Shown: positions 1-52,502, numbered from the stretch's first letter. The stretch: DNA of 52,502 bases from Candidatus Omnitrophota bacterium (GCA_022703565.1 JAKLDK010000002.1:1-52502), one strand, 5' to 3'. Notes: a model not told the origin generated them from the sequence alone. Made by a program: numbers and translations.

Positions 1-83
1 AACACAAATATTTTAACACCAAAAATCATAATACTGGCTGCCACCGGATTTTGAGAAACTGTTGCTATGGGACAAGGTATCAT
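1..83 (-). CDS. Partial hypothetical protein, 5' end only (runs off the left edge)
   Basis: An ATG at 81-83 opens a frame of 27 complete codons that leaves the window. It begins MIPCPIATVSQN and continues into a hydrophobic run (ASIMIFGVKIFV), so the N-terminus may be membrane associated. The frame is credible because it has an AAAGGAG Shine-Dalgarno sequence 7 nt upstream of the ATG and a near-consensus promoter (122-150) whose predicted transcript would start about 30 nt before the ATG. The product is not recognised from so short a piece. Confidence 0.5.
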   Translation of the reverse strand, partial: MIPCPIATVSQNPVAASIMIFGVKIFV

Positions 84-121
84 AAGTAAATCTCCTTTTT
101 AATTATTTTGTTATGTTGATT

Positions 122-150
122 ATTATATACATCTATATAATTAGTGTAAA
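122..150 (-). promoter_or_regulatory. Predicted sigma-70 type promoter for the left-edge gene
   Basis: On the minus strand the -35 box TTTACA (145-150) and the -10 box TATAAT (122-127) are separated by exactly 17 bp. Transcription would start near 115 and reach the ATG at 83 after about 30 nt that include a strong ribosome binding site. It lies just downstream of the HhH-GPD gene, so the left-edge gene probably has its own transcript. Confidence 0.6.
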
Positions 151-165
151 GAGTTGTTCCGTAAC

Positions 166-813
166 CTAAAGATATTTCCCCAAAGGGCAATTCAAACATT
201 TGGGCTTACTGCGGCAGAATTCTTTTCCTAATTTAACTATCAACGCATGAAATTCATTAAAAAGCTTTCTCTCTCTCGGAAGATTATCCATAAATAATTT
301 CTGAATATCACCATACACTGCGCTTTCTTTAATTACTTTATGCCGGATTAGAAACCTTTTAGTATATGCATCAACCACAAAGATTGGTTTTTCTAGAGCA
401 TACAATAGAATTGAATCAGCAGTTTCCGGCCCAATACCATTTACTCCCAATAATTCTTGCCGCAAAATATTTAGAGGTACTTTCTTCATTCTATCTATAT
501 CGCCATCATATTGAGAAAAGAAGAACTTAATAAAACTTTTTAAGCGCTTGGCTTTGACATTAAAATATCCGGCTGGTTTTATAAGTTTCGCCAATTCTTC
601 TTCCGGAATATTTTTAAAAGACTTAGGGTTTAGCTTTCCAGCAGATTTAAGATTATTAACGGCTCGTTCAACATTGCCCCAATTGGTATTTTGAGTCAGA
701 ATCGTGCCGACAATAACCTCAAAAGAAGTTTCGCCCGGCCACCAATGTTGCGGGCCGAACGCATTAAACAATTCCTTATAAATGTGGGATAAATTTATCT
801 TCTTATGTTTCAC
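166..813 (-). CDS. HhH-GPD family DNA glycosylase (endonuclease III-like)
   Basis: A 215-residue base-excision-repair glycosylase of the endonuclease III / 3-methyladenine glycosylase III superfamily, expected to remove damaged bases in the cytoplasm. The helix-hairpin-helix is LLGVNGIGPETADSILLYA (about residues 122-140), followed by the catalytic Asp in VVDAYTKR. The Lys that makes endonuclease III a lyase (in GxGRKTA) is Glu here (GIGPETA), so a monofunctional glycosylase is more likely than a true Nth. The C-terminal cluster motif has three Cys (CRSKPKCLNC). The fourth, expected at the last residue of CPLGKYC-type ends, is Leu, and the protein stops there. The start is GTG at 811-813, five bases after the stop of the 44-residue frame upstream, which suggests translational coupling. 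Confidence 0.85.
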   Translation of the reverse strand: MKHKKINLSHIYKELFNAFGPQHWWPGETSFEVIVGTILTQNTNWGNVERAVNNLKSAGKLNPKSFKNIPEEELAKLIKPAGYFNVKAKRLKSFIKFFFSQYDGDIDRMKKVPLNILRQELLGVNGIGPETADSILLYALEKPIFVVDAYTKRFLIRHKVIKESAVYGDIQKLFMDNLPRERKLFNEFHALIVKLGKEFCRSKPKCLNCPLGKYL

Positions 814-818
814 TTTTA

Positions 819-953
819 TTAGCGCCGACGGGATTTTGAACGCACAATATCATCAAAGGACCAATCTGTTTCTTTCTTTTGCGTTTGAGCGGCTGGGGCT
901 TCAAAACTTCTGGGATTAAATTTAACTCTTGGCTTTTTGCTTGATTTACTCAT
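819..953 (-). CDS. Hypothetical basic microprotein, 44 aa
   Basis: A short frame starting MSKSSKKPRVKFNPRSFE and ending IVRSKSRRR. ATG at 951-953 is preceded by AAAAGGAGG with good spacing, one of the best ribosome binding sites in the window, so translation is likely. Both ends are rich in Lys/Arg and the middle contains an acidic-aromatic patch (TDWSFDDI). There is no membrane segment or Cys motif. It sits between a lipoprotein gene and the glycosylase gene and its stop lies five bases before the glycosylase start. The function is unknown; a nucleic-acid or ribosome-associated microprotein would fit the composition, but that is a guess. Confidence 0.6.
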   Translation of the reverse strand: MSKSSKKPRVKFNPRSFEAPAAQTQKKETDWSFDDIVRSKSRRR

Positions 954-1018
954 AAAAGCCTCCTTTTGCACGAAACCTAAATCTGTTTGGATAGCTTCAG
1001 TAACTTTACGATCGCAAT

Positions 1019-1438
1019 TTATTTCTCTTGTAACAGCGCATCACTACTACTATTCTCTTCTTTTTTAACCAGCTTCCATTCAATCAACATGCCTTTTTCA
1101 TCAAAATAAACATAAACTTTATCCGACTCAAAATATTTAGTCGAATATCGGTACAAGCATTCATTTAAAGCCTTGCCGTCCTTTTCTATTTCCCTTTCAA
1201 AAACCGCTTCGCCAAAAGCAATTTTAAAAGTTTTCTTGGTTTTATATTTATCAATTGTCCCATCGTTAACTGCTTTTAATAGCTCTTCGAACTTAGCGTC
1301 TTGATTCTTAACATAAGAATCCGTTGCATCTTTTGACTCGGAATAATCTTTTAGAGTAAGAAGCTCGTCTAAATGTTCAAGTGTCCGGCAACCGGTTAGA
1401 ATAAAGGAAATGAGTATTAGAATAATTACTTTAGGCAC
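1019..1438 (-). CDS. Hypothetical lipoprotein, 139 aa
   Basis: The N-terminus MPKVIILILISFILTGC is a lipoprotein signal peptide with the lipobox LTGC, so Cys17 would be lipidated and the protein membrane anchored. The mature part is charged and predicted mixed alpha/beta; its second half (KVYVYFDEKGMLIEWKLVKKEE) resembles the edge strands of small lipoprotein folds such as the SmpA/BamE type, but I cannot assign the family. The start is GTG at 1436-1438 with AGGAG six bases upstream. It lies 9 bp downstream of the Smr gene in the same direction. Confidence 0.75.
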   Translation of the reverse strand: MPKVIILILISFILTGCRTLEHLDELLTLKDYSESKDATDSYVKNQDAKFEELLKAVNDGTIDKYKTKKTFKIAFGEAVFEREIEKDGKALNECLYRYSTKYFESDKVYVYFDEKGMLIEWKLVKKEENSSSDALLQEK

Positions 1439-1447
1439 TTTTTTCTC

Positions 1448-1705
1448 CTATTCTTTGACCCAACGAAAATGCACAAAAATCCTGCCCCAATTCTTGTCAT
1501 CTTTTTCTATTCTATGATAAAGCCCTTTATAATTCTTTTCAAGAGTACGTAAGACATTCTTCTTGAGCGCCCCGGAACCTTTGCCCGGAATAATTTCAAC
1601 ACTACGGGCCTTATGCGTAATAGCCTCGGCCATTATTCCCTTAATTGCCTGGTCAAGCTTTTTACCGTCGGAATAAATCGAATGTAAATCTAGTTTCAGG
1701 TCCAT
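1448..1705 (-). CDS. Smr domain protein (stand-alone), 85 aa
   Basis: This is a bare Smr domain, the nicking-endonuclease-like fold found at the C-terminus of MutS2 and in small stand-alone proteins. The DLH motif (LDLHSIYS, about residues 5-12) and the glycine-rich loop IIPGKGSGALKKNV (about 39-52) are both present. In stand-alone members the domain binds or cleaves structured DNA or RNA. ATG at 1703-1705 follows a GGTGGA-like site. The gene follows ABC-F in the same orientation; a link to ribosome quality control is possible from that neighbour but not shown. Confidence 0.85.
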   Translation of the reverse strand: MDLKLDLHSIYSDGKKLDQAIKGIMAEAITHKARSVEIIPGKGSGALKKNVLRTLEKNYKGLYHRIEKDDKNWGRIFVHFRWVKE

Positions 1706-1769
1706 AAATTATTTTCCACCCCGGCTCCCCGTTTACACAGAGATGACAAGATTCATTTTAATTACTCAT

Positions 1770-3713
1770 CTACCCGTTTATTTGGTCGCGCTCTTCTTTT
1801 AATTTAACAATCGTAGTTTCAATTTCCCTTAAACGCGATTGAATATCCTTTAAGCGCTGGCCGATTTCCTTCATATTAAAAGAATCTTTCCGGCCGAAGT
1901 TTTCGGTCATTTGACGGGACTTTACATAACTTTCCGTCTCCAAATCCTGCTTTTCACGCTCTAGCTTTTTTATTTCGTCTTTTATTCTTGATAAACGCTT
2001 TATCGCTTCATTATGCCTATTTCTTATTTCTCTTAATTTTGCATTATCTTCCTGCTCTTGGGTTAGCTTTTCTTTCTTCAATCTATTGCCCTCATCGCGC
2101 AAAGCCTTTTCCCGTTCTTTATCTCGAAAATCCGCATCTTTTCTTTTCTCTAAATAATAATCTAACCCGCCGGAATAAACTTTAATCTGCCCGTTGTTTA
2201 CCTCAACAATAAGGTTCGCGACTTCCTTGATAAAAGACAAATCATGGCTAATAAAACACATTGTGCCGTCGTATGATTTAAAAGCATTATTTAAAGCCCG
2301 AACACCGTCTAAATCCAAATGGGTTGTCGGCTCATCCAAAAGCATAAAATTAGGCGGGCTAATTAATAACTTCGCTAAAATTAAACGGCTTTTTTCGCCA
2401 CCAGATAAAACACTAACCGGCTTAAAAACATCATCGCCGTGAAAATTAAATAATCCCAAAAGCGTTCTGACCTTAACTGCCGGCACATTCTGCGCCCCGG
2501 CGGATGTAACCTCTTCAAAGGCATTCCGCTCAGGGTTTAAAATATCAGCTCTTGTTTGCGAGAAATATCCCGCCTCAACGTTATGGCCATAATTTATAGT
2601 CCCACTATCCGGCGGAATTACTCCGGCAATCATTTTTAAAAGTGTTGATTTACCGGCGCCGTTAGGCCCGACTAAACATACCTTTTGCCCGCGGATTATC
2701 TCGAAATCTAAATTTTCATAAACCTTTTTCTCGCCGTAAGATTTTGATATCTGCTCAATACGTGCCACTAAATACCCGCTCTGCTTAATATCATTGAATT
2801 CAAATTCGCCGATACTTCTTTTTTCTTGTGTTATTTCAAGGTCTACCAAACGGTCAAGCATTTTGCGTTTATTCTTAACTGCTGAGGCACGATTAGGCTG
2901 GGCATGAAACCTGTTTGTAAACTCTTCTAACTGTTTTCTTTTTTTCTCAACTTCTTTTTGCTGGCGCTCTAAATATTTATCTTGAATCCCTTTTTGCATT
3001 TCATATTCTTCATAATTACCTTTTACCTTAGTCATTTTCGCGCCTTCTAAAAGAATCGTGTAATTGGTAATTTCATTTAAAAATACCCGGTCATGCGAAA
3101 TTAAAAGTAGCGCTCCCGGATAATTCCTCAGGAAATCTTTGAGCCAAAGGGTCGCTTCCAAATCCAGATAGTTAGTAGGCTCGTCGAGCAAAAGGATATC
3201 ATACTGATGAGTTAACAATTTAGCCAAAAGCGTGCGCATTTGCCATCCGCCGCTCAAGTGATTAATCGGCTTATGAAATTCTTCCTGCTTAAAACCAAGG
3301 CCGGAGAGTATTTTCTCCGCCTTATGTTCCAAATCGTAAATCCCCAAAACCTCCAATTCGTGCATCACATCGCCATAGCGCGTTGTGCCGGCATTGCCGG
3401 ACTCCTCGAGCTTATGTTTTTCATCCATTAAATTCCGGATTCTTTTATCTCCGGTTGTAACCTCCTCGATAACAGTTCGCTCTGAATTAAATTTTGATTC
3501 CTGGGGCAAGTATCCGATATCAATATTTCTTTGTATCTGAACATTTCCCGCAACCGGTTCCATATCTCCGAGGATAATATGAAAAAGCGTTGTCTTTCCG
3601 GCGCCGTTCGGCCCGGTTAACCCGATTTTTTCATTAGGAAAAATACTGAAAGTAACATCTTTAAAAAGTGTCCTTTGCGAGAATCCCATCGAGAGATTAT
3701 TAATGTTTATCAT
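1770..3713 (-). CDS. ABC-F family ATPase
   Basis: A 647-residue soluble protein with two ABC cassettes and no membrane segment, the layout of ABC-F translation factors (Uup, YheS, EttA relatives) that act in the ribosomal E site. Cassette 1 has Walker A GPNGAGKTT (34-42), signature LSGGWQMR (153-160) and ILLLDEPTNYLD (173-184). Cassette 2 has GPNGAGKST (349-357), LSGGEKSR (436-443) and FMLLDEPTTHLD (456-467). The charged helical linker between them (about 240-295) corresponds to the P-site tRNA interaction motif, and the C-terminal 110 residues are a coiled coil as in Uup/YheS. The start overlaps the stop of the pseudouridine synthase gene (ATGA), so the two are coupled. Confidence 0.93.
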   Translation of the reverse strand: MININNLSMGFSQRTLFKDVTFSIFPNEKIGLTGPNGAGKTTLFHIILGDMEPVAGNVQIQRNIDIGYLPQESKFNSERTVIEEVTTGDKRIRNLMDEKHKLEESGNAGTTRYGDVMHELEVLGIYDLEHKAEKILSGLGFKQEEFHKPINHLSGGWQMRTLLAKLLTHQYDILLLDEPTNYLDLEATLWLKDFLRNYPGALLLISHDRVFLNEITNYTILLEGAKMTKVKGNYEEYEMQKGIQDKYLERQQKEVEKKRKQLEEFTNRFHAQPNRASAVKNKRKMLDRLVDLEITQEKRSIGEFEFNDIKQSGYLVARIEQISKSYGEKKVYENLDFEIIRGQKVCLVGPNGAGKSTLLKMIAGVIPPDSGTINYGHNVEAGYFSQTRADILNPERNAFEEVTSAGAQNVPAVKVRTLLGLFNFHGDDVFKPVSVLSGGEKSRLILAKLLISPPNFMLLDEPTTHLDLDGVRALNNAFKSYDGTMCFISHDLSFIKEVANLIVEVNNGQIKVYSGGLDYYLEKRKDADFRDKEREKALRDEGNRLKKEKLTQEQEDNAKLREIRNRHNEAIKRLSRIKDEIKKLEREKQDLETESYVKSRQMTENFGRKDSFNMKEIGQRLKDIQSRLREIETTIVKLKEERDQING

Positions 3714-4411
3714 TGTAGTAGTTTCTGAATTTCTTCTTTGGTTAGTGTGCGAAAGGATGCTTTTTTTAAACCGCCTAATTTTAAGCCGCCTTGCGAAACC
3801 CGGCTTAAATAAACAACTTTTTTGCCGATAATTTCTACCATTCGCCTTATTTGCCTTTTACGGCCCTCGTGAATTGTTAAATTAAATTCGGTTATCCCAT
3901 TATTAAACTTAACATTCCCGATTTGTGCCGGAGCTGTTTTCTTGCCTTCGAGAATAATTCCATCTTCTAATAATTTCTTATCACCTTCAGCTAATATTCC
4001 ATCAATCTTGACAAAATAAGTTTTCTTAACATTAAAGCTAGGATGCGTTAATTTCTGCGTTAACCGGCCGTCATTGGTAAAAATCAACAGCCCTTCGGTA
4101 TTCTTATCCAATCGCCCTACCGGAGATAAATGTTTAAAGCTCGGCGGCAAAAGGTCATAAACCGTCTTGTCGGCAAATTTATCTTCTTTTGTAGTTACAA
4201 AGCCTTTGGGCTTATTAAGAAGTATATATTCATAATCTTTTGTCCTGATTATCTTCCCGCCGACCTGCACAACATCTTTTTTGGAATCAACATCCAAAGA
4301 TGGTTCGCGGGTAATATTCCCGTTAACAGAAACAAATCCGCTTTGCACCAATTCCATTGCCTTCCGGCGGGAACAAACACCATTATGTGATAGAAATACT
4401 TGTAAGCGCAT
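3710..4411 (-). CDS. RsuA/RluB-family pseudouridine synthase
   Basis: A 233-residue RNA pseudouridine synthase of the RsuA/RluB/RluE/RluF group. An S4 RNA-binding domain occupies about residues 1-60 (RLQVFLSHNGVCSRRKAMEL). The catalytic motif GRLDKNTEGLL gives the active-site Asp at residue 102, and ILLNKPKG and HEGRKRQIRRM are the usual supporting motifs. Length and S4 domain fit RluB (23S rRNA, helix 89) or RsuA (16S rRNA); the sequence alone does not separate them. It sits 5 bp after the SpoU methyltransferase and overlaps the ABC-F start, forming an RNA-modification and ribosome cluster. Confidence 0.92.
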   Translation of the reverse strand: MRLQVFLSHNGVCSRRKAMELVQSGFVSVNGNITREPSLDVDSKKDVVQVGGKIIRTKDYEYILLNKPKGFVTTKEDKFADKTVYDLLPPSFKHLSPVGRLDKNTEGLLIFTNDGRLTQKLTHPSFNVKKTYFVKIDGILAEGDKKLLEDGIILEGKKTAPAQIGNVKFNNGITEFNLTIHEGRKRQIRRMVEIIGKKVVYLSRVSQGGLKLGGLKKASFRTLTKEEIQKLLQ

Positions 4412-4416
4412 AATAT

Positions 4417-5220
4417 TTATTCGGTTTTCTGCCTTAAAGCTTCGTAGGTTAAGACTGCGGCAGTAGCGGAAACATTTAAAGAATCAGCTTTGCCTAGCAT
4501 TGGAATATTTACCTTTTCATCCGCATTAACAATCCAGAAATTAGATAACCCGGCCTCTTCGCTTCCCAAAACAATGGCCGTTGGTTTCTTGTAATCGATT
4601 TTAGTATAATTCTTCTTGCCGTCAGGTATCGTCGCTACTATTTTAATCTTATTTTCTTTTAAATAAGCCAACGCCTTTTGATTATCGCTTGATATTGTCA
4701 TAACATTAAAAACTGTTCCTATGCTGGAACGGATTACATTGGGATTATAAAGATCAGTCTTACAATTTGAAACAATAACCGCAGTTACTCCGCCTCCGTC
4801 GCAGCTTCGCAATATCGCGCCCAGATTCCCGGGCTTTTCCACCTCTTCAACCACAACAATGAGTGAATCCTTTTTTAACAAAATATCTTTAAATGTTTTA
4901 TGCGGTTGTTTGCACACCGCGATTACGCCTTCGTTACGATTTCCATAAATAATTTTCTCAAAAACTTCCTTGCTTGCTTCATAAATAGGCTTGCGCAGGA
5001 GCAGGAACTTTTTTACAATATCAAATTCTTCAAAATCACCTAAAATATCGCGGCACAAGAATAATTCCTCAAAATTAACATTCGCCTCAATCGCCCGCCT
5101 AATTTCCCGCACTCCGTCGATAAGAGTCAAGCCGGTTCTTTCCCTTTCTTTCGAATCTCTCAAGCGGACAAGGTCTTTGATTTTTGGATTTTGCAGGCTT
5201 GTAATATTCTTAAATTCCAC
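4417..5220 (-). CDS. SpoU/TrmH-family RNA 2'-O-methyltransferase
   Basis: A 267-residue SPOUT methyltransferase. The three knotted-fold motifs are present: NLGAILRSCDGGG (motif 1), VLGSEEAGLS (motif 2) and IPMLGKADSLNVSATAA (motif 3). The N-terminal 110 residues form the substrate-binding domain seen in TrmH-family rRNA methyltransferases (ITSLQNPKIKDLVRLRDSKER). The likely substrate is a 2'-OH in 23S rRNA or tRNA with S-adenosylmethionine as donor. The start is GTG at 5218-5220, inside the last codons of the GH5 gene. A second family member, nearer to RlmB, lies at 23724-24449. Confidence 0.9.
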   Translation of the reverse strand: MEFKNITSLQNPKIKDLVRLRDSKERERTGLTLIDGVREIRRAIEANVNFEELFLCRDILGDFEEFDIVKKFLLLRKPIYEASKEVFEKIIYGNRNEGVIAVCKQPHKTFKDILLKKDSLIVVVEEVEKPGNLGAILRSCDGGGVTAVIVSNCKTDLYNPNVIRSSIGTVFNVMTISSDNQKALAYLKENKIKIVATIPDGKKNYTKIDYKKPTAIVLGSEEAGLSNFWIVNADEKVNIPMLGKADSLNVSATAAVLTYEALRQKTE

Positions 5221-6385
5221 GTTTTAAAACCTCGGCTATTTCTTTATTCAATCTGAAATTATCCGTCTTCCAGGATGCGGCTATTTCTTTCTTGTTTTTA
5301 TTCCATAAAGATGCGTAAGTATCCCAGCCGGTCTTTGGCCCCTGCCGGTTGACCCAGGCCGAATTGCGGTAATAGCTAAATAATCCGTCGGGAAACATAT
5401 AGTGCTTAACCGCCTTATAAGTCCAATAAGTCCAGCTAAATCCTAAGGCCTTAAATGTGTTGACAACTTCTTTTAGCCAGATATCCTCGCCATAAAGCCC
5501 GTCACGATAATTGACCCCGAATTCTCCGACGAATACCGGAACATTCCGCGATTTTGATATCGCTTTATATTTTGCTAAATGCCTTTCATTCACGCCCTTA
5601 TTCCAGGAAAACTCCTTATTCCTTAACGGATATTTTAAGCCTGGGGTAAAATTAAATGTAAACTGTAAAGGCTCATAATTGTGCACGCTTATAACGTAAT
5701 TATCGTCTTTGAACTCTTCCAGGCATTCAATATCAATCCCCCAGCGGTTTCCTTCAATAAACAAAATATGATTCTTATCAACCGCCCTTATCTTTTTTAT
5801 TAGGTTTTTGTAGAACTTGTTCAGAAGGTTAGTATCATCCAAAACAGCTTCATTGAGCAAGTCATAACCGGCTACCCAAACATTATCCTTATATTTATCT
5901 GCCACTTTTTCCCAAATCTTATAAGCCTTTTCCTGATTTTTAACATCAGTCCATAACGCGGCTCTTCCGTCGCTATCGGAATGCCAGTCATGATTTTGCG
6001 CGCCCGGAGCGGCATGCAGGTCCAAAATAACCCAAATCTTGTATTTTGCCGCCCATTGAAGCGCTTTATCCAAATAAGAAATATTTCTATTTTCAACGAT
6101 TTTGTAATGAAATGGCAGCCGGATACAATTAAAGCCAAAACCTTTTATTTTCTTAAAATCTTCTTCGGTTATGAATGTACTCCTGAAAGATTCTTCAAAT
6201 TCCAAAAGAGCGGCATTTCCCAATTCTTTTTTGAAATTGCTTTTAAAAATCTGCTCAGCAAAATTTGGTGCGTGTAGAATATATGCTTCCATGTTAAGCC
6301 AACCGCCCAGATTAACTCCGCTTAAAATAACCGGTTTACCAAAAGAATCGACAATCCTCATCCCTTTTACTTTTAAGAAACTCAT
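5210..6385 (-). CDS. Glycoside hydrolase family 5 protein, no signal peptide
   Basis: A 391-residue GH5 (BglC/exo-1,3-beta-glucanase-like, cellulase superfamily) TIM barrel. The acid/base is Glu179 in GYDLLNEAVL and the nucleophile is Glu288 in VFVGEFGVNY. Typical strands include SGVNLGGWLNMEAY near the N-terminus, GFNCIRLPFHY and WVILDLHAAPG. It would hydrolyse beta-glucosidic bonds. There is no signal peptide (MSFLKVKGMRIVDSFGKPV), which suggests a cytoplasmic enzyme acting on imported or internal oligosaccharide. It overlaps the alpha/beta hydrolase upstream (ATGA) and the SpoU gene downstream. Confidence 0.9.
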   Translation of the reverse strand: MSFLKVKGMRIVDSFGKPVILSGVNLGGWLNMEAYILHAPNFAEQIFKSNFKKELGNAALLEFEESFRSTFITEEDFKKIKGFGFNCIRLPFHYKIVENRNISYLDKALQWAAKYKIWVILDLHAAPGAQNHDWHSDSDGRAALWTDVKNQEKAYKIWEKVADKYKDNVWVAGYDLLNEAVLDDTNLLNKFYKNLIKKIRAVDKNHILFIEGNRWGIDIECLEEFKDDNYVISVHNYEPLQFTFNFTPGLKYPLRNKEFSWNKGVNERHLAKYKAISKSRNVPVFVGEFGVNYRDGLYGEDIWLKEVVNTFKALGFSWTYWTYKAVKHYMFPDGLFSYYRNSAWVNRQGPKTGWDTYASLWNKNKKEIAASWKTDNFRLNKEIAEVLKRGI

Positions 6386-7188
6386 AGCAAATTAATTCCT
6401 TTCAAGAAATTATTAATGCCGTTTTTAAAAACATCTCCGCTGGTAGAATAACCTTCGTCATGCCCTCCGTGAATTTCCAAGAATATTTTCGGTTCTGATG
6501 CGGCCTTATACAATTTCTCCCCAAGCGCAAAAGGCACAACTTCATCATCACGGCTATGAATAAATAGTTTCGGCACTTTTATTTTAGAAATCTTTCCGAT
6601 CGAATCTAATTTAGTCTTGATTAAAAATCCCGGTGCAACCGGCATAATTTTCCGAGCCATGTCCCGGGCTGAGGTAAATGTCGAATCGACAATTATTGCA
6701 GCGATATTTCTCTTGGTCGCCAGATCAACAGCAAATGCCCCGCCCAATGAAGCGCCATAAACTATAATTTTGTTTTTATCAATATCGGTCCGGGCCATTA
6801 AATAATCGTAAGCAGATAAGGCATCTAAATATATACCTTCTTCCGTCGGGACACCTTCGCTATTCCCATATCCGCGATAATCGATTATAAAAACATTGAG
6901 CCCCAGCTCTTGGAATAGGGCTATTTTTTTAACACGATAAGATATATTTCCAGCATTACCATGAAGATACAAAACCGTCGGCGCTTTTTCGTTTGATTTA
7001 ACAAGCCAGCCGTTTAAAGTCAATTTGTCAGACGTCTTAAAAAAAACATCTTCGAACTTCATTCCAAGGCTTTCCGGTGTTGTCTCGAGCAGACGGGAAG
7101 GATAAAAAACACTTCTGCTTTCAACAAAACGGATATACGCGATAAGTAAAATTATTCCCGCAATTATATAAATTAAAATCTTAAGCAT
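6382..7188 (-). CDS. Alpha/beta hydrolase, membrane anchored (BEM46/ABHD13-like)
   Basis: A 268-residue alpha/beta hydrolase with one N-terminal membrane segment (residues 3-20). The oxyanion loop is LYLHGNAGN, the nucleophile is Ser147 in YGASLGG, the acid Asp is in IHSRDDEVVPF and the His is in HGGHDEGY near the C-terminus. The RGYGNSEG motif after strand 4 is typical of the BEM46/ABHD13 (COG1073) family, whose substrates are poorly known esters or amides. It abuts the YchF-like gene by one base and overlaps GH5, so it is co-transcribed. Confidence 0.88.
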   Translation of the reverse strand: MLKILIYIIAGIILLIAYIRFVESRSVFYPSRLLETTPESLGMKFEDVFFKTSDKLTLNGWLVKSNEKAPTVLYLHGNAGNISYRVKKIALFQELGLNVFIIDYRGYGNSEGVPTEEGIYLDALSAYDYLMARTDIDKNKIIVYGASLGGAFAVDLATKRNIAAIIVDSTFTSARDMARKIMPVAPGFLIKTKLDSIGKISKIKVPKLFIHSRDDEVVPFALGEKLYKAASEPKIFLEIHGGHDEGYSTSGDVFKNGINNFLKGINLL

Positions 7189-8262
7189 TTAAACGTTAAA
7201 CCTTATGTTAATAATATCGCCATCATCGACAATGTATTCTTTGCCTTTTAAATATAACTTTCCGGCTTCTTTCAGTTTCAACTCTTCTTTATATTCCATA
7301 AGCTCATTATATTTCATAACCTCCGCCCTAATAAATCCCCGCTCTAAATCGGAGTGAATCACACCGGCAGCCTGCGGCGCAGTTGAAGCTTTTTTAACAG
7401 TCCATTGCCTGACCTCATCCTCTCCGACGGTAAAGAATGATATTAATCCCAGGGCTTCAAAACAAAGAGCGCTTAATTTATTTAAAGCCGGCTCTTTGAT
7501 ATTCAAATCATCCAAAAAAGCTTGCCTTTCTTCGAGAGACAAAGATATTAATTCCGCCTCAATCTTGGCAGATGTCTGCATCACCTTAAAATGAAAATCT
7601 TTATATTGGTCTTCGACTTTCTTTATTAAAGAACCATCCTGAATCTTGTTATCGTCAATATTTAAAACAATTATCATCGGCTTTCTTGTCAGGAACTGAT
7701 ACGTCGACATAATCTTCTTCTCATCTTCATTCAAGGGGAAATTAACCAAAGGCTTATTTTCATCTAATAAGACTTTCATCTTCCCGATTATTTCGCGTTC
7801 TTTGTCCTGCCCGGCCGTGCTCGCGCCTTTTTTCTTATCATGATCAATGCGTTCGATTCTTTTCTCGACCAAAATCAAATCGCTTAAAATTAACTCGGTA
7901 TAAACATTTTCAATATCCCGCAAAGGGTCAACCGTATCATTGACATGAAAAACATTTTCATCCGTAAAAGCGCGCACAATATGACAGAGCGCATCGCATT
8001 TTTCTAAAGATTTTAAGAATTCTCCACTTTGGATGGTTTCCCGGTCAAATTTTGGAAGCAAAACAACATCAATTGTCGCCGGAACGCTTTTGGCCGGCTT
8101 ATACATCTCAACCAGCTTATTAAAACGCGCGTCTCTTATTACTGCCGCGCCTAGTTTTATTTCCTGCTTGCCGGAGAAGTTTTCCGGAAGTTTCCCGCCG
8201 ATTAATAATTCAAAGAATGCTTTTTTCCCAACCTGCGGTAAGCCAATGATTCCAATTTTCAT
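7189..8262 (-). CDS. YchF/Obg-like ATPase family protein with degenerate P-loop
   Basis: A 357-residue protein with the full YchF (OLA1) layout: N-terminal G domain, a central helical region (NVYTELILSDLILVEKRIERI) and a C-terminal TGS-like/DUF933 region (ISFFTVGEDEVRQWTVKK, then AAGVIHSDLERGFIRAEV). YchF binds ATP and ribosomes. The P-loop here reads GLPQVGKKAFF. The Ser/Thr after GK that holds Mg2+ is Lys, so ordinary nucleotide hydrolysis is doubtful. VLNIDD replaces the usual N-x-x-E specificity loop. I infer a divergent paralog that may keep ribosome binding but not catalysis. ATG at 8260-8262. Confidence 0.85.
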   Translation of the reverse strand: MKIGIIGLPQVGKKAFFELLIGGKLPENFSGKQEIKLGAAVIRDARFNKLVEMYKPAKSVPATIDVVLLPKFDRETIQSGEFLKSLEKCDALCHIVRAFTDENVFHVNDTVDPLRDIENVYTELILSDLILVEKRIERIDHDKKKGASTAGQDKEREIIGKMKVLLDENKPLVNFPLNEDEKKIMSTYQFLTRKPMIIVLNIDDNKIQDGSLIKKVEDQYKDFHFKVMQTSAKIEAELISLSLEERQAFLDDLNIKEPALNKLSALCFEALGLISFFTVGEDEVRQWTVKKASTAPQAAGVIHSDLERGFIRAEVMKYNELMEYKEELKLKEAGKLYLKGKEYIVDDGDIINIRFNV

Positions 8263-8295
8263 TTTTAATTTATAGTAACGAGATATTTATTCGCT

Positions 8296-8321
8296 AAATC
8301 CCAAATCCAATATCCCAAATA
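8296..8321. repeat. Short low-complexity intergenic repeat
   Basis: Between the YchF-like start and the deaminase stop, the plus strand carries overlapping copies of a CCAAAT-type unit (aaatcccaaatccaatatccc). It codes for nothing. A second repeat of similar character but different unit lies at 52005-52034. Confidence 0.45.
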
Positions 8322-8328
8322 CTAATTC

Positions 8329-8802
8329 TCACTTTCTAGCTGATGTGTAATTTTTTAAATCGTATTTAATATCCGTTGAAGGCATTTCAATCTTATCAAT
8401 CTTGACTTTCGCCTTAGCGAAGAATTGCGTGGCCAAAGTATCATGATAATCGCTAAAAACAACAACCCTTTTTATCCCGCAGGCAATAAGCGCTTTCGCG
8501 CAAGACGTGCAAGGCATATTGGTAACATAGGCAGTCGCACAATCAAGCGAATTGCCATGCTTGGCAGCCTGTGAAATCGCGTTCATTTCAGCGTGATTTG
8601 TCCTTAAACAATGATTATCAACAACCAAACATCCCACATCCTCACAATGTTCATCGCCGGGAATTGAGCCGTTATAACCGGTCGCGATAACATTTTTATC
8701 TTTAACTAACACGCATCCGCAATGCATCCTGGGGCAGGTTGCCCGTTCGGAAGCTAGCATCGCTAATTTTAAGAAGTATTGATCCCAATCTGGCCTAGTC
8801 AT
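8329..8802 (-). CDS. dCMP deaminase family protein (ComEB-like)
   Basis: A 157-residue zinc-dependent deaminase that would convert dCMP to dUMP for dTTP synthesis. The zinc site is His70 with catalytic Glu72 (NHAEMNA) and Cys98/Cys101 (MPCTSC). Additional His/Cys residues in the MHCGC and HCEDVGC segments are typical of dCMP deaminases rather than cytidine or tRNA-adenosine deaminases. The ATG at 8800-8802 has CAGGAG seven bases upstream. A 119-bp gap separates it from the giant gene upstream. Confidence 0.93.
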   Translation of the reverse strand: MTRPDWDQYFLKLAMLASERATCPRMHCGCVLVKDKNVIATGYNGSIPGDEHCEDVGCLVVDNHCLRTNHAEMNAISQAAKHGNSLDCATAYVTNMPCTSCAKALIACGIKRVVVFSDYHDTLATQFFAKAKVKIDKIEMPSTDIKYDLKNYTSARK

Positions 8803-8921
8803 AAAATCTCCTGTTTGAGTATTAATATAAATAGTATTTAATAGAGCTTATTAATTCTATCAAATAGTATTTCATTTGCAAGGCTAAAGCCTCAGAGGAA
8901 ATCTTTCTTAAAGGATTGCAA
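8803..8921. other. Intergenic region with a direct repeat and a small palindrome
   Basis: The gap between the giant gene and dCMP deaminase holds two copies of AAATAGTATTT (8829-8839 and 8862-8872, 33 bp apart) and the palindrome AGGCTAAAGCCT (8881-8892) followed by CCTCAGAGG. The palindrome shares its GGCTAAAGCC core with a longer one at 31267-31284. No convincing terminator (no T-run) or consensus promoter is visible. Confidence 0.4.
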
Positions 8922-11900
8922 CTAATTTGACCGGATAGAAGTATAGGTATCCTTAACTTCGCTTAATTCAAAACTTTTGTCATTATCATCAAGGCCTAAC
9001 AATAAATGCAGATTCCGTGCCGGCTGAATATTTATAATTACCGGAATTAATCCTTCAATCTGAATGTTTAATCGCGCGGGAATAGAATTCTCATTAGGCA
9101 GAATATCTTTACTCCCATTTTTCTCAACTTGCATATTGATACTATTAGGGTTCAAATCAATACCGCCGAGGTCTTTCGCCATTACTGAAGTATTTTGCGT
9201 TTGGCTATCTTCTTCTTTTACCAGCATCGCCGAATCCGTAAACTTTTTCGCGATTGTTTTAGCTCTTTGATATTGCTCCTCGGTCAATCCATAATGCGTT
9301 GCAACCTCTAAACCGTAGCTCTTAGTACTTACATCAGGATCCAAAGAAACCGAGCGCTTAAAATCAAACTTTCTGGTCTCCTCATCAAATTCATAATCCA
9401 TTTTATAAATGTCAGCCCCGACAATATCTTTAAGCTCTTTAATTCCCTTGGTTAAATGGGTGTTTAAAATTACTTTTGCGCCGATGGCCTTGAGATAAGT
9501 TAATATTGCCATTTGAATTGCCGTCATTTCCAGATGATCAGTGCCAGAAATTTCATCCAAAATAACCAAACTATCTTCCCCTGAGGTTTGAATGATCTTC
9601 AAATAAATAGTCCATAAAACATTTTCAAAATAACTAAAACTATCAACGTCATAATCTGAAGCGCCAAAAAATGTTTTTACATCAAAACCTTTACTTACCT
9701 CAATTTCTTTTGCCGGAACCATAAAACCAGCTTCAGCCATTTTGATCAAGGATTGTATCATCCTAAAAGCGTTAGTTTTTCCGCTAGCATTGGGCCCAAT
9801 AAAGATATTAATCGGAGAATTCAATTCAAAATCCTGCGGGACAATTTCTTCTCCTTCCGGAACTTTTGTTAAAATATATTTTCCGCCTTTTATTTTTAAT
9901 ATCCCGGGCTTATCAGCAATCTCAGGAGCAACCAAATTATTATCAATTGCACCTATCGCCAATCCGACCAAAAAGTCTAATCCGATTAAATCTTGTGATA
10001 AATATTTCATAAGATTATCAATATCTCGGCTCTGATTAAAGCCATCATCTTCTTTTTTGATTTCATCTAATGTTTTTATCCCTTCTCGCGACGGCCTTAT
10101 CATTCTGCCATCAAAAATATCCCGCAAATTATTACTATCAATAAACGCATCCACTTGCGTCAGAATCTGATCAATTCTATCGACCATCCCCTTATAAACA
10201 CTGATATCATAATTATTTCTTCGCTTCATTTTTTTATGTTTAAAATATATATCTACCAACTCTTTAAGAAGAGTATTCATTCTTAGCAACTCTTCTTTTC
10301 CTGTTTTTGCGAATCTTTCTACTCGAGTAAATCTGTTTGTAAAACTTCGCGAATCATATCCAGGATAAGAATAAAAAACTCTGTTGTATCCTTCCCTCAA
10401 ACCGCCAGCAAATATAAAATGCTCATATTCCCCCTCCCGATATTCTATTTCCCTGACCTTTTCTGAAATAGAATATTTATATAATGACCCGGTTATCCCA
10501 TGCATTTGCATAAGTCTTCTCCGGTATTGATCATAAGATAGAAATGCAAAGTTTGCCTCGGGAAAAAGAATTTCAAGTTCTTCCCAAGGCAACGAATAAT
10601 AACTATGCCGATTATCCTGCTGCCGCCAATGTTTTATGCTGGAGATAACCTCATCTAACTTTTCCTGCTCAATGGGAACACCTTTTACCAGATAGTCGTA
10701 ATACAACTCAGCTAGCTTTACAATGGACTCTTCTGAAATAACCTTCTTTAAAGCTGCCAAGGCATGGCTTTCAGCCGCAATACCGGGAACTAATTTATAA
10801 TGCGATATTAATTTTCCGTCTGATGAAATTTCATAGCTATTAATCCAAGCTTGAACTTTATCGCTAATTGAGGCATTTGGATTATCCTTTAAAAGGCGTA
10901 TGGCCTCTTTTATATGCGTTGCGGTTATAACCGTCGCGTGTTTTTTTATTAAATCCTCATAAAAAATAGTTGAAATACCAAGTAAATCACTATAATCCGA
11001 ACCGCTAACAGGTTCGTCCAGAAGAAAAAGATCTCTATCCGACGCATCATTTAACCATTTAGTAATCTTATCAACAATATTTGTGAAATGACTAAAGCCG
11101 GAGTTTACAGCTTCTTCCTTAGGATAAATAGAATTAACATTTCTCATCCAGCTAATCCGCGCACTTTTTGCCGGAACGAAAAGCCCCAAATGAGCCATAA
11201 CAACTGAATAGCCGATTGCGCGCGCTGTAGTAGATTTGCCAGCGGCATTAGGACCGGTTAATGCAAAAAACGATTTGTTTTTATCGATACTAATATCGTT
11301 TAAAACAGGCTCCTCATCTTTGGAAATTGAAGGAGGATGATAAACTTGTTCTAATTCAATAGTCCCGGCCTCATCCAGCATCTGCGGCCTCGTCCAACCG
11401 TTCTTTTTGTGATGCATTGACGCGGTTACATAAAAACTGACTTCGCCTAAATAATTGTAAAATAAATCAACCGGTAAATTTCTTTGTCGATCTGTTAAAG
11501 TTTTGCCTTCTTCCGGCTTCTTAAATAAATCCTTATCCGCTAAAATCGCTTCCAATTTCTTCTTAAGCCTGGTAAAACGGCTCGATTTTAGATCTTTAAT
11601 AGCTCCCAGTAAATCCGTTATCGCTCCTTCTATCTCCTTGAGATCAAAATAAATAAATTCATCCGCCTGTGCTTGCTGAAAAGGTTTTTTATCTTCGCGT
11701 CCTTCCTGAAACATCCTATCAAGCAACTTACTGCCTTCACTTTCTTCTTCAAAACGAAAGTTACCATACATTTTTTCGTATAAATCTTCTTGCTCTGGAC
11801 GGAAAGGATAGTACAAATGCTTAACCCAAAAAGAAGAATACGAGCGTCCCGTCCAGCGCGGCCTTTTATAAAAAGGTGGCGTATAAAACATATTCTCAGC

Positions 11901-14900
11901 AAGTTTCTCAACTCTTGTTAAAGCTTCACGAAATTTTAAAACCACCTTAGCATCTTTTACATCCGCCTCTAATATTTCCGCAATCGCCTCATGCGAAGCA
12001 AGTATTGCTTGAGGCTTTCTTTGCGGCCGAGCAATCAATTTTTCCAGATATTTCTCAGCAGACAAGGTCAATGAATATTTCCCAAGATTAACATTATCTT
12101 TTCTATTTCTCCCTGTCCTTCTGGAAAACGATACATAATCATCTTGAGCTTTATTTACTGACGTAACCGGCTCATCCGGCTTATTAAACATTGCCTTTAA
12201 CTCTTCAAGTCCGATTCCTAAATATTCCATCGTTTCTTTAGAAGCCCTGAATTTCCCCCGCGTTGTCCCGCCCAGCATTGCCGGGTCAAACGACAAAGAA
12301 GCTCTTGTGGCAATTTGTTTCCCGCCGGAATTATTAACTTTTTTTCTACTATATAAATAATTATCCTGCTGGGTTAAAAGCGCAATCCCCAGCCTATCAC
12401 CGCCCAGATGAATAGCTCCGCCATTTATCAAATACCTTGTTGCCCTTGTCAAATCACCTTCTTTTGCCATATCAACAAAATGCATCGCCAATATCTCGCC
12501 TCGGCTATTTAAACTAAAGAAAATATATATCGGCAAGGCAACATCTAATTTACTGCCATGCACAAAAGCATTCTTTAATAATTCCATAAAAGGAAAATTA
12601 TATTTCCCGGAAAAAGCCTGCCCGATATTCTGAGAAAACCGATGAAAGAAATTTGAAATATTTAATAACTTAAGGAATTCATCCTGATTATCAAAAACCC
12701 TTAAATCAATCTTTACGGCTTTACCTTCTTTTAAAGCCTGCGCAACTAACTTAAACCAATCATCTTCTTTATCGGAATTTCCCGCAATTTCCAAAGTATA
12801 TTCAATATCAGCAACTTCCTTTGCCGGGCTACGAGCCTTGACATATTTCTCAACTTGAGCGACGCGTTCTTGCTGCTCATTTTTTACCAGCATCGCTGAA
12901 TCTTTCGGTTTTCCTGGCAACTCATTTATATACACCCAGGTTTCAACCTCTCCTTGAATTTTACTAGCCTTTCCAATCTTTTCCAAGAATTCCATAACCG
13001 TTAAAACCATTTCCGCTGATAATACAACCTTTACTTTTTGGTTAATAAAATCCACTTTCTTAGAATAACTTAAAATATCTTCAACAGTAAAAGGCTTATC
13101 TTCAAAAGTTTTCACAATATCAATAACTTTTAATATTGTTCCGCTTATTTCATTCATTATCTTTTCTCCAGTATTTTGGATATCCGTCATTTCTAACAAC
13201 TCTTCCATAGCATCTCCAAAATCCTGTATTTCTTCTTTCGACATTTTAAATAAATTTAATTTCTTCAATCGTACGGTAGTTATATCATCAAGCCCAAAAC
13301 TCTCGGACAAAGAAGACGCGACATCTTCTCCGCTAGCTATACTAGATAAACTAAAATCAATAAATTCTTCTAGTATTCCCGACATAAATGTCGGCGAAAT
13401 ATCCTTAAACAAGAAAGCTATCAGGTTACTACGATCCACTTCTAAGGTAGCCTCGATTAGATTTGCCAAAACAAAATCGGCAACCTCTTCGCCTTTTTTG
13501 TTTAAATAATTCCCCACAGGAATTAATAAACGGACCAGTTCATTTCGTTTTGGCTTAAGAACATTCTCAATAATAGCTCGGCCTATATCTGCCGGCTGGA
13601 TACCCGTAATACTGCTTACCCGCTGAATATGCGCTGCTAACAACGAAGAATCTTGTTCTTTTGGTAACTCGTTTGTATCTGCAATAACTTTGCTTATTTT
13701 CTCAGCACCTGAGGAATCTTTTTCTCCCCAGGCAATTATTGCCTCTTCAATAATAATCGCATCATCTTCGCCTAGCCCGAAACCAAAGGTTTCGGAAAGG
13801 CGCAATTTATCTTCTTTTGAAGCGCCTTCTTTCCACTCTCCGTCGACAAAATCACGTTCCACCACTTCGTTCTGAACATCTTTCAATCCGGTATCTTCTA
13901 AAACCGAAAGCAATTCTTCGGGCTTTCGAAATTCATTTTCGTGGCTACGCAAATAAAGAATAAGCATAATTCCGTCATCATTCAATAAAGCTTGCACATC
14001 TCTTAAAACTCTTGTTAGTGTTTCATTGTCAAAAAATACCGACGCATTGGCAATCGTAATTACATCATATTTCTCACTGTTGTTAAACGAACCCGGTAAA
14101 TCCAAAAGGTTTCCTTCTCTTAATTCAACTTGATTGCCGGGATATTTCTTATCCAATCTCCCTTTTGCGGCTTCAAGCATTTTTGGCGCGACATCTAGCC
14201 CAACGATATCCTTAACTCCTTGTGCTAAAGCTTCTTCTACAATAAGCCCTGTGCCTGTTGCCAAATCCAACCATTTTAAATCTTTTCCTTTTTTGGTAAT
14301 TACTTTGCCAACCAATTCCTGCGCCCCACGTCGGACAATAACGGAATCTGGCAAAACATATTGCTCGATATCACTCTCGCTAAATTCCTTATAATGGCTG
14401 GCCCAATCCCTATTGGTAAACCTGTTTCCCATCATCGCTTCGTCCCGAGAAAATGTAATTGTTTCCGAGTTATGATTAATTCCTTTTACTACAAAAGTAA
14501 CTTCTCTATTCTCCCCAACAGGATTATCTATTGCCCGAAGGACTCCTTCGCGTATTTCTCCCCGGCGCAAATCATCCGGCCCTAAACTAGATTGCGCACC
14601 ACTTAACTTAACACCGCCTGAAAAATATTTACGCGGAATAACTTTTTGAGACTTCTCGTCATAATCTTCCCTGATATAACTATAAACGCCTTTTTTTAGC
14701 GATTCCAAATATTGTGCATATATCTTCCGATTAACTTCTTTATCGTCGATATTAATCCCCTTAATCTTGTTTTGATCAATATAACTATTAGTCAGAAAAC
14801 TATTTTTCAGGTGTTCCTTATACCATTTGGCTAAAATAACCGCGTTGTAAATCTGCCGCAATGTCGCAAAATTCTTCCCCTCATTAACTTCACGTTCAAT

Positions 14901-15632
14901 CTCCGGGACAACAATATCTTTAATAATTTCATTAATTTGGTGTTCTTCTTGTGGGCTTGTGACTTGTGACCGGTGGTCTGCTTCCTCTGCCATCAAAACC
15001 TTGAGCTTGCTCTTAACCACAAAGGCACTATTCCCATTTTCATAAATCAGAGCCTCATCCGGGACAATCCACACTCTCGAGAATGTATCCGACGGTATTG
15101 TTGCAATTCCATATGTATCGAAAGTTTCTTTGTAAACCCGGCTCCAGAACTTCTCGCCCAAATCATCCTCCGGATAAACCAAAGATGCCGTTAATTGTTT
15201 TAAAATATAATCCTCAGCGAGCAAATCCCGCCCCATTTCTGTTTGACCAAAAGAAGCAGAGATAATCCTGTCCTTTTCTGCCGGAGAAAGATTTACCCAC
15301 ATTTCATTCTCAGGTACAGTTAACGCAGCTAGAAAATATTTTATTAGTTTCTTTGATTCTTGCTCAAATTCCGAATCCGAAAAGTTTGTATTTCCAGTAT
15401 CAACAATAAACTTGAACTCAAAAGGTTTTTCCGGGTTAATTGTCAACCCGTTAATGATTGCGGGAGTAAAAACCGGGGTAGATAAAACCATTTTCCCAAC
15501 CGGCGGCAGGCCCAATGAATTTTGGGCATAAGAATTTGTCAATCCGAAGCTAAGCGTATTTATTGAGAAACAAAATACAACCAGCCATAAAATTATCTTT
15601 TTAAATCTGTTTTTTGTTATTTGGAAATACAT
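8922..15632 (-). CDS. Giant exported multidomain protein: methyltransferase, GHKL-like and two MutS-like ATPase modules
   Basis: About 2236 residues counted from ATG 15630-15632. Domains in order: signal peptide 1-36 (KNRFKK then a hydrophobic stretch, predicted cut after SYA); a conserved N-terminal domain, about 38-341, opening LGLPPVGKMVLSTPVFTP and closing IPRKYFSGGV; a class I SAM methyltransferase, about 395-570 (motif I LDLATGTGL near 455, then GLDVAPKML); a helical region with no match I know; linker DSAMLVKNEQQ near 911; a GHKL-like region, about 930-1110 (N-box MELLKNAFVHG 1016-1026, later GGDRLG 1077-1082); MutS-like module 1 (helical part, P-loop GPNAAGKST with Lys1466, LLDEPVSGSD with Asp1539-Glu1540); MutS-like module 2 (GPNASGKT with Lys1952, ILDEISGTD with Asp2026-Glu2027); linker DSAMLVKEED near 2132; and a tail with GGIDLNPNSINMQ and LIPVIINIQP. 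An in-frame TTG start 22 codons upstream is possible but lies on the predicted promoter. The molecular function is unknown; domain calls come from motifs. Confidence 0.85.
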   Translation of the reverse strand: MYFQITKNRFKKIILWLVVFCFSINTLSFGLTNSYAQNSLGLPPVGKMVLSTPVFTPAIINGLTINPEKPFEFKFIVDTGNTNFSDSEFEQESKKLIKYFLAALTVPENEMWVNLSPAEKDRIISASFGQTEMGRDLLAEDYILKQLTASLVYPEDDLGEKFWSRVYKETFDTYGIATIPSDTFSRVWIVPDEALIYENGNSAFVVKSKLKVLMAEEADHRSQVTSPQEEHQINEIIKDIVVPEIEREVNEGKNFATLRQIYNAVILAKWYKEHLKNSFLTNSYIDQNKIKGINIDDKEVNRKIYAQYLESLKKGVYSYIREDYDEKSQKVIPRKYFSGGVKLSGAQSSLGPDDLRRGEIREGVLRAIDNPVGENREVTFVVKGINHNSETITFSRDEAMMGNRFTNRDWASHYKEFSESDIEQYVLPDSVIVRRGAQELVGKVITKKGKDLKWLDLATGTGLIVEEALAQGVKDIVGLDVAPKMLEAAKGRLDKKYPGNQVELREGNLLDLPGSFNNSEKYDVITIANASVFFDNETLTRVLRDVQALLNDDGIMLILYLRSHENEFRKPEELLSVLEDTGLKDVQNEVVERDFVDGEWKEGASKEDKLRLSETFGFGLGEDDAIIIEEAIIAWGEKDSSGAEKISKVIADTNELPKEQDSSLLAAHIQRVSSITGIQPADIGRAIIENVLKPKRNELVRLLIPVGNYLNKKGEEVADFVLANLIEATLEVDRSNLIAFLFKDISPTFMSGILEEFIDFSLSSIASGEDVASSLSESFGLDDITTVRLKKLNLFKMSKEEIQDFGDAMEELLEMTDIQNTGEKIMNEISGTILKVIDIVKTFEDKPFTVEDILSYSKKVDFINQKVKVVLSAEMVLTVMEFLEKIGKASKIQGEVETWVYINELPGKPKDSAMLVKNEQQERVAQVEKYVKARSPAKEVADIEYTLEIAGNSDKEDDWFKLVAQALKEGKAVKIDLRVFDNQDEFLKLLNISNFFHRFSQNIGQAFSGKYNFPFMELLKNAFVHGSKLDVALPIYIFFSLNSRGEILAMHFVDMAKEGDLTRATRYLINGGAIHLGGDRLGIALLTQQDNYLYSRKKVNNSGGKQIATRASLSFDPAMLGGTTRGKFRASKETMEYLGIGLEELKAMFNKPDEPVTSVNKAQDDYVSFSRRTGRNRKDNVNLGKYSLTLSAEKYLEKLIARPQRKPQAILASHEAIAEILEADVKDAKVVLKFREALTRVEKLAENMFYTPPFYKRPRWTGRSYSSFWVKHLYYPFRPEQEDLYEKMYGNFRFEEESEGSKLLDRMFQEGREDKKPFQQAQADEFIYFDLKEIEGAITDLLGAIKDLKSSRFTRLKKKLEAILADKDLFKKPEEGKTLTDRQRNLPVDLFYNYLGEVSFYVTASMHHKKNGWTRPQMLDEAGTIELEQVYHPPSISKDEEPVLNDISIDKNKSFFALTGPNAAGKSTTARAIGYSVVMAHLGLFVPAKSARISWMRNVNSIYPKEEAVNSGFSHFTNIVDKITKWLNDASDRDLFLLDEPVSGSDYSDLLGISTIFYEDLIKKHATVITATHIKEAIRLLKDNPNASISDKVQAWINSYEISSDGKLISHYKLVPGIAAESHALAALKKVISEESIVKLAELYYDYLVKGVPIEQEKLDEVISSIKHWRQQDNRHSYYSLPWEELEILFPEANFAFLSYDQYRRRLMQMHGITGSLYKYSISEKVREIEYREGEYEHFIFAGGLREGYNRVFYSYPGYDSRSFTNRFTRVERFAKTGKEELLRMNTLLKELVDIYFKHKKMKRRNNYDISVYKGMVDRIDQILTQVDAFIDSNNLRDIFDGRMIRPSREGIKTLDEIKKEDDGFNQSRDIDNLMKYLSQDLIGLDFLVGLAIGAIDNNLVAPEIADKPGILKIKGGKYILTKVPEGEEIVPQDFELNSPINIFIGPNASGKTNAFRMIQSLIKMAEAGFMVPAKEIEVSKGFDVKTFFGASDYDVDSFSYFENVLWTIYLKIIQTSGEDSLVILDEISGTDHLEMTAIQMAILTYLKAIGAKVILNTHLTKGIKELKDIVGADIYKMDYEFDEETRKFDFKRSVSLDPDVSTKSYGLEVATHYGLTEEQYQRAKTIAKKFTDSAMLVKEEDSQTQNTSVMAKDLGGIDLNPNSINMQVEKNGSKDILPNENSIPARLNIQIEGLIPVIINIQPARNLHLLLGLDDNDKSFELSEVKDTYTSIRSN

Positions 15633-15670
15633 TTTTAGTATATTAATATTAGTAAGAAGATATAATAGAA

Positions 15671-15698
15671 AGTATAAAATACTACAGATAAAAAACAA
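15671..15698 (-). promoter_or_regulatory. Predicted promoter of the giant gene
   Basis: The minus strand has TTGTTT (15693-15698), a 16-bp spacer and TATACT (15671-15676). A transcript would start near 15664, about 32 nt before ATG 15632. The in-frame TTG that would give a longer protein coincides with the -35 box, which argues for the shorter start. No Shine-Dalgarno sequence is visible before ATG 15632. Confidence 0.5.
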
Positions 15699-15806
15699 GG
15701 CAAGAAAACGAAGACCTGACCATATAACTGCTTACACTGCAGTAACTTACGGCAACACAAAAAAGAACCATCCATTCAAGCAAGAAATATTATCCTTCAG
15801 ATAAGA

Positions 15807-16976
15807 TTAAGATAAAGACTTGGCTATTCTCTGAATACCAAGAGAAAAATCTTTTGGCTCTGGAAGCAGGCTTATAACCAAATGACTGCCATGATTAAAG
15901 TCAAAAAAATACCCGGGATGGACAAAAACTTTTTCTTTTTCAAGCAATTCCAAACAAAGCGCTTCTTCATTTGCTTCTTTCTTTATTTTTAATATCACAT
16001 ACCATCCGCCTTCAACATTAAACAAATCACCAATTTCAGAATTCATCTCTTTCTTGGCCAATTCGTAATTTTTAAGAACTCTTTGCATAATTTGTTTTTG
16101 AATACTATTTTTCACCTTAAACCAATGTGCTAAAGCATTTTGAGTCGCGCTATTTACCGATAAATACGTGTCAGTTATAACCTCAAGCCTTTTGATGGCC
16201 TCGTCTTTTAATTCTTTTGGCCCGCTAACAACAATCCAGGATAATTTCATCTGCGGTAAAGCTAATATTTTTGAAATACCGCTTAATACAAAGGTTAAAG
16301 ATTCGCGGTTACTCGCAAGCGAGGGCTTCTTGTCATTTTTATCAAAACCATAATCGAAGAAAACTTCATCGCAGATAATTGCCATATTCTTTTTTTGGCA
16401 AACATTGTTTAAACTGGCTAATTCCGATTCTTTGACAAATGAGCCCGTCGGGTTATTCGGATTAACTAAAACAATCGCTCTGGTATTCCCAGACAAATTG
16501 TTTTCAATACTATTAAAATCAATCCGCCAATTATCTTCATAAGCCAATTGATAAAACTTACTTTCAACATCATTGATATCACATAAAAACTGGAATAAAG
16601 GATAACTGGGCTGCGGGAGAAATATTCCCTCACCCGGGTTTAATAATAACCGGAATAAAAACGAATAGCCTTCGGAGGTGCTAGAGGTTAAGAAAATATC
16701 ATCCGGGGAAACAATAATACCTTTCTCCCGATAATACCTTGCAACCACTTCCCGCGCCTGATGCAATCCCTTAGGATTTGGCTCATACAAATAATTCTTT
16801 TTGTTACTTAAGGCCCGGGAAATTATATTATCGTATTTAAATCCACAGCGGGTAGGATTCGATTCGGAAAGGTCAATTACCTTTTCTTTTTGTTTTAAGC
16901 ATTTTAACGACGTGGAAATATCATTTTCCGCTAATTGCCAATTTGTGCGTTTTGCAAAATAATTCTCAAGATGCAT
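15807..16976 (-). CDS. Class I/II PLP-dependent aminotransferase
   Basis: A 389-residue fold-type I aminotransferase related to aspartate/aromatic aminotransferases. The cofactor Lys236 lies in LSGISKILALPQMK. Asn in VNPNNPTGSF (171-180) and Asp in AIICDEVFFDYG (199-210) contact PLP, and a C-terminal Arg for the substrate carboxylate is expected. Substrate is not readable from sequence; the ESNPTRCGF N-terminal motif is common in alanine/aspartate aminotransferase homologs. I chose ATG 16974-16976 because AAGGG lies upstream; two TTG codons precede it directly after the stop of the coiled-coil gene. A 108-bp gap to the giant gene's promoter contains no terminator-like hairpin. Confidence 0.88.
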   Translation of the reverse strand: MHLENYFAKRTNWQLAENDISTSLKCLKQKEKVIDLSESNPTRCGFKYDNIISRALSNKKNYLYEPNPKGLHQAREVVARYYREKGIIVSPDDIFLTSSTSEGYSFLFRLLLNPGEGIFLPQPSYPLFQFLCDINDVESKFYQLAYEDNWRIDFNSIENNLSGNTRAIVLVNPNNPTGSFVKESELASLNNVCQKKNMAIICDEVFFDYGFDKNDKKPSLASNRESLTFVLSGISKILALPQMKLSWIVVSGPKELKDEAIKRLEVITDTYLSVNSATQNALAHWFKVKNSIQKQIMQRVLKNYELAKKEMNSEIGDLFNVEGGWYVILKIKKEANEEALCLELLEKEKVFVHPGYFFDFNHGSHLVISLLPEPKDFSLGIQRIAKSLS

Positions 16977-16982
16977 CAACAA

Positions 16983-17663
16983 TTACCCTTGCCCTGTTTC
17001 TCTTTTTATCCGCTCCAGAATCTTTTCGTTTTCCTTAAGTTTTTGTTCTAATTTAACATAATCCGATTTTGCTACCCAAGCCGTATCTTCTTTTTTCTTG
17101 GACAACTCGATTATCTGCGATTTCAAATCAGCAATTTCCTGGCGGTATTGTTCAATCATATTCTTTAATTGCGCATTCTGCGCGTCTAAAGCGCGCCTTT
17201 CATCATTAAGCACGCTATTCTCTTTCTTCTGTTCTTGCGACAACTTATCTAACTTAATGTATTGCGAATGCTCTTTAGATACTGTCTCTTGCAAACTATG
17301 TAATTCTTTCTTTAAGGAGTTAATTTCTTGGCTTTTCTTATCAACGTCAACCTTCTCTTTATCCCGCCAGCCGCGCTCTTGCGTAATCTTCTCATCCATT
17401 TTGTTTTTTTCAGCCTGTAAATGCTCTACGCGCTTTTCCAAATCCTTTATTTTGTTTTGATTACCTTCTATTTCTTGCCGTAATGACTTCACATGCCGCT
17501 CATTATGCGAAGCTATTTTCTCCCAATCTTTTTGTTGTTCGGCTTGGCCCTTTTTCCGCCTTCGTTCACGGATCGCAATCTCCGCCGGAATAAGGAAAAT
17601 AACCGCCAACAAAATTAAGATTAAAACAATCCCTATGCTTAAGACTGTGTTAGTTGATAACAT
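16983..17663 (-). CDS. Membrane-anchored coiled-coil protein, unknown function
   Basis: 226 residues. An N-terminal membrane segment (VLSIGIVLILILLAVIFLI) is followed by a long, highly charged heptad-rich coiled coil (about 40-225) with many Lys, Glu and Gln. No enzymatic motif is present. The start overlaps the last codons of the upstream TPR membrane protein and its stop touches the aminotransferase, so it is part of that operon. It may act as a membrane-tethered scaffold; this is inference from shape alone. Confidence 0.75.
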   Translation of the reverse strand: MLSTNTVLSIGIVLILILLAVIFLIPAEIAIRERRRKKGQAEQQKDWEKIASHNERHVKSLRQEIEGNQNKIKDLEKRVEHLQAEKNKMDEKITQERGWRDKEKVDVDKKSQEINSLKKELHSLQETVSKEHSQYIKLDKLSQEQKKENSVLNDERRALDAQNAQLKNMIEQYRQEIADLKSQIIELSKKKEDTAWVAKSDYVKLEQKLKENEKILERIKRETGQG

Positions 17664-19377
17664 CGAGTATTCCTTTATTCATTTGGAGTAAAATTGTCAA
17701 ATTCTTGCGGGCTATGCCTGATTCCGGGTTAGCATTTAAGTCAATCGCCGCTTTAAAATGCTGCGCCGCTTTTAAAAATTCATCTTTTTCAATATAGCAT
17801 ACTGCAATATTATTATGTGTCGCCGCGTTCTTTGGGTTTATTAAAATAGCTTGTGTGTAAAATCCGATTGCTTTCTCGTAATCGCCTGTTTCCCGGTAAC
17901 AAGTCCCCATATCAGAGAATATCTCGACGATAAAATCCAGATAAAACTTCTCCGCCTTGGTACCTTTAGCTTTTTCAAGATATTCGTTAAATATCGCTAA
18001 AGACTTTTGATATTCCGTAATCGCCTCGCCATACATCTTTTTTCTATAATAGGCTTTAGCTAAAAGAATCCGGACGCGGCCAAAATTCTTTTCATACTTA
18101 AGTGTTTTCTGGAACAAGAACGTTTCATCCTGCCAATAACTATTATTTTCAACAGTAATTACAATCGATAGTAAGGATATTATAACAATTGTTAAAATAC
18201 TATATTTTATCGCCTTATTTCGATCAACTGCAAATAACGCCTCTTGGATTAAAAACGCGATAAAAATCAATAACCCAATTACCGGCAAATACATAAAATG
18301 TTCAGCAGTTAAGACAAAAGAATATTCGTTAATTAAAGGGACAATATTTAAAACCGGCAGAATAGTTACAACAAACCATCCCAAGCCGAATAAAAGCTTT
18401 GGCCTCGTCGGCCTTGACGCAGCTTTAACGGCAAAAATCATTATAGCAATTATACCGAGCAAAATAATCATTGGCCAGAAATAAGGCTTTAATATATCCG
18501 TACTACGGTAATAATGCAAATCATACGGCAAAATAACCAGGCGCATAAAGGTCAGGAGTGTCCGCGGGATTGAAAGCAGCCTTAAGAATAATTCTTCCTT
18601 AAAAAGAAATATACCGGAAAGAGAAAAACCAAACAATATCTTTCTGGCAAGAAAATATATAAAAGCAACCAAGAAATACCCAGCTAAACCAAATAGTTTA
18701 TAGCGGACTTTTTGTTTTTCTTTTTTGTTTACCAATAAATACAGCAAGAAAACAAACGGCATTACAATCGCTTGCTCTTTAGACAATAAAGCTAAAACAA
18801 AAAAGATTAAAGAAATAAAATAACGGGTAATCCTTTTAAGCCCGGATAATTTTCCGCTATTAACAAAGAATAAGAACGACAGCAAAAAGAATAGAGTAAA
18901 AACCAAATTGGATATCCCGGATATTGTCGCGACAGCTTCGCTTTGAATGGGATGAACCAAGAATATCAAAGCTATCGCTAAGTTGGCAATCCTATTTTCC
19001 AGAAATATCTTCTGCAATAACAAATAAAGCAAAAGGCTATTCGCCAAATGGACAATAATGTTAAAGAAATGGTATAAAAATGGCTGGGTGCCGAAAACTT
19101 TAAACTGCAGGCGGTATAATAATTCCAGTATCGGGCGGAAATATTGATTAATTAAAGGATTGGCCTGATTATCGACCGAATAACTAAAAACCGATTTCAA
19201 GCTTAAATTATTGATCTGCGGATTCTTCAAAATAAAAACAACATCATCATGAATAAAAGGGTGGAAAATCGCGTTAAAATAGCCCAAAAAACCTAAAAAA
19301 CTTAATATTAAAATAACATGTGCTAGCCGTAAGCCCTTTAAACTTCTGTATATACTGATATAAAGGTAGTCTTTCAC
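17650..19377 (-). CDS. Polytopic membrane protein with C-terminal TPRs (GT-C/PMT-like)
   Basis: 575 residues. About ten membrane helices fill residues 15-410, and two to three tetratricopeptide repeats lie at about 430-560 (ILLAKAYYRKKMYGEAITEY, then DMGTCYRETGDYEKAIGFYT). The first periplasmic loop has HPFIHDDVVFILKNPQINN, the Asp-Asp placement of GT-C lipid-linked sugar transferases, and the following NPLINQYFRPILEL is typical of the TPR-GT39 family found in Omnitrophota, Planctomycetota and Bacteroidota. It probably transfers sugar from a lipid carrier to an exported substrate. The start is GTG at 19375-19377, 12 bp after the HPt gene. Confidence 0.8.
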   Translation of the reverse strand: MKDYLYISIYRSLKGLRLAHVILILSFLGFLGYFNAIFHPFIHDDVVFILKNPQINNLSLKSVFSYSVDNQANPLINQYFRPILELLYRLQFKVFGTQPFLYHFFNIIVHLANSLLLYLLLQKIFLENRIANLAIALIFLVHPIQSEAVATISGISNLVFTLFFLLSFLFFVNSGKLSGLKRITRYFISLIFFVLALLSKEQAIVMPFVFLLYLLVNKKEKQKVRYKLFGLAGYFLVAFIYFLARKILFGFSLSGIFLFKEELFLRLLSIPRTLLTFMRLVILPYDLHYYRSTDILKPYFWPMIILLGIIAIMIFAVKAASRPTRPKLLFGLGWFVVTILPVLNIVPLINEYSFVLTAEHFMYLPVIGLLIFIAFLIQEALFAVDRNKAIKYSILTIVIISLLSIVITVENNSYWQDETFLFQKTLKYEKNFGRVRILLAKAYYRKKMYGEAITEYQKSLAIFNEYLEKAKGTKAEKFYLDFIVEIFSDMGTCYRETGDYEKAIGFYTQAILINPKNAATHNNIAVCYIEKDEFLKAAQHFKAAIDLNANPESGIARKNLTILLQMNKGILDVIN

Positions 19378-19389
19378 GCCTGGGGTAAA

Positions 19390-19743
19390 TTATGCTTTGT
19401 ATTGTGCTCTGACTTCTTGGATTCTTTTTTCTAATAGATTAAACTGTTCGTCAACTTGAGACAACAAGCTGGCTGAGTCGGCAATCTCGCCTTTTTTTCC
19501 CATTTCTTCAAGCTTATAGAATATTTCCCTTAAATTTTTAGCGGAAATATTACCCGAAGCGCCTTTTAAAGAATGCGCAATATTTCGCACCTGTTCAAAA
19601 TCGTTTTTAGCAATCGCTTCAGCCAAAGACTTTCTCTTTATCGCGTAATCCTCGATATAAATATCAAAAAGCTCAAGCAATAATTCCTTGTCATTTTGCA
19701 CTCGGTCTAAGAATTCTTTTAAATCTAAGATGTTGTCGTTCAT
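19390..19743 (-). CDS. HPt domain phosphotransfer protein
   Basis: 117 residues forming a single histidine-phosphotransfer four-helix bundle. The phospho-accepting residue is His57 in IAHSLKGASGN. It overlaps the stop of the hybrid kinase (ATGA), so the two are made together and should form the relay kinase His to receiver Asp to HPt His. The final response regulator is not in the window. Confidence 0.93.
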   Translation of the reverse strand: MNDNILDLKEFLDRVQNDKELLLELFDIYIEDYAIKRKSLAEAIAKNDFEQVRNIAHSLKGASGNISAKNLREIFYKLEEMGKKGEIADSASLLSQVDEQFNLLEKRIQEVRAQYKA

Positions 19744-22043
19744 TTCTTTCCTTTTTTTATAAACTTTTTTATTTCTCCAAATAATTTATTCCGGTCTATC
19801 GGCTTAGAAACATATCCGTCCATACCAGAATTAAAACACTTCTTCTTATCTTCTTCCATCGCTGAAGCAGTTAATGCAATTATCGGAATATGCCGGCCGG
19901 TTCCTCTTTCTTCTTCTCGAATCTTTTTGGTCGCGTCATGCCCGTCTAAAACCGGCATATGCGCATCCATTAAAATTATATCAAAATGTTTTTCGCCTAA
20001 AAGTCTTATGGCGCGTTCACCATTATCGACGGAATCAACAACGCAACCTATCTTTTCTAACATTTTAGCAGCCATTCTCTGATTTACAAGGTTATCTTCG
20101 GCTAATAAAACCTTAACGCCCTTTAATTCTTCCTGATTAGCCCCGCAAGAGATTGTTTCCTTTTGAGCCGAAGAATCATCAGCCTTTTGTTTTACCACTT
20201 TCAATTGCGCGGTAAAGCTAAACGTGCTTCCTTTATCCACTTCGCTTTCAACCCAAATCCGGCCGCCCATCATTTCAGAAAGCCTCTTACTGATTGTCAA
20301 ACCTAGCCCTGTCCCGCCATACTTTCTGTTGGTGGATGTTTCCGCTTGCGTAAACGCTTCAAAAATCAAACCCTGTTTATCTTTAGGAATACCTATTCCT
20401 TGGTCAATAACCGAGAATTGCAAAAGCACTTTATCTTTTTGCTGACTGACAACAAAGACTTTTACCGTAATATTTTTACCTTGATCAGTAAATTTGATCG
20501 CATTGTTGATAAGATTGATCAAAATCTGCCTTATTCGGACAGGGTCGCCCATAACTAAATGAGGAACATTCTCAGCAATTTCTAAGACAACATTTAAACT
20601 CTTTTTCTGCGCGATTACCTGCAGCCCTTTGCAGACATTACTTAAAATATTTGGCAGATGAAAGTCAATATTCTCTAAAGTAATCTTTCCGGCCTCAACC
20701 CGGGATAAGTCGAGGATATCATTAATTAAATTTAAAAGGTTATCAGCGGCTTCTTTAGCAATCACAATATTTTCTTTTTGCTCTTTGCCTAATTCTAAAT
20801 CTAAAGTCAAATCCAACATCCCCATAATAGTGTTCATCGGCGTCCTTACTTCATGCGACATATTCGCTAAGAATAATGATTTAGCGCTATTCGCTTGTTC
20901 CGCCGCCAATTTCGCTTGAATCAACATTTCCCTCAATTGTTTCTGCTCGGTAATATCCTGCATGATGCCAACCGACCCTACAATATTGTTATTTATGTCC
21001 CTTAAAATATTAATCGATATATCAACATCAATAATTTTGCCGTCTTCGCGGCAAATTTTTGTCTCCAAATGATGTTTCAAGCCCTTTTCGCGAATACGTT
21101 CAGAACGGATTTTTTGCCATTCCTCGGGGGGATAAATAAAACTAACCGGTTTTAAATGCAATTGGTTTTGTTTATAACCAAGAAGTGTCTCGGTAAATTT
21201 ATTCCAAGAAACAATCCTTTCCTCTGAATCAGTCATAATAATTGAAGCCGCGGAATTATCCAAAATTACACGAATCTTATTTTCCGATTCCTTAATCTTA
21301 TTTTCGGCTTCTTTTTGCTTGGTAATGTCGCGAATGATTCCAATCGAACCCATGATATTCCCGTCAGAATCCTTCAAGACAGAGATTGAAACATCAACAT
21401 CAATAATACTATTGTCTTTTCGGAACATTTTAGTTTCAATGCTTGACAAAACCCCTTTTTTCCGAACATTAAGCGATCTGAGCTTAAGCCATTCTCCCTT
21501 GGGATACAGGTCTTTAACCGGTTTATTAAAGAGATCTTCTTGTTTCATCTGTAGCAACCGCTCGGCCGAAGGATTCCAAGCTACAATCTTCTCATTCTTA
21601 TCAGTAACGGTAATTGCCGCGGTAGTATTATTAAAAACGGTTTGAAACAAACCTTTAGACTCATTTAAATCTTTTTCGTTACGGTATATTTGCGAAATAT
21701 CTTCGACGCTAACATCAATATGCTTAACTTTGCCCTTCTCATCTTTAATCGCAACACCCGAAAGCAAACAATTGGTAAAAATCCCCGCTCGTCCGCCAAT
21801 CGCCGCATTAAAATCACGGCATTTTCCCCCATCCGATATGATTTTAACAAAATCCTTATATTTATGCCGGTCCTCAAAGATATCCACAACCGAAAGATTC
21901 AATATTTCTTTTTCCTCTAAACCAAGCAATTGACGAAATCGGCTGTTAAAATATACAAAACGGGGATTGAATCCTATCGTCGAGCGGAACACTCCGCAAG
22001 GAAGGTTTTCAATTAAACTTTTAAAGTTATTTATATTGTTCAT
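19740..22043 (-). CDS. Soluble hybrid histidine kinase with three PAS domains and a receiver
   Basis: 767 residues without a membrane segment. The order is PAS1 (about 4-115), PAS2 (127-245), PAS3 (256-372), a HisKA dimerisation domain with phospho-acceptor His397 (FLANMSHEVRTPMN), a HATPase domain (N-box LINNAIKF, G1 DQGIGIP, G2 GGTGLGL) and a C-terminal receiver with Asp693 (ILMDAHMPVLDG). PAS2 and PAS3 look like an internal duplication: IRDITKQKEAE and MQDITEQKQLR close each, and RKKGVLSSIETKMFRKD parallels REKGLKHHLETKICRED. This is a BarA-like phosphorelay kinase sensing a cytoplasmic signal. It overlaps a small membrane protein gene upstream and the HPt gene downstream by 4 bp each. Confidence 0.95.
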   Translation of the reverse strand: MNNINNFKSLIENLPCGVFRSTIGFNPRFVYFNSRFRQLLGLEEKEILNLSVVDIFEDRHKYKDFVKIISDGGKCRDFNAAIGGRAGIFTNCLLSGVAIKDEKGKVKHIDVSVEDISQIYRNEKDLNESKGLFQTVFNNTTAAITVTDKNEKIVAWNPSAERLLQMKQEDLFNKPVKDLYPKGEWLKLRSLNVRKKGVLSSIETKMFRKDNSIIDVDVSISVLKDSDGNIMGSIGIIRDITKQKEAENKIKESENKIRVILDNSAASIIMTDSEERIVSWNKFTETLLGYKQNQLHLKPVSFIYPPEEWQKIRSERIREKGLKHHLETKICREDGKIIDVDISINILRDINNNIVGSVGIMQDITEQKQLREMLIQAKLAAEQANSAKSLFLANMSHEVRTPMNTIMGMLDLTLDLELGKEQKENIVIAKEAADNLLNLINDILDLSRVEAGKITLENIDFHLPNILSNVCKGLQVIAQKKSLNVVLEIAENVPHLVMGDPVRIRQILINLINNAIKFTDQGKNITVKVFVVSQQKDKVLLQFSVIDQGIGIPKDKQGLIFEAFTQAETSTNRKYGGTGLGLTISKRLSEMMGGRIWVESEVDKGSTFSFTAQLKVVKQKADDSSAQKETISCGANQEELKGVKVLLAEDNLVNQRMAAKMLEKIGCVVDSVDNGERAIRLLGEKHFDIILMDAHMPVLDGHDATKKIREEERGTGRHIPIIALTASAMEEDKKKCFNSGMDGYVSKPIDRNKLFGEIKKFIKKGKK

Positions 22044-22351
22044 GGTTGATTGTTAGCTTTTTTGTTTTTTACCTTCATATTGCGGTATATCGCCCAGAAA
22101 TTAAAAAGCAAAGTAATGGCACTTAACGAACTCATGCAAAAATATATTATTGCCTTCCAATCATTTTTGTATTGCGGAGGTAAAATTTCGTTGCTGAGAT
22201 AAGATATGATAAATATCGCGAAAATAACAGTTGCGCCGGCAATCAAGAAAATAAACAGAGAAAAGATTGATGAGATTACAACGACATAAATGTTGTATAA
22301 GACCAAGTTTCCCTTGGCAATCTTACTAGCAGCAATTCCGATTCTTTTCAT
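22040..22351 (-). CDS. Small membrane protein, unknown, upstream of the hybrid kinase
   Basis: 103 residues with two strong membrane helices (about 20-50 and 65-88) and a basic C-terminus (NMKVKNKKANNQP). It has no known motif. The stop overlaps the kinase start (ATGA), so stoichiometric production is likely. Since the kinase itself is soluble, this protein could be its membrane partner, but nothing in the sequence proves that. Only a weak ribosome binding site (GGA) precedes the ATG. Confidence 0.65.
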   Translation of the reverse strand: MKRIGIAASKIAKGNLVLYNIYVVVISSIFSLFIFLIAGATVIFAIFIISYLSNEILPPQYKNDWKAIIYFCMSSLSAITLLFNFWAIYRNMKVKNKKANNQP

Positions 22352-22376
22352 AACAAATCCATTTTATCACTAAAAT

Positions 22377-23156
22377 TTAAAAACTATTATACTTCTCTCG
22401 AACTTTTGGAATTTCTATTTTTAAAGCCGCAATCCGGTCATCAATATAAGGATGTGTCCTAAAATAAATAAAACCCTTTGATTCTTTTGATTCCTTCTTT
22501 AAAATCTCAAAAGCTTCAACCATGCCTTCCGAATTATATCCAGCTAAATACATATATTTTACCGACAATTTATCCGCTTCATATTCGTCTTTGCGGCTAT
22601 AAGCCGAAAAGATCATGTTAGCCATAACACCGGTTCCCATCGAAGCAATCTTAGAAGTTGTATCTTCAAGTCCTAATACGGAAAAGACTATGTTGGAAAC
22701 TAAGTTGTACCCTAATGCCGCTTGAAATTTCTTAGCCGTATGCCGGGCCGCGCAATGCCCGATTTCATGAGCTAATACTCCGGCAATCTGGTCTTCAGTT
22801 TCTAACTTATCAAGCAATCCGGAGTTAAAATAAATATTCCCTCCGGGAGTTGTAAAAGCATTTAGCTCTTTATCTTGTATAACAAAGAACTGATATTCGT
22901 AATCCTGCCGGTCGGAAACTTGGGCTACTCGCGACCCAATTTTATTAAGCAACTGATTCTTGTCTTCGTCTTTTGACAACTCATATTCTTTGAGCAAGCT
23001 ATTATGAATTTCCTGCCCCATTGAGACTTCATCCGACGTTGAAATTAGCAAGAATTCCCTTTTCTCGGTAGCCGGATTATACATTCCTAAAGTAGTACAT
23101 CCGGGTAAGAAAAGACAAAATAAAAGCAAAAGCACTAAATTATTTGTTCTTATCAT
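22377..23156 (-). CDS. M48 family zinc metalloprotease, lipoprotein
   Basis: 259 residues. A lipoprotein signal peptide ends in LPGC (Cys20), so the enzyme is membrane anchored outside the cytoplasm. The zinc site HEIGH is at 130-134 and the third ligand lies in the EYEAD motif at 191-195, as in LoiP/BepA/YcaL outer-membrane quality-control proteases. There are no TPRs, so it is closer to LoiP than to BepA. The start overlaps the HD-protein stop (ATGA). Confidence 0.93.
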   Translation of the reverse strand: MIRTNNLVLLLLFCLFLPGCTTLGMYNPATEKREFLLISTSDEVSMGQEIHNSLLKEYELSKDEDKNQLLNKIGSRVAQVSDRQDYEYQFFVIQDKELNAFTTPGGNIYFNSGLLDKLETEDQIAGVLAHEIGHCAARHTAKKFQAALGYNLVSNIVFSVLGLEDTTSKIASMGTGVMANMIFSAYSRKDEYEADKLSVKYMYLAGYNSEGMVEAFEILKKESKESKGFIYFRTHPYIDDRIAALKIEIPKVREKYNSF

Positions 23157-23758
23157 CGCTCAAACTTTACGACAGCTTCCCACCACTTACTACTATCCCA
23201 ATTCCTTATTGTCCGCCACATTTCTTGCGCTGTTTTAGTGCGCAGATAATCCGGCGCTTTTTGAAAAAACTTCTTCGCCTTTAAATGGCCATTTTCATAA
23301 TATTCTTTAGCCTGTAAAAGGCATTCTAAAATATCCGCATCACGGGCAACAATAGCCTCTTTGGTTGTTTGTTTTTCAAAAGCAGTTCTTAACAAGGCCA
23401 TTTCAGATTTTACTTTTGGATTTAAGCTCTTTATCTGATCCATAAACACTTTTGTTTCGGCTTTTTTGAAATCAATGTAATAATGGCCCATTTTATGCAA
23501 ATCATTTATCCGTGCTTCGTGGATATCATTAAAAAGCGCCATAACCAAGCTTTTATATGGGTCAACTCCCTCGGTGTGGGCGATATAATACGCCATAATC
23601 GCGCAGCGAAAACTATGTTCCGCGACGCTTTCCGGGTCTTTAATTCCGGCGACCCACCAGCCGCTGCGTTTAACTTTCTTTAATAATCCGGCTTCCGCGA
23701 AAAAATTAACAGCACTTAATGAATTATTCTTTGTTTTTCTTTTGTCTGGTGATTTCAT
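23153..23758 (-). CDS. HD-domain protein (YfbR-like) with an altered metal site
   Basis: 201 residues of the HD_2/HD_3 (YfbR-like 5'-nucleotidase) group, metal-dependent phosphohydrolases of nucleotides. Recognisable motifs are VAEHSFRCA with His48 and VARDADILECLLQA with Asp142. The central HD dyad reads LFNDIHEA: Asn77 stands where the metal-binding His is expected, with Asp78 kept. Either activity is lost or another residue such as His80 substitutes. The start overlaps the end of rlmB by 35 bp and no good ribosome binding site is seen, so the true start could be a little downstream. Confidence 0.82.
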   Translation of the reverse strand: MKSPDKRKTKNNSLSAVNFFAEAGLLKKVKRSGWWVAGIKDPESVAEHSFRCAIMAYYIAHTEGVDPYKSLVMALFNDIHEARINDLHKMGHYYIDFKKAETKVFMDQIKSLNPKVKSEMALLRTAFEKQTTKEAIVARDADILECLLQAKEYYENGHLKAKKFFQKAPDYLRTKTAQEMWRTIRNWDSSKWWEAVVKFER

Positions 23759-24449
23759 AGCAAATAATTGTTGCGGCTTGCGCGACGTTAAAAGACATTG
23801 TCTGCGCGGCCATTGGTATTGTAATTTTAGTATCTAGTTGTTTTTGTAAGAAATCCCGGATTCCTTTTTGTTCGGAACCGATAACCAAGCCGACCGGAAA
23901 ATCAAACTTGGTTTCAAATAATGATTCGCCCTCTTCAACAACTGCCCCGACGATAGAATAACCAATATCCCGGGCTTTTTTGATTGCATTATTTATATTA
24001 GATACCTGCGCAACTGAAATATAATTTTCCGCACCCGAAGCTACTCTTAAGACGGACTCAGTCACGCTAACCGAATCGCGGGTGGGCAAAACGATAATAA
24101 ACCTCCCCAGGCAAGCCAGGCTGCGGATTAAAGCCCCTAAATTCTGAGGATCGTTTAACCCATCTAAAAATACCAGGGTTTTCTTTTTTTCATATGCCTG
24201 CTCGAGTATTTCCGTATAATTGGCATAAACAAAATCCTCGACATCAGCGATAATGCCCTGGGTATTAATATTCCGCCCGATTTTCGACATTTTGTTCTCC
24301 GGGATGTTAATAATCGGAATATTCTTACCCCTAGCCTTTCCTTTAATAAAATCCGTGCAATCCAGCCCGTCGACAATCGTTATCTTAACTATTGATGAGG
24401 GGTGGGCCCTTAATCTCTCAATAACCGAGTTCTTACCATAAATTTTCAT
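23724..24449 (-). CDS. rlmB: 23S rRNA 2'-O-methyltransferase RlmB-like (TrmH family)
   Basis: 241 residues, the usual RlmB length. The N-terminal substrate-binding domain (YGKNSVIERLRAHPSSIVKI) is followed by the SPOUT knot: LNDPQNLGALIRS, VIGSEQKGI and IPMAAQTMSFNVAQAA. RlmB methylates G2251 of 23S rRNA using S-adenosylmethionine. ATG at 24447-24449 lies 6 bp after a small lipoprotein gene, with AGGGA close upstream. Confidence 0.93.
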   Translation of the reverse strand: MKIYGKNSVIERLRAHPSSIVKITIVDGLDCTDFIKGKARGKNIPIINIPENKMSKIGRNINTQGIIADVEDFVYANYTEILEQAYEKKKTLVFLDGLNDPQNLGALIRSLACLGRFIIVLPTRDSVSVTESVLRVASGAENYISVAQVSNINNAIKKARDIGYSIVGAVVEEGESLFETKFDFPVGLVIGSEQKGIRDFLQKQLDTKITIPMAAQTMSFNVAQAATIICYEITRQKKNKE

Positions 24450-24455
24450 TAATCC

Positions 24456-24695
24456 CTACTCTCTTATTTTTTCGTCTCGCGAAATAACTTGTCCGTCATA
24501 TTCACGATCGAGCGCATCTCTTTTTTCCACATACTCGGCGTAATTAATTTCTTTTCTTAAATACTGCCTTTCTAATTTATCCCTTTGATCCTGATATTCA
24601 GCAAAATGAGGATCCTTAATAAACTTTTCCGGTTCTTGGAAATAGCTGCATCCAACTACAGACAAAAGAAAAACCGCCAAAATTATTTTTTTCAT
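24456..24695 (-). CDS. Small hypothetical lipoprotein, 79 aa
   Basis: The signal peptide MKKIILAVFLLSVVGC gives a lipobox at Cys16. The mature part is a short, highly charged amphipathic helix rich in Arg, Glu, Asp and Tyr (DQRDKLERQYLRKEINYAEY), with a repeated Y-x-E-Y/E-x-R pattern. There is no enzymatic motif. ATG at 24693-24695 has GGGGAAG upstream. It lies directly before rlmB. Confidence 0.7.
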   Translation of the reverse strand: MKKIILAVFLLSVVGCSYFQEPEKFIKDPHFAEYQDQRDKLERQYLRKEINYAEYVEKRDALDREYDGQVISRDEKIRE

Positions 24696-24721
24696 ATCTT
24701 TCTTCCCCTTTTTATAATTTT

Positions 24722-25450
24722 CTATTTCTTAATTCCTAAACCTAAAAAAACTAACGGCCGCAAAATACTCCACCAGCCGACAATCGGTTTCATTTTGGTG
24801 TAACCTAACTTCTTGGGCGGATAAAACTTTGTTACCGCGGCCTCTTTAAAGTTGTAACCTAATTTGATCGCCTTATACAACAAATAAGGCTCAAGTTCAT
24901 ATTTGTCCAGCCAGTCTTGGCTAATATCAATCCTCTTATCTTTAAATATTGATAAATGGAACGCCCGAAAACCATTTGTGGAATCCGTTACCTTCTTTCC
25001 CGTAATAATCGACATCAACATCGGATGCATTCTCGTCGCTATCTTACGATAAAAAGGCATGTCTCCGCCAAAAGAACCGGCCTCGATATAACGCGAACCT
25101 TGAACAAAATCATAACCATCCTTTAAAATCGGGTCAATTAATATCGGAATCTGCTGTGGATTATCTTTATCATTTCCCGCCATTATAACTAAAACTTCGT
25201 AACCATTATCCTTGGCATATTGAATCGCAGTTTTAATCGCAACTCCAACCCCGCTTCTTTTTGCGTGCCTAAGGGTCTTAACACCCTGATTCGCGAAGCT
25301 CATTATCATCTCGGTTGTCCCGTCGTCCGAGCAATCATCAACAATCAGATAATCAATATCCTTAAAAGAACATTTTAAAAACCGCTCAATAGCGCTTTTT
25401 AATTTGACATTTTCGTTATACGCGACCGGACAGACTAAAACTTTATTCAT
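24722..25450 (-). CDS. Glycosyltransferase family 2 (DPM1-like)
   Basis: 242 residues. A GT-A fold with the nucleotide-binding segment YLIVDDCSDDGT and the metal-binding region VIMAGNDKDNPQQI, where the D-x-D-type signature is replaced by NDKDN. It ends with a hydrophobic tail. DPM1-like enzymes load a sugar from a nucleotide donor onto a polyprenyl phosphate, feeding GT-C enzymes such as those encoded at 27607-30763. The start overlaps the stop of the acetyltransferase gene upstream by 8 bp. Confidence 0.88.
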   Translation of the reverse strand: MNKVLVCPVAYNENVKLKSAIERFLKCSFKDIDYLIVDDCSDDGTTEMIMSFANQGVKTLRHAKRSGVGVAIKTAIQYAKDNGYEVLVIMAGNDKDNPQQIPILIDPILKDGYDFVQGSRYIEAGSFGGDMPFYRKIATRMHPMLMSIITGKKVTDSTNGFRAFHLSIFKDKRIDISQDWLDKYELEPYLLYKAIKLGYNFKEAAVTKFYPPKKLGYTKMKPIVGWWSILRPLVFLGLGIKK

Positions 25451-26006
25451 TTATTTTCTTTAATCCCGCTTTATCAAGTTTATATTGCGCCCCGCAAACA
25501 CATTTATAATATTGATTTAGTTTCCGTCCGCAAAAACAGGCATGGCCCATTAATTTGGCCGGATTTCCGCAAACAATAGTGTAAGGCTCAACATTTTTTG
25601 TTACCACGCTTCCCGCTCCGACGACAGCATAACTTCCAATCGTGATCCCACACATAATAACCGAATTCGTTCCGATAGTCGCGCCATGACAAATTTTTGT
25701 TTTTTCCAGAGTCCAATTATCTTTTCGGTTGCTCCTCGGATAACGGTCATTAATAAAAGCAATATTGGAACCGATAAAAACATCATCCTCAATTGTAACT
25801 CCATCAAAAACCGAGACATGATGTTTAATTGTGACATGATTTCCGACAACCGCGCCTTTTTCGACAAAACTGCCGTCGCAAATATTGCAGCCCGCGCCGA
25901 TTACCGCGCCGTCCTGAATATTAGTGTTCGCCCAGCATCTAGTACCCTCGCCAATCTTCGCTCCCGGATGAACCATTGCTTTTTCATGCTTAAAGAAAGC
26001 CATCAT
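25443..26006 (-). CDS. Left-handed beta-helix N-acetyltransferase (WbpD/WlbB-like), copy 1
   Basis: 187 residues. Hexapeptide repeats (VHPGAKIGEGTRCWANTNIQ through [18 protein letters not shown]) form a left-handed beta helix. The layout matches WbpD/WlbB, which acetylates the 3-amino group of UDP-GlcNAc(3NH2)A with acetyl-CoA. The C-terminal extension carries four Cys in two C-x-C pairs (CFCGRKL and CVCGAQY), a likely small zinc knuckle. The ATG pair at the start is preceded by AAGGAG. A paralog is at 38543-39127. It is sandwiched between a WlbA-like dehydrogenase and a GT2, as expected for a sugar pathway. Confidence 0.88.
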   Translation of the reverse strand: MMAFFKHEKAMVHPGAKIGEGTRCWANTNIQDGAVIGAGCNICDGSFVEKGAVVGNHVTIKHHVSVFDGVTIEDDVFIGSNIAFINDRYPRSNRKDNWTLEKTKICHGATIGTNSVIMCGITIGSYAVVGAGSVVTKNVEPYTIVCGNPAKLMGHACFCGRKLNQYYKCVCGAQYKLDKAGLKKINE

Positions 26007-26013
26007 TTTCTCC

Positions 26014-27030
26014 TTAACTAATTTTTACGCATTCGCCTTTTTTGTCAATCGACTGTTGAACTGCCTGCAACGTCTTAACAACATCAATTGCCTTCTGCGC
26101 ATTGGCCAATTCCGAATCTTTATTCTTTAAAACACATTCAATAAAATGCTGGCCCTGTGACTTCAAAGGCTCGCCGGCAGAAATTTTTGGAATAGTTATA
26201 CTTCCTTCCCTCGATAAAAGCTGAAATTCGCCGTACGTTTCATAGAATGTCGTTGTTTTCTCAACGTGTTTATCGTATACCTTAATCGGCCCTAAACTAT
26301 CCAAATCATCCCAAACAACCATCTTTTTATCGCCGACAATCGTTATTTCCCTGATTTTTTTAGGGTCAATCCAGCTGACATGCAAATTAGCAATAATGTT
26401 ATCCGGATAATCCAGAGTAGCAAAAGCTAAGTCTTCCAGCTGTGTCCCTAAACATTTTTGCCCGCGGGCGGATACGCTAACCGGGCAAGCATCAAAAAGA
26501 AAATTAAAAATAGAAATATCGTGCGGCGCTAAATCCCATAAAGCATTAACATCATATCGAAAAGGCCCTAAGTTGGTTCTCGTCGAATGCGCGTAATGAA
26601 TCTGGCCTAATTCTCCGGATTTAATATATTGTTTTAGCCAAACAATGCCGGCATTAAACACAAAGACATGGCCAACCATCAAAACCAAATTCTTCTTTTG
26701 TGCAAGCTCTTTTAATTCTTCACATTCTTGAAATCTTAGCGTTAAGGGCTTTTCGCATAAAACATGCTTACCGTTAAGCAAAGCTTCTTTGGTTATTTTA
26801 TAATGGGTATCGGTCGGCGAGGCAATACACACCGCGTTAACTTCGGGATTAGCAATAATTTCTTTATAATCGGTCGTTGTTTTGATGCTAGGATAAAGCT
26901 CTTTTATTTTGTTTAAGCGTTCTTTGCTTATATCGGCGCAAATAAAGGCTTGCGAATTAGTAATCTGAGAAAAAATACGAATATGGTTCGGTCCCCAGTG
27001 CCCGCACCCGATAATGCCTACATTTATCAA
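26014..27030 (-). CDS. Gfo/Idh/MocA oxidoreductase (WlbA/WbpB-like), copy 1
   Basis: 338 residues. The Rossmann motif is GIIGCGHWGPNHIR at the N-terminus, the catalytic-domain motif CEKPL follows near residue 97, and the substrate region has LWDLAPHDISIFNFLF. In the WlbA/WbpB branch, such proteins oxidise C3 of UDP-GlcNAc uronic acid. The start is TTG at 27028-27030, supported by AAGGAG six bases upstream. It is first in a minus-strand operon and its promoter region is shared with the divergent plus-strand cassette. A paralog is at 46310-47287. Confidence 0.9.
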   Translation of the reverse strand: MINVGIIGCGHWGPNHIRIFSQITNSQAFICADISKERLNKIKELYPSIKTTTDYKEIIANPEVNAVCIASPTDTHYKITKEALLNGKHVLCEKPLTLRFQECEELKELAQKKNLVLMVGHVFVFNAGIVWLKQYIKSGELGQIHYAHSTRTNLGPFRYDVNALWDLAPHDISIFNFLFDACPVSVSARGQKCLGTQLEDLAFATLDYPDNIIANLHVSWIDPKKIREITIVGDKKMVVWDDLDSLGPIKVYDKHVEKTTTFYETYGEFQLLSREGSITIPKISAGEPLKSQGQHFIECVLKNKDSELANAQKAIDVVKTLQAVQQSIDKKGECVKIS

Positions 27031-27075
27031 AGATTTCTCCTTGTGTTTATTATATTATTAAATTTAGTAATTATT

Positions 27076-27091
27076 ATACTTATGTAAGTAT
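27076..27091. promoter_or_regulatory. Inverted repeat in a divergent promoter region (possible operator)
   Basis: ATACTTA-TG-TAAGTAT is a perfect 7-2-7 inverted repeat about 46 bp upstream of the minus-strand dehydrogenase start and 45 bp upstream of the plus-strand -35 box. It overlaps a TATAAT sequence on the minus strand that could be that gene's -10, although a good -35 is lacking. A dimeric regulator could bind here; no regulator gene is adjacent. Confidence 0.4.
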
Positions 27092-27134
27092 TAATTTAAA
27101 AGCCTTTATTTTTACGCCAGCTCTTAACTTTGGC

Positions 27135-27163
27135 TTGTGTATTATAATATATTTCAGTATAAT
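27135..27163 (+). promoter_or_regulatory. Predicted promoter of the plus-strand GT-C cassette
   Basis: TTGTGT (27135-27140), a 17-bp spacer and a perfect TATAAT (27158-27163). The start site would be near 27170, leaving about 20 nt before ATG 27191, in which no Shine-Dalgarno sequence is visible. Confidence 0.55.
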
Positions 27164-27190
27164 GAAGCACCATTTATTTGAATATTTATT

Positions 27191-27607
27191 ATGAATAAAT
27201 TTCTCAAAAATCTTATCTCTTGCAAAAATATAATTACACTATTAACCATACTGGCCGGGATATTCTGCGCCATTTACCTCTTTGTCCATATCATGTCTTT
27301 AAAACAAAAGAACATGCCCTTTCCGCAACCCGGATTTCATTTTAATGGATTTAAAGAATACTTAAAAAATGTCGACAAAGTTGGTTACCTCACGAGCAAA
27401 CCCATTGATTCGGTTAACAATGACGGCTTTTACTTACTCGCGCAGTTCGCCCTTGCCCCAACTATCATCGAAGTCGGTAACGCCGATAATGAATATATAA
27501 TAATTGATTCTGTCAATATGGCTTTTATCGTTGAAACCATAAAAAACAATAATTTAACCCGAGTCACTAACAATCTTTACGGACAAGCCTTATATAAAAG
27601 GAATTAA
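27191..27607 (+). CDS. Membrane-anchored small protein paired with a GT-C-like protein, copy 1
   Basis: 138 residues with one N-terminal membrane helix (about 14-36) and a roughly 95-residue domain predicted outside the cytoplasm. It has no known motif but is clearly paralogous to the protein at 28923-29351: both have a L-x-Q-x-x-LAP-x-I segment (LLAQFALAPTII; LLSQAQFVLAPVIL) followed by a D-x-K/E-Y strand and an N-x-Y-G-x end. Its stop overlaps the ATG of the downstream membrane protein by one base. I infer an accessory or substrate-binding subunit of that enzyme. Confidence 0.7.
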   Translation: MNKFLKNLISCKNIITLLTILAGIFCAIYLFVHIMSLKQKNMPFPQPGFHFNGFKEYLKNVDKVGYLTSKPIDSVNNDGFYLLAQFALAPTIIEVGNADNEYIIIDSVNMAFIVETIKNNNLTRVTNNLYGQALYKRN

Positions 27608-28926
27608 TGATATTTTTTGCCTTTATAATCAGCTTTTTTACCGGGATACTTACCTTAAACTGGTTATTTAAGAATTCACAAAAGATGGATTACCCTTTAA
27701 GAATCTCTTTATCTTTTGTCTTTGGGCTAGGAATTTGCGCTATTTTAACATTTTTATCTTTTATTCTATTCGGTAAATTCAACCAACCAGCAATAATAAT
27801 TCTTACGGTGCTTTATTTGGCTTTATTTCTTTACTTAAATAACAATACTTACAATCGCCTTTATCCAAAATTTGGTAAAATAAAGTTTTCATCTTTATTT
27901 CAAATAGCTTGTTTCTTAATCGCCAGCATAGCAATATATTACATTTCTATACAAAACCGTTACGGCGGATGGGATGCCTGGGCAATCTGGAATTTAAAGA
28001 TGAAAATGCTCATCTTAAGTAACCAGCCTTTTAAAGATATTTTCGAAAGAATACACATTCACGCGCATCCGGATTATCCACTATTTTTACCTTTATTAAA
28101 TACTTGGATTTATGCCTTTTCCAAAGCTGATCTAAACCAAATTCCATTTATTACTACAAACCTTTTAACAATCTTCTGCCCTGTGCTACTTTTCTTTGGG
28201 TTAAAACAATTCATCAAACATAATATTGCTTTTCTTGCTGGCGCTTTATTAATCCTTCATCCTTATTACGTGTTTCGCGGAGTAACGCAGTATGCGGATC
28301 TCTTGCTCGGCATATACTTACTATCATCATTCATATACATTTTCCAATTCACAGGCGGGAATGAATCAAAAACAATTTTATTAGCCGGATTATTTCTAGG
28401 CATTATGACTTTCATAAAAAACGAAGGCATTGTCCTCTCCGGACTATTATCTTTATTTACATTTCTTTTCTTATTAAAGCTTAAAAAACCATCCGCAAGC
28501 ATCAAATCTTTTCTTATTGGGCTTGGTATCGGGTTAATCCCGACATTGATATTCAAAATATTCCTCGCTCCGTCTAATCCGGATATCTTGCCGATATTAT
28601 CGGAACAAGGTATCAACTTCTTTAAACCAAACGAATTCTTCTATGTAATATCCGCTTTCGCAAAAGAAACCTTAAGGAAAGAATGGTGTTACACCTGGTT
28701 CGTTTTCTTTATAATGTTTTTGTTCGGGTTTAAGAAATATTTTCAAAAAGAAAATAGCATTGGGATATTACTTTTTGTATCATACTTAATAATGGTCGCG
28801 TTAATCTATACAACGTCCACCGAAGGAAGCCTCGAATGGTGGATAAAAACTTCTCTGGCGAGGTTATATTTTGCGCTTCTTCCTTCGATAATCTTTTATT
28901 GTTATTATTGTTTTTACCGGGAATGA
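27607..28926 (+). CDS. Polytopic GT-C-like membrane glycosyltransferase, copy 1
   Basis: 439 residues with about ten membrane helices. The first large periplasmic loop carries YGGWDAWAIWNLK (Asp123), placed where GT-C enzymes of the PMT/ArnT/RgtA kind keep their catalytic Asp, then HPDYPLFLPLLN. The motif TFIKNEG recurs in its paralog at 29348-30763. The enzyme would use a lipid-linked sugar. No signal peptide is needed. The stop overlaps the next start (ATGA at 28923), so expression is coupled. Confidence 0.8.
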   Translation: MIFFAFIISFFTGILTLNWLFKNSQKMDYPLRISLSFVFGLGICAILTFLSFILFGKFNQPAIIILTVLYLALFLYLNNNTYNRLYPKFGKIKFSSLFQIACFLIASIAIYYISIQNRYGGWDAWAIWNLKMKMLILSNQPFKDIFERIHIHAHPDYPLFLPLLNTWIYAFSKADLNQIPFITTNLLTIFCPVLLFFGLKQFIKHNIAFLAGALLILHPYYVFRGVTQYADLLLGIYLLSSFIYIFQFTGGNESKTILLAGLFLGIMTFIKNEGIVLSGLLSLFTFLFLLKLKKPSASIKSFLIGLGIGLIPTLIFKIFLAPSNPDILPILSEQGINFFKPNEFFYVISAFAKETLRKEWCYTWFVFFIMFLFGFKKYFQKENSIGILLFVSYLIMVALIYTTSTEGSLEWWIKTSLARLYFALLPSIIFYCYYCFYRE

Positions 28927-29351
28927 TTAAATTGCCTTTAAATTACAACAAAATATTAAAAACATTATTTATCTGCGCTTTGTCACTTTTTACTATCCTT
29001 AATTTGATTAAGTTAAAGAAAGTTGTTTCGGATATTGTTAAAATCAAACAATTAACCAATTATCAGGATATTGAATATAGATTTAAAGGCCTAGAAAACA
29101 ATCTCCCCAAAGGCACTACTTATCTCGGATACTTCTCCGACAGCGATTTAACAAAGTCCGATGATGTAAAGCTTCTTTCTCAGGCCCAGTTTGTCCTAGC
29201 TCCGGTAATTTTAGATTATACAAATATCGACCATAAATATGTTTTGTTCGTCTGTAACAATGAAACAAACGCCTGGAAAAAAATGAAAGAAACAAATACT
29301 TCTCCCTTCTTAAGAAATAGATACGGAGTTATTCTAGGGGTTAAGCCATGA
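28923..29351 (+). CDS. Membrane-anchored small protein paired with a GT-C-like protein, copy 2
   Basis: 142 residues from the ATG at 28923-28925, which overlaps the stop of the previous gene; a longer in-frame start inside that gene (28836) is less likely. One membrane helix (about 14-32) precedes a periplasmic domain with LPKGTTYLGYFSD and LLSQAQFVLAPVIL, matching copy 1 at 27191-27607. The stop overlaps the ATG of the next membrane protein by 4 bp. The function is unknown. Confidence 0.7.
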   Translation: MIKLPLNYNKILKTLFICALSLFTILNLIKLKKVVSDIVKIKQLTNYQDIEYRFKGLENNLPKGTTYLGYFSDSDLTKSDDVKLLSQAQFVLAPVILDYTNIDHKYVLFVCNNETNAWKKMKETNTSPFLRNRYGVILGVKP

Positions 29352-30763
29352 TCGAATTATTAAAAACCTATTTGCCGTTTATTGTTTCTTTTCTAACCGG
29401 ATTTTTCCTGATAAATCTCATATTAAGAAAAGCAAACGTTTCTTTTCCGATAAGATTTTTCTTAGGAAGCGGCCTGGGTTTTGGTTTAAGCGCAAACATT
29501 ACTTTCTTTAGTTTTGTTTTTTTTAATCAGCTTAATAAAACCTTTGTCATCCTTGTAACCATAGTTTTGTTTGTTGCACTATTTGTTCTCAACATAATAT
29601 CTTGGCTTAGAAATTCTAAACCCAAAATAATCTGGGACAAGAAATACCTTTTATTCTTACTAACCTTTATTATCTTTTGCACACTTTTTATTCCGCTTTG
29701 TTATCAGGCTAATTTCTATCCTTACGGCGGATGGGATGCCTGGTCATGCTGGAACCTTAAGGCAAAATTTATGTTTTTAGCAAAAGATCATTGGCAAAAT
29801 ATGTTTGACCCGATTCTCTGGCGTTCTAGCCCGCATTATCCGCTTCTTTTACCGTCAATGAACGTGTTCTTCTGGATAATGCAAGACACCCCAACCACAA
29901 CCGGTCCGCTCATAAATTCTATAGTTTTTACCTTTCTCTTATTAGGCCTTTTGATTTTCGGGCTGAAAGATTTGACAAAATCGATATTCAGCGCTGTACC
30001 GGCGATATTTATTCTATCCCTTCCTTTATTTCAGAAATTAGCTTACAGCCAATATAACGATTTACTTGTGGCTTATTTTCTTCTGGCTTCTTTCTTCTGT
30101 TTAATTAAGACAAAAGAGACAAACCTACCGGAATTTAGTTTCTTGGGAGGGATTTTCTTAGGAGTTTTAAGCTTTACTAAAAACGAAGGCTTGCTAGCTG
30201 CTCTTTTAATTTTGCTGCTATCTTTTCCCTATCTTTTTTGGCGAAACAAACAATTGAGCAAAACTAAAATTATAAAATTCTTATTTATCGGCCTATTCTT
30301 AGGAGCAATTTCGACTTTAATATTTACATTCTTTTATGCGCCTAAAAATATTACTTTTATTAACGGGCTTGTCTCTTCCGAAAAACCAATCACATTAATG
30401 CGGATTAAGATTATCCTGGCTTTTTATTTCTTTGAACTGTTTACACCGATTTGGAATTTAATTGCAGTCATAAAGCATAATCCGAAAGCAATTATTGACG
30501 CGAAATGGATGGGAATTTGGGTCGTAACTGTAATTATAATAATAATGAACTTTAAGAAATGTTTCGCTTTGAAGCTGTGGATAATACCAGTCTTCCTTTT
30601 ACTCTACAATTTTATAATTATCTTTTATTATCTTATCAATACATACTTTCAGATTGACTGGTGGCTGCAGGTTACTTTGCACCGGATTCTTTTTAGCGTA
30701 TTACCTACAGTCATGTTTTGGATTTTCTATTCGCTGTGGCAGGAAAACAAAAATTCTCAATAA
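29348..30763 (+). CDS. Polytopic GT-C-like membrane glycosyltransferase, copy 2
   Basis: 471 residues, about eleven membrane helices, paralog of the protein at 27607-28926. Shared landmarks are YGGWDAWSCWNLKAKF (Asp130), SPHYPLLLPSMN and SFTKNEG. The order small protein then membrane protein is repeated, so the four genes are a tandem duplication of a two-gene unit. The stop codon directly abuts the stop of the convergent greA gene with no base between, leaving no room for a shared terminator. Confidence 0.8.
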   Translation: MIELLKTYLPFIVSFLTGFFLINLILRKANVSFPIRFFLGSGLGFGLSANITFFSFVFFNQLNKTFVILVTIVLFVALFVLNIISWLRNSKPKIIWDKKYLLFLLTFIIFCTLFIPLCYQANFYPYGGWDAWSCWNLKAKFMFLAKDHWQNMFDPILWRSSPHYPLLLPSMNVFFWIMQDTPTTTGPLINSIVFTFLLLGLLIFGLKDLTKSIFSAVPAIFILSLPLFQKLAYSQYNDLLVAYFLLASFFCLIKTKETNLPEFSFLGGIFLGVLSFTKNEGLLAALLILLLSFPYLFWRNKQLSKTKIIKFLFIGLFLGAISTLIFTFFYAPKNITFINGLVSSEKPITLMRIKIILAFYFFELFTPIWNLIAVIKHNPKAIIDAKWMGIWVVTVIIIIMNFKKCFALKLWIIPVFLLLYNFIIIFYYLINTYFQIDWWLQVTLHRILFSVLPTVMFWIFYSLWQENKNSQ

Positions 30764-31237
30764 CTATTTAGGACGTTCAATCTTAACAACCTGGTATTTT
30801 AATGTCCCAGCCGGAACATTAATAACAACCTCTTCATTTTCAGCTTTACCCATTAAAGCTTTCCCTATAGGCGATAAAATCGAGATCATATTCTTATCAT
30901 AATCAGCTTCCTCCGGAGAAACTAACATGTATGTAAATTCCGTATCCTTCTTTAAATCTTTTAAAGTAACGACCGCTCCGATATAAACCTTATCCGCCGG
31001 AATATTTAAATCTTCGATAATCTTAACTTGAGAAAGCTTGCCCTCTAATTCAACAATGCGGGCTTCATTATGCGCCTGCGCGTCTTTCGCGGAGTCATAT
31101 TCAGCATTTTCCGAAATATCCCCAAGCAATCTCGCTTCTCCGATTGCTTGCGATATCTTCTTTCTATCTTGCATTAGGACTTGCAATTCTTCAAATAACT
31201 TTTGATAACCAGCCCTGGTTAAATAAATATCGGCCAT
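30764..31237 (-). CDS. greA: Transcription elongation factor GreA
   Basis: 157 residues. GreA rescues backtracked RNA polymerase by stimulating transcript cleavage. The N-terminal coiled coil (YLTRAGYQKLFEELQVLMQ) has the acidic tip segment GDISENAEYDSAKDAQ, and the C-terminal globular domain ends VPAGTLKYQVVKIERP. The start is ATG 31235-31237, preceded by GGAGGG with good spacing. A longer frame to 31345 reads through hairpin sequence and is rejected. No promoter is visible in the palindrome-rich 150 bp upstream. Confidence 0.95.
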   Translation of the reverse strand: MADIYLTRAGYQKLFEELQVLMQDRKKISQAIGEARLLGDISENAEYDSAKDAQAHNEARIVELEGKLSQVKIIEDLNIPADKVYIGAVVTLKDLKKDTEFTYMLVSPEEADYDKNMISILSPIGKALMGKAENEEVVINVPAGTLKYQVVKIERPK

Positions 31238-31266
31238 ATACCCTCCTAAAACTTTTAAATGGAGCC

Positions 31267-31284
31267 TCACGGCTAAAGCCGTGA
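31267..31284. repeat. Palindrome TCACGGC-TAAA-GCCGTGA
   Basis: A perfect 7-bp stem with a TAAA loop in the greA leader. The GGCTAAAGCC core also occurs at 8881-8892. This is the form of a REP-type extragenic palindrome. Confidence 0.6.
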
Positions 31285-31297
31285 TACCTGTAAATAA

Positions 31298-31314
31298 ACC
31301 CAGCTTTGCTGGGT
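31298..31314. repeat. Palindrome ACCCAGC-TTT-GCTGGGT
   Basis: A perfect 7-bp stem with a 3-nt loop, 13 bp from the preceding palindrome. The flanking GATACC (31283-31288) and GGTATC (31312-31317) could pair as an alternative outer stem, so two folds compete. Confidence 0.6.
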
Positions 31315-31317
31315 ATC

Positions 31318-31384
31318 TATCCACCTTTTCTGAAAAAGGCGACATCCCCGAAGCAGAAAAGACATGCCTTTCGGAAGGTGGATA
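31318..31384. repeat. 67-bp imperfect palindrome with 10-bp terminal inverted repeats
   Basis: TATCCACCTT (31318-31327) and AAGGTGGATA (31375-31384) are perfect inverted repeats enclosing 47 bp. The interior holds competing stems (TTTTCTG with CAGAAAA; AAAGGC with GCCTTT; CCGAA with TTCGG). It may be a structured leader RNA of greA or a small mobile palindromic element. No open frame of note lies inside. Confidence 0.5.
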
Positions 31385-31414
31385 AAAAAAGCGCGAGTAT
31401 TTATTTCGCGCTTT
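31384..31414 (-). terminator. Rho-independent terminator after the PC4-type gene
   Basis: On the minus strand a 9-bp stem AAAGCGCGA/TCGCGCTTT with a 9-nt loop is followed by seven T in all. It lies 25 bp after the stop of the gene at 31439-31672 and separates it from the greA leader. Confidence 0.85.
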
Positions 31415-31438
31415 CCTATCCGCTAATTCTAGCGTTAA

Positions 31439-31672
31439 TTACATATTGTCGGCAGCTTTCTTCATCAAAGGAAGAATTTCTTGTACTTCGTCCTTTGTTA
31501 AACGTCCCATCTTGGTAAATCTCCACTCACCGTCAACTGTTCTATTTTCTCGGGTAATCTGTAATTTCTTTTCACCTTCATTATAAGAAAATACCCCAAT
31601 GGATATTCTGGTATCTTCAAATTCTTTTACTTCCTTGAATGATTCAATGTCTAATGACTTTTCGTACGGCAT
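31439..31672 (-). CDS. PC4/YdbC-type single-stranded DNA-binding protein
   Basis: 77 residues. The sequence ISIGVFSYNEGEKKLQITRE, then DGEWRFTKMGRLTKDE, is the beta-sheet core and helix of the transcriptional coactivator p15 (PC4) C-terminal domain, known in bacteria as YdbC. Such proteins bind single-stranded DNA as dimers and may act in transcription or repair. It lies 29 bp after ybaB/ebfC, another DNA-binding protein gene, and ends before a strong terminator. Confidence 0.85.
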   Translation of the reverse strand: MPYEKSLDIESFKEVKEFEDTRISIGVFSYNEGEKKLQITRENRTVDGEWRFTKMGRLTKDEVQEILPLMKKAADNM

Positions 31673-31701
31673 AAAGAATCCTCCTTTATTTGTATAGCAA
31701 C

Positions 31702-31992
31702 TTATAAACCGGGAATTCCCGGCATTAATGATTTCATTTTTTGAGTAGCTAAATTCTGTGACTTATTTATAGCAGCATTAATACTTAGCAAAATATCGCG
31801 TTCAATTTTATTTTTATCGCCTGTTTTTAGCAATACTTCGTCTATTTCGATAGCTTTAAAGCTTTGCGAGCCATTAACTGTAATTTTAATGCCCTTTATA
31901 TCGCAAACATCAACAATCGTGTTATCAAGTTCCTTTTTAATCAGGTCAGCTTGCTTCTTCATCTCCATCAATTTCTTCATTTGGTCAAACAT
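31702..31992 (-). CDS. YbaB/EbfC family nucleoid-associated protein
   Basis: 96 residues. The family pattern is present: an N-terminal helix MFDQMKKLMEMKKQADLIKKEL, a three-stranded sheet (ITVNGSQSFKAIEIDE) and a C-terminal helix ending TQKMKSLMPGIPGL. It is a dimeric DNA-binding protein, often next to dnaX/recR, but here next to a PC4-type gene. ATG at 31990-31992 follows AAGGA, downstream of a predicted promoter (32030-32058). Confidence 0.92.
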   Translation of the reverse strand: MFDQMKKLMEMKKQADLIKKELDNTIVDVCDIKGIKITVNGSQSFKAIEIDEVLLKTGDKNKIERDILLSINAAINKSQNLATQKMKSLMPGIPGL

Positions 31993-32029
31993 ATGAATTC
32001 CTTAATTTTAATCTTTCAAAGCTGAAGCA

Positions 32030-32058
32030 ATAATATACTCGATTTAAGCGTTTTGCAA
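32030..32058 (-). promoter_or_regulatory. Predicted promoter of ybaB and the PC4-type gene
   Basis: On the minus strand TTGCAA (32053-32058), a 17-bp spacer and TATTAT (32030-32035). Transcription would start near 32023, about 30 nt before the ybaB ATG. Confidence 0.6.
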
Positions 32059-32075
32059 CTTATTTCTTTCCGATA

Positions 32076-32375
32076 TTAGGACTTTAGCCTAAAACCAATA
32101 TCAAATAAGCTTGTTACCAAGAAGTACTTTAAGAAATAAATAACCAAGAAAGCAATAATCGGAGAGATATCTATTGCCATCGTCACCGGTAACAATTTTC
32201 TTATTGGTTGTAAAATAGGCTCGGTTGTACGGTACAAAAGCTGTACTATTTGGTTGTACGGGTCAGGATTAACCCAGCTTATAAGCGCTCGAATTATAAT
32301 AAGCCAATAAAAAGCAGTTAAAATAAAATTGAAAATTTGCGCTAACGCAATGAAGAAATTACCCAAAATAAACAT
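32076..32375 (-). CDS. YggT family membrane protein
   Basis: 99 residues with two hydrophobic segments, the typical YggT size. The motif ALISWVNPDPYNQIVQLLYRTTEPILQPIR is the family hallmark. YggT proteins are inner-membrane proteins linked to osmotic tolerance and division-site organisation; the exact role is not established. It lies 21 bp after mlaD. Confidence 0.92.
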   Translation of the reverse strand: MFILGNFFIALAQIFNFILTAFYWLIIIRALISWVNPDPYNQIVQLLYRTTEPILQPIRKLLPVTMAIDISPIIAFLVIYFLKYFLVTSLFDIGFRLKS

Positions 32376-32396
32376 AAGATATTCCTTTCTTTCCTA

Positions 32397-33068
32397 TTAA
32401 AAAACCTTGAATAATGAGCCATCAATAACTTTTTGTTCTACCCGGTCCAACAACCGCTTTAATTTTATACTTATCTCCTGCATCTCTTCGGCTATATTAT
32501 TTATCTCTTCCGACGTTTTCTTAAAGGTTTCTGATGCGTCCGCCATTCCTTTAGAGAATTCGTTAATATCAATATTGCTTAACCCTTGCGAAGTCTTGGT
32601 CAAAGACTCAGCCGCTTCCGCAAACACAAGAGCCAAATCTTGCACATCAATCGGCTCTTCGCCAATAATGGGCTTCTTGAAATCGACATTTTGGATATTT
32701 TCATCAATCGCGATCTCAACTATCTTTTCACCCAATATCCCTTCAGTTTTGATTTTGAAATGATTGCTTTTAACAAGCTCTTTTTTATATTTTTCAAAAA
32801 TACTTAACCTGACTTTTACTTTTCTCCCCGCAACAGCTTCATCCAAAAAGTTAATATTAGAAACATTCCCGATATTTACTCCGGCTAAGAGTACGGGCGC
32901 ACCTTCCATAAGGCCGCCAACATTACGGTATAAGACATTGATCTCAAACTTTGACTTTGAGATGCCTTTTTCCTGGCCGATCGTATAGGCGACCATTACA
33001 ACAAACAATATTCCGAAGACCAAGAATACGCCGGCGAATAAATTTCTAGTAAAGTTTTTTTGTTCCAT
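32397..33068 (-). CDS. mlaD: MlaD-like MCE-domain lipid transport protein
   Basis: 223 residues. One N-terminal membrane helix (about 10-32) anchors a periplasmic MCE domain (YRNVGGLMEGAPVLLAGVNIGNVSNI, about 47-72, to about 135), followed by a helical C-terminus. MlaD hexamers bind phospholipid and work with MlaE and MlaF in retrograde transport between the two membranes. It lies 11 bp after mlaF. It is longer than E. coli MlaD because of an extended C-terminal helix. Confidence 0.92.
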   Translation of the reverse strand: MEQKNFTRNLFAGVFLVFGILFVVMVAYTIGQEKGISKSKFEINVLYRNVGGLMEGAPVLLAGVNIGNVSNINFLDEAVAGRKVKVRLSIFEKYKKELVKSNHFKIKTEGILGEKIVEIAIDENIQNVDFKKPIIGEEPIDVQDLALVFAEAAESLTKTSQGLSNIDINEFSKGMADASETFKKTSEEINNIAEEMQEISIKLKRLLDRVEQKVIDGSLFKVF

Positions 33069-33079
33069 GGCTCTTTCCT

Positions 33080-33796
33080 TTATAAAACAAATTCTTTAAC
33101 AAAGCTATTGGTTGACGCCTCAAGTTCTTTCGGCTTACCTAAGGCAATTATTTTTCCATCTTTAATTATCATTACCCTATCGGCAATGCGCATTGAATTC
33201 TCGATATCATGAGAGGTTATGACTGTCGTGCAATTAAGTTTTCGTGAAATATCACGGATTAAATCAGAAATATCCCGGCTTCTTATCGGGTCAAGGCCAG
33301 ATGTCGGTTCGTCACAAAACAATACCCTTGAGTCTAAAATAATTGCCCGGGCCAGGCCAACGCGCTTTTTCATCCCGCCGCTTAATTCCGACGGGAATTT
33401 GTTCTCAACTCCCTCTAAATCAACTAACTGTAAAATAGATTTTATTTTCTCGGAAATTTGTTTTTTGCTTAAGCGAGTATGCTCTTTTAAAGGAAAGGCC
33501 AGGTTTTCATAAACGTTCATAAAATCATAAAGCGCTGCTTCCTGAAAAAGATAACCAATAGTTTTCCGCAAATCTAAAAGTTTTCGCTCAGAAAGGCTCC
33601 CCACATCTATTCCGTTTATAAAAAGCTTGCCCTTATCCGGAGCAATTAATCCGACCAAATGTTTCAAAAGAACGCTTTTCCCGGCGCCGCTTTCGCCCAA
33701 AATAATAAAGATCTCACCATCTTTAATGTTAAAACTAACATTATCCAAAACTACCTGGCCATTAAAAGATTTAGAGACGCTTTTAACTTCGATCAT
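33080..33796 (-). CDS. mlaF: MlaF-like ABC transporter ATP-binding protein
   Basis: 238 residues. Walker A GESGAGKSVLL (35-45), signature LSGGMKKR, Walker B VLFCDEPTSGLDP and the H-loop TSHD are intact. MlaF-type features include the KKR after the signature. It powers lipid transport through MlaE and MlaD. The start overlaps the stop of a lipoprotein gene (ATGA), and that gene lies between mlaE and mlaF. Confidence 0.93.
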   Translation of the reverse strand: MIEVKSVSKSFNGQVVLDNVSFNIKDGEIFIILGESGAGKSVLLKHLVGLIAPDKGKLFINGIDVGSLSERKLLDLRKTIGYLFQEAALYDFMNVYENLAFPLKEHTRLSKKQISEKIKSILQLVDLEGVENKFPSELSGGMKKRVGLARAIILDSRVLFCDEPTSGLDPIRSRDISDLIRDISRKLNCTTVITSHDIENSMRIADRVMIIKDGKIIALGKPKELEASTNSFVKEFVL

Positions 33797-34119
33797 TTCC
33801 CTTGTTTCTTTTCGAAATAACGATATTTATTTCTATCAAATTTTGTATATAGGCGGTTATAAGGCCGGACATCAATTTTATCGATAAATATTTCAACCTG
33901 GCGGTATTTCGCGATTAAAAATACTTCCGAATCCAATAACGTTTCTATCCCGTCTTTGGGATACCAAGTTTCGCCTTCAAACTCAATGGGTTCGCCGTTT
34001 CTAATCCATTGCGCTTCTCCGGCATATCCTTTCGCCGAAACAGCAGTGTTAACAGATTGATACCCCTGGCAACCGGCTGAAAATATTACCAAAAACAAAA
34101 CAATTAATAGTTTCTTCAT
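33793..34119 (-). CDS. Small lipoprotein inserted between mlaE and mlaF
   Basis: 108 residues. Signal peptide MKKLLIVLFLVIFSAGC with lipobox Cys17; the mature domain is predicted mostly beta (AQWIRNGEPIEFEGETWYP, DSEVFLIAKYRQVEIFIDK). I do not recognise the family. The stop overlaps the mlaF start and the start is 4 bp from mlaE, so it is a true member of the transport operon. It might be a lipid-carrier or docking subunit; MlaC and MlaB are absent. Confidence 0.75.
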   Translation of the reverse strand: MKKLLIVLFLVIFSAGCQGYQSVNTAVSAKGYAGEAQWIRNGEPIEFEGETWYPKDGIETLLDSEVFLIAKYRQVEIFIDKIDVRPYNRLYTKFDRNKYRYFEKKQGK

Positions 34120-34122
34120 TTC

Positions 34123-34896
34123 TTACCCCCAAATAGACAAAATAATTTTAGTTAAAATTGCGTTAGCGACCAGAACCCAAATATAAGATAAAGCGACCGC
34201 TTGCGTTGTATATTTCCCAACGCCCAAAGAACCGCCTTTCGTTTTAAAACCTTGAAAGCAGCAAACCCAGCTGATAATAATAGAAAAAAAGAAAACCTTT
34301 GAAAATCCGCTGTAAAAATCAACAAAACGAATTGCCTTAAATGTTTGATTAATATAAAAAACTCCGGAAATATTGGCTTCATATACCCCGATTAAATATC
34401 CTCCAAATATCCCGGCTACTTCCGAAATCACTGTTAATATCGGCAGGACCAAAAAACACCCGATCATTCTAGGCACAACTAAGTATTCAATAGGATTAAC
34501 CCCTAAAGTCCTCGTCGCTAAAACCTGGTCATTGACACTCATTGAACCCAATTCAGCCGTAATACGAGCTCCCGCTTTACCAGAAAAAACCAGCGCCGTA
34601 AAAACCGGGCTTAATTCACGTACCAAAGAAAGGGCTACTAGCGAGGAAATATATTCCTTAGCTCCGAAACGAGAAAGAACAACAACTCCCTGTAGAGCCA
34701 AAACAATTCCTGACGCTAAAGACACCAGAATAACTATTCCAACCGACTGCAAACCTTGCTCATAAATCTGCTTTAAAATCTCCGCGAGCCTAATTTTCCC
34801 ACGTAAAACATTTCCCAAGACTTCTAGGATAAAGTTTATTACTTCTCCTAAATTTGCCAAAACGCCAAAAATATAATTGGTTAGAAACTTAAGCAT
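34123..34896 (-). CDS. mlaE: MlaE-like ABC transporter permease
   Basis: 257 residues with about five to six membrane helices. The conserved core is ELSPVFTALVFSGKAGARITAELGSM followed by NDQVLATRTLGVNPIEYLVVPR, diagnostic of MlaE/YrbE permeases. It forms the membrane channel of the MCE lipid transporter. It overlaps nothing but abuts the NYN nuclease gene by one base. Confidence 0.94.
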   Translation of the reverse strand: MLKFLTNYIFGVLANLGEVINFILEVLGNVLRGKIRLAEILKQIYEQGLQSVGIVILVSLASGIVLALQGVVVLSRFGAKEYISSLVALSLVRELSPVFTALVFSGKAGARITAELGSMSVNDQVLATRTLGVNPIEYLVVPRMIGCFLVLPILTVISEVAGIFGGYLIGVYEANISGVFYINQTFKAIRFVDFYSGFSKVFFFSIIISWVCCFQGFKTKGGSLGVGKYTTQAVALSYIWVLVANAILTKIILSIWG

Positions 34897-34897
34897 T

Positions 34898-35368
34898 TTA
34901 TTTTTTCTTTAACCACAAATCTGACAACTCCTTATTAATCTGAAATTCCATCGTCTTCGAAATATTCTTACCGCGGTCAACTACCACCTTTTTATTGGCT
35001 TTTTCTGTAAAATCTTTAACCGAACAAATCTTCGCACCCATTGCTCTTACCGCATATTGTATATCTCTATCATCCGATACCACAATGATATTTTTAGGAT
35101 TTGCGGCCTCCTGCACCAACGATTTAATTTTGCTATCGGCTGATTCCCCTTTTGAGAAAATAACCTTAATCCATCCTCTTACAACATTATCCAAGATTCC
35201 TACCTGCCCATCAAAAACAATCGTTACTTTATTATTCGCGCTTCCCCTTAGATTGTTCCGCTCGATAAAATTAACCAGGCCCATCCTTTTATCTTCTAAT
35301 TTACCGCGATTTATCGACGGTATCTTATTTGTCAGGTTGTATCCGTCGAGAAGATAGTGTAAAGACAT
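34898..35368 (-). CDS. YacP/Rae1-like NYN-domain ribonuclease
   Basis: 156 residues of the NYN (PIN-like) nuclease fold. Acidic metal-binding residues are in LLDGYN (residues 6-11), TIVFDGQ, the ESADSKI segment and VVSDDRDI. YacP/Rae1 enters the ribosomal A site and cuts mRNA. ATG 35366-35368 lies inside the end of the upstream membrane-protein gene (44-bp overlap); the motif starts six residues in, which supports that start. Confidence 0.88.
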   Translation of the reverse strand: MSLHYLLDGYNLTNKIPSINRGKLEDKRMGLVNFIERNNLRGSANNKVTIVFDGQVGILDNVVRGWIKVIFSKGESADSKIKSLVQEAANPKNIIVVSDDRDIQYAVRAMGAKICSVKDFTEKANKKVVVDRGKNISKTMEFQINKELSDLWLKKK

Positions 35369-36293
35369 ATATTAATCCGCCCAATAAACCAACGATTGTC
35401 ATAAATAGATAATTTATTAAAGACATGCTGACCGCAACGCCAGCGTCGACTCCGACCTTATAAAAAAGGTATGCCGTCCCCGCTTCCCGCACCCCTAATC
35501 CGCCGATTGAAGGGATCAAAGACGCCACACAGGTCAAGGGAATAAAAACAAAGAAATATATGGGATTGATATCCTGATTTAGGCTTTTTGCTAACAAAAT
35601 AAATGTCGAGGCAAAAACCGCTTGTCCCAAAGTTGCCATCAAAACAGCTTTTAAGCCGGCTAGCTTTTTATCTTTTAAAAGAGCGATGTTATAGTGCAAA
35701 TTCATCAAGCCATTTTTAATTTTTGGGATTTTATTAAATATTTGGCAAACAAAAGAATACACTTTATGGTTAAACAAAATAAAAAACAGCGTTAAGGAGC
35801 CCGCCGCTAATATTGCGACCATAAAAATAACTTCAATCGCGTTAATATTGCGGTAACTAAATATCAACGCAACCAAAGGCACCAATACCACGCCGCCATA
35901 ACCGCTTAAGCGGTCCAATAATACCGAAGCCACAACCTTGGCTTTTTGATCATTATCCTTGCAAAGGCCCAATATTTTAATAATATCTCCACCAATTGCC
36001 GTCGGAAGAAACAAATTACCAAAAAGCCCGACAAAAAAGTAACGCACAACTTCTCTTTTGGGCGATTTCAAATCAAGGGCCCGGATAAAGATAAACCAGC
36101 GGAAAAGTAAAATAATATTACAAATAATAAAAACGATAAAAGCATAGAAAATAAAGTCTACCCGCGCAGTTTTTAAAATATTTCCTGTCTTTTCTAAATC
36201 TATTTTAGTAAAAACAAAATATAAGATTGCCAAGCTCAAGGCAATTCTCCCCAGAAAAGAAAACAAGTCCTTTGTTTTTTTATTTAGCTGCAT
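35325..36293 (-). CDS. Lysylphosphatidylglycerol synthase TM-region family protein
   Basis: 322 residues, about eight membrane helices, of the UPF0104/LPG-synthase membrane-domain family (AglD-like). Landmarks are FFVGLFGNLFLPTAIGGD and SLIPSIGGLGVREAGTAYLF. The soluble aminoacyl-transferase domain of MprF is absent, so a flippase-like or glycolipid-related role is likely, not lysine transfer. It overlaps the lipA stop and the NYN start. Confidence 0.88.
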   Translation of the reverse strand: MQLNKKTKDLFSFLGRIALSLAILYFVFTKIDLEKTGNILKTARVDFIFYAFIVFIICNIILLFRWFIFIRALDLKSPKREVVRYFFVGLFGNLFLPTAIGGDIIKILGLCKDNDQKAKVVASVLLDRLSGYGGVVLVPLVALIFSYRNINAIEVIFMVAILAAGSLTLFFILFNHKVYSFVCQIFNKIPKIKNGLMNLHYNIALLKDKKLAGLKAVLMATLGQAVFASTFILLAKSLNQDINPIYFFVFIPLTCVASLIPSIGGLGVREAGTAYLFYKVGVDAGVAVSMSLINYLFMTIVGLLGGLIYVFTLSSRRIQPDK

Positions 36294-37207
36294 TTTACCG
36301 GTTGCCTCCTATTTTGAAGCGCATTAAAGCCTTCTTCCGCTAAAAAAGAACTTCTTACCAAAGGAGAACTAAAAACATACTTAATCCCCAATTCATAAGC
36401 TTTATCTTTATAAAAATCGAATTCCTCCGGAGAAACATATTTCTTAACTTTAACATGGCGCAAACTATCCGTCGGAGCCAAATATTGACCGATAGTTAAT
36501 ATTTCGCACCCGTTTTTTGCTATTTCACTAATCAATTCATAAACAGCATCTTTTGTCTCGCCTAGCCCAACCATGAAGCCACTCTTAACAACAACTTCCT
36601 TGTTCGCCCTCTTGATATCCGATAATATTTTTAGGCTGCAATCATAATCTGATTTCGGCCGAACAGCCTTGTAAAGGCTTTTAACCATCTCGATATTATG
36701 CGCGATTACCTCAGCCCCGGAAAAAGCTACTTCTGAAATCAAATTAAATTCTCCGCCAAAATCAGGGATTAATATTTCAACCTTGGTTTCCGGGCATAAT
36801 TCTTTTATAGCTTTGACAACAGAAATAAATTGGCTAGCCCCTTTATCCGGCAAATCATCGCGGGTTACTGAAGTTATAACAACATACTTTAATTTTAATT
36901 CTTTGACCGCCCGGGCAATATTCTGCGGCTCATTTGAATCCACCTTCTTTGGCAACCCCGTCGAAACAGCGCAAAACTTACAATTTCTTGTACAGACATC
37001 GCCCAAAATCATAAAAGTAGCCACGCCTTTTTCCCAACATTTACCGGAATTCGGACAAAGGGCTGATTGGCAGACTGTATTCAAATTAAATTTGCTTAAA
37101 ATATCTTTAACTTTTTTTGTTTTGGCTTGATTAGGAATGCCTTGCCTAAACCAACCCGGCAAAGATAATTTATCGTCGTGGATATTGCCTTGCATTTTCA
37201 AAGGCAC
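36284..37207 (-). CDS. lipA: Lipoyl synthase
   Basis: 307 residues. A radical-SAM enzyme that inserts two sulfurs into octanoyl groups on E2 or GcvH proteins. The auxiliary cluster Cys are 46, 51 and 57 (CQSALCPNSGKC) and the SAM cluster is Cys72-x3-Cys76-x2-Cys79 (CTRNCKFC). The C-terminal SSPLVRSSF carries the Ser ligand. The start is GTG 37205-37207 directly after the def stop, with AAAGGA upstream. No lipB is in the window. Confidence 0.95.
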   Translation of the reverse strand: MPLKMQGNIHDDKLSLPGWFRQGIPNQAKTKKVKDILSKFNLNTVCQSALCPNSGKCWEKGVATFMILGDVCTRNCKFCAVSTGLPKKVDSNEPQNIARAVKELKLKYVVITSVTRDDLPDKGASQFISVVKAIKELCPETKVEILIPDFGGEFNLISEVAFSGAEVIAHNIEMVKSLYKAVRPKSDYDCSLKILSDIKRANKEVVVKSGFMVGLGETKDAVYELISEIAKNGCEILTIGQYLAPTDSLRHVKVKKYVSPEEFDFYKDKAYELGIKYVFSSPLVRSSFLAEEGFNALQNRRQPVKCS

Positions 37208-37705
37208 TTATAGTTGTTCCTTTTTATTAACCTGGACTCGGTGTTGTTTCTGAAATTCAATATTATCTTCTAATTTAGCGTAATCAATAATTAACTTCCC
37301 GTCTAAATGGTCTATTTCATGAAGAAATACCCGGGCCGTTAAATCACGATACCAAGTTTCAACCTTTTTATTATTCTCATCCAAATATTTGACTAATATT
37401 TCTTTCGGCCTTTTTATCGCAACCGTTTCTTTCTCTACGCTTAAGCATCCCTCTTCTATTGTTTCGCTGCCTTTTGTCCTTAATATTTCCGGATTAATAA
37501 CAACCATGGGCCCATCGCCTATATCCGCCACAAAAAACCTTTTGTTAATTCCAACTTGGGACGCCGCTAAACCGACACCCTTGGCTTTATACATCGTCTC
37601 AATCATCACTTCAAAAATCATCCGCTCCGCCGAGGTAATCTCGAGAAGATCCTGTGATTTCTCCCGCAAACATTTATCGCCGTTTTGCCTAATCTTTAAT
37701 TGCAT
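37208..37705 (-). CDS. def: Peptide deformylase
   Basis: 165 residues. It removes the formyl group from nascent N-terminal Met. The three motifs are GVGLAASQVG (43-52), EEGCLSV with Cys87, and HEIDHLDG with His129/Glu130/His133. The start overlaps panD by 17 bp. A type I enzyme by length. Confidence 0.96.
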   Translation of the reverse strand: MQLKIRQNGDKCLREKSQDLLEITSAERMIFEVMIETMYKAKGVGLAASQVGINKRFFVADIGDGPMVVINPEILRTKGSETIEEGCLSVEKETVAIKRPKEILVKYLDENNKKVETWYRDLTARVFLHEIDHLDGKLIIDYAKLEDNIEFQKQHRVQVNKKEQL

Positions 37706-38039
37706 TATTCTTTTCCAGATATATTATTTTTGCCTTAAAATCTTTTGCTTCTTTTGGTTCGATAATAGCATAATTCAAAATAATAATTTTATCGCCAACT
37801 AAACCTAAACGCGCCGCCGGCCCGTTTAAACAAACCACACCAGAACCAGGTTTTCCAGCTATTGCATAAGTAAAGAACCTATTACCATTATTAACGTTTA
37901 AAACCTCAACTTTCTCACCCTCAATAATATTGGCAAGTTTTAAGATTTTACCGTCAATTGTTATGCTCCCCTCATAATGCAGTTCCGCTTCTGTCACAAC
38001 CGCATTAGCTATCTTCGCTTTCAAACATTCAATAAACAT
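37689..38039 (-). CDS. panD: Aspartate 1-decarboxylase
   Basis: 116 residues. A pyruvoyl enzyme making beta-alanine for pantothenate. The self-cleavage site is Gly24-Ser25 in HYEGSITID; Lys9, Tyr22, Arg54 and Tyr58 are all at the canonical places. ATG 38037-38039 has GAGGAG upstream. It lies 26 bp after trxA and overlaps def. The other pantothenate genes are not in the window. Confidence 0.95.
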   Translation of the reverse strand: MFIECLKAKIANAVVTEAELHYEGSITIDGKILKLANIIEGEKVEVLNVNNGNRFFTYAIAGKPGSGVVCLNGPAARLGLVGDKIIILNYAIIEPKEAKDFKAKIIYLEKNNAIKD

Positions 38040-38065
38040 CTTGTCTCCTCTGTAAACTGAATTAA

Positions 38066-38386
38066 TTATAAATGTGCCTGAATTTTCTTGATTAAAAGCT
38101 CCTTGGGCATAGCCCCGACGAATTGGTCAACAGCTTTGCCATTTTTAAAAACTATTAATGTCGGAATAGACATGACGTTATATTCACCGGCAATGTCTTG
38201 CGCTTCCTCAACATTTAATTTTCCTACTTTTAGTTTTCCCGCTAAGTCTTTTGCAACCTCTTCAATTACCGGGCCCATCATTCGGCAGGGACCGCACCAT
38301 TCTGCCCAGAAATCTACCAATACTGGTAAAGAAGATTTAATGACTTCATTTTCGAAATTATCTTGGGTAAGGTGTAAAGCTGCCAT
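38066..38386 (-). CDS. trxA: Thioredoxin
   Basis: 106 residues with the active site WCGPC (Cys31/Cys34) and the cis-Pro motif SIPTLIVF. A cytoplasmic disulfide reductant. It is the first gene of a long operon behind a near-consensus promoter (38436-38464), with AAAGGAG before the ATG. The reductase is elsewhere. Confidence 0.96.
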   Translation of the reverse strand: MAALHLTQDNFENEVIKSSLPVLVDFWAEWCGPCRMMGPVIEEVAKDLAGKLKVGKLNVEEAQDIAGEYNVMSIPTLIVFKNGKAVDQFVGAMPKELLIKKIQAHL

Positions 38387-38435
38387 GGTCTTCTCCTTTA
38401 AATAAGAGTATTAATATTATCTTATTAAGAAAGTT

Positions 38436-38464
38436 ATTATAATAAGTGTTCTTGATTATATCAA
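38436..38464 (-). promoter_or_regulatory. Predicted strong promoter of the trxA operon
   Basis: TTGATA (38459-38464), a 17-bp spacer and a perfect TATAAT (38436-38441) on the minus strand. The start site would be near 38428, giving about 42 nt of leader with an AAAGGAG site. A terminator of the upstream glycan locus lies directly upstream, so this marks a transcription-unit boundary. Confidence 0.75.
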
Positions 38465-38488
38465 TAAAAAATTCCTGCCCCCCAGATA

Positions 38489-38523
38489 AAAGAAAAAAGC
38501 GCCAATTTGTATAATTAGCGCTT
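38489..38523 (-). terminator. Rho-independent terminator at the end of the glycan locus
   Basis: On the minus strand AAGCGCTAATT and its partner AATTGGCGCTT form an 11-bp stem with one G-T pair and a 5-nt loop, followed by TTTT-C-TTTT. It starts 20 bp after the acetyltransferase stop. Confidence 0.85.
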
Positions 38524-38542
38524 CTCAAATAGACATTTAATC

Positions 38543-39127
38543 TTAACCTAATTCAACAATATTGCCTTTTAACTTTTTATATTGTTTTTTGCAGGAAGAA
38601 CATGCTGCTAAATCTTTTTTAAAGCTTAATTTCTCTCCACAATAACACATCCATCCTTTTAAACTTGCCGGATTCCCATAAACCAAGCCGTAATCCGGAA
38701 CATCTTTAGTTACGACCGAGCCTGCGCCTATAAAAGCATAACGCCCGATTGTAGTACCGCAAACTATTGTAGCATTTGCTCCGATTGTCGCCCCTTTTTT
38801 AACAAGAGTTTTTCGGTAAAATTTATCTGAATTGCGAGATATCTCCGATCTGGGATTAAAGATATTGGTAAACACACAAGAAGGACCGCAAAAAACATTA
38901 TCTTCCAACATCACCGCATCATACACAGAAACATTATTCTGAATTTTTACTCCATCTCCGATAACTGCTGTCGAATGCACAACAACATTTTGCCCGATTT
39001 TGCAATTCTTCCCAATTTTAGCGCCTTTCATCACATGGCAAAAATGCCAAATCTGCGTATCTTTTCCAATTTGTGCGCCCTCATCAACATAAGCCGAATT
39101 GTGAGAAAAATAATCTTTATTAACCAT
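38543..39127 (-). CDS. Left-handed beta-helix N-acetyltransferase (WbpD/WlbB-like), copy 2
   Basis: 194 residues from ATG 39125-39127, which has AAAGGA upstream; a longer frame overlapping the TPR gene is less likely. Hexapeptide repeats ([19 protein letters not shown] through [17 protein letters not shown]) mark the acetyl-CoA-dependent 3-N-acetyltransferase of the UDP-GlcNAc(3NAc)A pathway. The Cys-rich end MCYCGEKL and CSSCKKQ gives four Cys, as in copy 1 (25443-26006). It is the last gene of the locus before the terminator. Confidence 0.9.
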
Positions 39128-39140
39128 ATTTATCCTTTTT

Positions 39141-40070
39141 TTAGAAAGTTCCCGCAACTTCATAGTAGGGCATATAATAAATCAACTTATCTTCTTTCTT
39201 TATTTCCACAGCTTCTTTTATCTGCATCGCCTTATCCTGATATATACGAACTAAATCATTTTGCCCCGCGGCCTCAAGCAATTTAACAGCGTAATCATAG
39301 GCCTCTTTATTATTGCCGTTTAAAGATATGGCGGCATTTAAAAATTGGATCGCTTGCTTATATCCTTGCAAATAATAAGCCGCTTTTCCAGCATAAAAAT
39401 AAAAGAATTCCCGATCTTTTACATTGGATGAATTCAATTGGCCTTCGCATAAATAAAGAATATCTTGATACTTCTTTTCCTCGTCATATATCAAAATAAT
39501 ATTTTTCAAATTTTGTTCAACACCGGAAGTAAGATTTTCTATTGCGGCAGCTAACCATAACTTACCGTTATTGCCACCTTTAAAATATTTTGTAGATAAG
39601 AAAACCAGATAATTTACCGATTCATTCATGCTAATTTCGGAAGATTTCTTAAAATAAATCATTGCCTTCTTTTTATCGCCTAATTTCAGATAGCTTAATC
39701 CTAAATTATGATAAAACCCAAAGAATTGCGGATTTTCATTTATCGCTTTCTCATAAAAAATAGCCGCTGTGCTATATTGGCCTAACTGGTAATAACAATA
39801 TCCCAGGACGCCGGCAGCAAGCTTTAAATCCGGCATAGTTTTCATCAATTTATTATAATATTCGCTGGCATCATAAAACTCAGCTTTATTATACGGAACT
39901 TGGTCAAGCGCATATTTATTTACATACCGGGCTGAATCCCGTAAATGGTTAAGAATCTTTATATCGACCTTCTTTTTATCAACAGCCACTAATAGAATTA
40001 GCGCAATCAAGGCATAAAGAAACCAATTCCGAGAAAATATTATTTTTAATAAATTAAATATTTTTTTCAT
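39141..40070 (-). CDS. TPR protein with N-terminal membrane anchor
   Basis: 309 residues. One membrane helix (about 15-32) is followed by tetratricopeptide repeats, e.g. [51 protein letters not shown] and [26 protein letters not shown]. The repeats face away from the cytoplasm. The start overlaps the YfhO-like gene by 17 bp. It is probably an adaptor for polysaccharide assembly. Confidence 0.82.
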
Positions 40071-42204
40071 GTTTTATTCCTATACGGACAAAAACAAAAA
40101 AGAACAAAAGAAAATAAACTAACACAAACCAATGAATAAAGTATTCCCAATAACGGCCATACTCAAACCGCACAATGTGTGTGCCCGCCGGAACCCACAA
40201 GCCTTTAAAGGCAATGTTAGCCTGCGCCATTTTTATCATCTTGCCATCGACGAAACCCTTCCACTGGGAGTGAAAGTTATCGTTATATACAATGAATTTA
40301 TCTTTAGCAAAATTAGTTTTAAATTCAATGTAATTCAAATCGAACTTCAAGACTTCAAATTGCTGACTTGAAGCAGAAATTACCTGTGCTTGCGGATTTA
40401 TTGGAATTGAAGTTCTTACGGCATCATTATCTTTATTAAAAACAAAGGCTTCATTGTTTAATTTGGCAAAATTATTTTCAATTGCGCTCCAATTGATATT
40501 ATTTTCATCTATTTCTAAGACTTTATCGTATACAACAAATTTATTCTCCACATAATTAAATAGGCGTTCGGCATCAACATTCATAAGCAACATCCTTGAG
40601 GCTTTTAATCCTTCGTACTTATAGGCCATCCGTCCGCCATCCAGGCCTGTAGCGTCTATATAGAAATCATAGCGATATTTAAATTCACTGTTCATTTCCG
40701 ATCGTAAATAATAAAATTTCGGTTTTTTCTTAATGGTAACGTATGTTATCTTATCTCCGGAGAAATTCCGGCTATAGCTTTTAAATACTTCTATTGGCTG
40801 CATAACTATTAAAAGCGTGAAGATAACAAACACAGCGAGTCCTTTTCTCTTAATCATTCCAGAGAAATAAAGCAAAAAGAATATCGCGCTCAAAATAACC
40901 GTTAAATAAGAAGTTGTAATAATATTCCCAAACGAGTGAAGAAAATAAATAAACCCCAGGTGAACTGCAATAACCAGGCTTAACACAAGTTTCCGCGCAA
41001 TCTTATCAACCCGGACAGAAAGCAATGCCTTTATTTGCTCAACAATAAAAAGGATAAGAAAGGGAATAGCCAAATGCAGGAGATAATAAATATTTCGGAT
41101 ATATTTAAAATATCCGACATGGTCATATAAGAATCCGTGTAAAGGAATTTCTCCGGGCAGAGAAATCAAGAACATAATTAGCGTCACAAACAAATATAAA
41201 AAGGCCTTTTTAGTAACACGGTTAAAAGCCGCTAATAAAATAATGGGATAAATAAAGATTGATAAAAAGAAATAAGAAAGTTGGTTTCGTACAAAAGATA
41301 GGCCGGAAAATAAACTTTTAAAATAAAGCGGGCCAATTAATCCCCCGACCGTAACCATACCCTTGCTGACAACTGCGGCGTTATTAATTCCAGCTTCTCC
41401 AGCTTGCCGGTAATTATATACATACTCCCCTTTTCCCGCCTCCCAAAACCATAAAAACCCAGGAATTGCAGCAATTAAAACAGAAGCTAAACACAATATC
41501 GCTATACCTTTATTCTCATTTACGAAGCCCAATATTCTTCTAATAAAATTACAAGACTCCTTAAAATAAAGAATTACGAACCCAAGCAAAAACACAATAA
41601 ATACCGTTAAGAAATAAAACGGCATATAAGTAATAAGAATAAGCATCGCACAAAAAGTAATTCCAAGAAAATCCCGCGCAGAATTCTTCTGATAAAAACG
41701 CACCAAGAAATAAAAGAACCAAATCGCCGGCACCCAAATAAGGATTTCGCAATAATTAAAAAATAGATTAATTCCGCTGGAGGAAAAAAGAAGAAGTAAA
41801 AAAGCAAAGAACGACAACTTTTTGTCTTTAGTTAGGCGGTAACAAATTAAATAAAACCCATAAACCCCTAAAAAGAAGTATGAAATTGCATAACTAAAGT
41901 AAACAAAAATGTAAGAAAACCCAGCCTTAAAAAGAATCAACGGCAATAAAAGGTACGGATTATATTCGCCTAAGAATCGCAAATTCAAACCATCGGGCAT
42001 GCCCCAATTCATGAAAGGGTTCCACATCTGAATCTGTCCCCGGCTAATATTCTCTAAGTAATATTTTACAATATTATAATAAGAAAACCCGTCATCAAAT
42101 AACCTAGCCCTAAATCGCCAAAAAACATCAAAACAAATAAACCAGAAGATAAATGAAGCCACCATTAATAACAAAAAGCTGTTCTTCTTAATAAATTCTT
42201 TCAT
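40054..42204 (-). CDS. YfhO-like polytopic membrane protein (GT-C-like)
   Basis: 716 residues with about twelve membrane helices in the first 480 residues and a C-terminal beta-rich domain closed by a last membrane helix (YWEYFIHWFVLVYFLLFFFV). NPFMNWGMPDGLNLRFLGEYNPYLLLP and VYNDNFHSQWKGFVDGK are typical of the bacterial YfhO family, which resembles GT-C enzymes and is tied to cell-surface glycosylation. A 150-bp gap upstream separates it from the GT4 gene. Confidence 0.82.
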   Translation of the reverse strand: MKEFIKKNSFLLLMVASFIFWFICFDVFWRFRARLFDDGFSYYNIVKYYLENISRGQIQMWNPFMNWGMPDGLNLRFLGEYNPYLLLPLILFKAGFSYIFVYFSYAISYFFLGVYGFYLICYRLTKDKKLSFFAFLLLLFSSSGINLFFNYCEILIWVPAIWFFYFLVRFYQKNSARDFLGITFCAMLILITYMPFYFLTVFIVFLLGFVILYFKESCNFIRRILGFVNENKGIAILCLASVLIAAIPGFLWFWEAGKGEYVYNYRQAGEAGINNAAVVSKGMVTVGGLIGPLYFKSLFSGLSFVRNQLSYFFLSIFIYPIILLAAFNRVTKKAFLYLFVTLIMFLISLPGEIPLHGFLYDHVGYFKYIRNIYYLLHLAIPFLILFIVEQIKALLSVRVDKIARKLVLSLVIAVHLGFIYFLHSFGNIITTSYLTVILSAIFFLLYFSGMIKRKGLAVFVIFTLLIVMQPIEVFKSYSRNFSGDKITYVTIKKKPKFYYLRSEMNSEFKYRYDFYIDATGLDGGRMAYKYEGLKASRMLLMNVDAERLFNYVENKFVVYDKVLEIDENNINWSAIENNFAKLNNEAFVFNKDNDAVRTSIPINPQAQVISASSQQFEVLKFDLNYIEFKTNFAKDKFIVYNDNFHSQWKGFVDGKMIKMAQANIAFKGLWVPAGTHIVRFEYGRYWEYFIHWFVLVYFLLFFFVFVRIGIKHEKNI

Positions 42205-42354
42205 ATTTTATCCCAAATTTCTCATTAGAAAATGTACTTTGGATTGAACCGCCGCTTTTCTCGAATAGGATTTTAAGGCAAGCGGCCGATTTTGCCGGAA
42301 CATTTTATTTCAGTAAATCTATTCAAGAAAATGTTCTTAATGCAAAATCTCGGT
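42205..42354. other. Intergenic gap without a recognised gene
   Basis: 150 bp between the GT4 and YfhO-like genes. A 31-codon minus-strand frame starting MFRQNRPLALKSYSRK ends 12 bp before the YfhO start but has no ribosome binding site and matches nothing I know. No terminator or good promoter is seen. Confidence 0.4.
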
Positions 42355-43395
42355 TTATCCCAACGCTTCTTCCCAAACAGAAGCAACGTTTCTTAAAGAA
42401 TATTCGGCAGCTTTCTTTTTGCGCAATTCCAATGTGTTTTTAGCAAGGCCGCTATAAAGATCTTGGTCTTTTATAACCCGCAAACAACAGCTCGCACATT
42501 CTTTAATATTCAATCTTTCATACAATAGCGCATTATAATTATTAAAGGCTATATCTGATATATCGCCAACATCCGGGGCAATAATTGGTAACCCGCAGTT
42601 TATGGCTTCAATTAGTACCGTAGGTAAACCTTCTGTTTCGGATGTCATAATAAAAACTTTACTTTGCCTTAAAACACCGTAAATATCTTCAACAAACCCG
42701 AGCAAATCAATATTTTCTCCTAAATTGTTTTGCGACATTTTCCATTTAATCGCAGAAAGCATCTCTCCCTCTCCAATTATCGCCAACTTAACTTCCTTAT
42801 ATTCCTTTTTTACTTCGCTAATTACATCTACCAAAACATCTACTCTTTTATCTTTAACTAATCCACCGACAAAAACAAAATCATACTTTGATTTCTCATT
42901 ATTTTTTAAATTCCTATCATTGAATTCAAAATAATCAGGCAACACAAAGATATTATTACTTTTTAATAGTTGCTTAAGGTAAATCTTGGATTTCTCCCCC
43001 CTTACCAAGATTGCTTTGCTTTTCCTTGCCAGCATTTTAAAAAACCAATTTTTCCGGTATAAAACCGGTTCTTCGATAATAGAAAAAATATACGATTTTC
43101 TAAATATAATTCCGCCAATTGCCGCGATAATGCAATGAAAATAAAAATATATTCCGATGATAATATCTACTTTGGCAAAAAGCATAAGATAAATCACGCT
43201 AAAGAAACGGTAGATATCGCTTAAGACTGCGCTGAATCTGATGATTCTCGGCGGGCAAACACAAATGGCCTTAGGCAAAACAATGGGATTCCGCCTCACT
43301 AAATATATTTTTTCAACAGGCTCTAAACTCGAAAGCGGGGATAAAGTAGTTTTAAGCTTATAATCCGACATTTTACACACCACAAGAACATCCAT
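42355..43395 (-). CDS. Glycosyltransferase family 4
   Basis: 346 residues from the ATG that overlaps the asnB stop (TAATG at 43393-43397); a TTG seven codons upstream is an alternative. GT-B fold with FVGGLVKDKRVDVLVDVI opening the C-terminal domain and the donor site TSETEGLPTVLIEAINCGLP, in which the conserved E-x7-E is present. It transfers a sugar from a nucleotide donor during glycan chain assembly, at the cytoplasmic side. Confidence 0.9.
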   Translation of the reverse strand: MDVLVVCKMSDYKLKTTLSPLSSLEPVEKIYLVRRNPIVLPKAICVCPPRIIRFSAVLSDIYRFFSVIYLMLFAKVDIIIGIYFYFHCIIAAIGGIIFRKSYIFSIIEEPVLYRKNWFFKMLARKSKAILVRGEKSKIYLKQLLKSNNIFVLPDYFEFNDRNLKNNEKSKYDFVFVGGLVKDKRVDVLVDVISEVKKEYKEVKLAIIGEGEMLSAIKWKMSQNNLGENIDLLGFVEDIYGVLRQSKVFIMTSETEGLPTVLIEAINCGLPIIAPDVGDISDIAFNNYNALLYERLNIKECASCCLRVIKDQDLYSGLAKNTLELRKKKAAEYSLRNVASVWEEALG

Positions 43396-45209
43396 TATTT
43401 CAAGGTATCCTTCCAAACAAATAATTGAATAATTTTCCAGGCATCAAATGAATTCATTCTTTTGATAATATTCTTATTGAATATTCCGGGAAATTCTTCG
43501 AGCAATTCACGAGCAGCCTCATTTGCCAAGTCTTGCCATTGCTTTTCTTTAAACCATTTATTTTGCGGAGTATCAAACCCAACCTTATCTTTTCTCTCCA
43601 AAATTTCTTTAATTGTATACTGGCCTAAAGCTTGCTTTTGAATATATTTTGTAACCCCGCGGTTAATCTTTAAATTTCCGCTGACTGAAAATAAATATTC
43701 AACTAATCTGTAATCAAGATACGGAACCCTCGCCTCAATTGAAAAGGCCATTGAATTGCGGTCTTCCGAACGCAAAAGATGCTCCAGCTTATATTGAAAA
43801 TGCCGCACTAGGCTGGTATTTAAATCATTGGCGTCAAAAAACTTATTAAAAATTATGCTTTCTTTTATATGCTCGGAGAAATACTCACGAGTCAGATAGC
43901 TGGCTTTATTTCTTAATAATATTGTTTTTGTTTTTTTAGGAACAAGCTGAAACAAAAGCGTCTGATAAGCGTTCATTTGCTGCTGCCGGAACATCGTGCT
44001 GAATAAACTGGAAGTAAACTTTGCATAATTCTTATTCTTGATCATTTCTAACAAAAGAAATCCGTGCAAATAATGATACCCGGCAAATATCTCATCCGCA
44101 CCTTGTCCGTCGAGTAAGACTGTAACATTATGCTCTTTGGCTAAGCGCATAACTTCATACTGCGCGAAATAAGCCGCGTTTATGGTCGGCTCATCATGGA
44201 CATAAACAAATCTTCGTAACTCATTAAAACAATTATCCGATGACGGGTAAACCTTATAATTCGAACATTTAAACTTTTCAGTTAATAAATCGGCATATCC
44301 TGACTCATCAAATCTTTCCCCCGGGAAAGACGCAGAAAAAGTAGCATACCCATTATGAATAAACCCGTTTTTAGCTAATATCCCTAAAATTGTTGAGGAA
44401 TCAATCCCACCGCTTAAACACGACCCGACATTAACATCGCTTCTCATCCTTAAGGTAACCGCTGAATTCATAATTTGATTTATTTTTTCTTTTATGACAA
44501 GAATGGAATCTTGGCATTGGCCTAAGTAATTCTCAGGGTTCCACCATTGCTTAATCGTCAATCCGTCATGGTTGTAAATTCCATAATGCCCCTTAGGAAT
44601 ACGTTTGATTTCTTTAAAAAAAGTATCAGAAAAAATGTCGGTCCGGTTAAAGACTAAATAATCAAACACCGATTGAGAGTTTACGGAGAGCTTTATTTCC
44701 GTTATCGCTTTGAAAGCTTTGATTTCGGAGGCAAAATAAATCTTTGAACCCAGGAAAATATAATACAACGGTTTGATTCCAAAACGATCCCGGGCAAAAA
44801 ATAGAGAGTTATCCTTGGTATCATAAATTACAAAAGCAAACATTCCGTTAAACTTAGCTAAGCACTTTTCCCCATATTCCTGATAAGCCTTTAAAAGGAC
44901 CTCAGTATCAGTTTGGGTACGGAATTTCCACCCCTTTTCTTTTAATTCTTCCCGTAACTCAATATAATTAAATATTTCTCCGTTATAAATCAAGATATAT
45001 CTTTTATCATCGGAATAAAATGGCTGGTGTCCGTCGGAGGTAAGGTCAATAATAGACAGCCGGCGATGGCCTAAAACACAAAAATCACTGCTGTACATAC
45101 CCTCGTCATTAGGCCCGCGGTGCCTTTGGATCTCATTCATTCTGTTAATTAAAAGGATGTCCTCTTGATTAACTTTTTGATAACTAAATGTTCCGCAAAT
45201 TCCGCACAT
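43395..45209 (-). CDS. asnB: Asparagine synthase (glutamine-hydrolysing), AsnB type
   Basis: 604 residues. The N-terminal class II glutaminase begins MCGICGTF with nucleophile Cys2; the C-terminal synthetase domain has the PP-loop SCLSGGIDSST near 260. In polysaccharide loci AsnB-like proteins often amidate sugar uronates instead of making Asn, and here it is flanked by a GT4 and a DegT aminotransferase. ATG 45207-45209 is fixed by the need for Cys at position 2. Confidence 0.92.
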   Translation of the reverse strand: MCGICGTFSYQKVNQEDILLINRMNEIQRHRGPNDEGMYSSDFCVLGHRRLSIIDLTSDGHQPFYSDDKRYILIYNGEIFNYIELREELKEKGWKFRTQTDTEVLLKAYQEYGEKCLAKFNGMFAFVIYDTKDNSLFFARDRFGIKPLYYIFLGSKIYFASEIKAFKAITEIKLSVNSQSVFDYLVFNRTDIFSDTFFKEIKRIPKGHYGIYNHDGLTIKQWWNPENYLGQCQDSILVIKEKINQIMNSAVTLRMRSDVNVGSCLSGGIDSSTILGILAKNGFIHNGYATFSASFPGERFDESGYADLLTEKFKCSNYKVYPSSDNCFNELRRFVYVHDEPTINAAYFAQYEVMRLAKEHNVTVLLDGQGADEIFAGYHYLHGFLLLEMIKNKNYAKFTSSLFSTMFRQQQMNAYQTLLFQLVPKKTKTILLRNKASYLTREYFSEHIKESIIFNKFFDANDLNTSLVRHFQYKLEHLLRSEDRNSMAFSIEARVPYLDYRLVEYLFSVSGNLKINRGVTKYIQKQALGQYTIKEILERKDKVGFDTPQNKWFKEKQWQDLANEAARELLEEFPGIFNKNIIKRMNSFDAWKIIQLFVWKDTLK

Positions 45210-45218
45210 TATAGGTCT

Positions 45219-46310
45219 TTATGAAAGTAGTGTTTCGGTTATATAATTTAATTCTTCTTCGATTAAGAAAGGATGCATCGGAAGAGCTAAAATATCCTCG
45301 GCAATTTTCTCCGACACCGGCAAATCTCCCGGTTTATAACCCAGATTTAAAAAAGCTGTCTGCAAATGAAGCGGTTTGGGATAGTAGATATTAAACGGAA
45401 TCTTGTTATTCTTTAGCTTAGCTATCTCTTTATCGCGGTTATCACAACGAATGCAGTAATTACAAAAAATATGGTCGCTATTCTTATCAACGAACGGAAC
45501 AATAAATTTATTCTTAAGCTTGTTTGAATAATATGCGCCGATTTCTTTTCTTTTTGCAATCTCACTATCCAAATATTTTAATTTAGCTAATAAAACCGCA
45601 GCCTGAATAGTATCAAGCCTGGAATTCATACCGATACGAACATTATCATACTTTTCTTTCCCTGAACCATGTGAACGCAAAGAGCGCATAAGCTCCGACA
45701 AATCATCATTATTAGTAAAAACCATTCCTCCGTCGCCATAACAGCCTAAGGCTTTGGCCGGAAAAAAAGAAGTGGAGCCGAATTGAGCTAAAGAGCAAGC
45801 TTTTTTTCCTTTATATTGCGCGCCAAAAGATTGCGCCGCATCTTCGATAACAAATAAATTATTCTTTTTAGCAATATTATTAATCGCATCAAAATCAGCG
45901 CATTGGCCGAAAAGATCAACACCGATAATTCCTTTTGTTTTTTTAGTTATGGCTTTTTCAATTGATTCAGGGTTAATATTATAAGTTTTCTCATTAATAT
46001 CAACAAAAACTGGTTTAGCTTTAAGCAGCGCGATAACTTCCGCCGTCGCAATAAACGTAAAAGCTGTCGTTATTATTTCATCACCCGGATTAACCCCTAA
46101 GGCCAGCAAAGGAAGCATTAAAGCGTCTGTTCCGGAATTACACCCAATTGCATATTTAACCCCGACATATTCAGCCAATTCTCCCTCGAGCTCTTTAACG
46201 CTAGCGCCTCCAATAAAATCTTTTTTAGCAATAACTTCAGCGATTCTTTTATCGATATCATTTTTATATTTTATGTATTGCCGATCCAAATCAACTAACT
46301 TTATGTTCAT
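45219..46310 (-). CDS. DegT/DnrJ/EryC1/StrS aminotransferase (WbpE/WlbC-like)
   Basis: 363 residues from ATG 46308-46310 with AGGAG 8 bases upstream; the longer frame to 46331 is less likely. Cofactor Lys186 in SFFPAKALGCYGDGG and Asp157 in IEDAAQSFGA. In the Pseudomonas WbpE / Bordetella WlbC role it aminates the 3-keto UDP-sugar made by the dehydrogenase encoded just upstream (46310-47287), using Glu as donor. Confidence 0.92.
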   Translation of the reverse strand: MNIKLVDLDRQYIKYKNDIDKRIAEVIAKKDFIGGASVKELEGELAEYVGVKYAIGCNSGTDALMLPLLALGVNPGDEIITTAFTFIATAEVIALLKAKPVFVDINEKTYNINPESIEKAITKKTKGIIGVDLFGQCADFDAINNIAKKNNLFVIEDAAQSFGAQYKGKKACSLAQFGSTSFFPAKALGCYGDGGMVFTNNDDLSELMRSLRSHGSGKEKYDNVRIGMNSRLDTIQAAVLLAKLKYLDSEIAKRKEIGAYYSNKLKNKFIVPFVDKNSDHIFCNYCIRCDNRDKEIAKLKNNKIPFNIYYPKPLHLQTAFLNLGYKPGDLPVSEKIAEDILALPMHPFLIEEELNYITETLLS

Positions 46311-47287
46311 TATAAACTCCTGTCTAAACATTGTTGGGCTTGTTGCAGCACTTTTAGCACACTTAAAGCTTCTTTAGCATCAGTTTTTGGCTGCAACCTG
46401 CGGGTAATGCAATCAATAAAATGCAAACAAGCTTCCTTTAACGGTTCTTTTGATTCTAAAGAAACAACTTGGGCCTCGGCTTTCGACGCCACTGGAATCT
46501 GCCCGACCCATTCAACCTTGTGCGGATAAAGCACAAGTTTGTTCTTCTCCTCGACGTCATTAAACACCGCCATATTCTTGGTTCCGATTACGACCAGCTT
46601 TTGTTCTTTAAAAGGATGCAGCCAGCTTACAAAAATATGCGCTTTTAATTTATCGCTAAAAGATAAATTGGTAACGGTCGTATCATAAATTCCTTCTTGC
46701 AAATAAGCCTCGCCGAACGCAGTTACCTTATGAGGAGTTTTGCTAATCAAGAACATAATAACTGAAATATCGTGCGGCGCGAAACTCCATAGGATATTTT
46801 CCTCCCGCCTCAACTTTCCAATATTAAGCCGGTTGGAATAGATATATTGAATTCTTCCTAAATCCCCATTATCAATCAACTCTTTAAGCTTTATTACCGC
46901 CGGATGATACTGTAAAATGTGGTCAATCATCAATATTCTTTTACTTTTATCAACAATCTTAACCAAATCTTCCGCCTCTTTTACTTCCAAAGCCAAGGGC
47001 TTCTCAACAAAAACATCTTTTCCGCTTAAAAGCGCTTCTTTGACTATTTTATAATGAGTCACCGCCGGGGTAGAAACGACGACAGCATCGACATTTTTAT
47101 CATTTATAACATCTTTAAATTCCGTTGTAGTTTTAACGACATTATATTCATTTTTATATTTAGCGAGGGCCTTGGAATCCAGGTCGCAAATAGTGTCAAG
47201 CACTCCTAATTGAGAAAAATTACGGACCAAATTCTTACCCCAATACCCCAAGCCGACGATAGCGATTCTTTTATTTACGTTACTCAT
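46310..47287 (-). CDS. Gfo/Idh/MocA oxidoreductase (WlbA/WbpB-like), copy 2
   Basis: 325 residues. N-terminal Rossmann IVGLGYWGKNLVRNF and the EKPLALEVKEAEDL motif near residue 97. ILWSFAPHDISVIMFL parallels LWDLAPHDISIFNFL of copy 1 (26014-27030). Its direct neighbour is the DegT aminotransferase that needs a 3-keto sugar, which supports the WbpB assignment best for this copy. It shares one base with the DUF354 gene stop. Confidence 0.9.
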   Translation of the reverse strand: MSNVNKRIAIVGLGYWGKNLVRNFSQLGVLDTICDLDSKALAKYKNEYNVVKTTTEFKDVINDKNVDAVVVSTPAVTHYKIVKEALLSGKDVFVEKPLALEVKEAEDLVKIVDKSKRILMIDHILQYHPAVIKLKELIDNGDLGRIQYIYSNRLNIGKLRREENILWSFAPHDISVIMFLISKTPHKVTAFGEAYLQEGIYDTTVTNLSFSDKLKAHIFVSWLHPFKEQKLVVIGTKNMAVFNDVEEKNKLVLYPHKVEWVGQIPVASKAEAQVVSLESKEPLKEACLHFIDCITRRLQPKTDAKEALSVLKVLQQAQQCLDRSL

Positions 47288-48372
47288 TATTTCTTTTCAT
47301 CCTTTAATATGTTTTCAATACAATTAATATAGAAATTACAAACATCAATTTGATCGATCAACATCCGTTCCCTTTTATTACTCCATAATCTTTTTAAATT
47401 CGGAGTATTTAGCAATTCCTGCAGAATATCGAACAACTTCTTTTTATCACCAGTCTTTACCCCAAAAGTTAGCTCATATTTGTGTTCTAACTCCTCCAAT
47501 ACGCTAATAAGCCCGATAAAATCATTATACCGAATCGCCGGAGTTCCCAATAAGGACGATTCCATTGTCATTGACTGGCTATCGCCGATATAAATATCCG
47601 CAAAGTACATCGCGTGAAAAATATCATGCGGATTAATCTTGATTCGATACTTCTCAAACTTTTCAATCAAAGGCCGTTCAGCCGTTATAAATACTTTTCC
47701 ATATTTCTCAAGGGTGGCAATAAGTTCTTCGGCCAAATTATCGTTTATTCCGCCTTTACCGATATCATGACTGGCCGAAAGTTCGGCTAAGCGGATAATA
47801 AAATACCGTTCGCCATCCGGATTAAAGTTCTTAATCTTTTCTTTATCCGGCGTGAAATATGCCGGATGCAAATAAGCTAATTTTTGATACCCGGTGTAAG
47901 CAATCTTTTTCTTATCCCATTTACCAACGTCACAGCACTGCGGCATAATTATTCTTGTCGCAAAAGGATAAAATAAATAATTTTCCGGAGTGGCCTTAGT
48001 GTCGTCCTCATTAAACAGAATCGATTTTTTACCCAGCAAAAATGAAATATGCGCAATTGTCCCCTCAGTGCCAACCATTAAACAGGGATTAAATTTACGC
48101 GCGAATAAATACAGCCTTATTTCAGTCTTAAACAAATAAAACATCATGGCAAAAAGTTTAGGAAGTTTCTTGTTTCTTCTGCCTTCCGGGAAGATATTCA
48201 CATAATCCCAGCCTTCTTTCTTAACCAAATCCTCCAAGATATCTTTCTTAACAATAGCGACTTTTATGTCGTATTTTCCCGATAAAGAGTTAATAACATT
48301 TTTGAACAAGTGATAATGCGCCGGATGATTCAGAAAGAACAAAATTCTTTTTTTACTGCTTTTTACCGTCAT
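47287..48372 (-). CDS. DUF354 family glycosyltransferase-like protein
   Basis: 361 residues of the DUF354 family, whose fold resembles the GT-B UDP-GlcNAc 2-epimerase/MurG group. Landmarks are FFLNHPAHYHLFKNVI at the N-terminus, FNEDDTKATPENYLF and SQSMTMESSLLGTPAIRYND. These proteins are common in archaeal and bacterial surface-glycan loci beside WecB-type epimerases, as here (4-bp overlap). The biochemical activity is not established. Confidence 0.85.
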   Translation of the reverse strand: MTVKSSKKRILFFLNHPAHYHLFKNVINSLSGKYDIKVAIVKKDILEDLVKKEGWDYVNIFPEGRRNKKLPKLFAMMFYLFKTEIRLYLFARKFNPCLMVGTEGTIAHISFLLGKKSILFNEDDTKATPENYLFYPFATRIIMPQCCDVGKWDKKKIAYTGYQKLAYLHPAYFTPDKEKIKNFNPDGERYFIIRLAELSASHDIGKGGINDNLAEELIATLEKYGKVFITAERPLIEKFEKYRIKINPHDIFHAMYFADIYIGDSQSMTMESSLLGTPAIRYNDFIGLISVLEELEHKYELTFGVKTGDKKKLFDILQELLNTPNLKRLWSNKRERMLIDQIDVCNFYINCIENILKDEKK

Positions 48373-49448
48373 TTATTCGCCTCACTTAAAAAGAATCCGG
48401 CAATTTTCTTCGCCGCGCCTTGGGGATAAATTACTTTTCGATAATTAGCCTTTAATTTTGTTAATTGAGTAAATTTGTTAAGAATCGACTTCTCGTTAAC
48501 TTCGGTGACCAAACAAAACTTATTCTTAACCAGCTCAACCCAGGCAGTATTCTTATAAATAACCAAACAGGGCTTTTTAGCCAAATAAGCTTCTTTCTGT
48601 AATCCGCCGCTGTCGGTCAATACAAACGCTGATTTATCCATCAAGGCCAGCATTTCTAAATATCCCACCGGATTGATCATCGCAAAATTTACTCTTAATT
48701 TATTTTCTTCAATAATCTTTCTTGTCCTCGGATGAACGACAAAAATAACCGGAATCTTTTCATTAATTTTACTTAATGCCCTAACAATCCCCTTTAGCGT
48801 CGGTAAATTATCAGTATTCGAAGCCCGGTGAATAGTCGCTAAAACATATTGCTTTGGCATATTTTTAGCATAAGACTTATCATGAAGAGCAATTGCCTTG
48901 TAATGATAAAAACTGTCGACCATAACATCACCGACTTTAATAATTTTGCAGTCAAATCCCCTAAAACCTTCTTTTGCCAAGTTCCTAAGCGCCTCTTCGG
49001 TCGGGCAAAATAAAACATCAGCTAATCTATCAGCAACAATCCGATTAGTTTCCTCCGGCATTCTCATGTCAAAATATCGCATACCGGCTTCCACATGAGC
49101 CAACTTCTTATTTAATTTCTTTGCCGCAATTGAACCCGCCAAAGTTGAATTGGTATCGCCATAAACCATAACCCAGTCGGGATTTTCTTTGAGCAATACT
49201 TTTTCTATTTCTTCTATCATCCGCCCAACCATCGCCCCATGCGGTAAAGAATGGATATTAAAATTATACTTCGGGCGAGGTATTTTCATTTGTTTAAAGA
49301 AAACTTCCGACATATTATTGTCAAAATGTTGCCCGGTATGAATTATTACCTCAGTTATACCCCGGTGCTTGAGGAATTCATGGCTTATTGCCGCCGCTTT
49401 GACAAATTGCGGCCGGGCACCAACTATTGATACGATTTTTAAACTCAT
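48369..49448 (-). CDS. wecB: UDP-N-acetylglucosamine 2-epimerase, non-hydrolysing (WecB/WbpI-like)
   Basis: 359 residues. Motifs include GARPQFVKAAAI, TGQHFDNNMSEVFFKQ, YGDTNSTLAGSIAA, HVEAGMR and TDSGGLQKEA. It inverts C2 of a UDP-GlcNAc-type sugar. In this locus the WbpI function, conversion of UDP-GlcNAc(3NAc)A to UDP-ManNAc(3NAc)A, is more likely than enterobacterial-antigen synthesis; sequence alone does not decide. Confidence 0.93.
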   Translation of the reverse strand: MSLKIVSIVGARPQFVKAAAISHEFLKHRGITEVIIHTGQHFDNNMSEVFFKQMKIPRPKYNFNIHSLPHGAMVGRMIEEIEKVLLKENPDWVMVYGDTNSTLAGSIAAKKLNKKLAHVEAGMRYFDMRMPEETNRIVADRLADVLFCPTEEALRNLAKEGFRGFDCKIIKVGDVMVDSFYHYKAIALHDKSYAKNMPKQYVLATIHRASNTDNLPTLKGIVRALSKINEKIPVIFVVHPRTRKIIEENKLRVNFAMINPVGYLEMLALMDKSAFVLTDSGGLQKEAYLAKKPCLVIYKNTAWVELVKNKFCLVTEVNEKSILNKFTQLTKLKANYRKVIYPQGAAKKIAGFFLSEANK

Positions 49449-49459
49449 ATTATTTCTTT

Positions 49460-50221
49460 TCAGCTTAAAACAGCCTGTAATTCTTTCTTCGTCGGAAAAT
49501 TAATTAATACTGCCCGGCGTTTGCCGTGAAAAATAAAAAAGCTCCCGGCAGTTACCGCCGAAGCGCCGCCTTCTGTAACCGCTTCTTTTATATCTTCAAC
49601 TTTCCCGCAGCCGCCGCAGGCAATAACCGGAATATTTACCGATGCTGTTACTTTCTTAATTAAGTTGACATCAAACCCCTTCATCGTCCCATCCCGGTCT
49701 ATAGAATTTATCAGAATCTCCCCGGCGCCGTAATTCTCCGCCTTTTTCACATATTCTATTAAGTTTATTCCGGTTCTTTTCGTTCCCGATGAGACGTAAA
49801 CCTCATAAGTTCCGTTCCAATTTCTTTTCACGTCAATTGATACAATTACCGCCTGGCTGCCGAAATTATCCGCCGCATCCTTTATTAATTGCGGATTATC
49901 AAAGAAAGCCGTATTGATTGCGACTTTTTCAACCCCGGAATTGAGCAATGAATTAATATCTTCAATTGTTTTTATTCCGCCCCCGACAGTCAAAGGCATG
50001 GTACATTCATCAGAAATCTTTTTAATTAATTCTATGTTCGGCCTTCTGTTCTCAGCACTTGCAGTTATATCCAAAAAAAGAAGCTCATCGACTTCTTTGG
50101 TATTAAAAATCCTTACTGCATTTATCGGGTCTCCGATATAAGTCGGGTTTCTAAACCCGATAGTCTTAACTAATCCTTCGCCCTTAAGAAGCAAGCATGG
50201 AAAAACTCTAGCTTGTAGCAT
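49460..50221 (-). CDS. HisF-like ammonia-channel subunit of a sugar amidotransferase (HisF2)
   Basis: 253 residues from ATG 50219-50221, which has AGGAG 9 bases upstream; a GTG two codons earlier is possible. A beta/alpha barrel like HisF, with DPINAVRIFNTKEVDEL and GGGIKTIEDI. The catalytic Asp11 of true HisF (PCLDVKDG) is replaced by Leu in FPCLLLKGEG, while the Asp in IVSIDVKRN (the Asp130 position) remains. The change fits HisF homologs of LPS loci that only pass ammonia to WbpG. The start overlaps the HisH-like gene and wbpG precedes both. Confidence 0.92.
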   Translation of the reverse strand: MLQARVFPCLLLKGEGLVKTIGFRNPTYIGDPINAVRIFNTKEVDELLFLDITASAENRRPNIELIKKISDECTMPLTVGGGIKTIEDINSLLNSGVEKVAINTAFFDNPQLIKDAADNFGSQAVIVSIDVKRNWNGTYEVYVSSGTKRTGINLIEYVKKAENYGAGEILINSIDRDGTMKGFDVNLIKKVTASVNIPVIACGGCGKVEDIKEAVTEGGASAVTAGSFFIFHGKRRAVLINFPTKKELQAVLS

Positions 50222-50837
50222 TAACACACGCTCCTGAGAAATTCTTTAATAAAGCCATCCCGTCTTTATGGCTCGTTTCAGGATGAAATTGCACGCCCCA
50301 AATATTGTCCTTCTGGACAACCGACGCAAAATTATAGCCATAAGCAGTTTCAGCAATAACATTATCTTTGTCTTCACATTCCACATGATATGAATGGGTA
50401 AAATAAAACCGGTTGTCTTCTCCTATCCCCTCAAGCAATTTACTATCTTGCTTTTTTATAATCTTATTCCATCCGACGTGCGGAATCTTTAATTCTTGTG
50501 CGCTATCGAACTTAAATTTTATTGTCTTCCCCTTAATCCAGCCCAAGCCTTGTGCGTTTCCCTCTTCGCTCGACATAGTAAAAAGCTGCATCCCTAAACA
50601 AATTCCTAATACCGGAGTCTTCTCAACAATTACTTTTCTATTCAAGGCCTCAATAAATCCCAGCCTTTCTAGATTATCCATTCCCTTGTCAAACGCCCCA
50701 ACACCAGGCAAGATAATCTTCTCCGCCGATAAGATTTGCCCTATGTCGGATGAAACAATTGCCTTAATAGACAATTTCTCAAACGTATTAACAATTGACC
50801 TTAAATTACCCATCCCGTAATCAACAATTACAATCAC
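50208..50837 (-). CDS. HisH-like glutamine amidotransferase subunit (HisH2)
   Basis: 209 residues of class I glutaminase. Catalytic Cys80 in LGICLGMQLF and His185 with Glu187 in VQFHPETS. It frees ammonia from glutamine for its partner barrel. The GTG start (50835-50837) has GAGGTG upstream. Placement between the HisF-like gene and wbpG, without other his genes, marks it as the sugar-pathway paralog. Confidence 0.92.
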   Translation of the reverse strand: MIVIVDYGMGNLRSIVNTFEKLSIKAIVSSDIGQILSAEKIILPGVGAFDKGMDNLERLGFIEALNRKVIVEKTPVLGICLGMQLFTMSSEEGNAQGLGWIKGKTIKFKFDSAQELKIPHVGWNKIIKKQDSKLLEGIGEDNRFYFTHSYHVECEDKDNVIAETAYGYNFASVVQKDNIWGVQFHPETSHKDGMALLKNFSGACVNATS

Positions 50838-50849
50838 TTTTTATTCACC

Positions 50850-51986
50850 TCATCCTAAAAATTTAAAATATAAATGTTTCGGCACAAGATGCATTTTTGC
50901 GCCTAAGCGAATAAACCAGCTTAACTTCACGATCAGCGGATAATAGGTGGGGTAATCATGAAATGTTTTGTTCGGCGCGCTTAATATTTCTTCGAACTCG
51001 TCGTTGCTTAAGCCTAATTTCCTTTTGGTATACTTGACCAGTTCTTCATCGTAAGGATATTCGGTTTTACTTATTTCAGCCAAAGCTTGCCCACGATTCA
51101 TTTGCTTGGTACGAATTAGGGCGGAATATTCAATTTTCCGCTTATCAATATTAAACTTCTTCGGCAAATAAAAAGATTGAAAAAAGTGAGTATAGTAGGA
51201 TTCGTGATGATGCCCGCCGTAATAAGTCCAACCGACCTCTTTCTCCAGCATCTTCCCAACTTCTTTTTGATTATAATCAACATAAGTCAATAGCGGCACA
51301 ACTTTTATCCCGCGGATAAACCGATAATAAAAGAAATCCCACAACTTCATATTAGGATAAGTTTTTAACTTCTTTTTTCCGAAGGCTTTCTGCACGCTTT
51401 CAATATATTTCCCGTCCATATAAGTCCAGCCTAAAGGCGCTACTCCTTCGGTGCGAAAAGAATGAGCAAAAACCAAATATTTAATTTTCTCTTTTGCTGC
51501 GATTTTATGCAATATCCCGTGAATAGCAACATCCGTCGGAATTTCTGAGTCAGAGGTAGATGCTTTTAAGAAAGATACCTGTAAATCCTTGAATTCTTCC
51601 CAATCAACAACATAAGTGTACAAATCAACATTTAGCTCGTTTGTCGCATTCTTGATGTTTGTTACCGCAATTTCGGAATTCCAACCATTATCAAAATGCA
51701 CCGCTAAAGGACGCAATCCTAATCTGACCGCTAAATACAAAGCATAAGTGCTATCCCGCCCGCCGCTAACTCCAACGATAATATCATAAGGCCGTTTTTT
51801 ACCAGCCTTCTTTATTTGTCTAACTATTTTCTCAAACTTCTTTTTACCGTTATCATTCAAGGGAAATTCTTTTTCCATCTCATCATGCATCTTACAGAAA
51901 TTACATACCCCTTTCTCGTCAAATCGAATTTCCGGTACAGTTGTATCCATTACGCATCGGCTACATATTTTATTTTCTGCTGTCAT
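50850..51986 (-). CDS. wbpG: N-acetyl sugar amidotransferase (WbpG/PseA-like)
   Basis: 378 residues. An N-terminal zinc site Cys8/Cys11 and Cys28/Cys31 (CSRC, CNFC), the PP-loop VGVSGGRDSTYAL (71-83), and GGHHHESYYTHFFQ in the C-terminal half are the family hallmarks. It converts an N-acetyl group of a UDP-sugar to an acetamidino group with ATP and ammonia supplied by the HisH/HisF pair encoded just downstream. Confidence 0.93.
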   Translation of the reverse strand: MTAENKICSRCVMDTTVPEIRFDEKGVCNFCKMHDEMEKEFPLNDNGKKKFEKIVRQIKKAGKKRPYDIIVGVSGGRDSTYALYLAVRLGLRPLAVHFDNGWNSEIAVTNIKNATNELNVDLYTYVVDWEEFKDLQVSFLKASTSDSEIPTDVAIHGILHKIAAKEKIKYLVFAHSFRTEGVAPLGWTYMDGKYIESVQKAFGKKKLKTYPNMKLWDFFYYRFIRGIKVVPLLTYVDYNQKEVGKMLEKEVGWTYYGGHHHESYYTHFFQSFYLPKKFNIDKRKIEYSALIRTKQMNRGQALAEISKTEYPYDEELVKYTKRKLGLSNDEFEEILSAPNKTFHDYPTYYPLIVKLSWFIRLGAKMHLVPKHLYFKFLG

Positions 51987-52004
51987 TTATCTTTCACTTT
52001 TCTC

Positions 52005-52034
52005 ATACCACTTACCACTTATCACTTATCACTT
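52005..52034. repeat. Short low-complexity intergenic repeat
   Basis: The plus strand has about four consecutive copies of an 8-base unit, two as accactta and accacttat, two as tcacttat. It fills the gap between the wbpG start and the GT2 stop and has no coding content. Confidence 0.5.
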
Positions 52035-52035
52035 T

Positions 52036-52502
52036 CTAACTACTTACTTCCATATCAAACCACATTCCGAACAATAAGAATTGCAATCCGGTAATAATTG
52101 ATAAGGCGCAAAATATTGCCTGCGGCCCTGTTACATCAATATTTAATGCAAAGTTTTTATAGACGAGAAATACCCCATAAATCCCACCGATCGGTAAAAG
52201 CACCATCCCAAAGAAGAAAAAGAAAACTAGCGGGTGGAAATCCAAATAAACATATTTAAAGAGCATCCGCCAAAAAAATCCACGGATTAGCATCGGCGAT
52301 ACTTTTATTGCATAACTAAAACCTTTTATTTGCGATTGGCGCTCACCTTTTATATAAATCGGTGTACGGGCGACATCTTTTACTTTTAGCCCATAAGCAT
52401 TAAGCCGGATCAAGAAATCCATCGGATAACCATAACGTTTATATGCCCGGTTCCAATCGACAATATCAATCGCTCTTTTTGTTATTGCCGTATAACCGTC
52501 GA
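52036..52502 (-). CDS. Glycosyltransferase family 2, C-terminal part (runs off the right edge)
   Basis: At least 154 codons, open to the window edge; the ATG at 52422 is internal. The upstream codons read DGYTAITKRAIDIVDWNRAY, the acceptor-side segment of polyprenyl-phosphate GT2 enzymes, followed by YPMDFLIRLNAYGLKVKDVA and two C-terminal membrane helices (about 52085-52250). It probably loads a sugar on a lipid carrier. It is upstream of wbpG in the same operon direction. Confidence 0.88.
   Translation of the reverse strand, partial: DGYTAITKRAIDIVDWNRAYKRYGYPMDFLIRLNAYGLKVKDVARTPIYIKGERQSQIKGFSYAIKVSPMLIRGFFWRMLFKYVYLDFHPLVFFFFFGMVLLPIGGIYGVFLVYKNFALNIDVTGPQAIFCALSIITGLQFLLFGMWFDMEVSS

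What the first reader, a model, noticed from the sequence alone, without database searches (positions are those of the whole stretch)
8922..15632. A ~2236-residue exported protein joins a SAM methyltransferase, a GHKL-like ATPase region and two MutS-like ATPase modules
The reading frame is unbroken and shows P-loops and Walker B motifs in two places, a SAM motif I, an N-box and a signal peptide. I know no described protein with this combination. It is also paradoxical: an export signal on a protein whose recognisable domains need SAM and ATP. Either the signal is a membrane anchor with the bulk in the cytoplasm, or the domains have been repurposed outside. The N-terminal domain resembles those I recall from large Omnitrophota proteins (inference from memory).
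Basis: partly seen in the sequence, partly recalled or inferred. Interest (0 to 1): 0.92.

Follow-up and report, generated by a model that had tools for sequence, protein, structure and literature searches.

The report
Exported giant protein with MutS cargo
This gene encodes a 2,236-residue protein from an uncultured Omnitrophota bacterium, one of a large and apparently undescribed family of cysteine-poor giant proteins that carry a standard export signal and matching start and end modules around borrowed 'intracellular' enzymes, here a methyltransferase and two DNA-repair-type ATPases, which raises the question of what such enzymes do outside the cell.

Summary
Observation confirmed, on the minus strand: one unbroken 2236-codon frame (8922-15632) with a signal peptide, a class I methyltransferase (Pfam 1.6e-13) and two MutS_V ATPases (3.4e-45). 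The GHKL-like stretch has its motifs in order but no significant profile support. The protein belongs to a family I could not find described: signal peptide, a ~300-residue N-terminal module with no detectable fold relative, variable cargo, D-x-A-M-[LVF] linkers, and a ~60-residue C-terminal module. Of 81 closed frames with the N-module, 74 end in the C-module; most exceptions are frameshifts or gaps. 139 of 140 have a signal-peptide-like start. Cysteine is almost absent (0.085% against 1.25% in neighbouring genes; zero in this mature protein), and a domain-matched MutS control agrees, so the whole chain probably leaves the cytoplasm. It occurs in 59/61 sampled genomes of its order, with up to 75 copies per genome. 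Cargo includes enolase, PGK, PGI, PPDK, NAPRTase, hexokinase and Fic, several with intact active sites. The tandem MutS recurs in nine proteins across the phylum with conserved ATPase motifs; four carry the N-module. Best mechanism: an exported modular platform whose ATPase acts outside the producing cytoplasm, most likely in another cell (inferred, not shown).

The parts
15522..15632 (-). Signal peptide, residues 1-37 (cleavage expected in the SYA-Q region)
   Evidence: Sequence; KD maximum at residue 13; 139/140 relatives have a similar start
14613..15521 (-). N-terminal module (NTD), residues 38-340, ends YFSGG
   Evidence: 7 own-genome copies aligned; 137/384 phylum genomes; AF2 pLDDT 85, pTM 0.87; no PDB or BFVD match at E<=0.001
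14430..14444 (-). Linker DEAMM, residues 397-401
   Evidence: Motif scan
13932..14285 (-). Class I SAM methyltransferase domain, residues 450-567 (motif I LDLATGTG)
   Evidence: Pfam Methyltransf_25 1.6e-13, 51.5 bits against cut-off 27
13638..13652 (-). Weak linker-like DSSLL, residues 661-665
   Evidence: Motif scan
12888..12902 (-). Linker DSAML, residues 911-915
   Evidence: Motif scan
12333..12605 (-). GHKL-like stretch, residues about 1010-1100 (N-box ELLKNAFVHG)
   Evidence: Weak: hhalign E 0.007, prob 5%; no Pfam hit; one homologue, L162
12273..12287 (-). Linker DPAML, residues 1116-1120
   Evidence: Motif scan
9237..12284 (-). Tandem MutS unit, residues 1117-2132, no linker inside
   Evidence: Nine proteins aligned; AF2 pLDDT 74; 484 PDB matches at E<=0.001, listed ones MutS/MSH/MutS2
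10707..11261 (-). MutS_V ATPase 1, residues 1458-1642
   Evidence: Pfam; Walker A GPNAAGKST, Walker B LLDEP, His ATH
9243..9812 (-). MutS_V ATPase 2, residues about 1941-2130
   Evidence: Pfam; Walker A GPNASGKT, Walker B ILDEI, His NTH
9222..9236 (-). Linker DSAML, residues 2133-2137
   Evidence: Motif scan
8976..9167 (-). C-terminal module (CTD), residues about 2156-2219, GGIDLNP...GLIPVIINIQPARNLHLLLGL
   Evidence: CTD model; 74/81 closed NTD frames carry it, ending within 44 aa of the stop; 6 copies in own genome

Best explanation
The protein is one member of a lineage-specific family of Sec-exported modular giants in one class of Omnitrophota. Shown by sequence: a signal peptide and a unique N-module at the front, a unique C-module at the end, cargo units between, often separated by D-x-A-M-[LVF] linkers. 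Strongly supported: the whole chain leaves the cytoplasm and has been purged of cysteine. Inferred: the N- and C-modules are handling signals for the outer steps of sorting or delivery; the two MutS modules pair inside one chain into a MutS-type ATPase dimer; with the methyltransferase it works outside the producing cytoplasm. Since ATP and SAM are needed and motifs are conserved, the likeliest place is the interior of another cell (host, partner or prey). Rough probabilities: family membership 0.97, export of the whole chain 0.9, intrachain MutS dimer 0.7, action inside another cell 0.4.
For: Bookends: 74/81 and 75/79. Signal peptide-like start 139/140. Cysteine 0.085% (74 proteins, 118,589 aa) against 1.25% in 393 neighbours without a signal and 0.69% in signal-like neighbours; no other residue shifts comparably; window mature protein 0 of 2199. 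Domain-matched control: 1 Cys in 4253 aa of four NTD-bearing tandem MutS units against 0.55% in 39 canonical MutS regions. Walker and His motifs kept across nine tandem MutS proteins at 24-50% identity to the window protein, bar a change at one P-loop residue in a few. Same bookends and tandem MutS in same-genus and same-family genomes and, with divergent modules, in a same-class genome. Cargo kinds include Fic with intact HPFADGNGR, ankyrin, WD40, HEAT and protein-kinase domains, common in effectors, beside metabolic enzymes with intact motifs. 58 and 75 N-module matches in single genomes. Outer-membrane genes present.
Against: No experiment or proteome; no dedicated secretion partner or conserved neighbour found. 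Cysteine loss could reflect a periplasmic or cell-surface life alone. Some exported enolases have lost the catalytic Lys motif and all are on long branches, so cargo need not be active. The window's GHKL unit is unproven. Signal peptides were judged by simple rules, not a trained predictor. Five of the nine tandem MutS proteins show no N-module, and two of those are also nearly free of Cys.
Confidence: 0.45

Rival explanations
1. Surface coat or scaffold: the exported giants stay in the periplasm, on the cell surface or in a matrix; the enzyme domains are recruited as folded building blocks and catalysis is secondary or lost.
For: A giant protein has been proposed to form a coat in Omnitrophota (PMC10066038); exported enolases evolve fast and some lost the catalytic Lys motif; cargo is varied and differs between same-genus relatives.
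Against: Walker A, Walker B and His motifs of both MutS modules are kept across nine proteins; exported PGK, enolase, PPDK and Fic examples examined keep their motifs.
Confidence: 0.25
2. A compartment of the producing cell outside the cytoplasm (enlarged periplasm or internal lumen) that holds ATP, SAM and sugar phosphates, where these enzymes run.
For: Cargo spans several glycolytic steps (hexokinase, PGI, PGK, enolase, PPDK) and NAD salvage (NAPRTase, nicotinamidase).
Against: No such compartment is documented for this lineage in the papers read; the cargo set differs from genome to genome (an exported enolase was seen in only 6 of 81 order genomes).
Confidence: 0.15
3. Export polyprotein: the chain is cut at D-x-A-M-[LVF] linkers after export, releasing separate units (compatible with the other explanations).
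For: D.AM[LVF] 4.2 per 10,000 aa against 0.10 in other frames; 52 seen against about 3 in shuffles; 27 of 28 linkers lie outside Pfam domains; in this protein they fall between units and never between the two MutS modules.
Against: Only about half of the family has such a linker; the test against domains is weak (p 0.03); no protease identified; a plain flexible linker explains the same data.
Confidence: 0.3
4. The signal is an uncleaved anchor and the bulk stays in the cytoplasm.
For: ATP- and SAM-dependent domains normally work there (general knowledge; domains).
Against: Zero cysteines in the mature chain, 15-fold family depletion and a domain-matched control; cleavage-type motif and N-in charge pattern in 139/140.
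Confidence: 0.05

Closest known systems
Omnitrophota giant ORFs (Seymour et al. 2023, PMC10066038)
   Same: Same phylum; very large proteins, proposed extracellular roles, few annotated domains
   Different: Those are ORFs over 20 kb, many with transmembrane helices and adhesion domains; here 0.8-5 kaa, no TM beyond the signal in the window protein, defined N- and C-modules, cytosolic-enzyme cargo. The passages read do not mention these modules.
MutS / MutS2 ATPases
   Same: MutS_V ATPase fold, Walker motifs, His; sequence and structural match to MutS and MutS2
   Different: Two modules in one chain, exported, no mismatch-recognition or Smr domain found; scores far under MutS1 and MutS2 equivalog cut-offs. 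Canonical MutS is encoded elsewhere.
KamC (lysine 5,6-aminomutase reactivase ATPase, NF052383)
   Same: MutS-like ATPase outside DNA repair; 139.7 bits
   Different: Below its 300-bit cut-off; KamC is a single ~508-residue model
Polymorphic effector and toxin families with shared delivery modules (from knowledge)
   Same: Constant N-module, swappable cargo, large gene families
   Different: Cargo includes central-metabolism enzymes in series, plus a constant C-module; no delivery machine or immunity gene identified
T9SS substrates with a C-terminal sorting domain (from knowledge)
   Same: Signal peptide plus conserved C-terminal module at the very end
   Different: Module is ~60 residues with a different motif (GGID...PVIINI.P); no shared N-module in T9SS cargo; T9SS genes not searched here

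Membership tests
Bookended exported family (this work) | Signal peptide plus ~300-aa NTD ending YFSGG | tested here: met
   (window NTD E 1.4e-168)
Bookended exported family (this work) | C-terminal GGI[DN][LF] module within ~45 aa of the stop | tested here: met
Bookended exported family (this work) | Strong cysteine depletion of the mature chain | tested here: met
   0 of 2199
MutS_V ATPase superfamily | Walker A, Walker B, MutS-type His | tested here: met
   Both modules
MutS1 mismatch repair | Mismatch-recognition domain; MutS1 equivalog score | tested here: not met
   158.5 bits against 641.7; only MutS_V found by Pfam
MutS2 | MutS2 equivalog score; Smr domain | tested here: not met
   168.9 bits against 400; no Smr hit
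KamC | Equivalog score | tested here: not met
   139.7 bits against 300
Class I SAM methyltransferase | Fold and motif I | tested here: met
   Several Pfam models above cut-off; activity not testable
GHKL ATPase | Bergerat fold with N, G1, G2 boxes | tested here: inconclusive
   Motifs in order, hhalign E 0.007 but prob 5%; no Pfam hit; fold not predicted
Omnitrophota giant ORFs over 20 kb | ORF over 20 kb | tested here: not met
   6.7 kb
Host-delivered effector | Entry into a second cell | not testable with these tools
   Needs experiment

The most novel reading that the evidence does not exclude
One class of Omnitrophota devotes a large exported gene family (58 and 75 N-module matches in two genomes) to a previously unrecognised delivery platform, with a new N-terminal fold and a matching C-terminal tag, that moves concatenated, cysteine-purged, catalytically competent central-metabolism and ATPase enzymes out of the cell and into other cells, so that the bacterium operates parts of metabolism and a MutS-type motor in foreign cytoplasm.
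Probability: 0.25. Interest if true: 0.95.

Novelty: categorically new. Interest (0 to 1): 0.85.

Why it matters
ATP-, NAD- and SAM-dependent enzymes are not expected outside a bacterial cytoplasm. A family of tens of genes per genome that exports them on a standard chassis would be a new kind of secretome, give a first handle on how uncultured Omnitrophota interact with other cells, and supply testable parts: a new fold, a C-terminal tag and a linker. The cysteine test suggests that such export can be read from sequence alone.

Tried and rejected
Assembly fusion: rejected (even GC, independent same-genus relative). Membrane anchor with cytoplasmic bulk: disfavoured. Fold relative for the NTD: none in PDB or BFVD at E<=0.001; no Pfam or NCBIfam tally shows an NTD family. 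Dedicated partner gene: no strongly conserved neighbour in 93 loci, only a response-regulator-type group and GT39-like membrane proteins near some. ATP/ADP translocase in own genome: no hit, but the control rang nowhere, so uninformative. GHKL by profile: inconclusive. Single origin of exported enolases: not resolved, long branches. Literature: no paper found on the modules; bioRxiv is not held, so the giant-gene preprint cited there (10.1101/2023.11.21.568195) was not read.

Full report
What is there. The finding's coordinates hold, but the gene is on the minus strand. The frame runs from ATG 15632 to a stop at 8922, 2236 residues, without interruption. Pfam places a class I methyltransferase at 450-567 and MutS domain V twice. 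Both MutS modules keep Walker A, Walker B and the MutS His.

Family. The N-terminal 340 residues match nine places in the window's own draft genome. One scan of named genomes returned 79 loci, nearly all labelled Omnitrophota. Of 384 genomes drawn from the phylum 137 have it, all in the window's class: 24 of 25 in its family and 35 of 36 in the rest of its order. Scored in full, two 2.2-2.6 Mb genomes hold 58 and 75 matches.

Bookends. Among 81 closed frames with the N-module, 74 carry a ~60-residue C-module ending within 44 residues of the stop; of 79 C-module frames closed at the 5' side, 75 have the N-module. In four of the exceptions the missing module sits in the adjacent frame of the same locus, as expected from a sequence gap or frameshift. 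The loci were found through the N-module, so the first figure is the fairer test; in the own genome the C-module was sought independently and found six times, in frames that have the N-module or run off a contig end. The N-module model is confident (pLDDT 85, pTM 0.87) and has no match at E<=0.001 among solved structures or predicted viral ones.

Export. 139 of 140 N-module proteins begin with a charged stretch, hydrophobic core and small-x-small site by simple rules. Cysteine is 0.085% in 74 mature family proteins, 1.25% in 393 neighbouring genes without a signal and 0.69% in neighbours with a signal-like start; other residues are alike. The window's mature protein has none in 2199, where about 27 would be expected. 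Like with like, four NTD-bearing tandem MutS units hold 1 Cys in 4253 residues against 0.55% in 39 canonical MutS regions. I read this as residence of the whole chain outside the reducing cytoplasm. Two tandem MutS proteins without a visible N-module are also poor in Cys; one of them is cut at both contig ends.

Units. D-x-A-M-[LVF] is about 40 times denser in the family than in other frames, and 27 of 28 instances lie outside Pfam domains. In this protein linkers fall after the N-module, before and after the GHKL-like unit, and before the C-module, never between the two MutS modules. The MutS pair is thus one unit. Nine proteins with that unit were found across the phylum; a model of it resembles MutS and MutS2. 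Against the same-genus relative the MutS unit is 48% and the N-module 51% identical, while cytosolic MutS is 71% identical: faster than housekeeping, still constrained. The regions between N-module and MutS differ between the two, so cargo is swapped.

Cargo elsewhere. Family members carry enolase (473 bits against an equivalog cut-off of 300), PGK, PGI, hexokinase, PPDK, starch synthase, NAPRTase, nicotinamidase, glutamate dehydrogenase, acyl-CoA dehydrogenase, ThiG, Fic, kinase-like, ankyrin, WD40 and HEAT domains. One exported PGK-enolase protein keeps the PGK and enolase motifs and has no Cys there; PPDK and Fic motifs are kept in the examples examined. An enolase in a giant frame occurs in 6 of 81 order genomes, mostly beside a normal enolase; three of the six keep the catalytic motifs, the others lost some, and all are on long branches.

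Mechanism. Export and the modular architecture are well supported. That the N- and C-modules steer delivery, that the two MutS modules pair within the chain, and that the target is another cell are inferences. The last is favoured because ATP, SAM, NAD and sugar phosphates are found there and because several cargo kinds are common in effectors, but a surface coat or an unusual compartment is not excluded. The genome has secretin and Omp85 genes, so a second membrane is likely.

Known or new. The literature held describes giant Omnitrophota ORFs of obscure function (PMC10066038) but I found no account of these modules. Membership tests exclude MutS1, MutS2 and KamC as defined by their curated cut-offs.

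Noticed in passing
L027:1-606 (G000:C172): Contig starts with ~46 residues of 6-phosphofructokinase (Pfam 6e-18) fused in frame to the second half of an N-module: chimeric contig edge or real recombination.
   Followed up: no
L020 (G000:C98 beyond the window): The window's contig carries a second family fragment (728 aa, C-module, several D.AML linkers) at its other end, beside oxidoreductase- and aminotransferase-like genes.
   Followed up: partly
L160:14-5602: In the same-genus genome another family member sits directly upstream of the tandem-MutS gene.
   Followed up: partly
L086 / L199: One exported frame holds a PGK and an enolase in series, no cysteine there, catalytic motifs intact.
   Followed up: partly
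L109:9968-14587: Family member with a Fic domain keeping HPFADGNGR.
   Followed up: no
L237, L238, L239: Three contigs labelled viral in IMG/VR encode the N-module; binning error or provirus not checked.
   Followed up: no
window 17653-19377; L022: GT39-like (PMT_2) membrane proteins, some with TPR repeats, lie near family genes at several loci (9 of 93).
   Followed up: partly
L235, L236 (one same-class genome, two contigs): Two tandem MutS proteins with a hydrophobic N-terminus but no N-module and near-normal cysteine content.
   Followed up: partly
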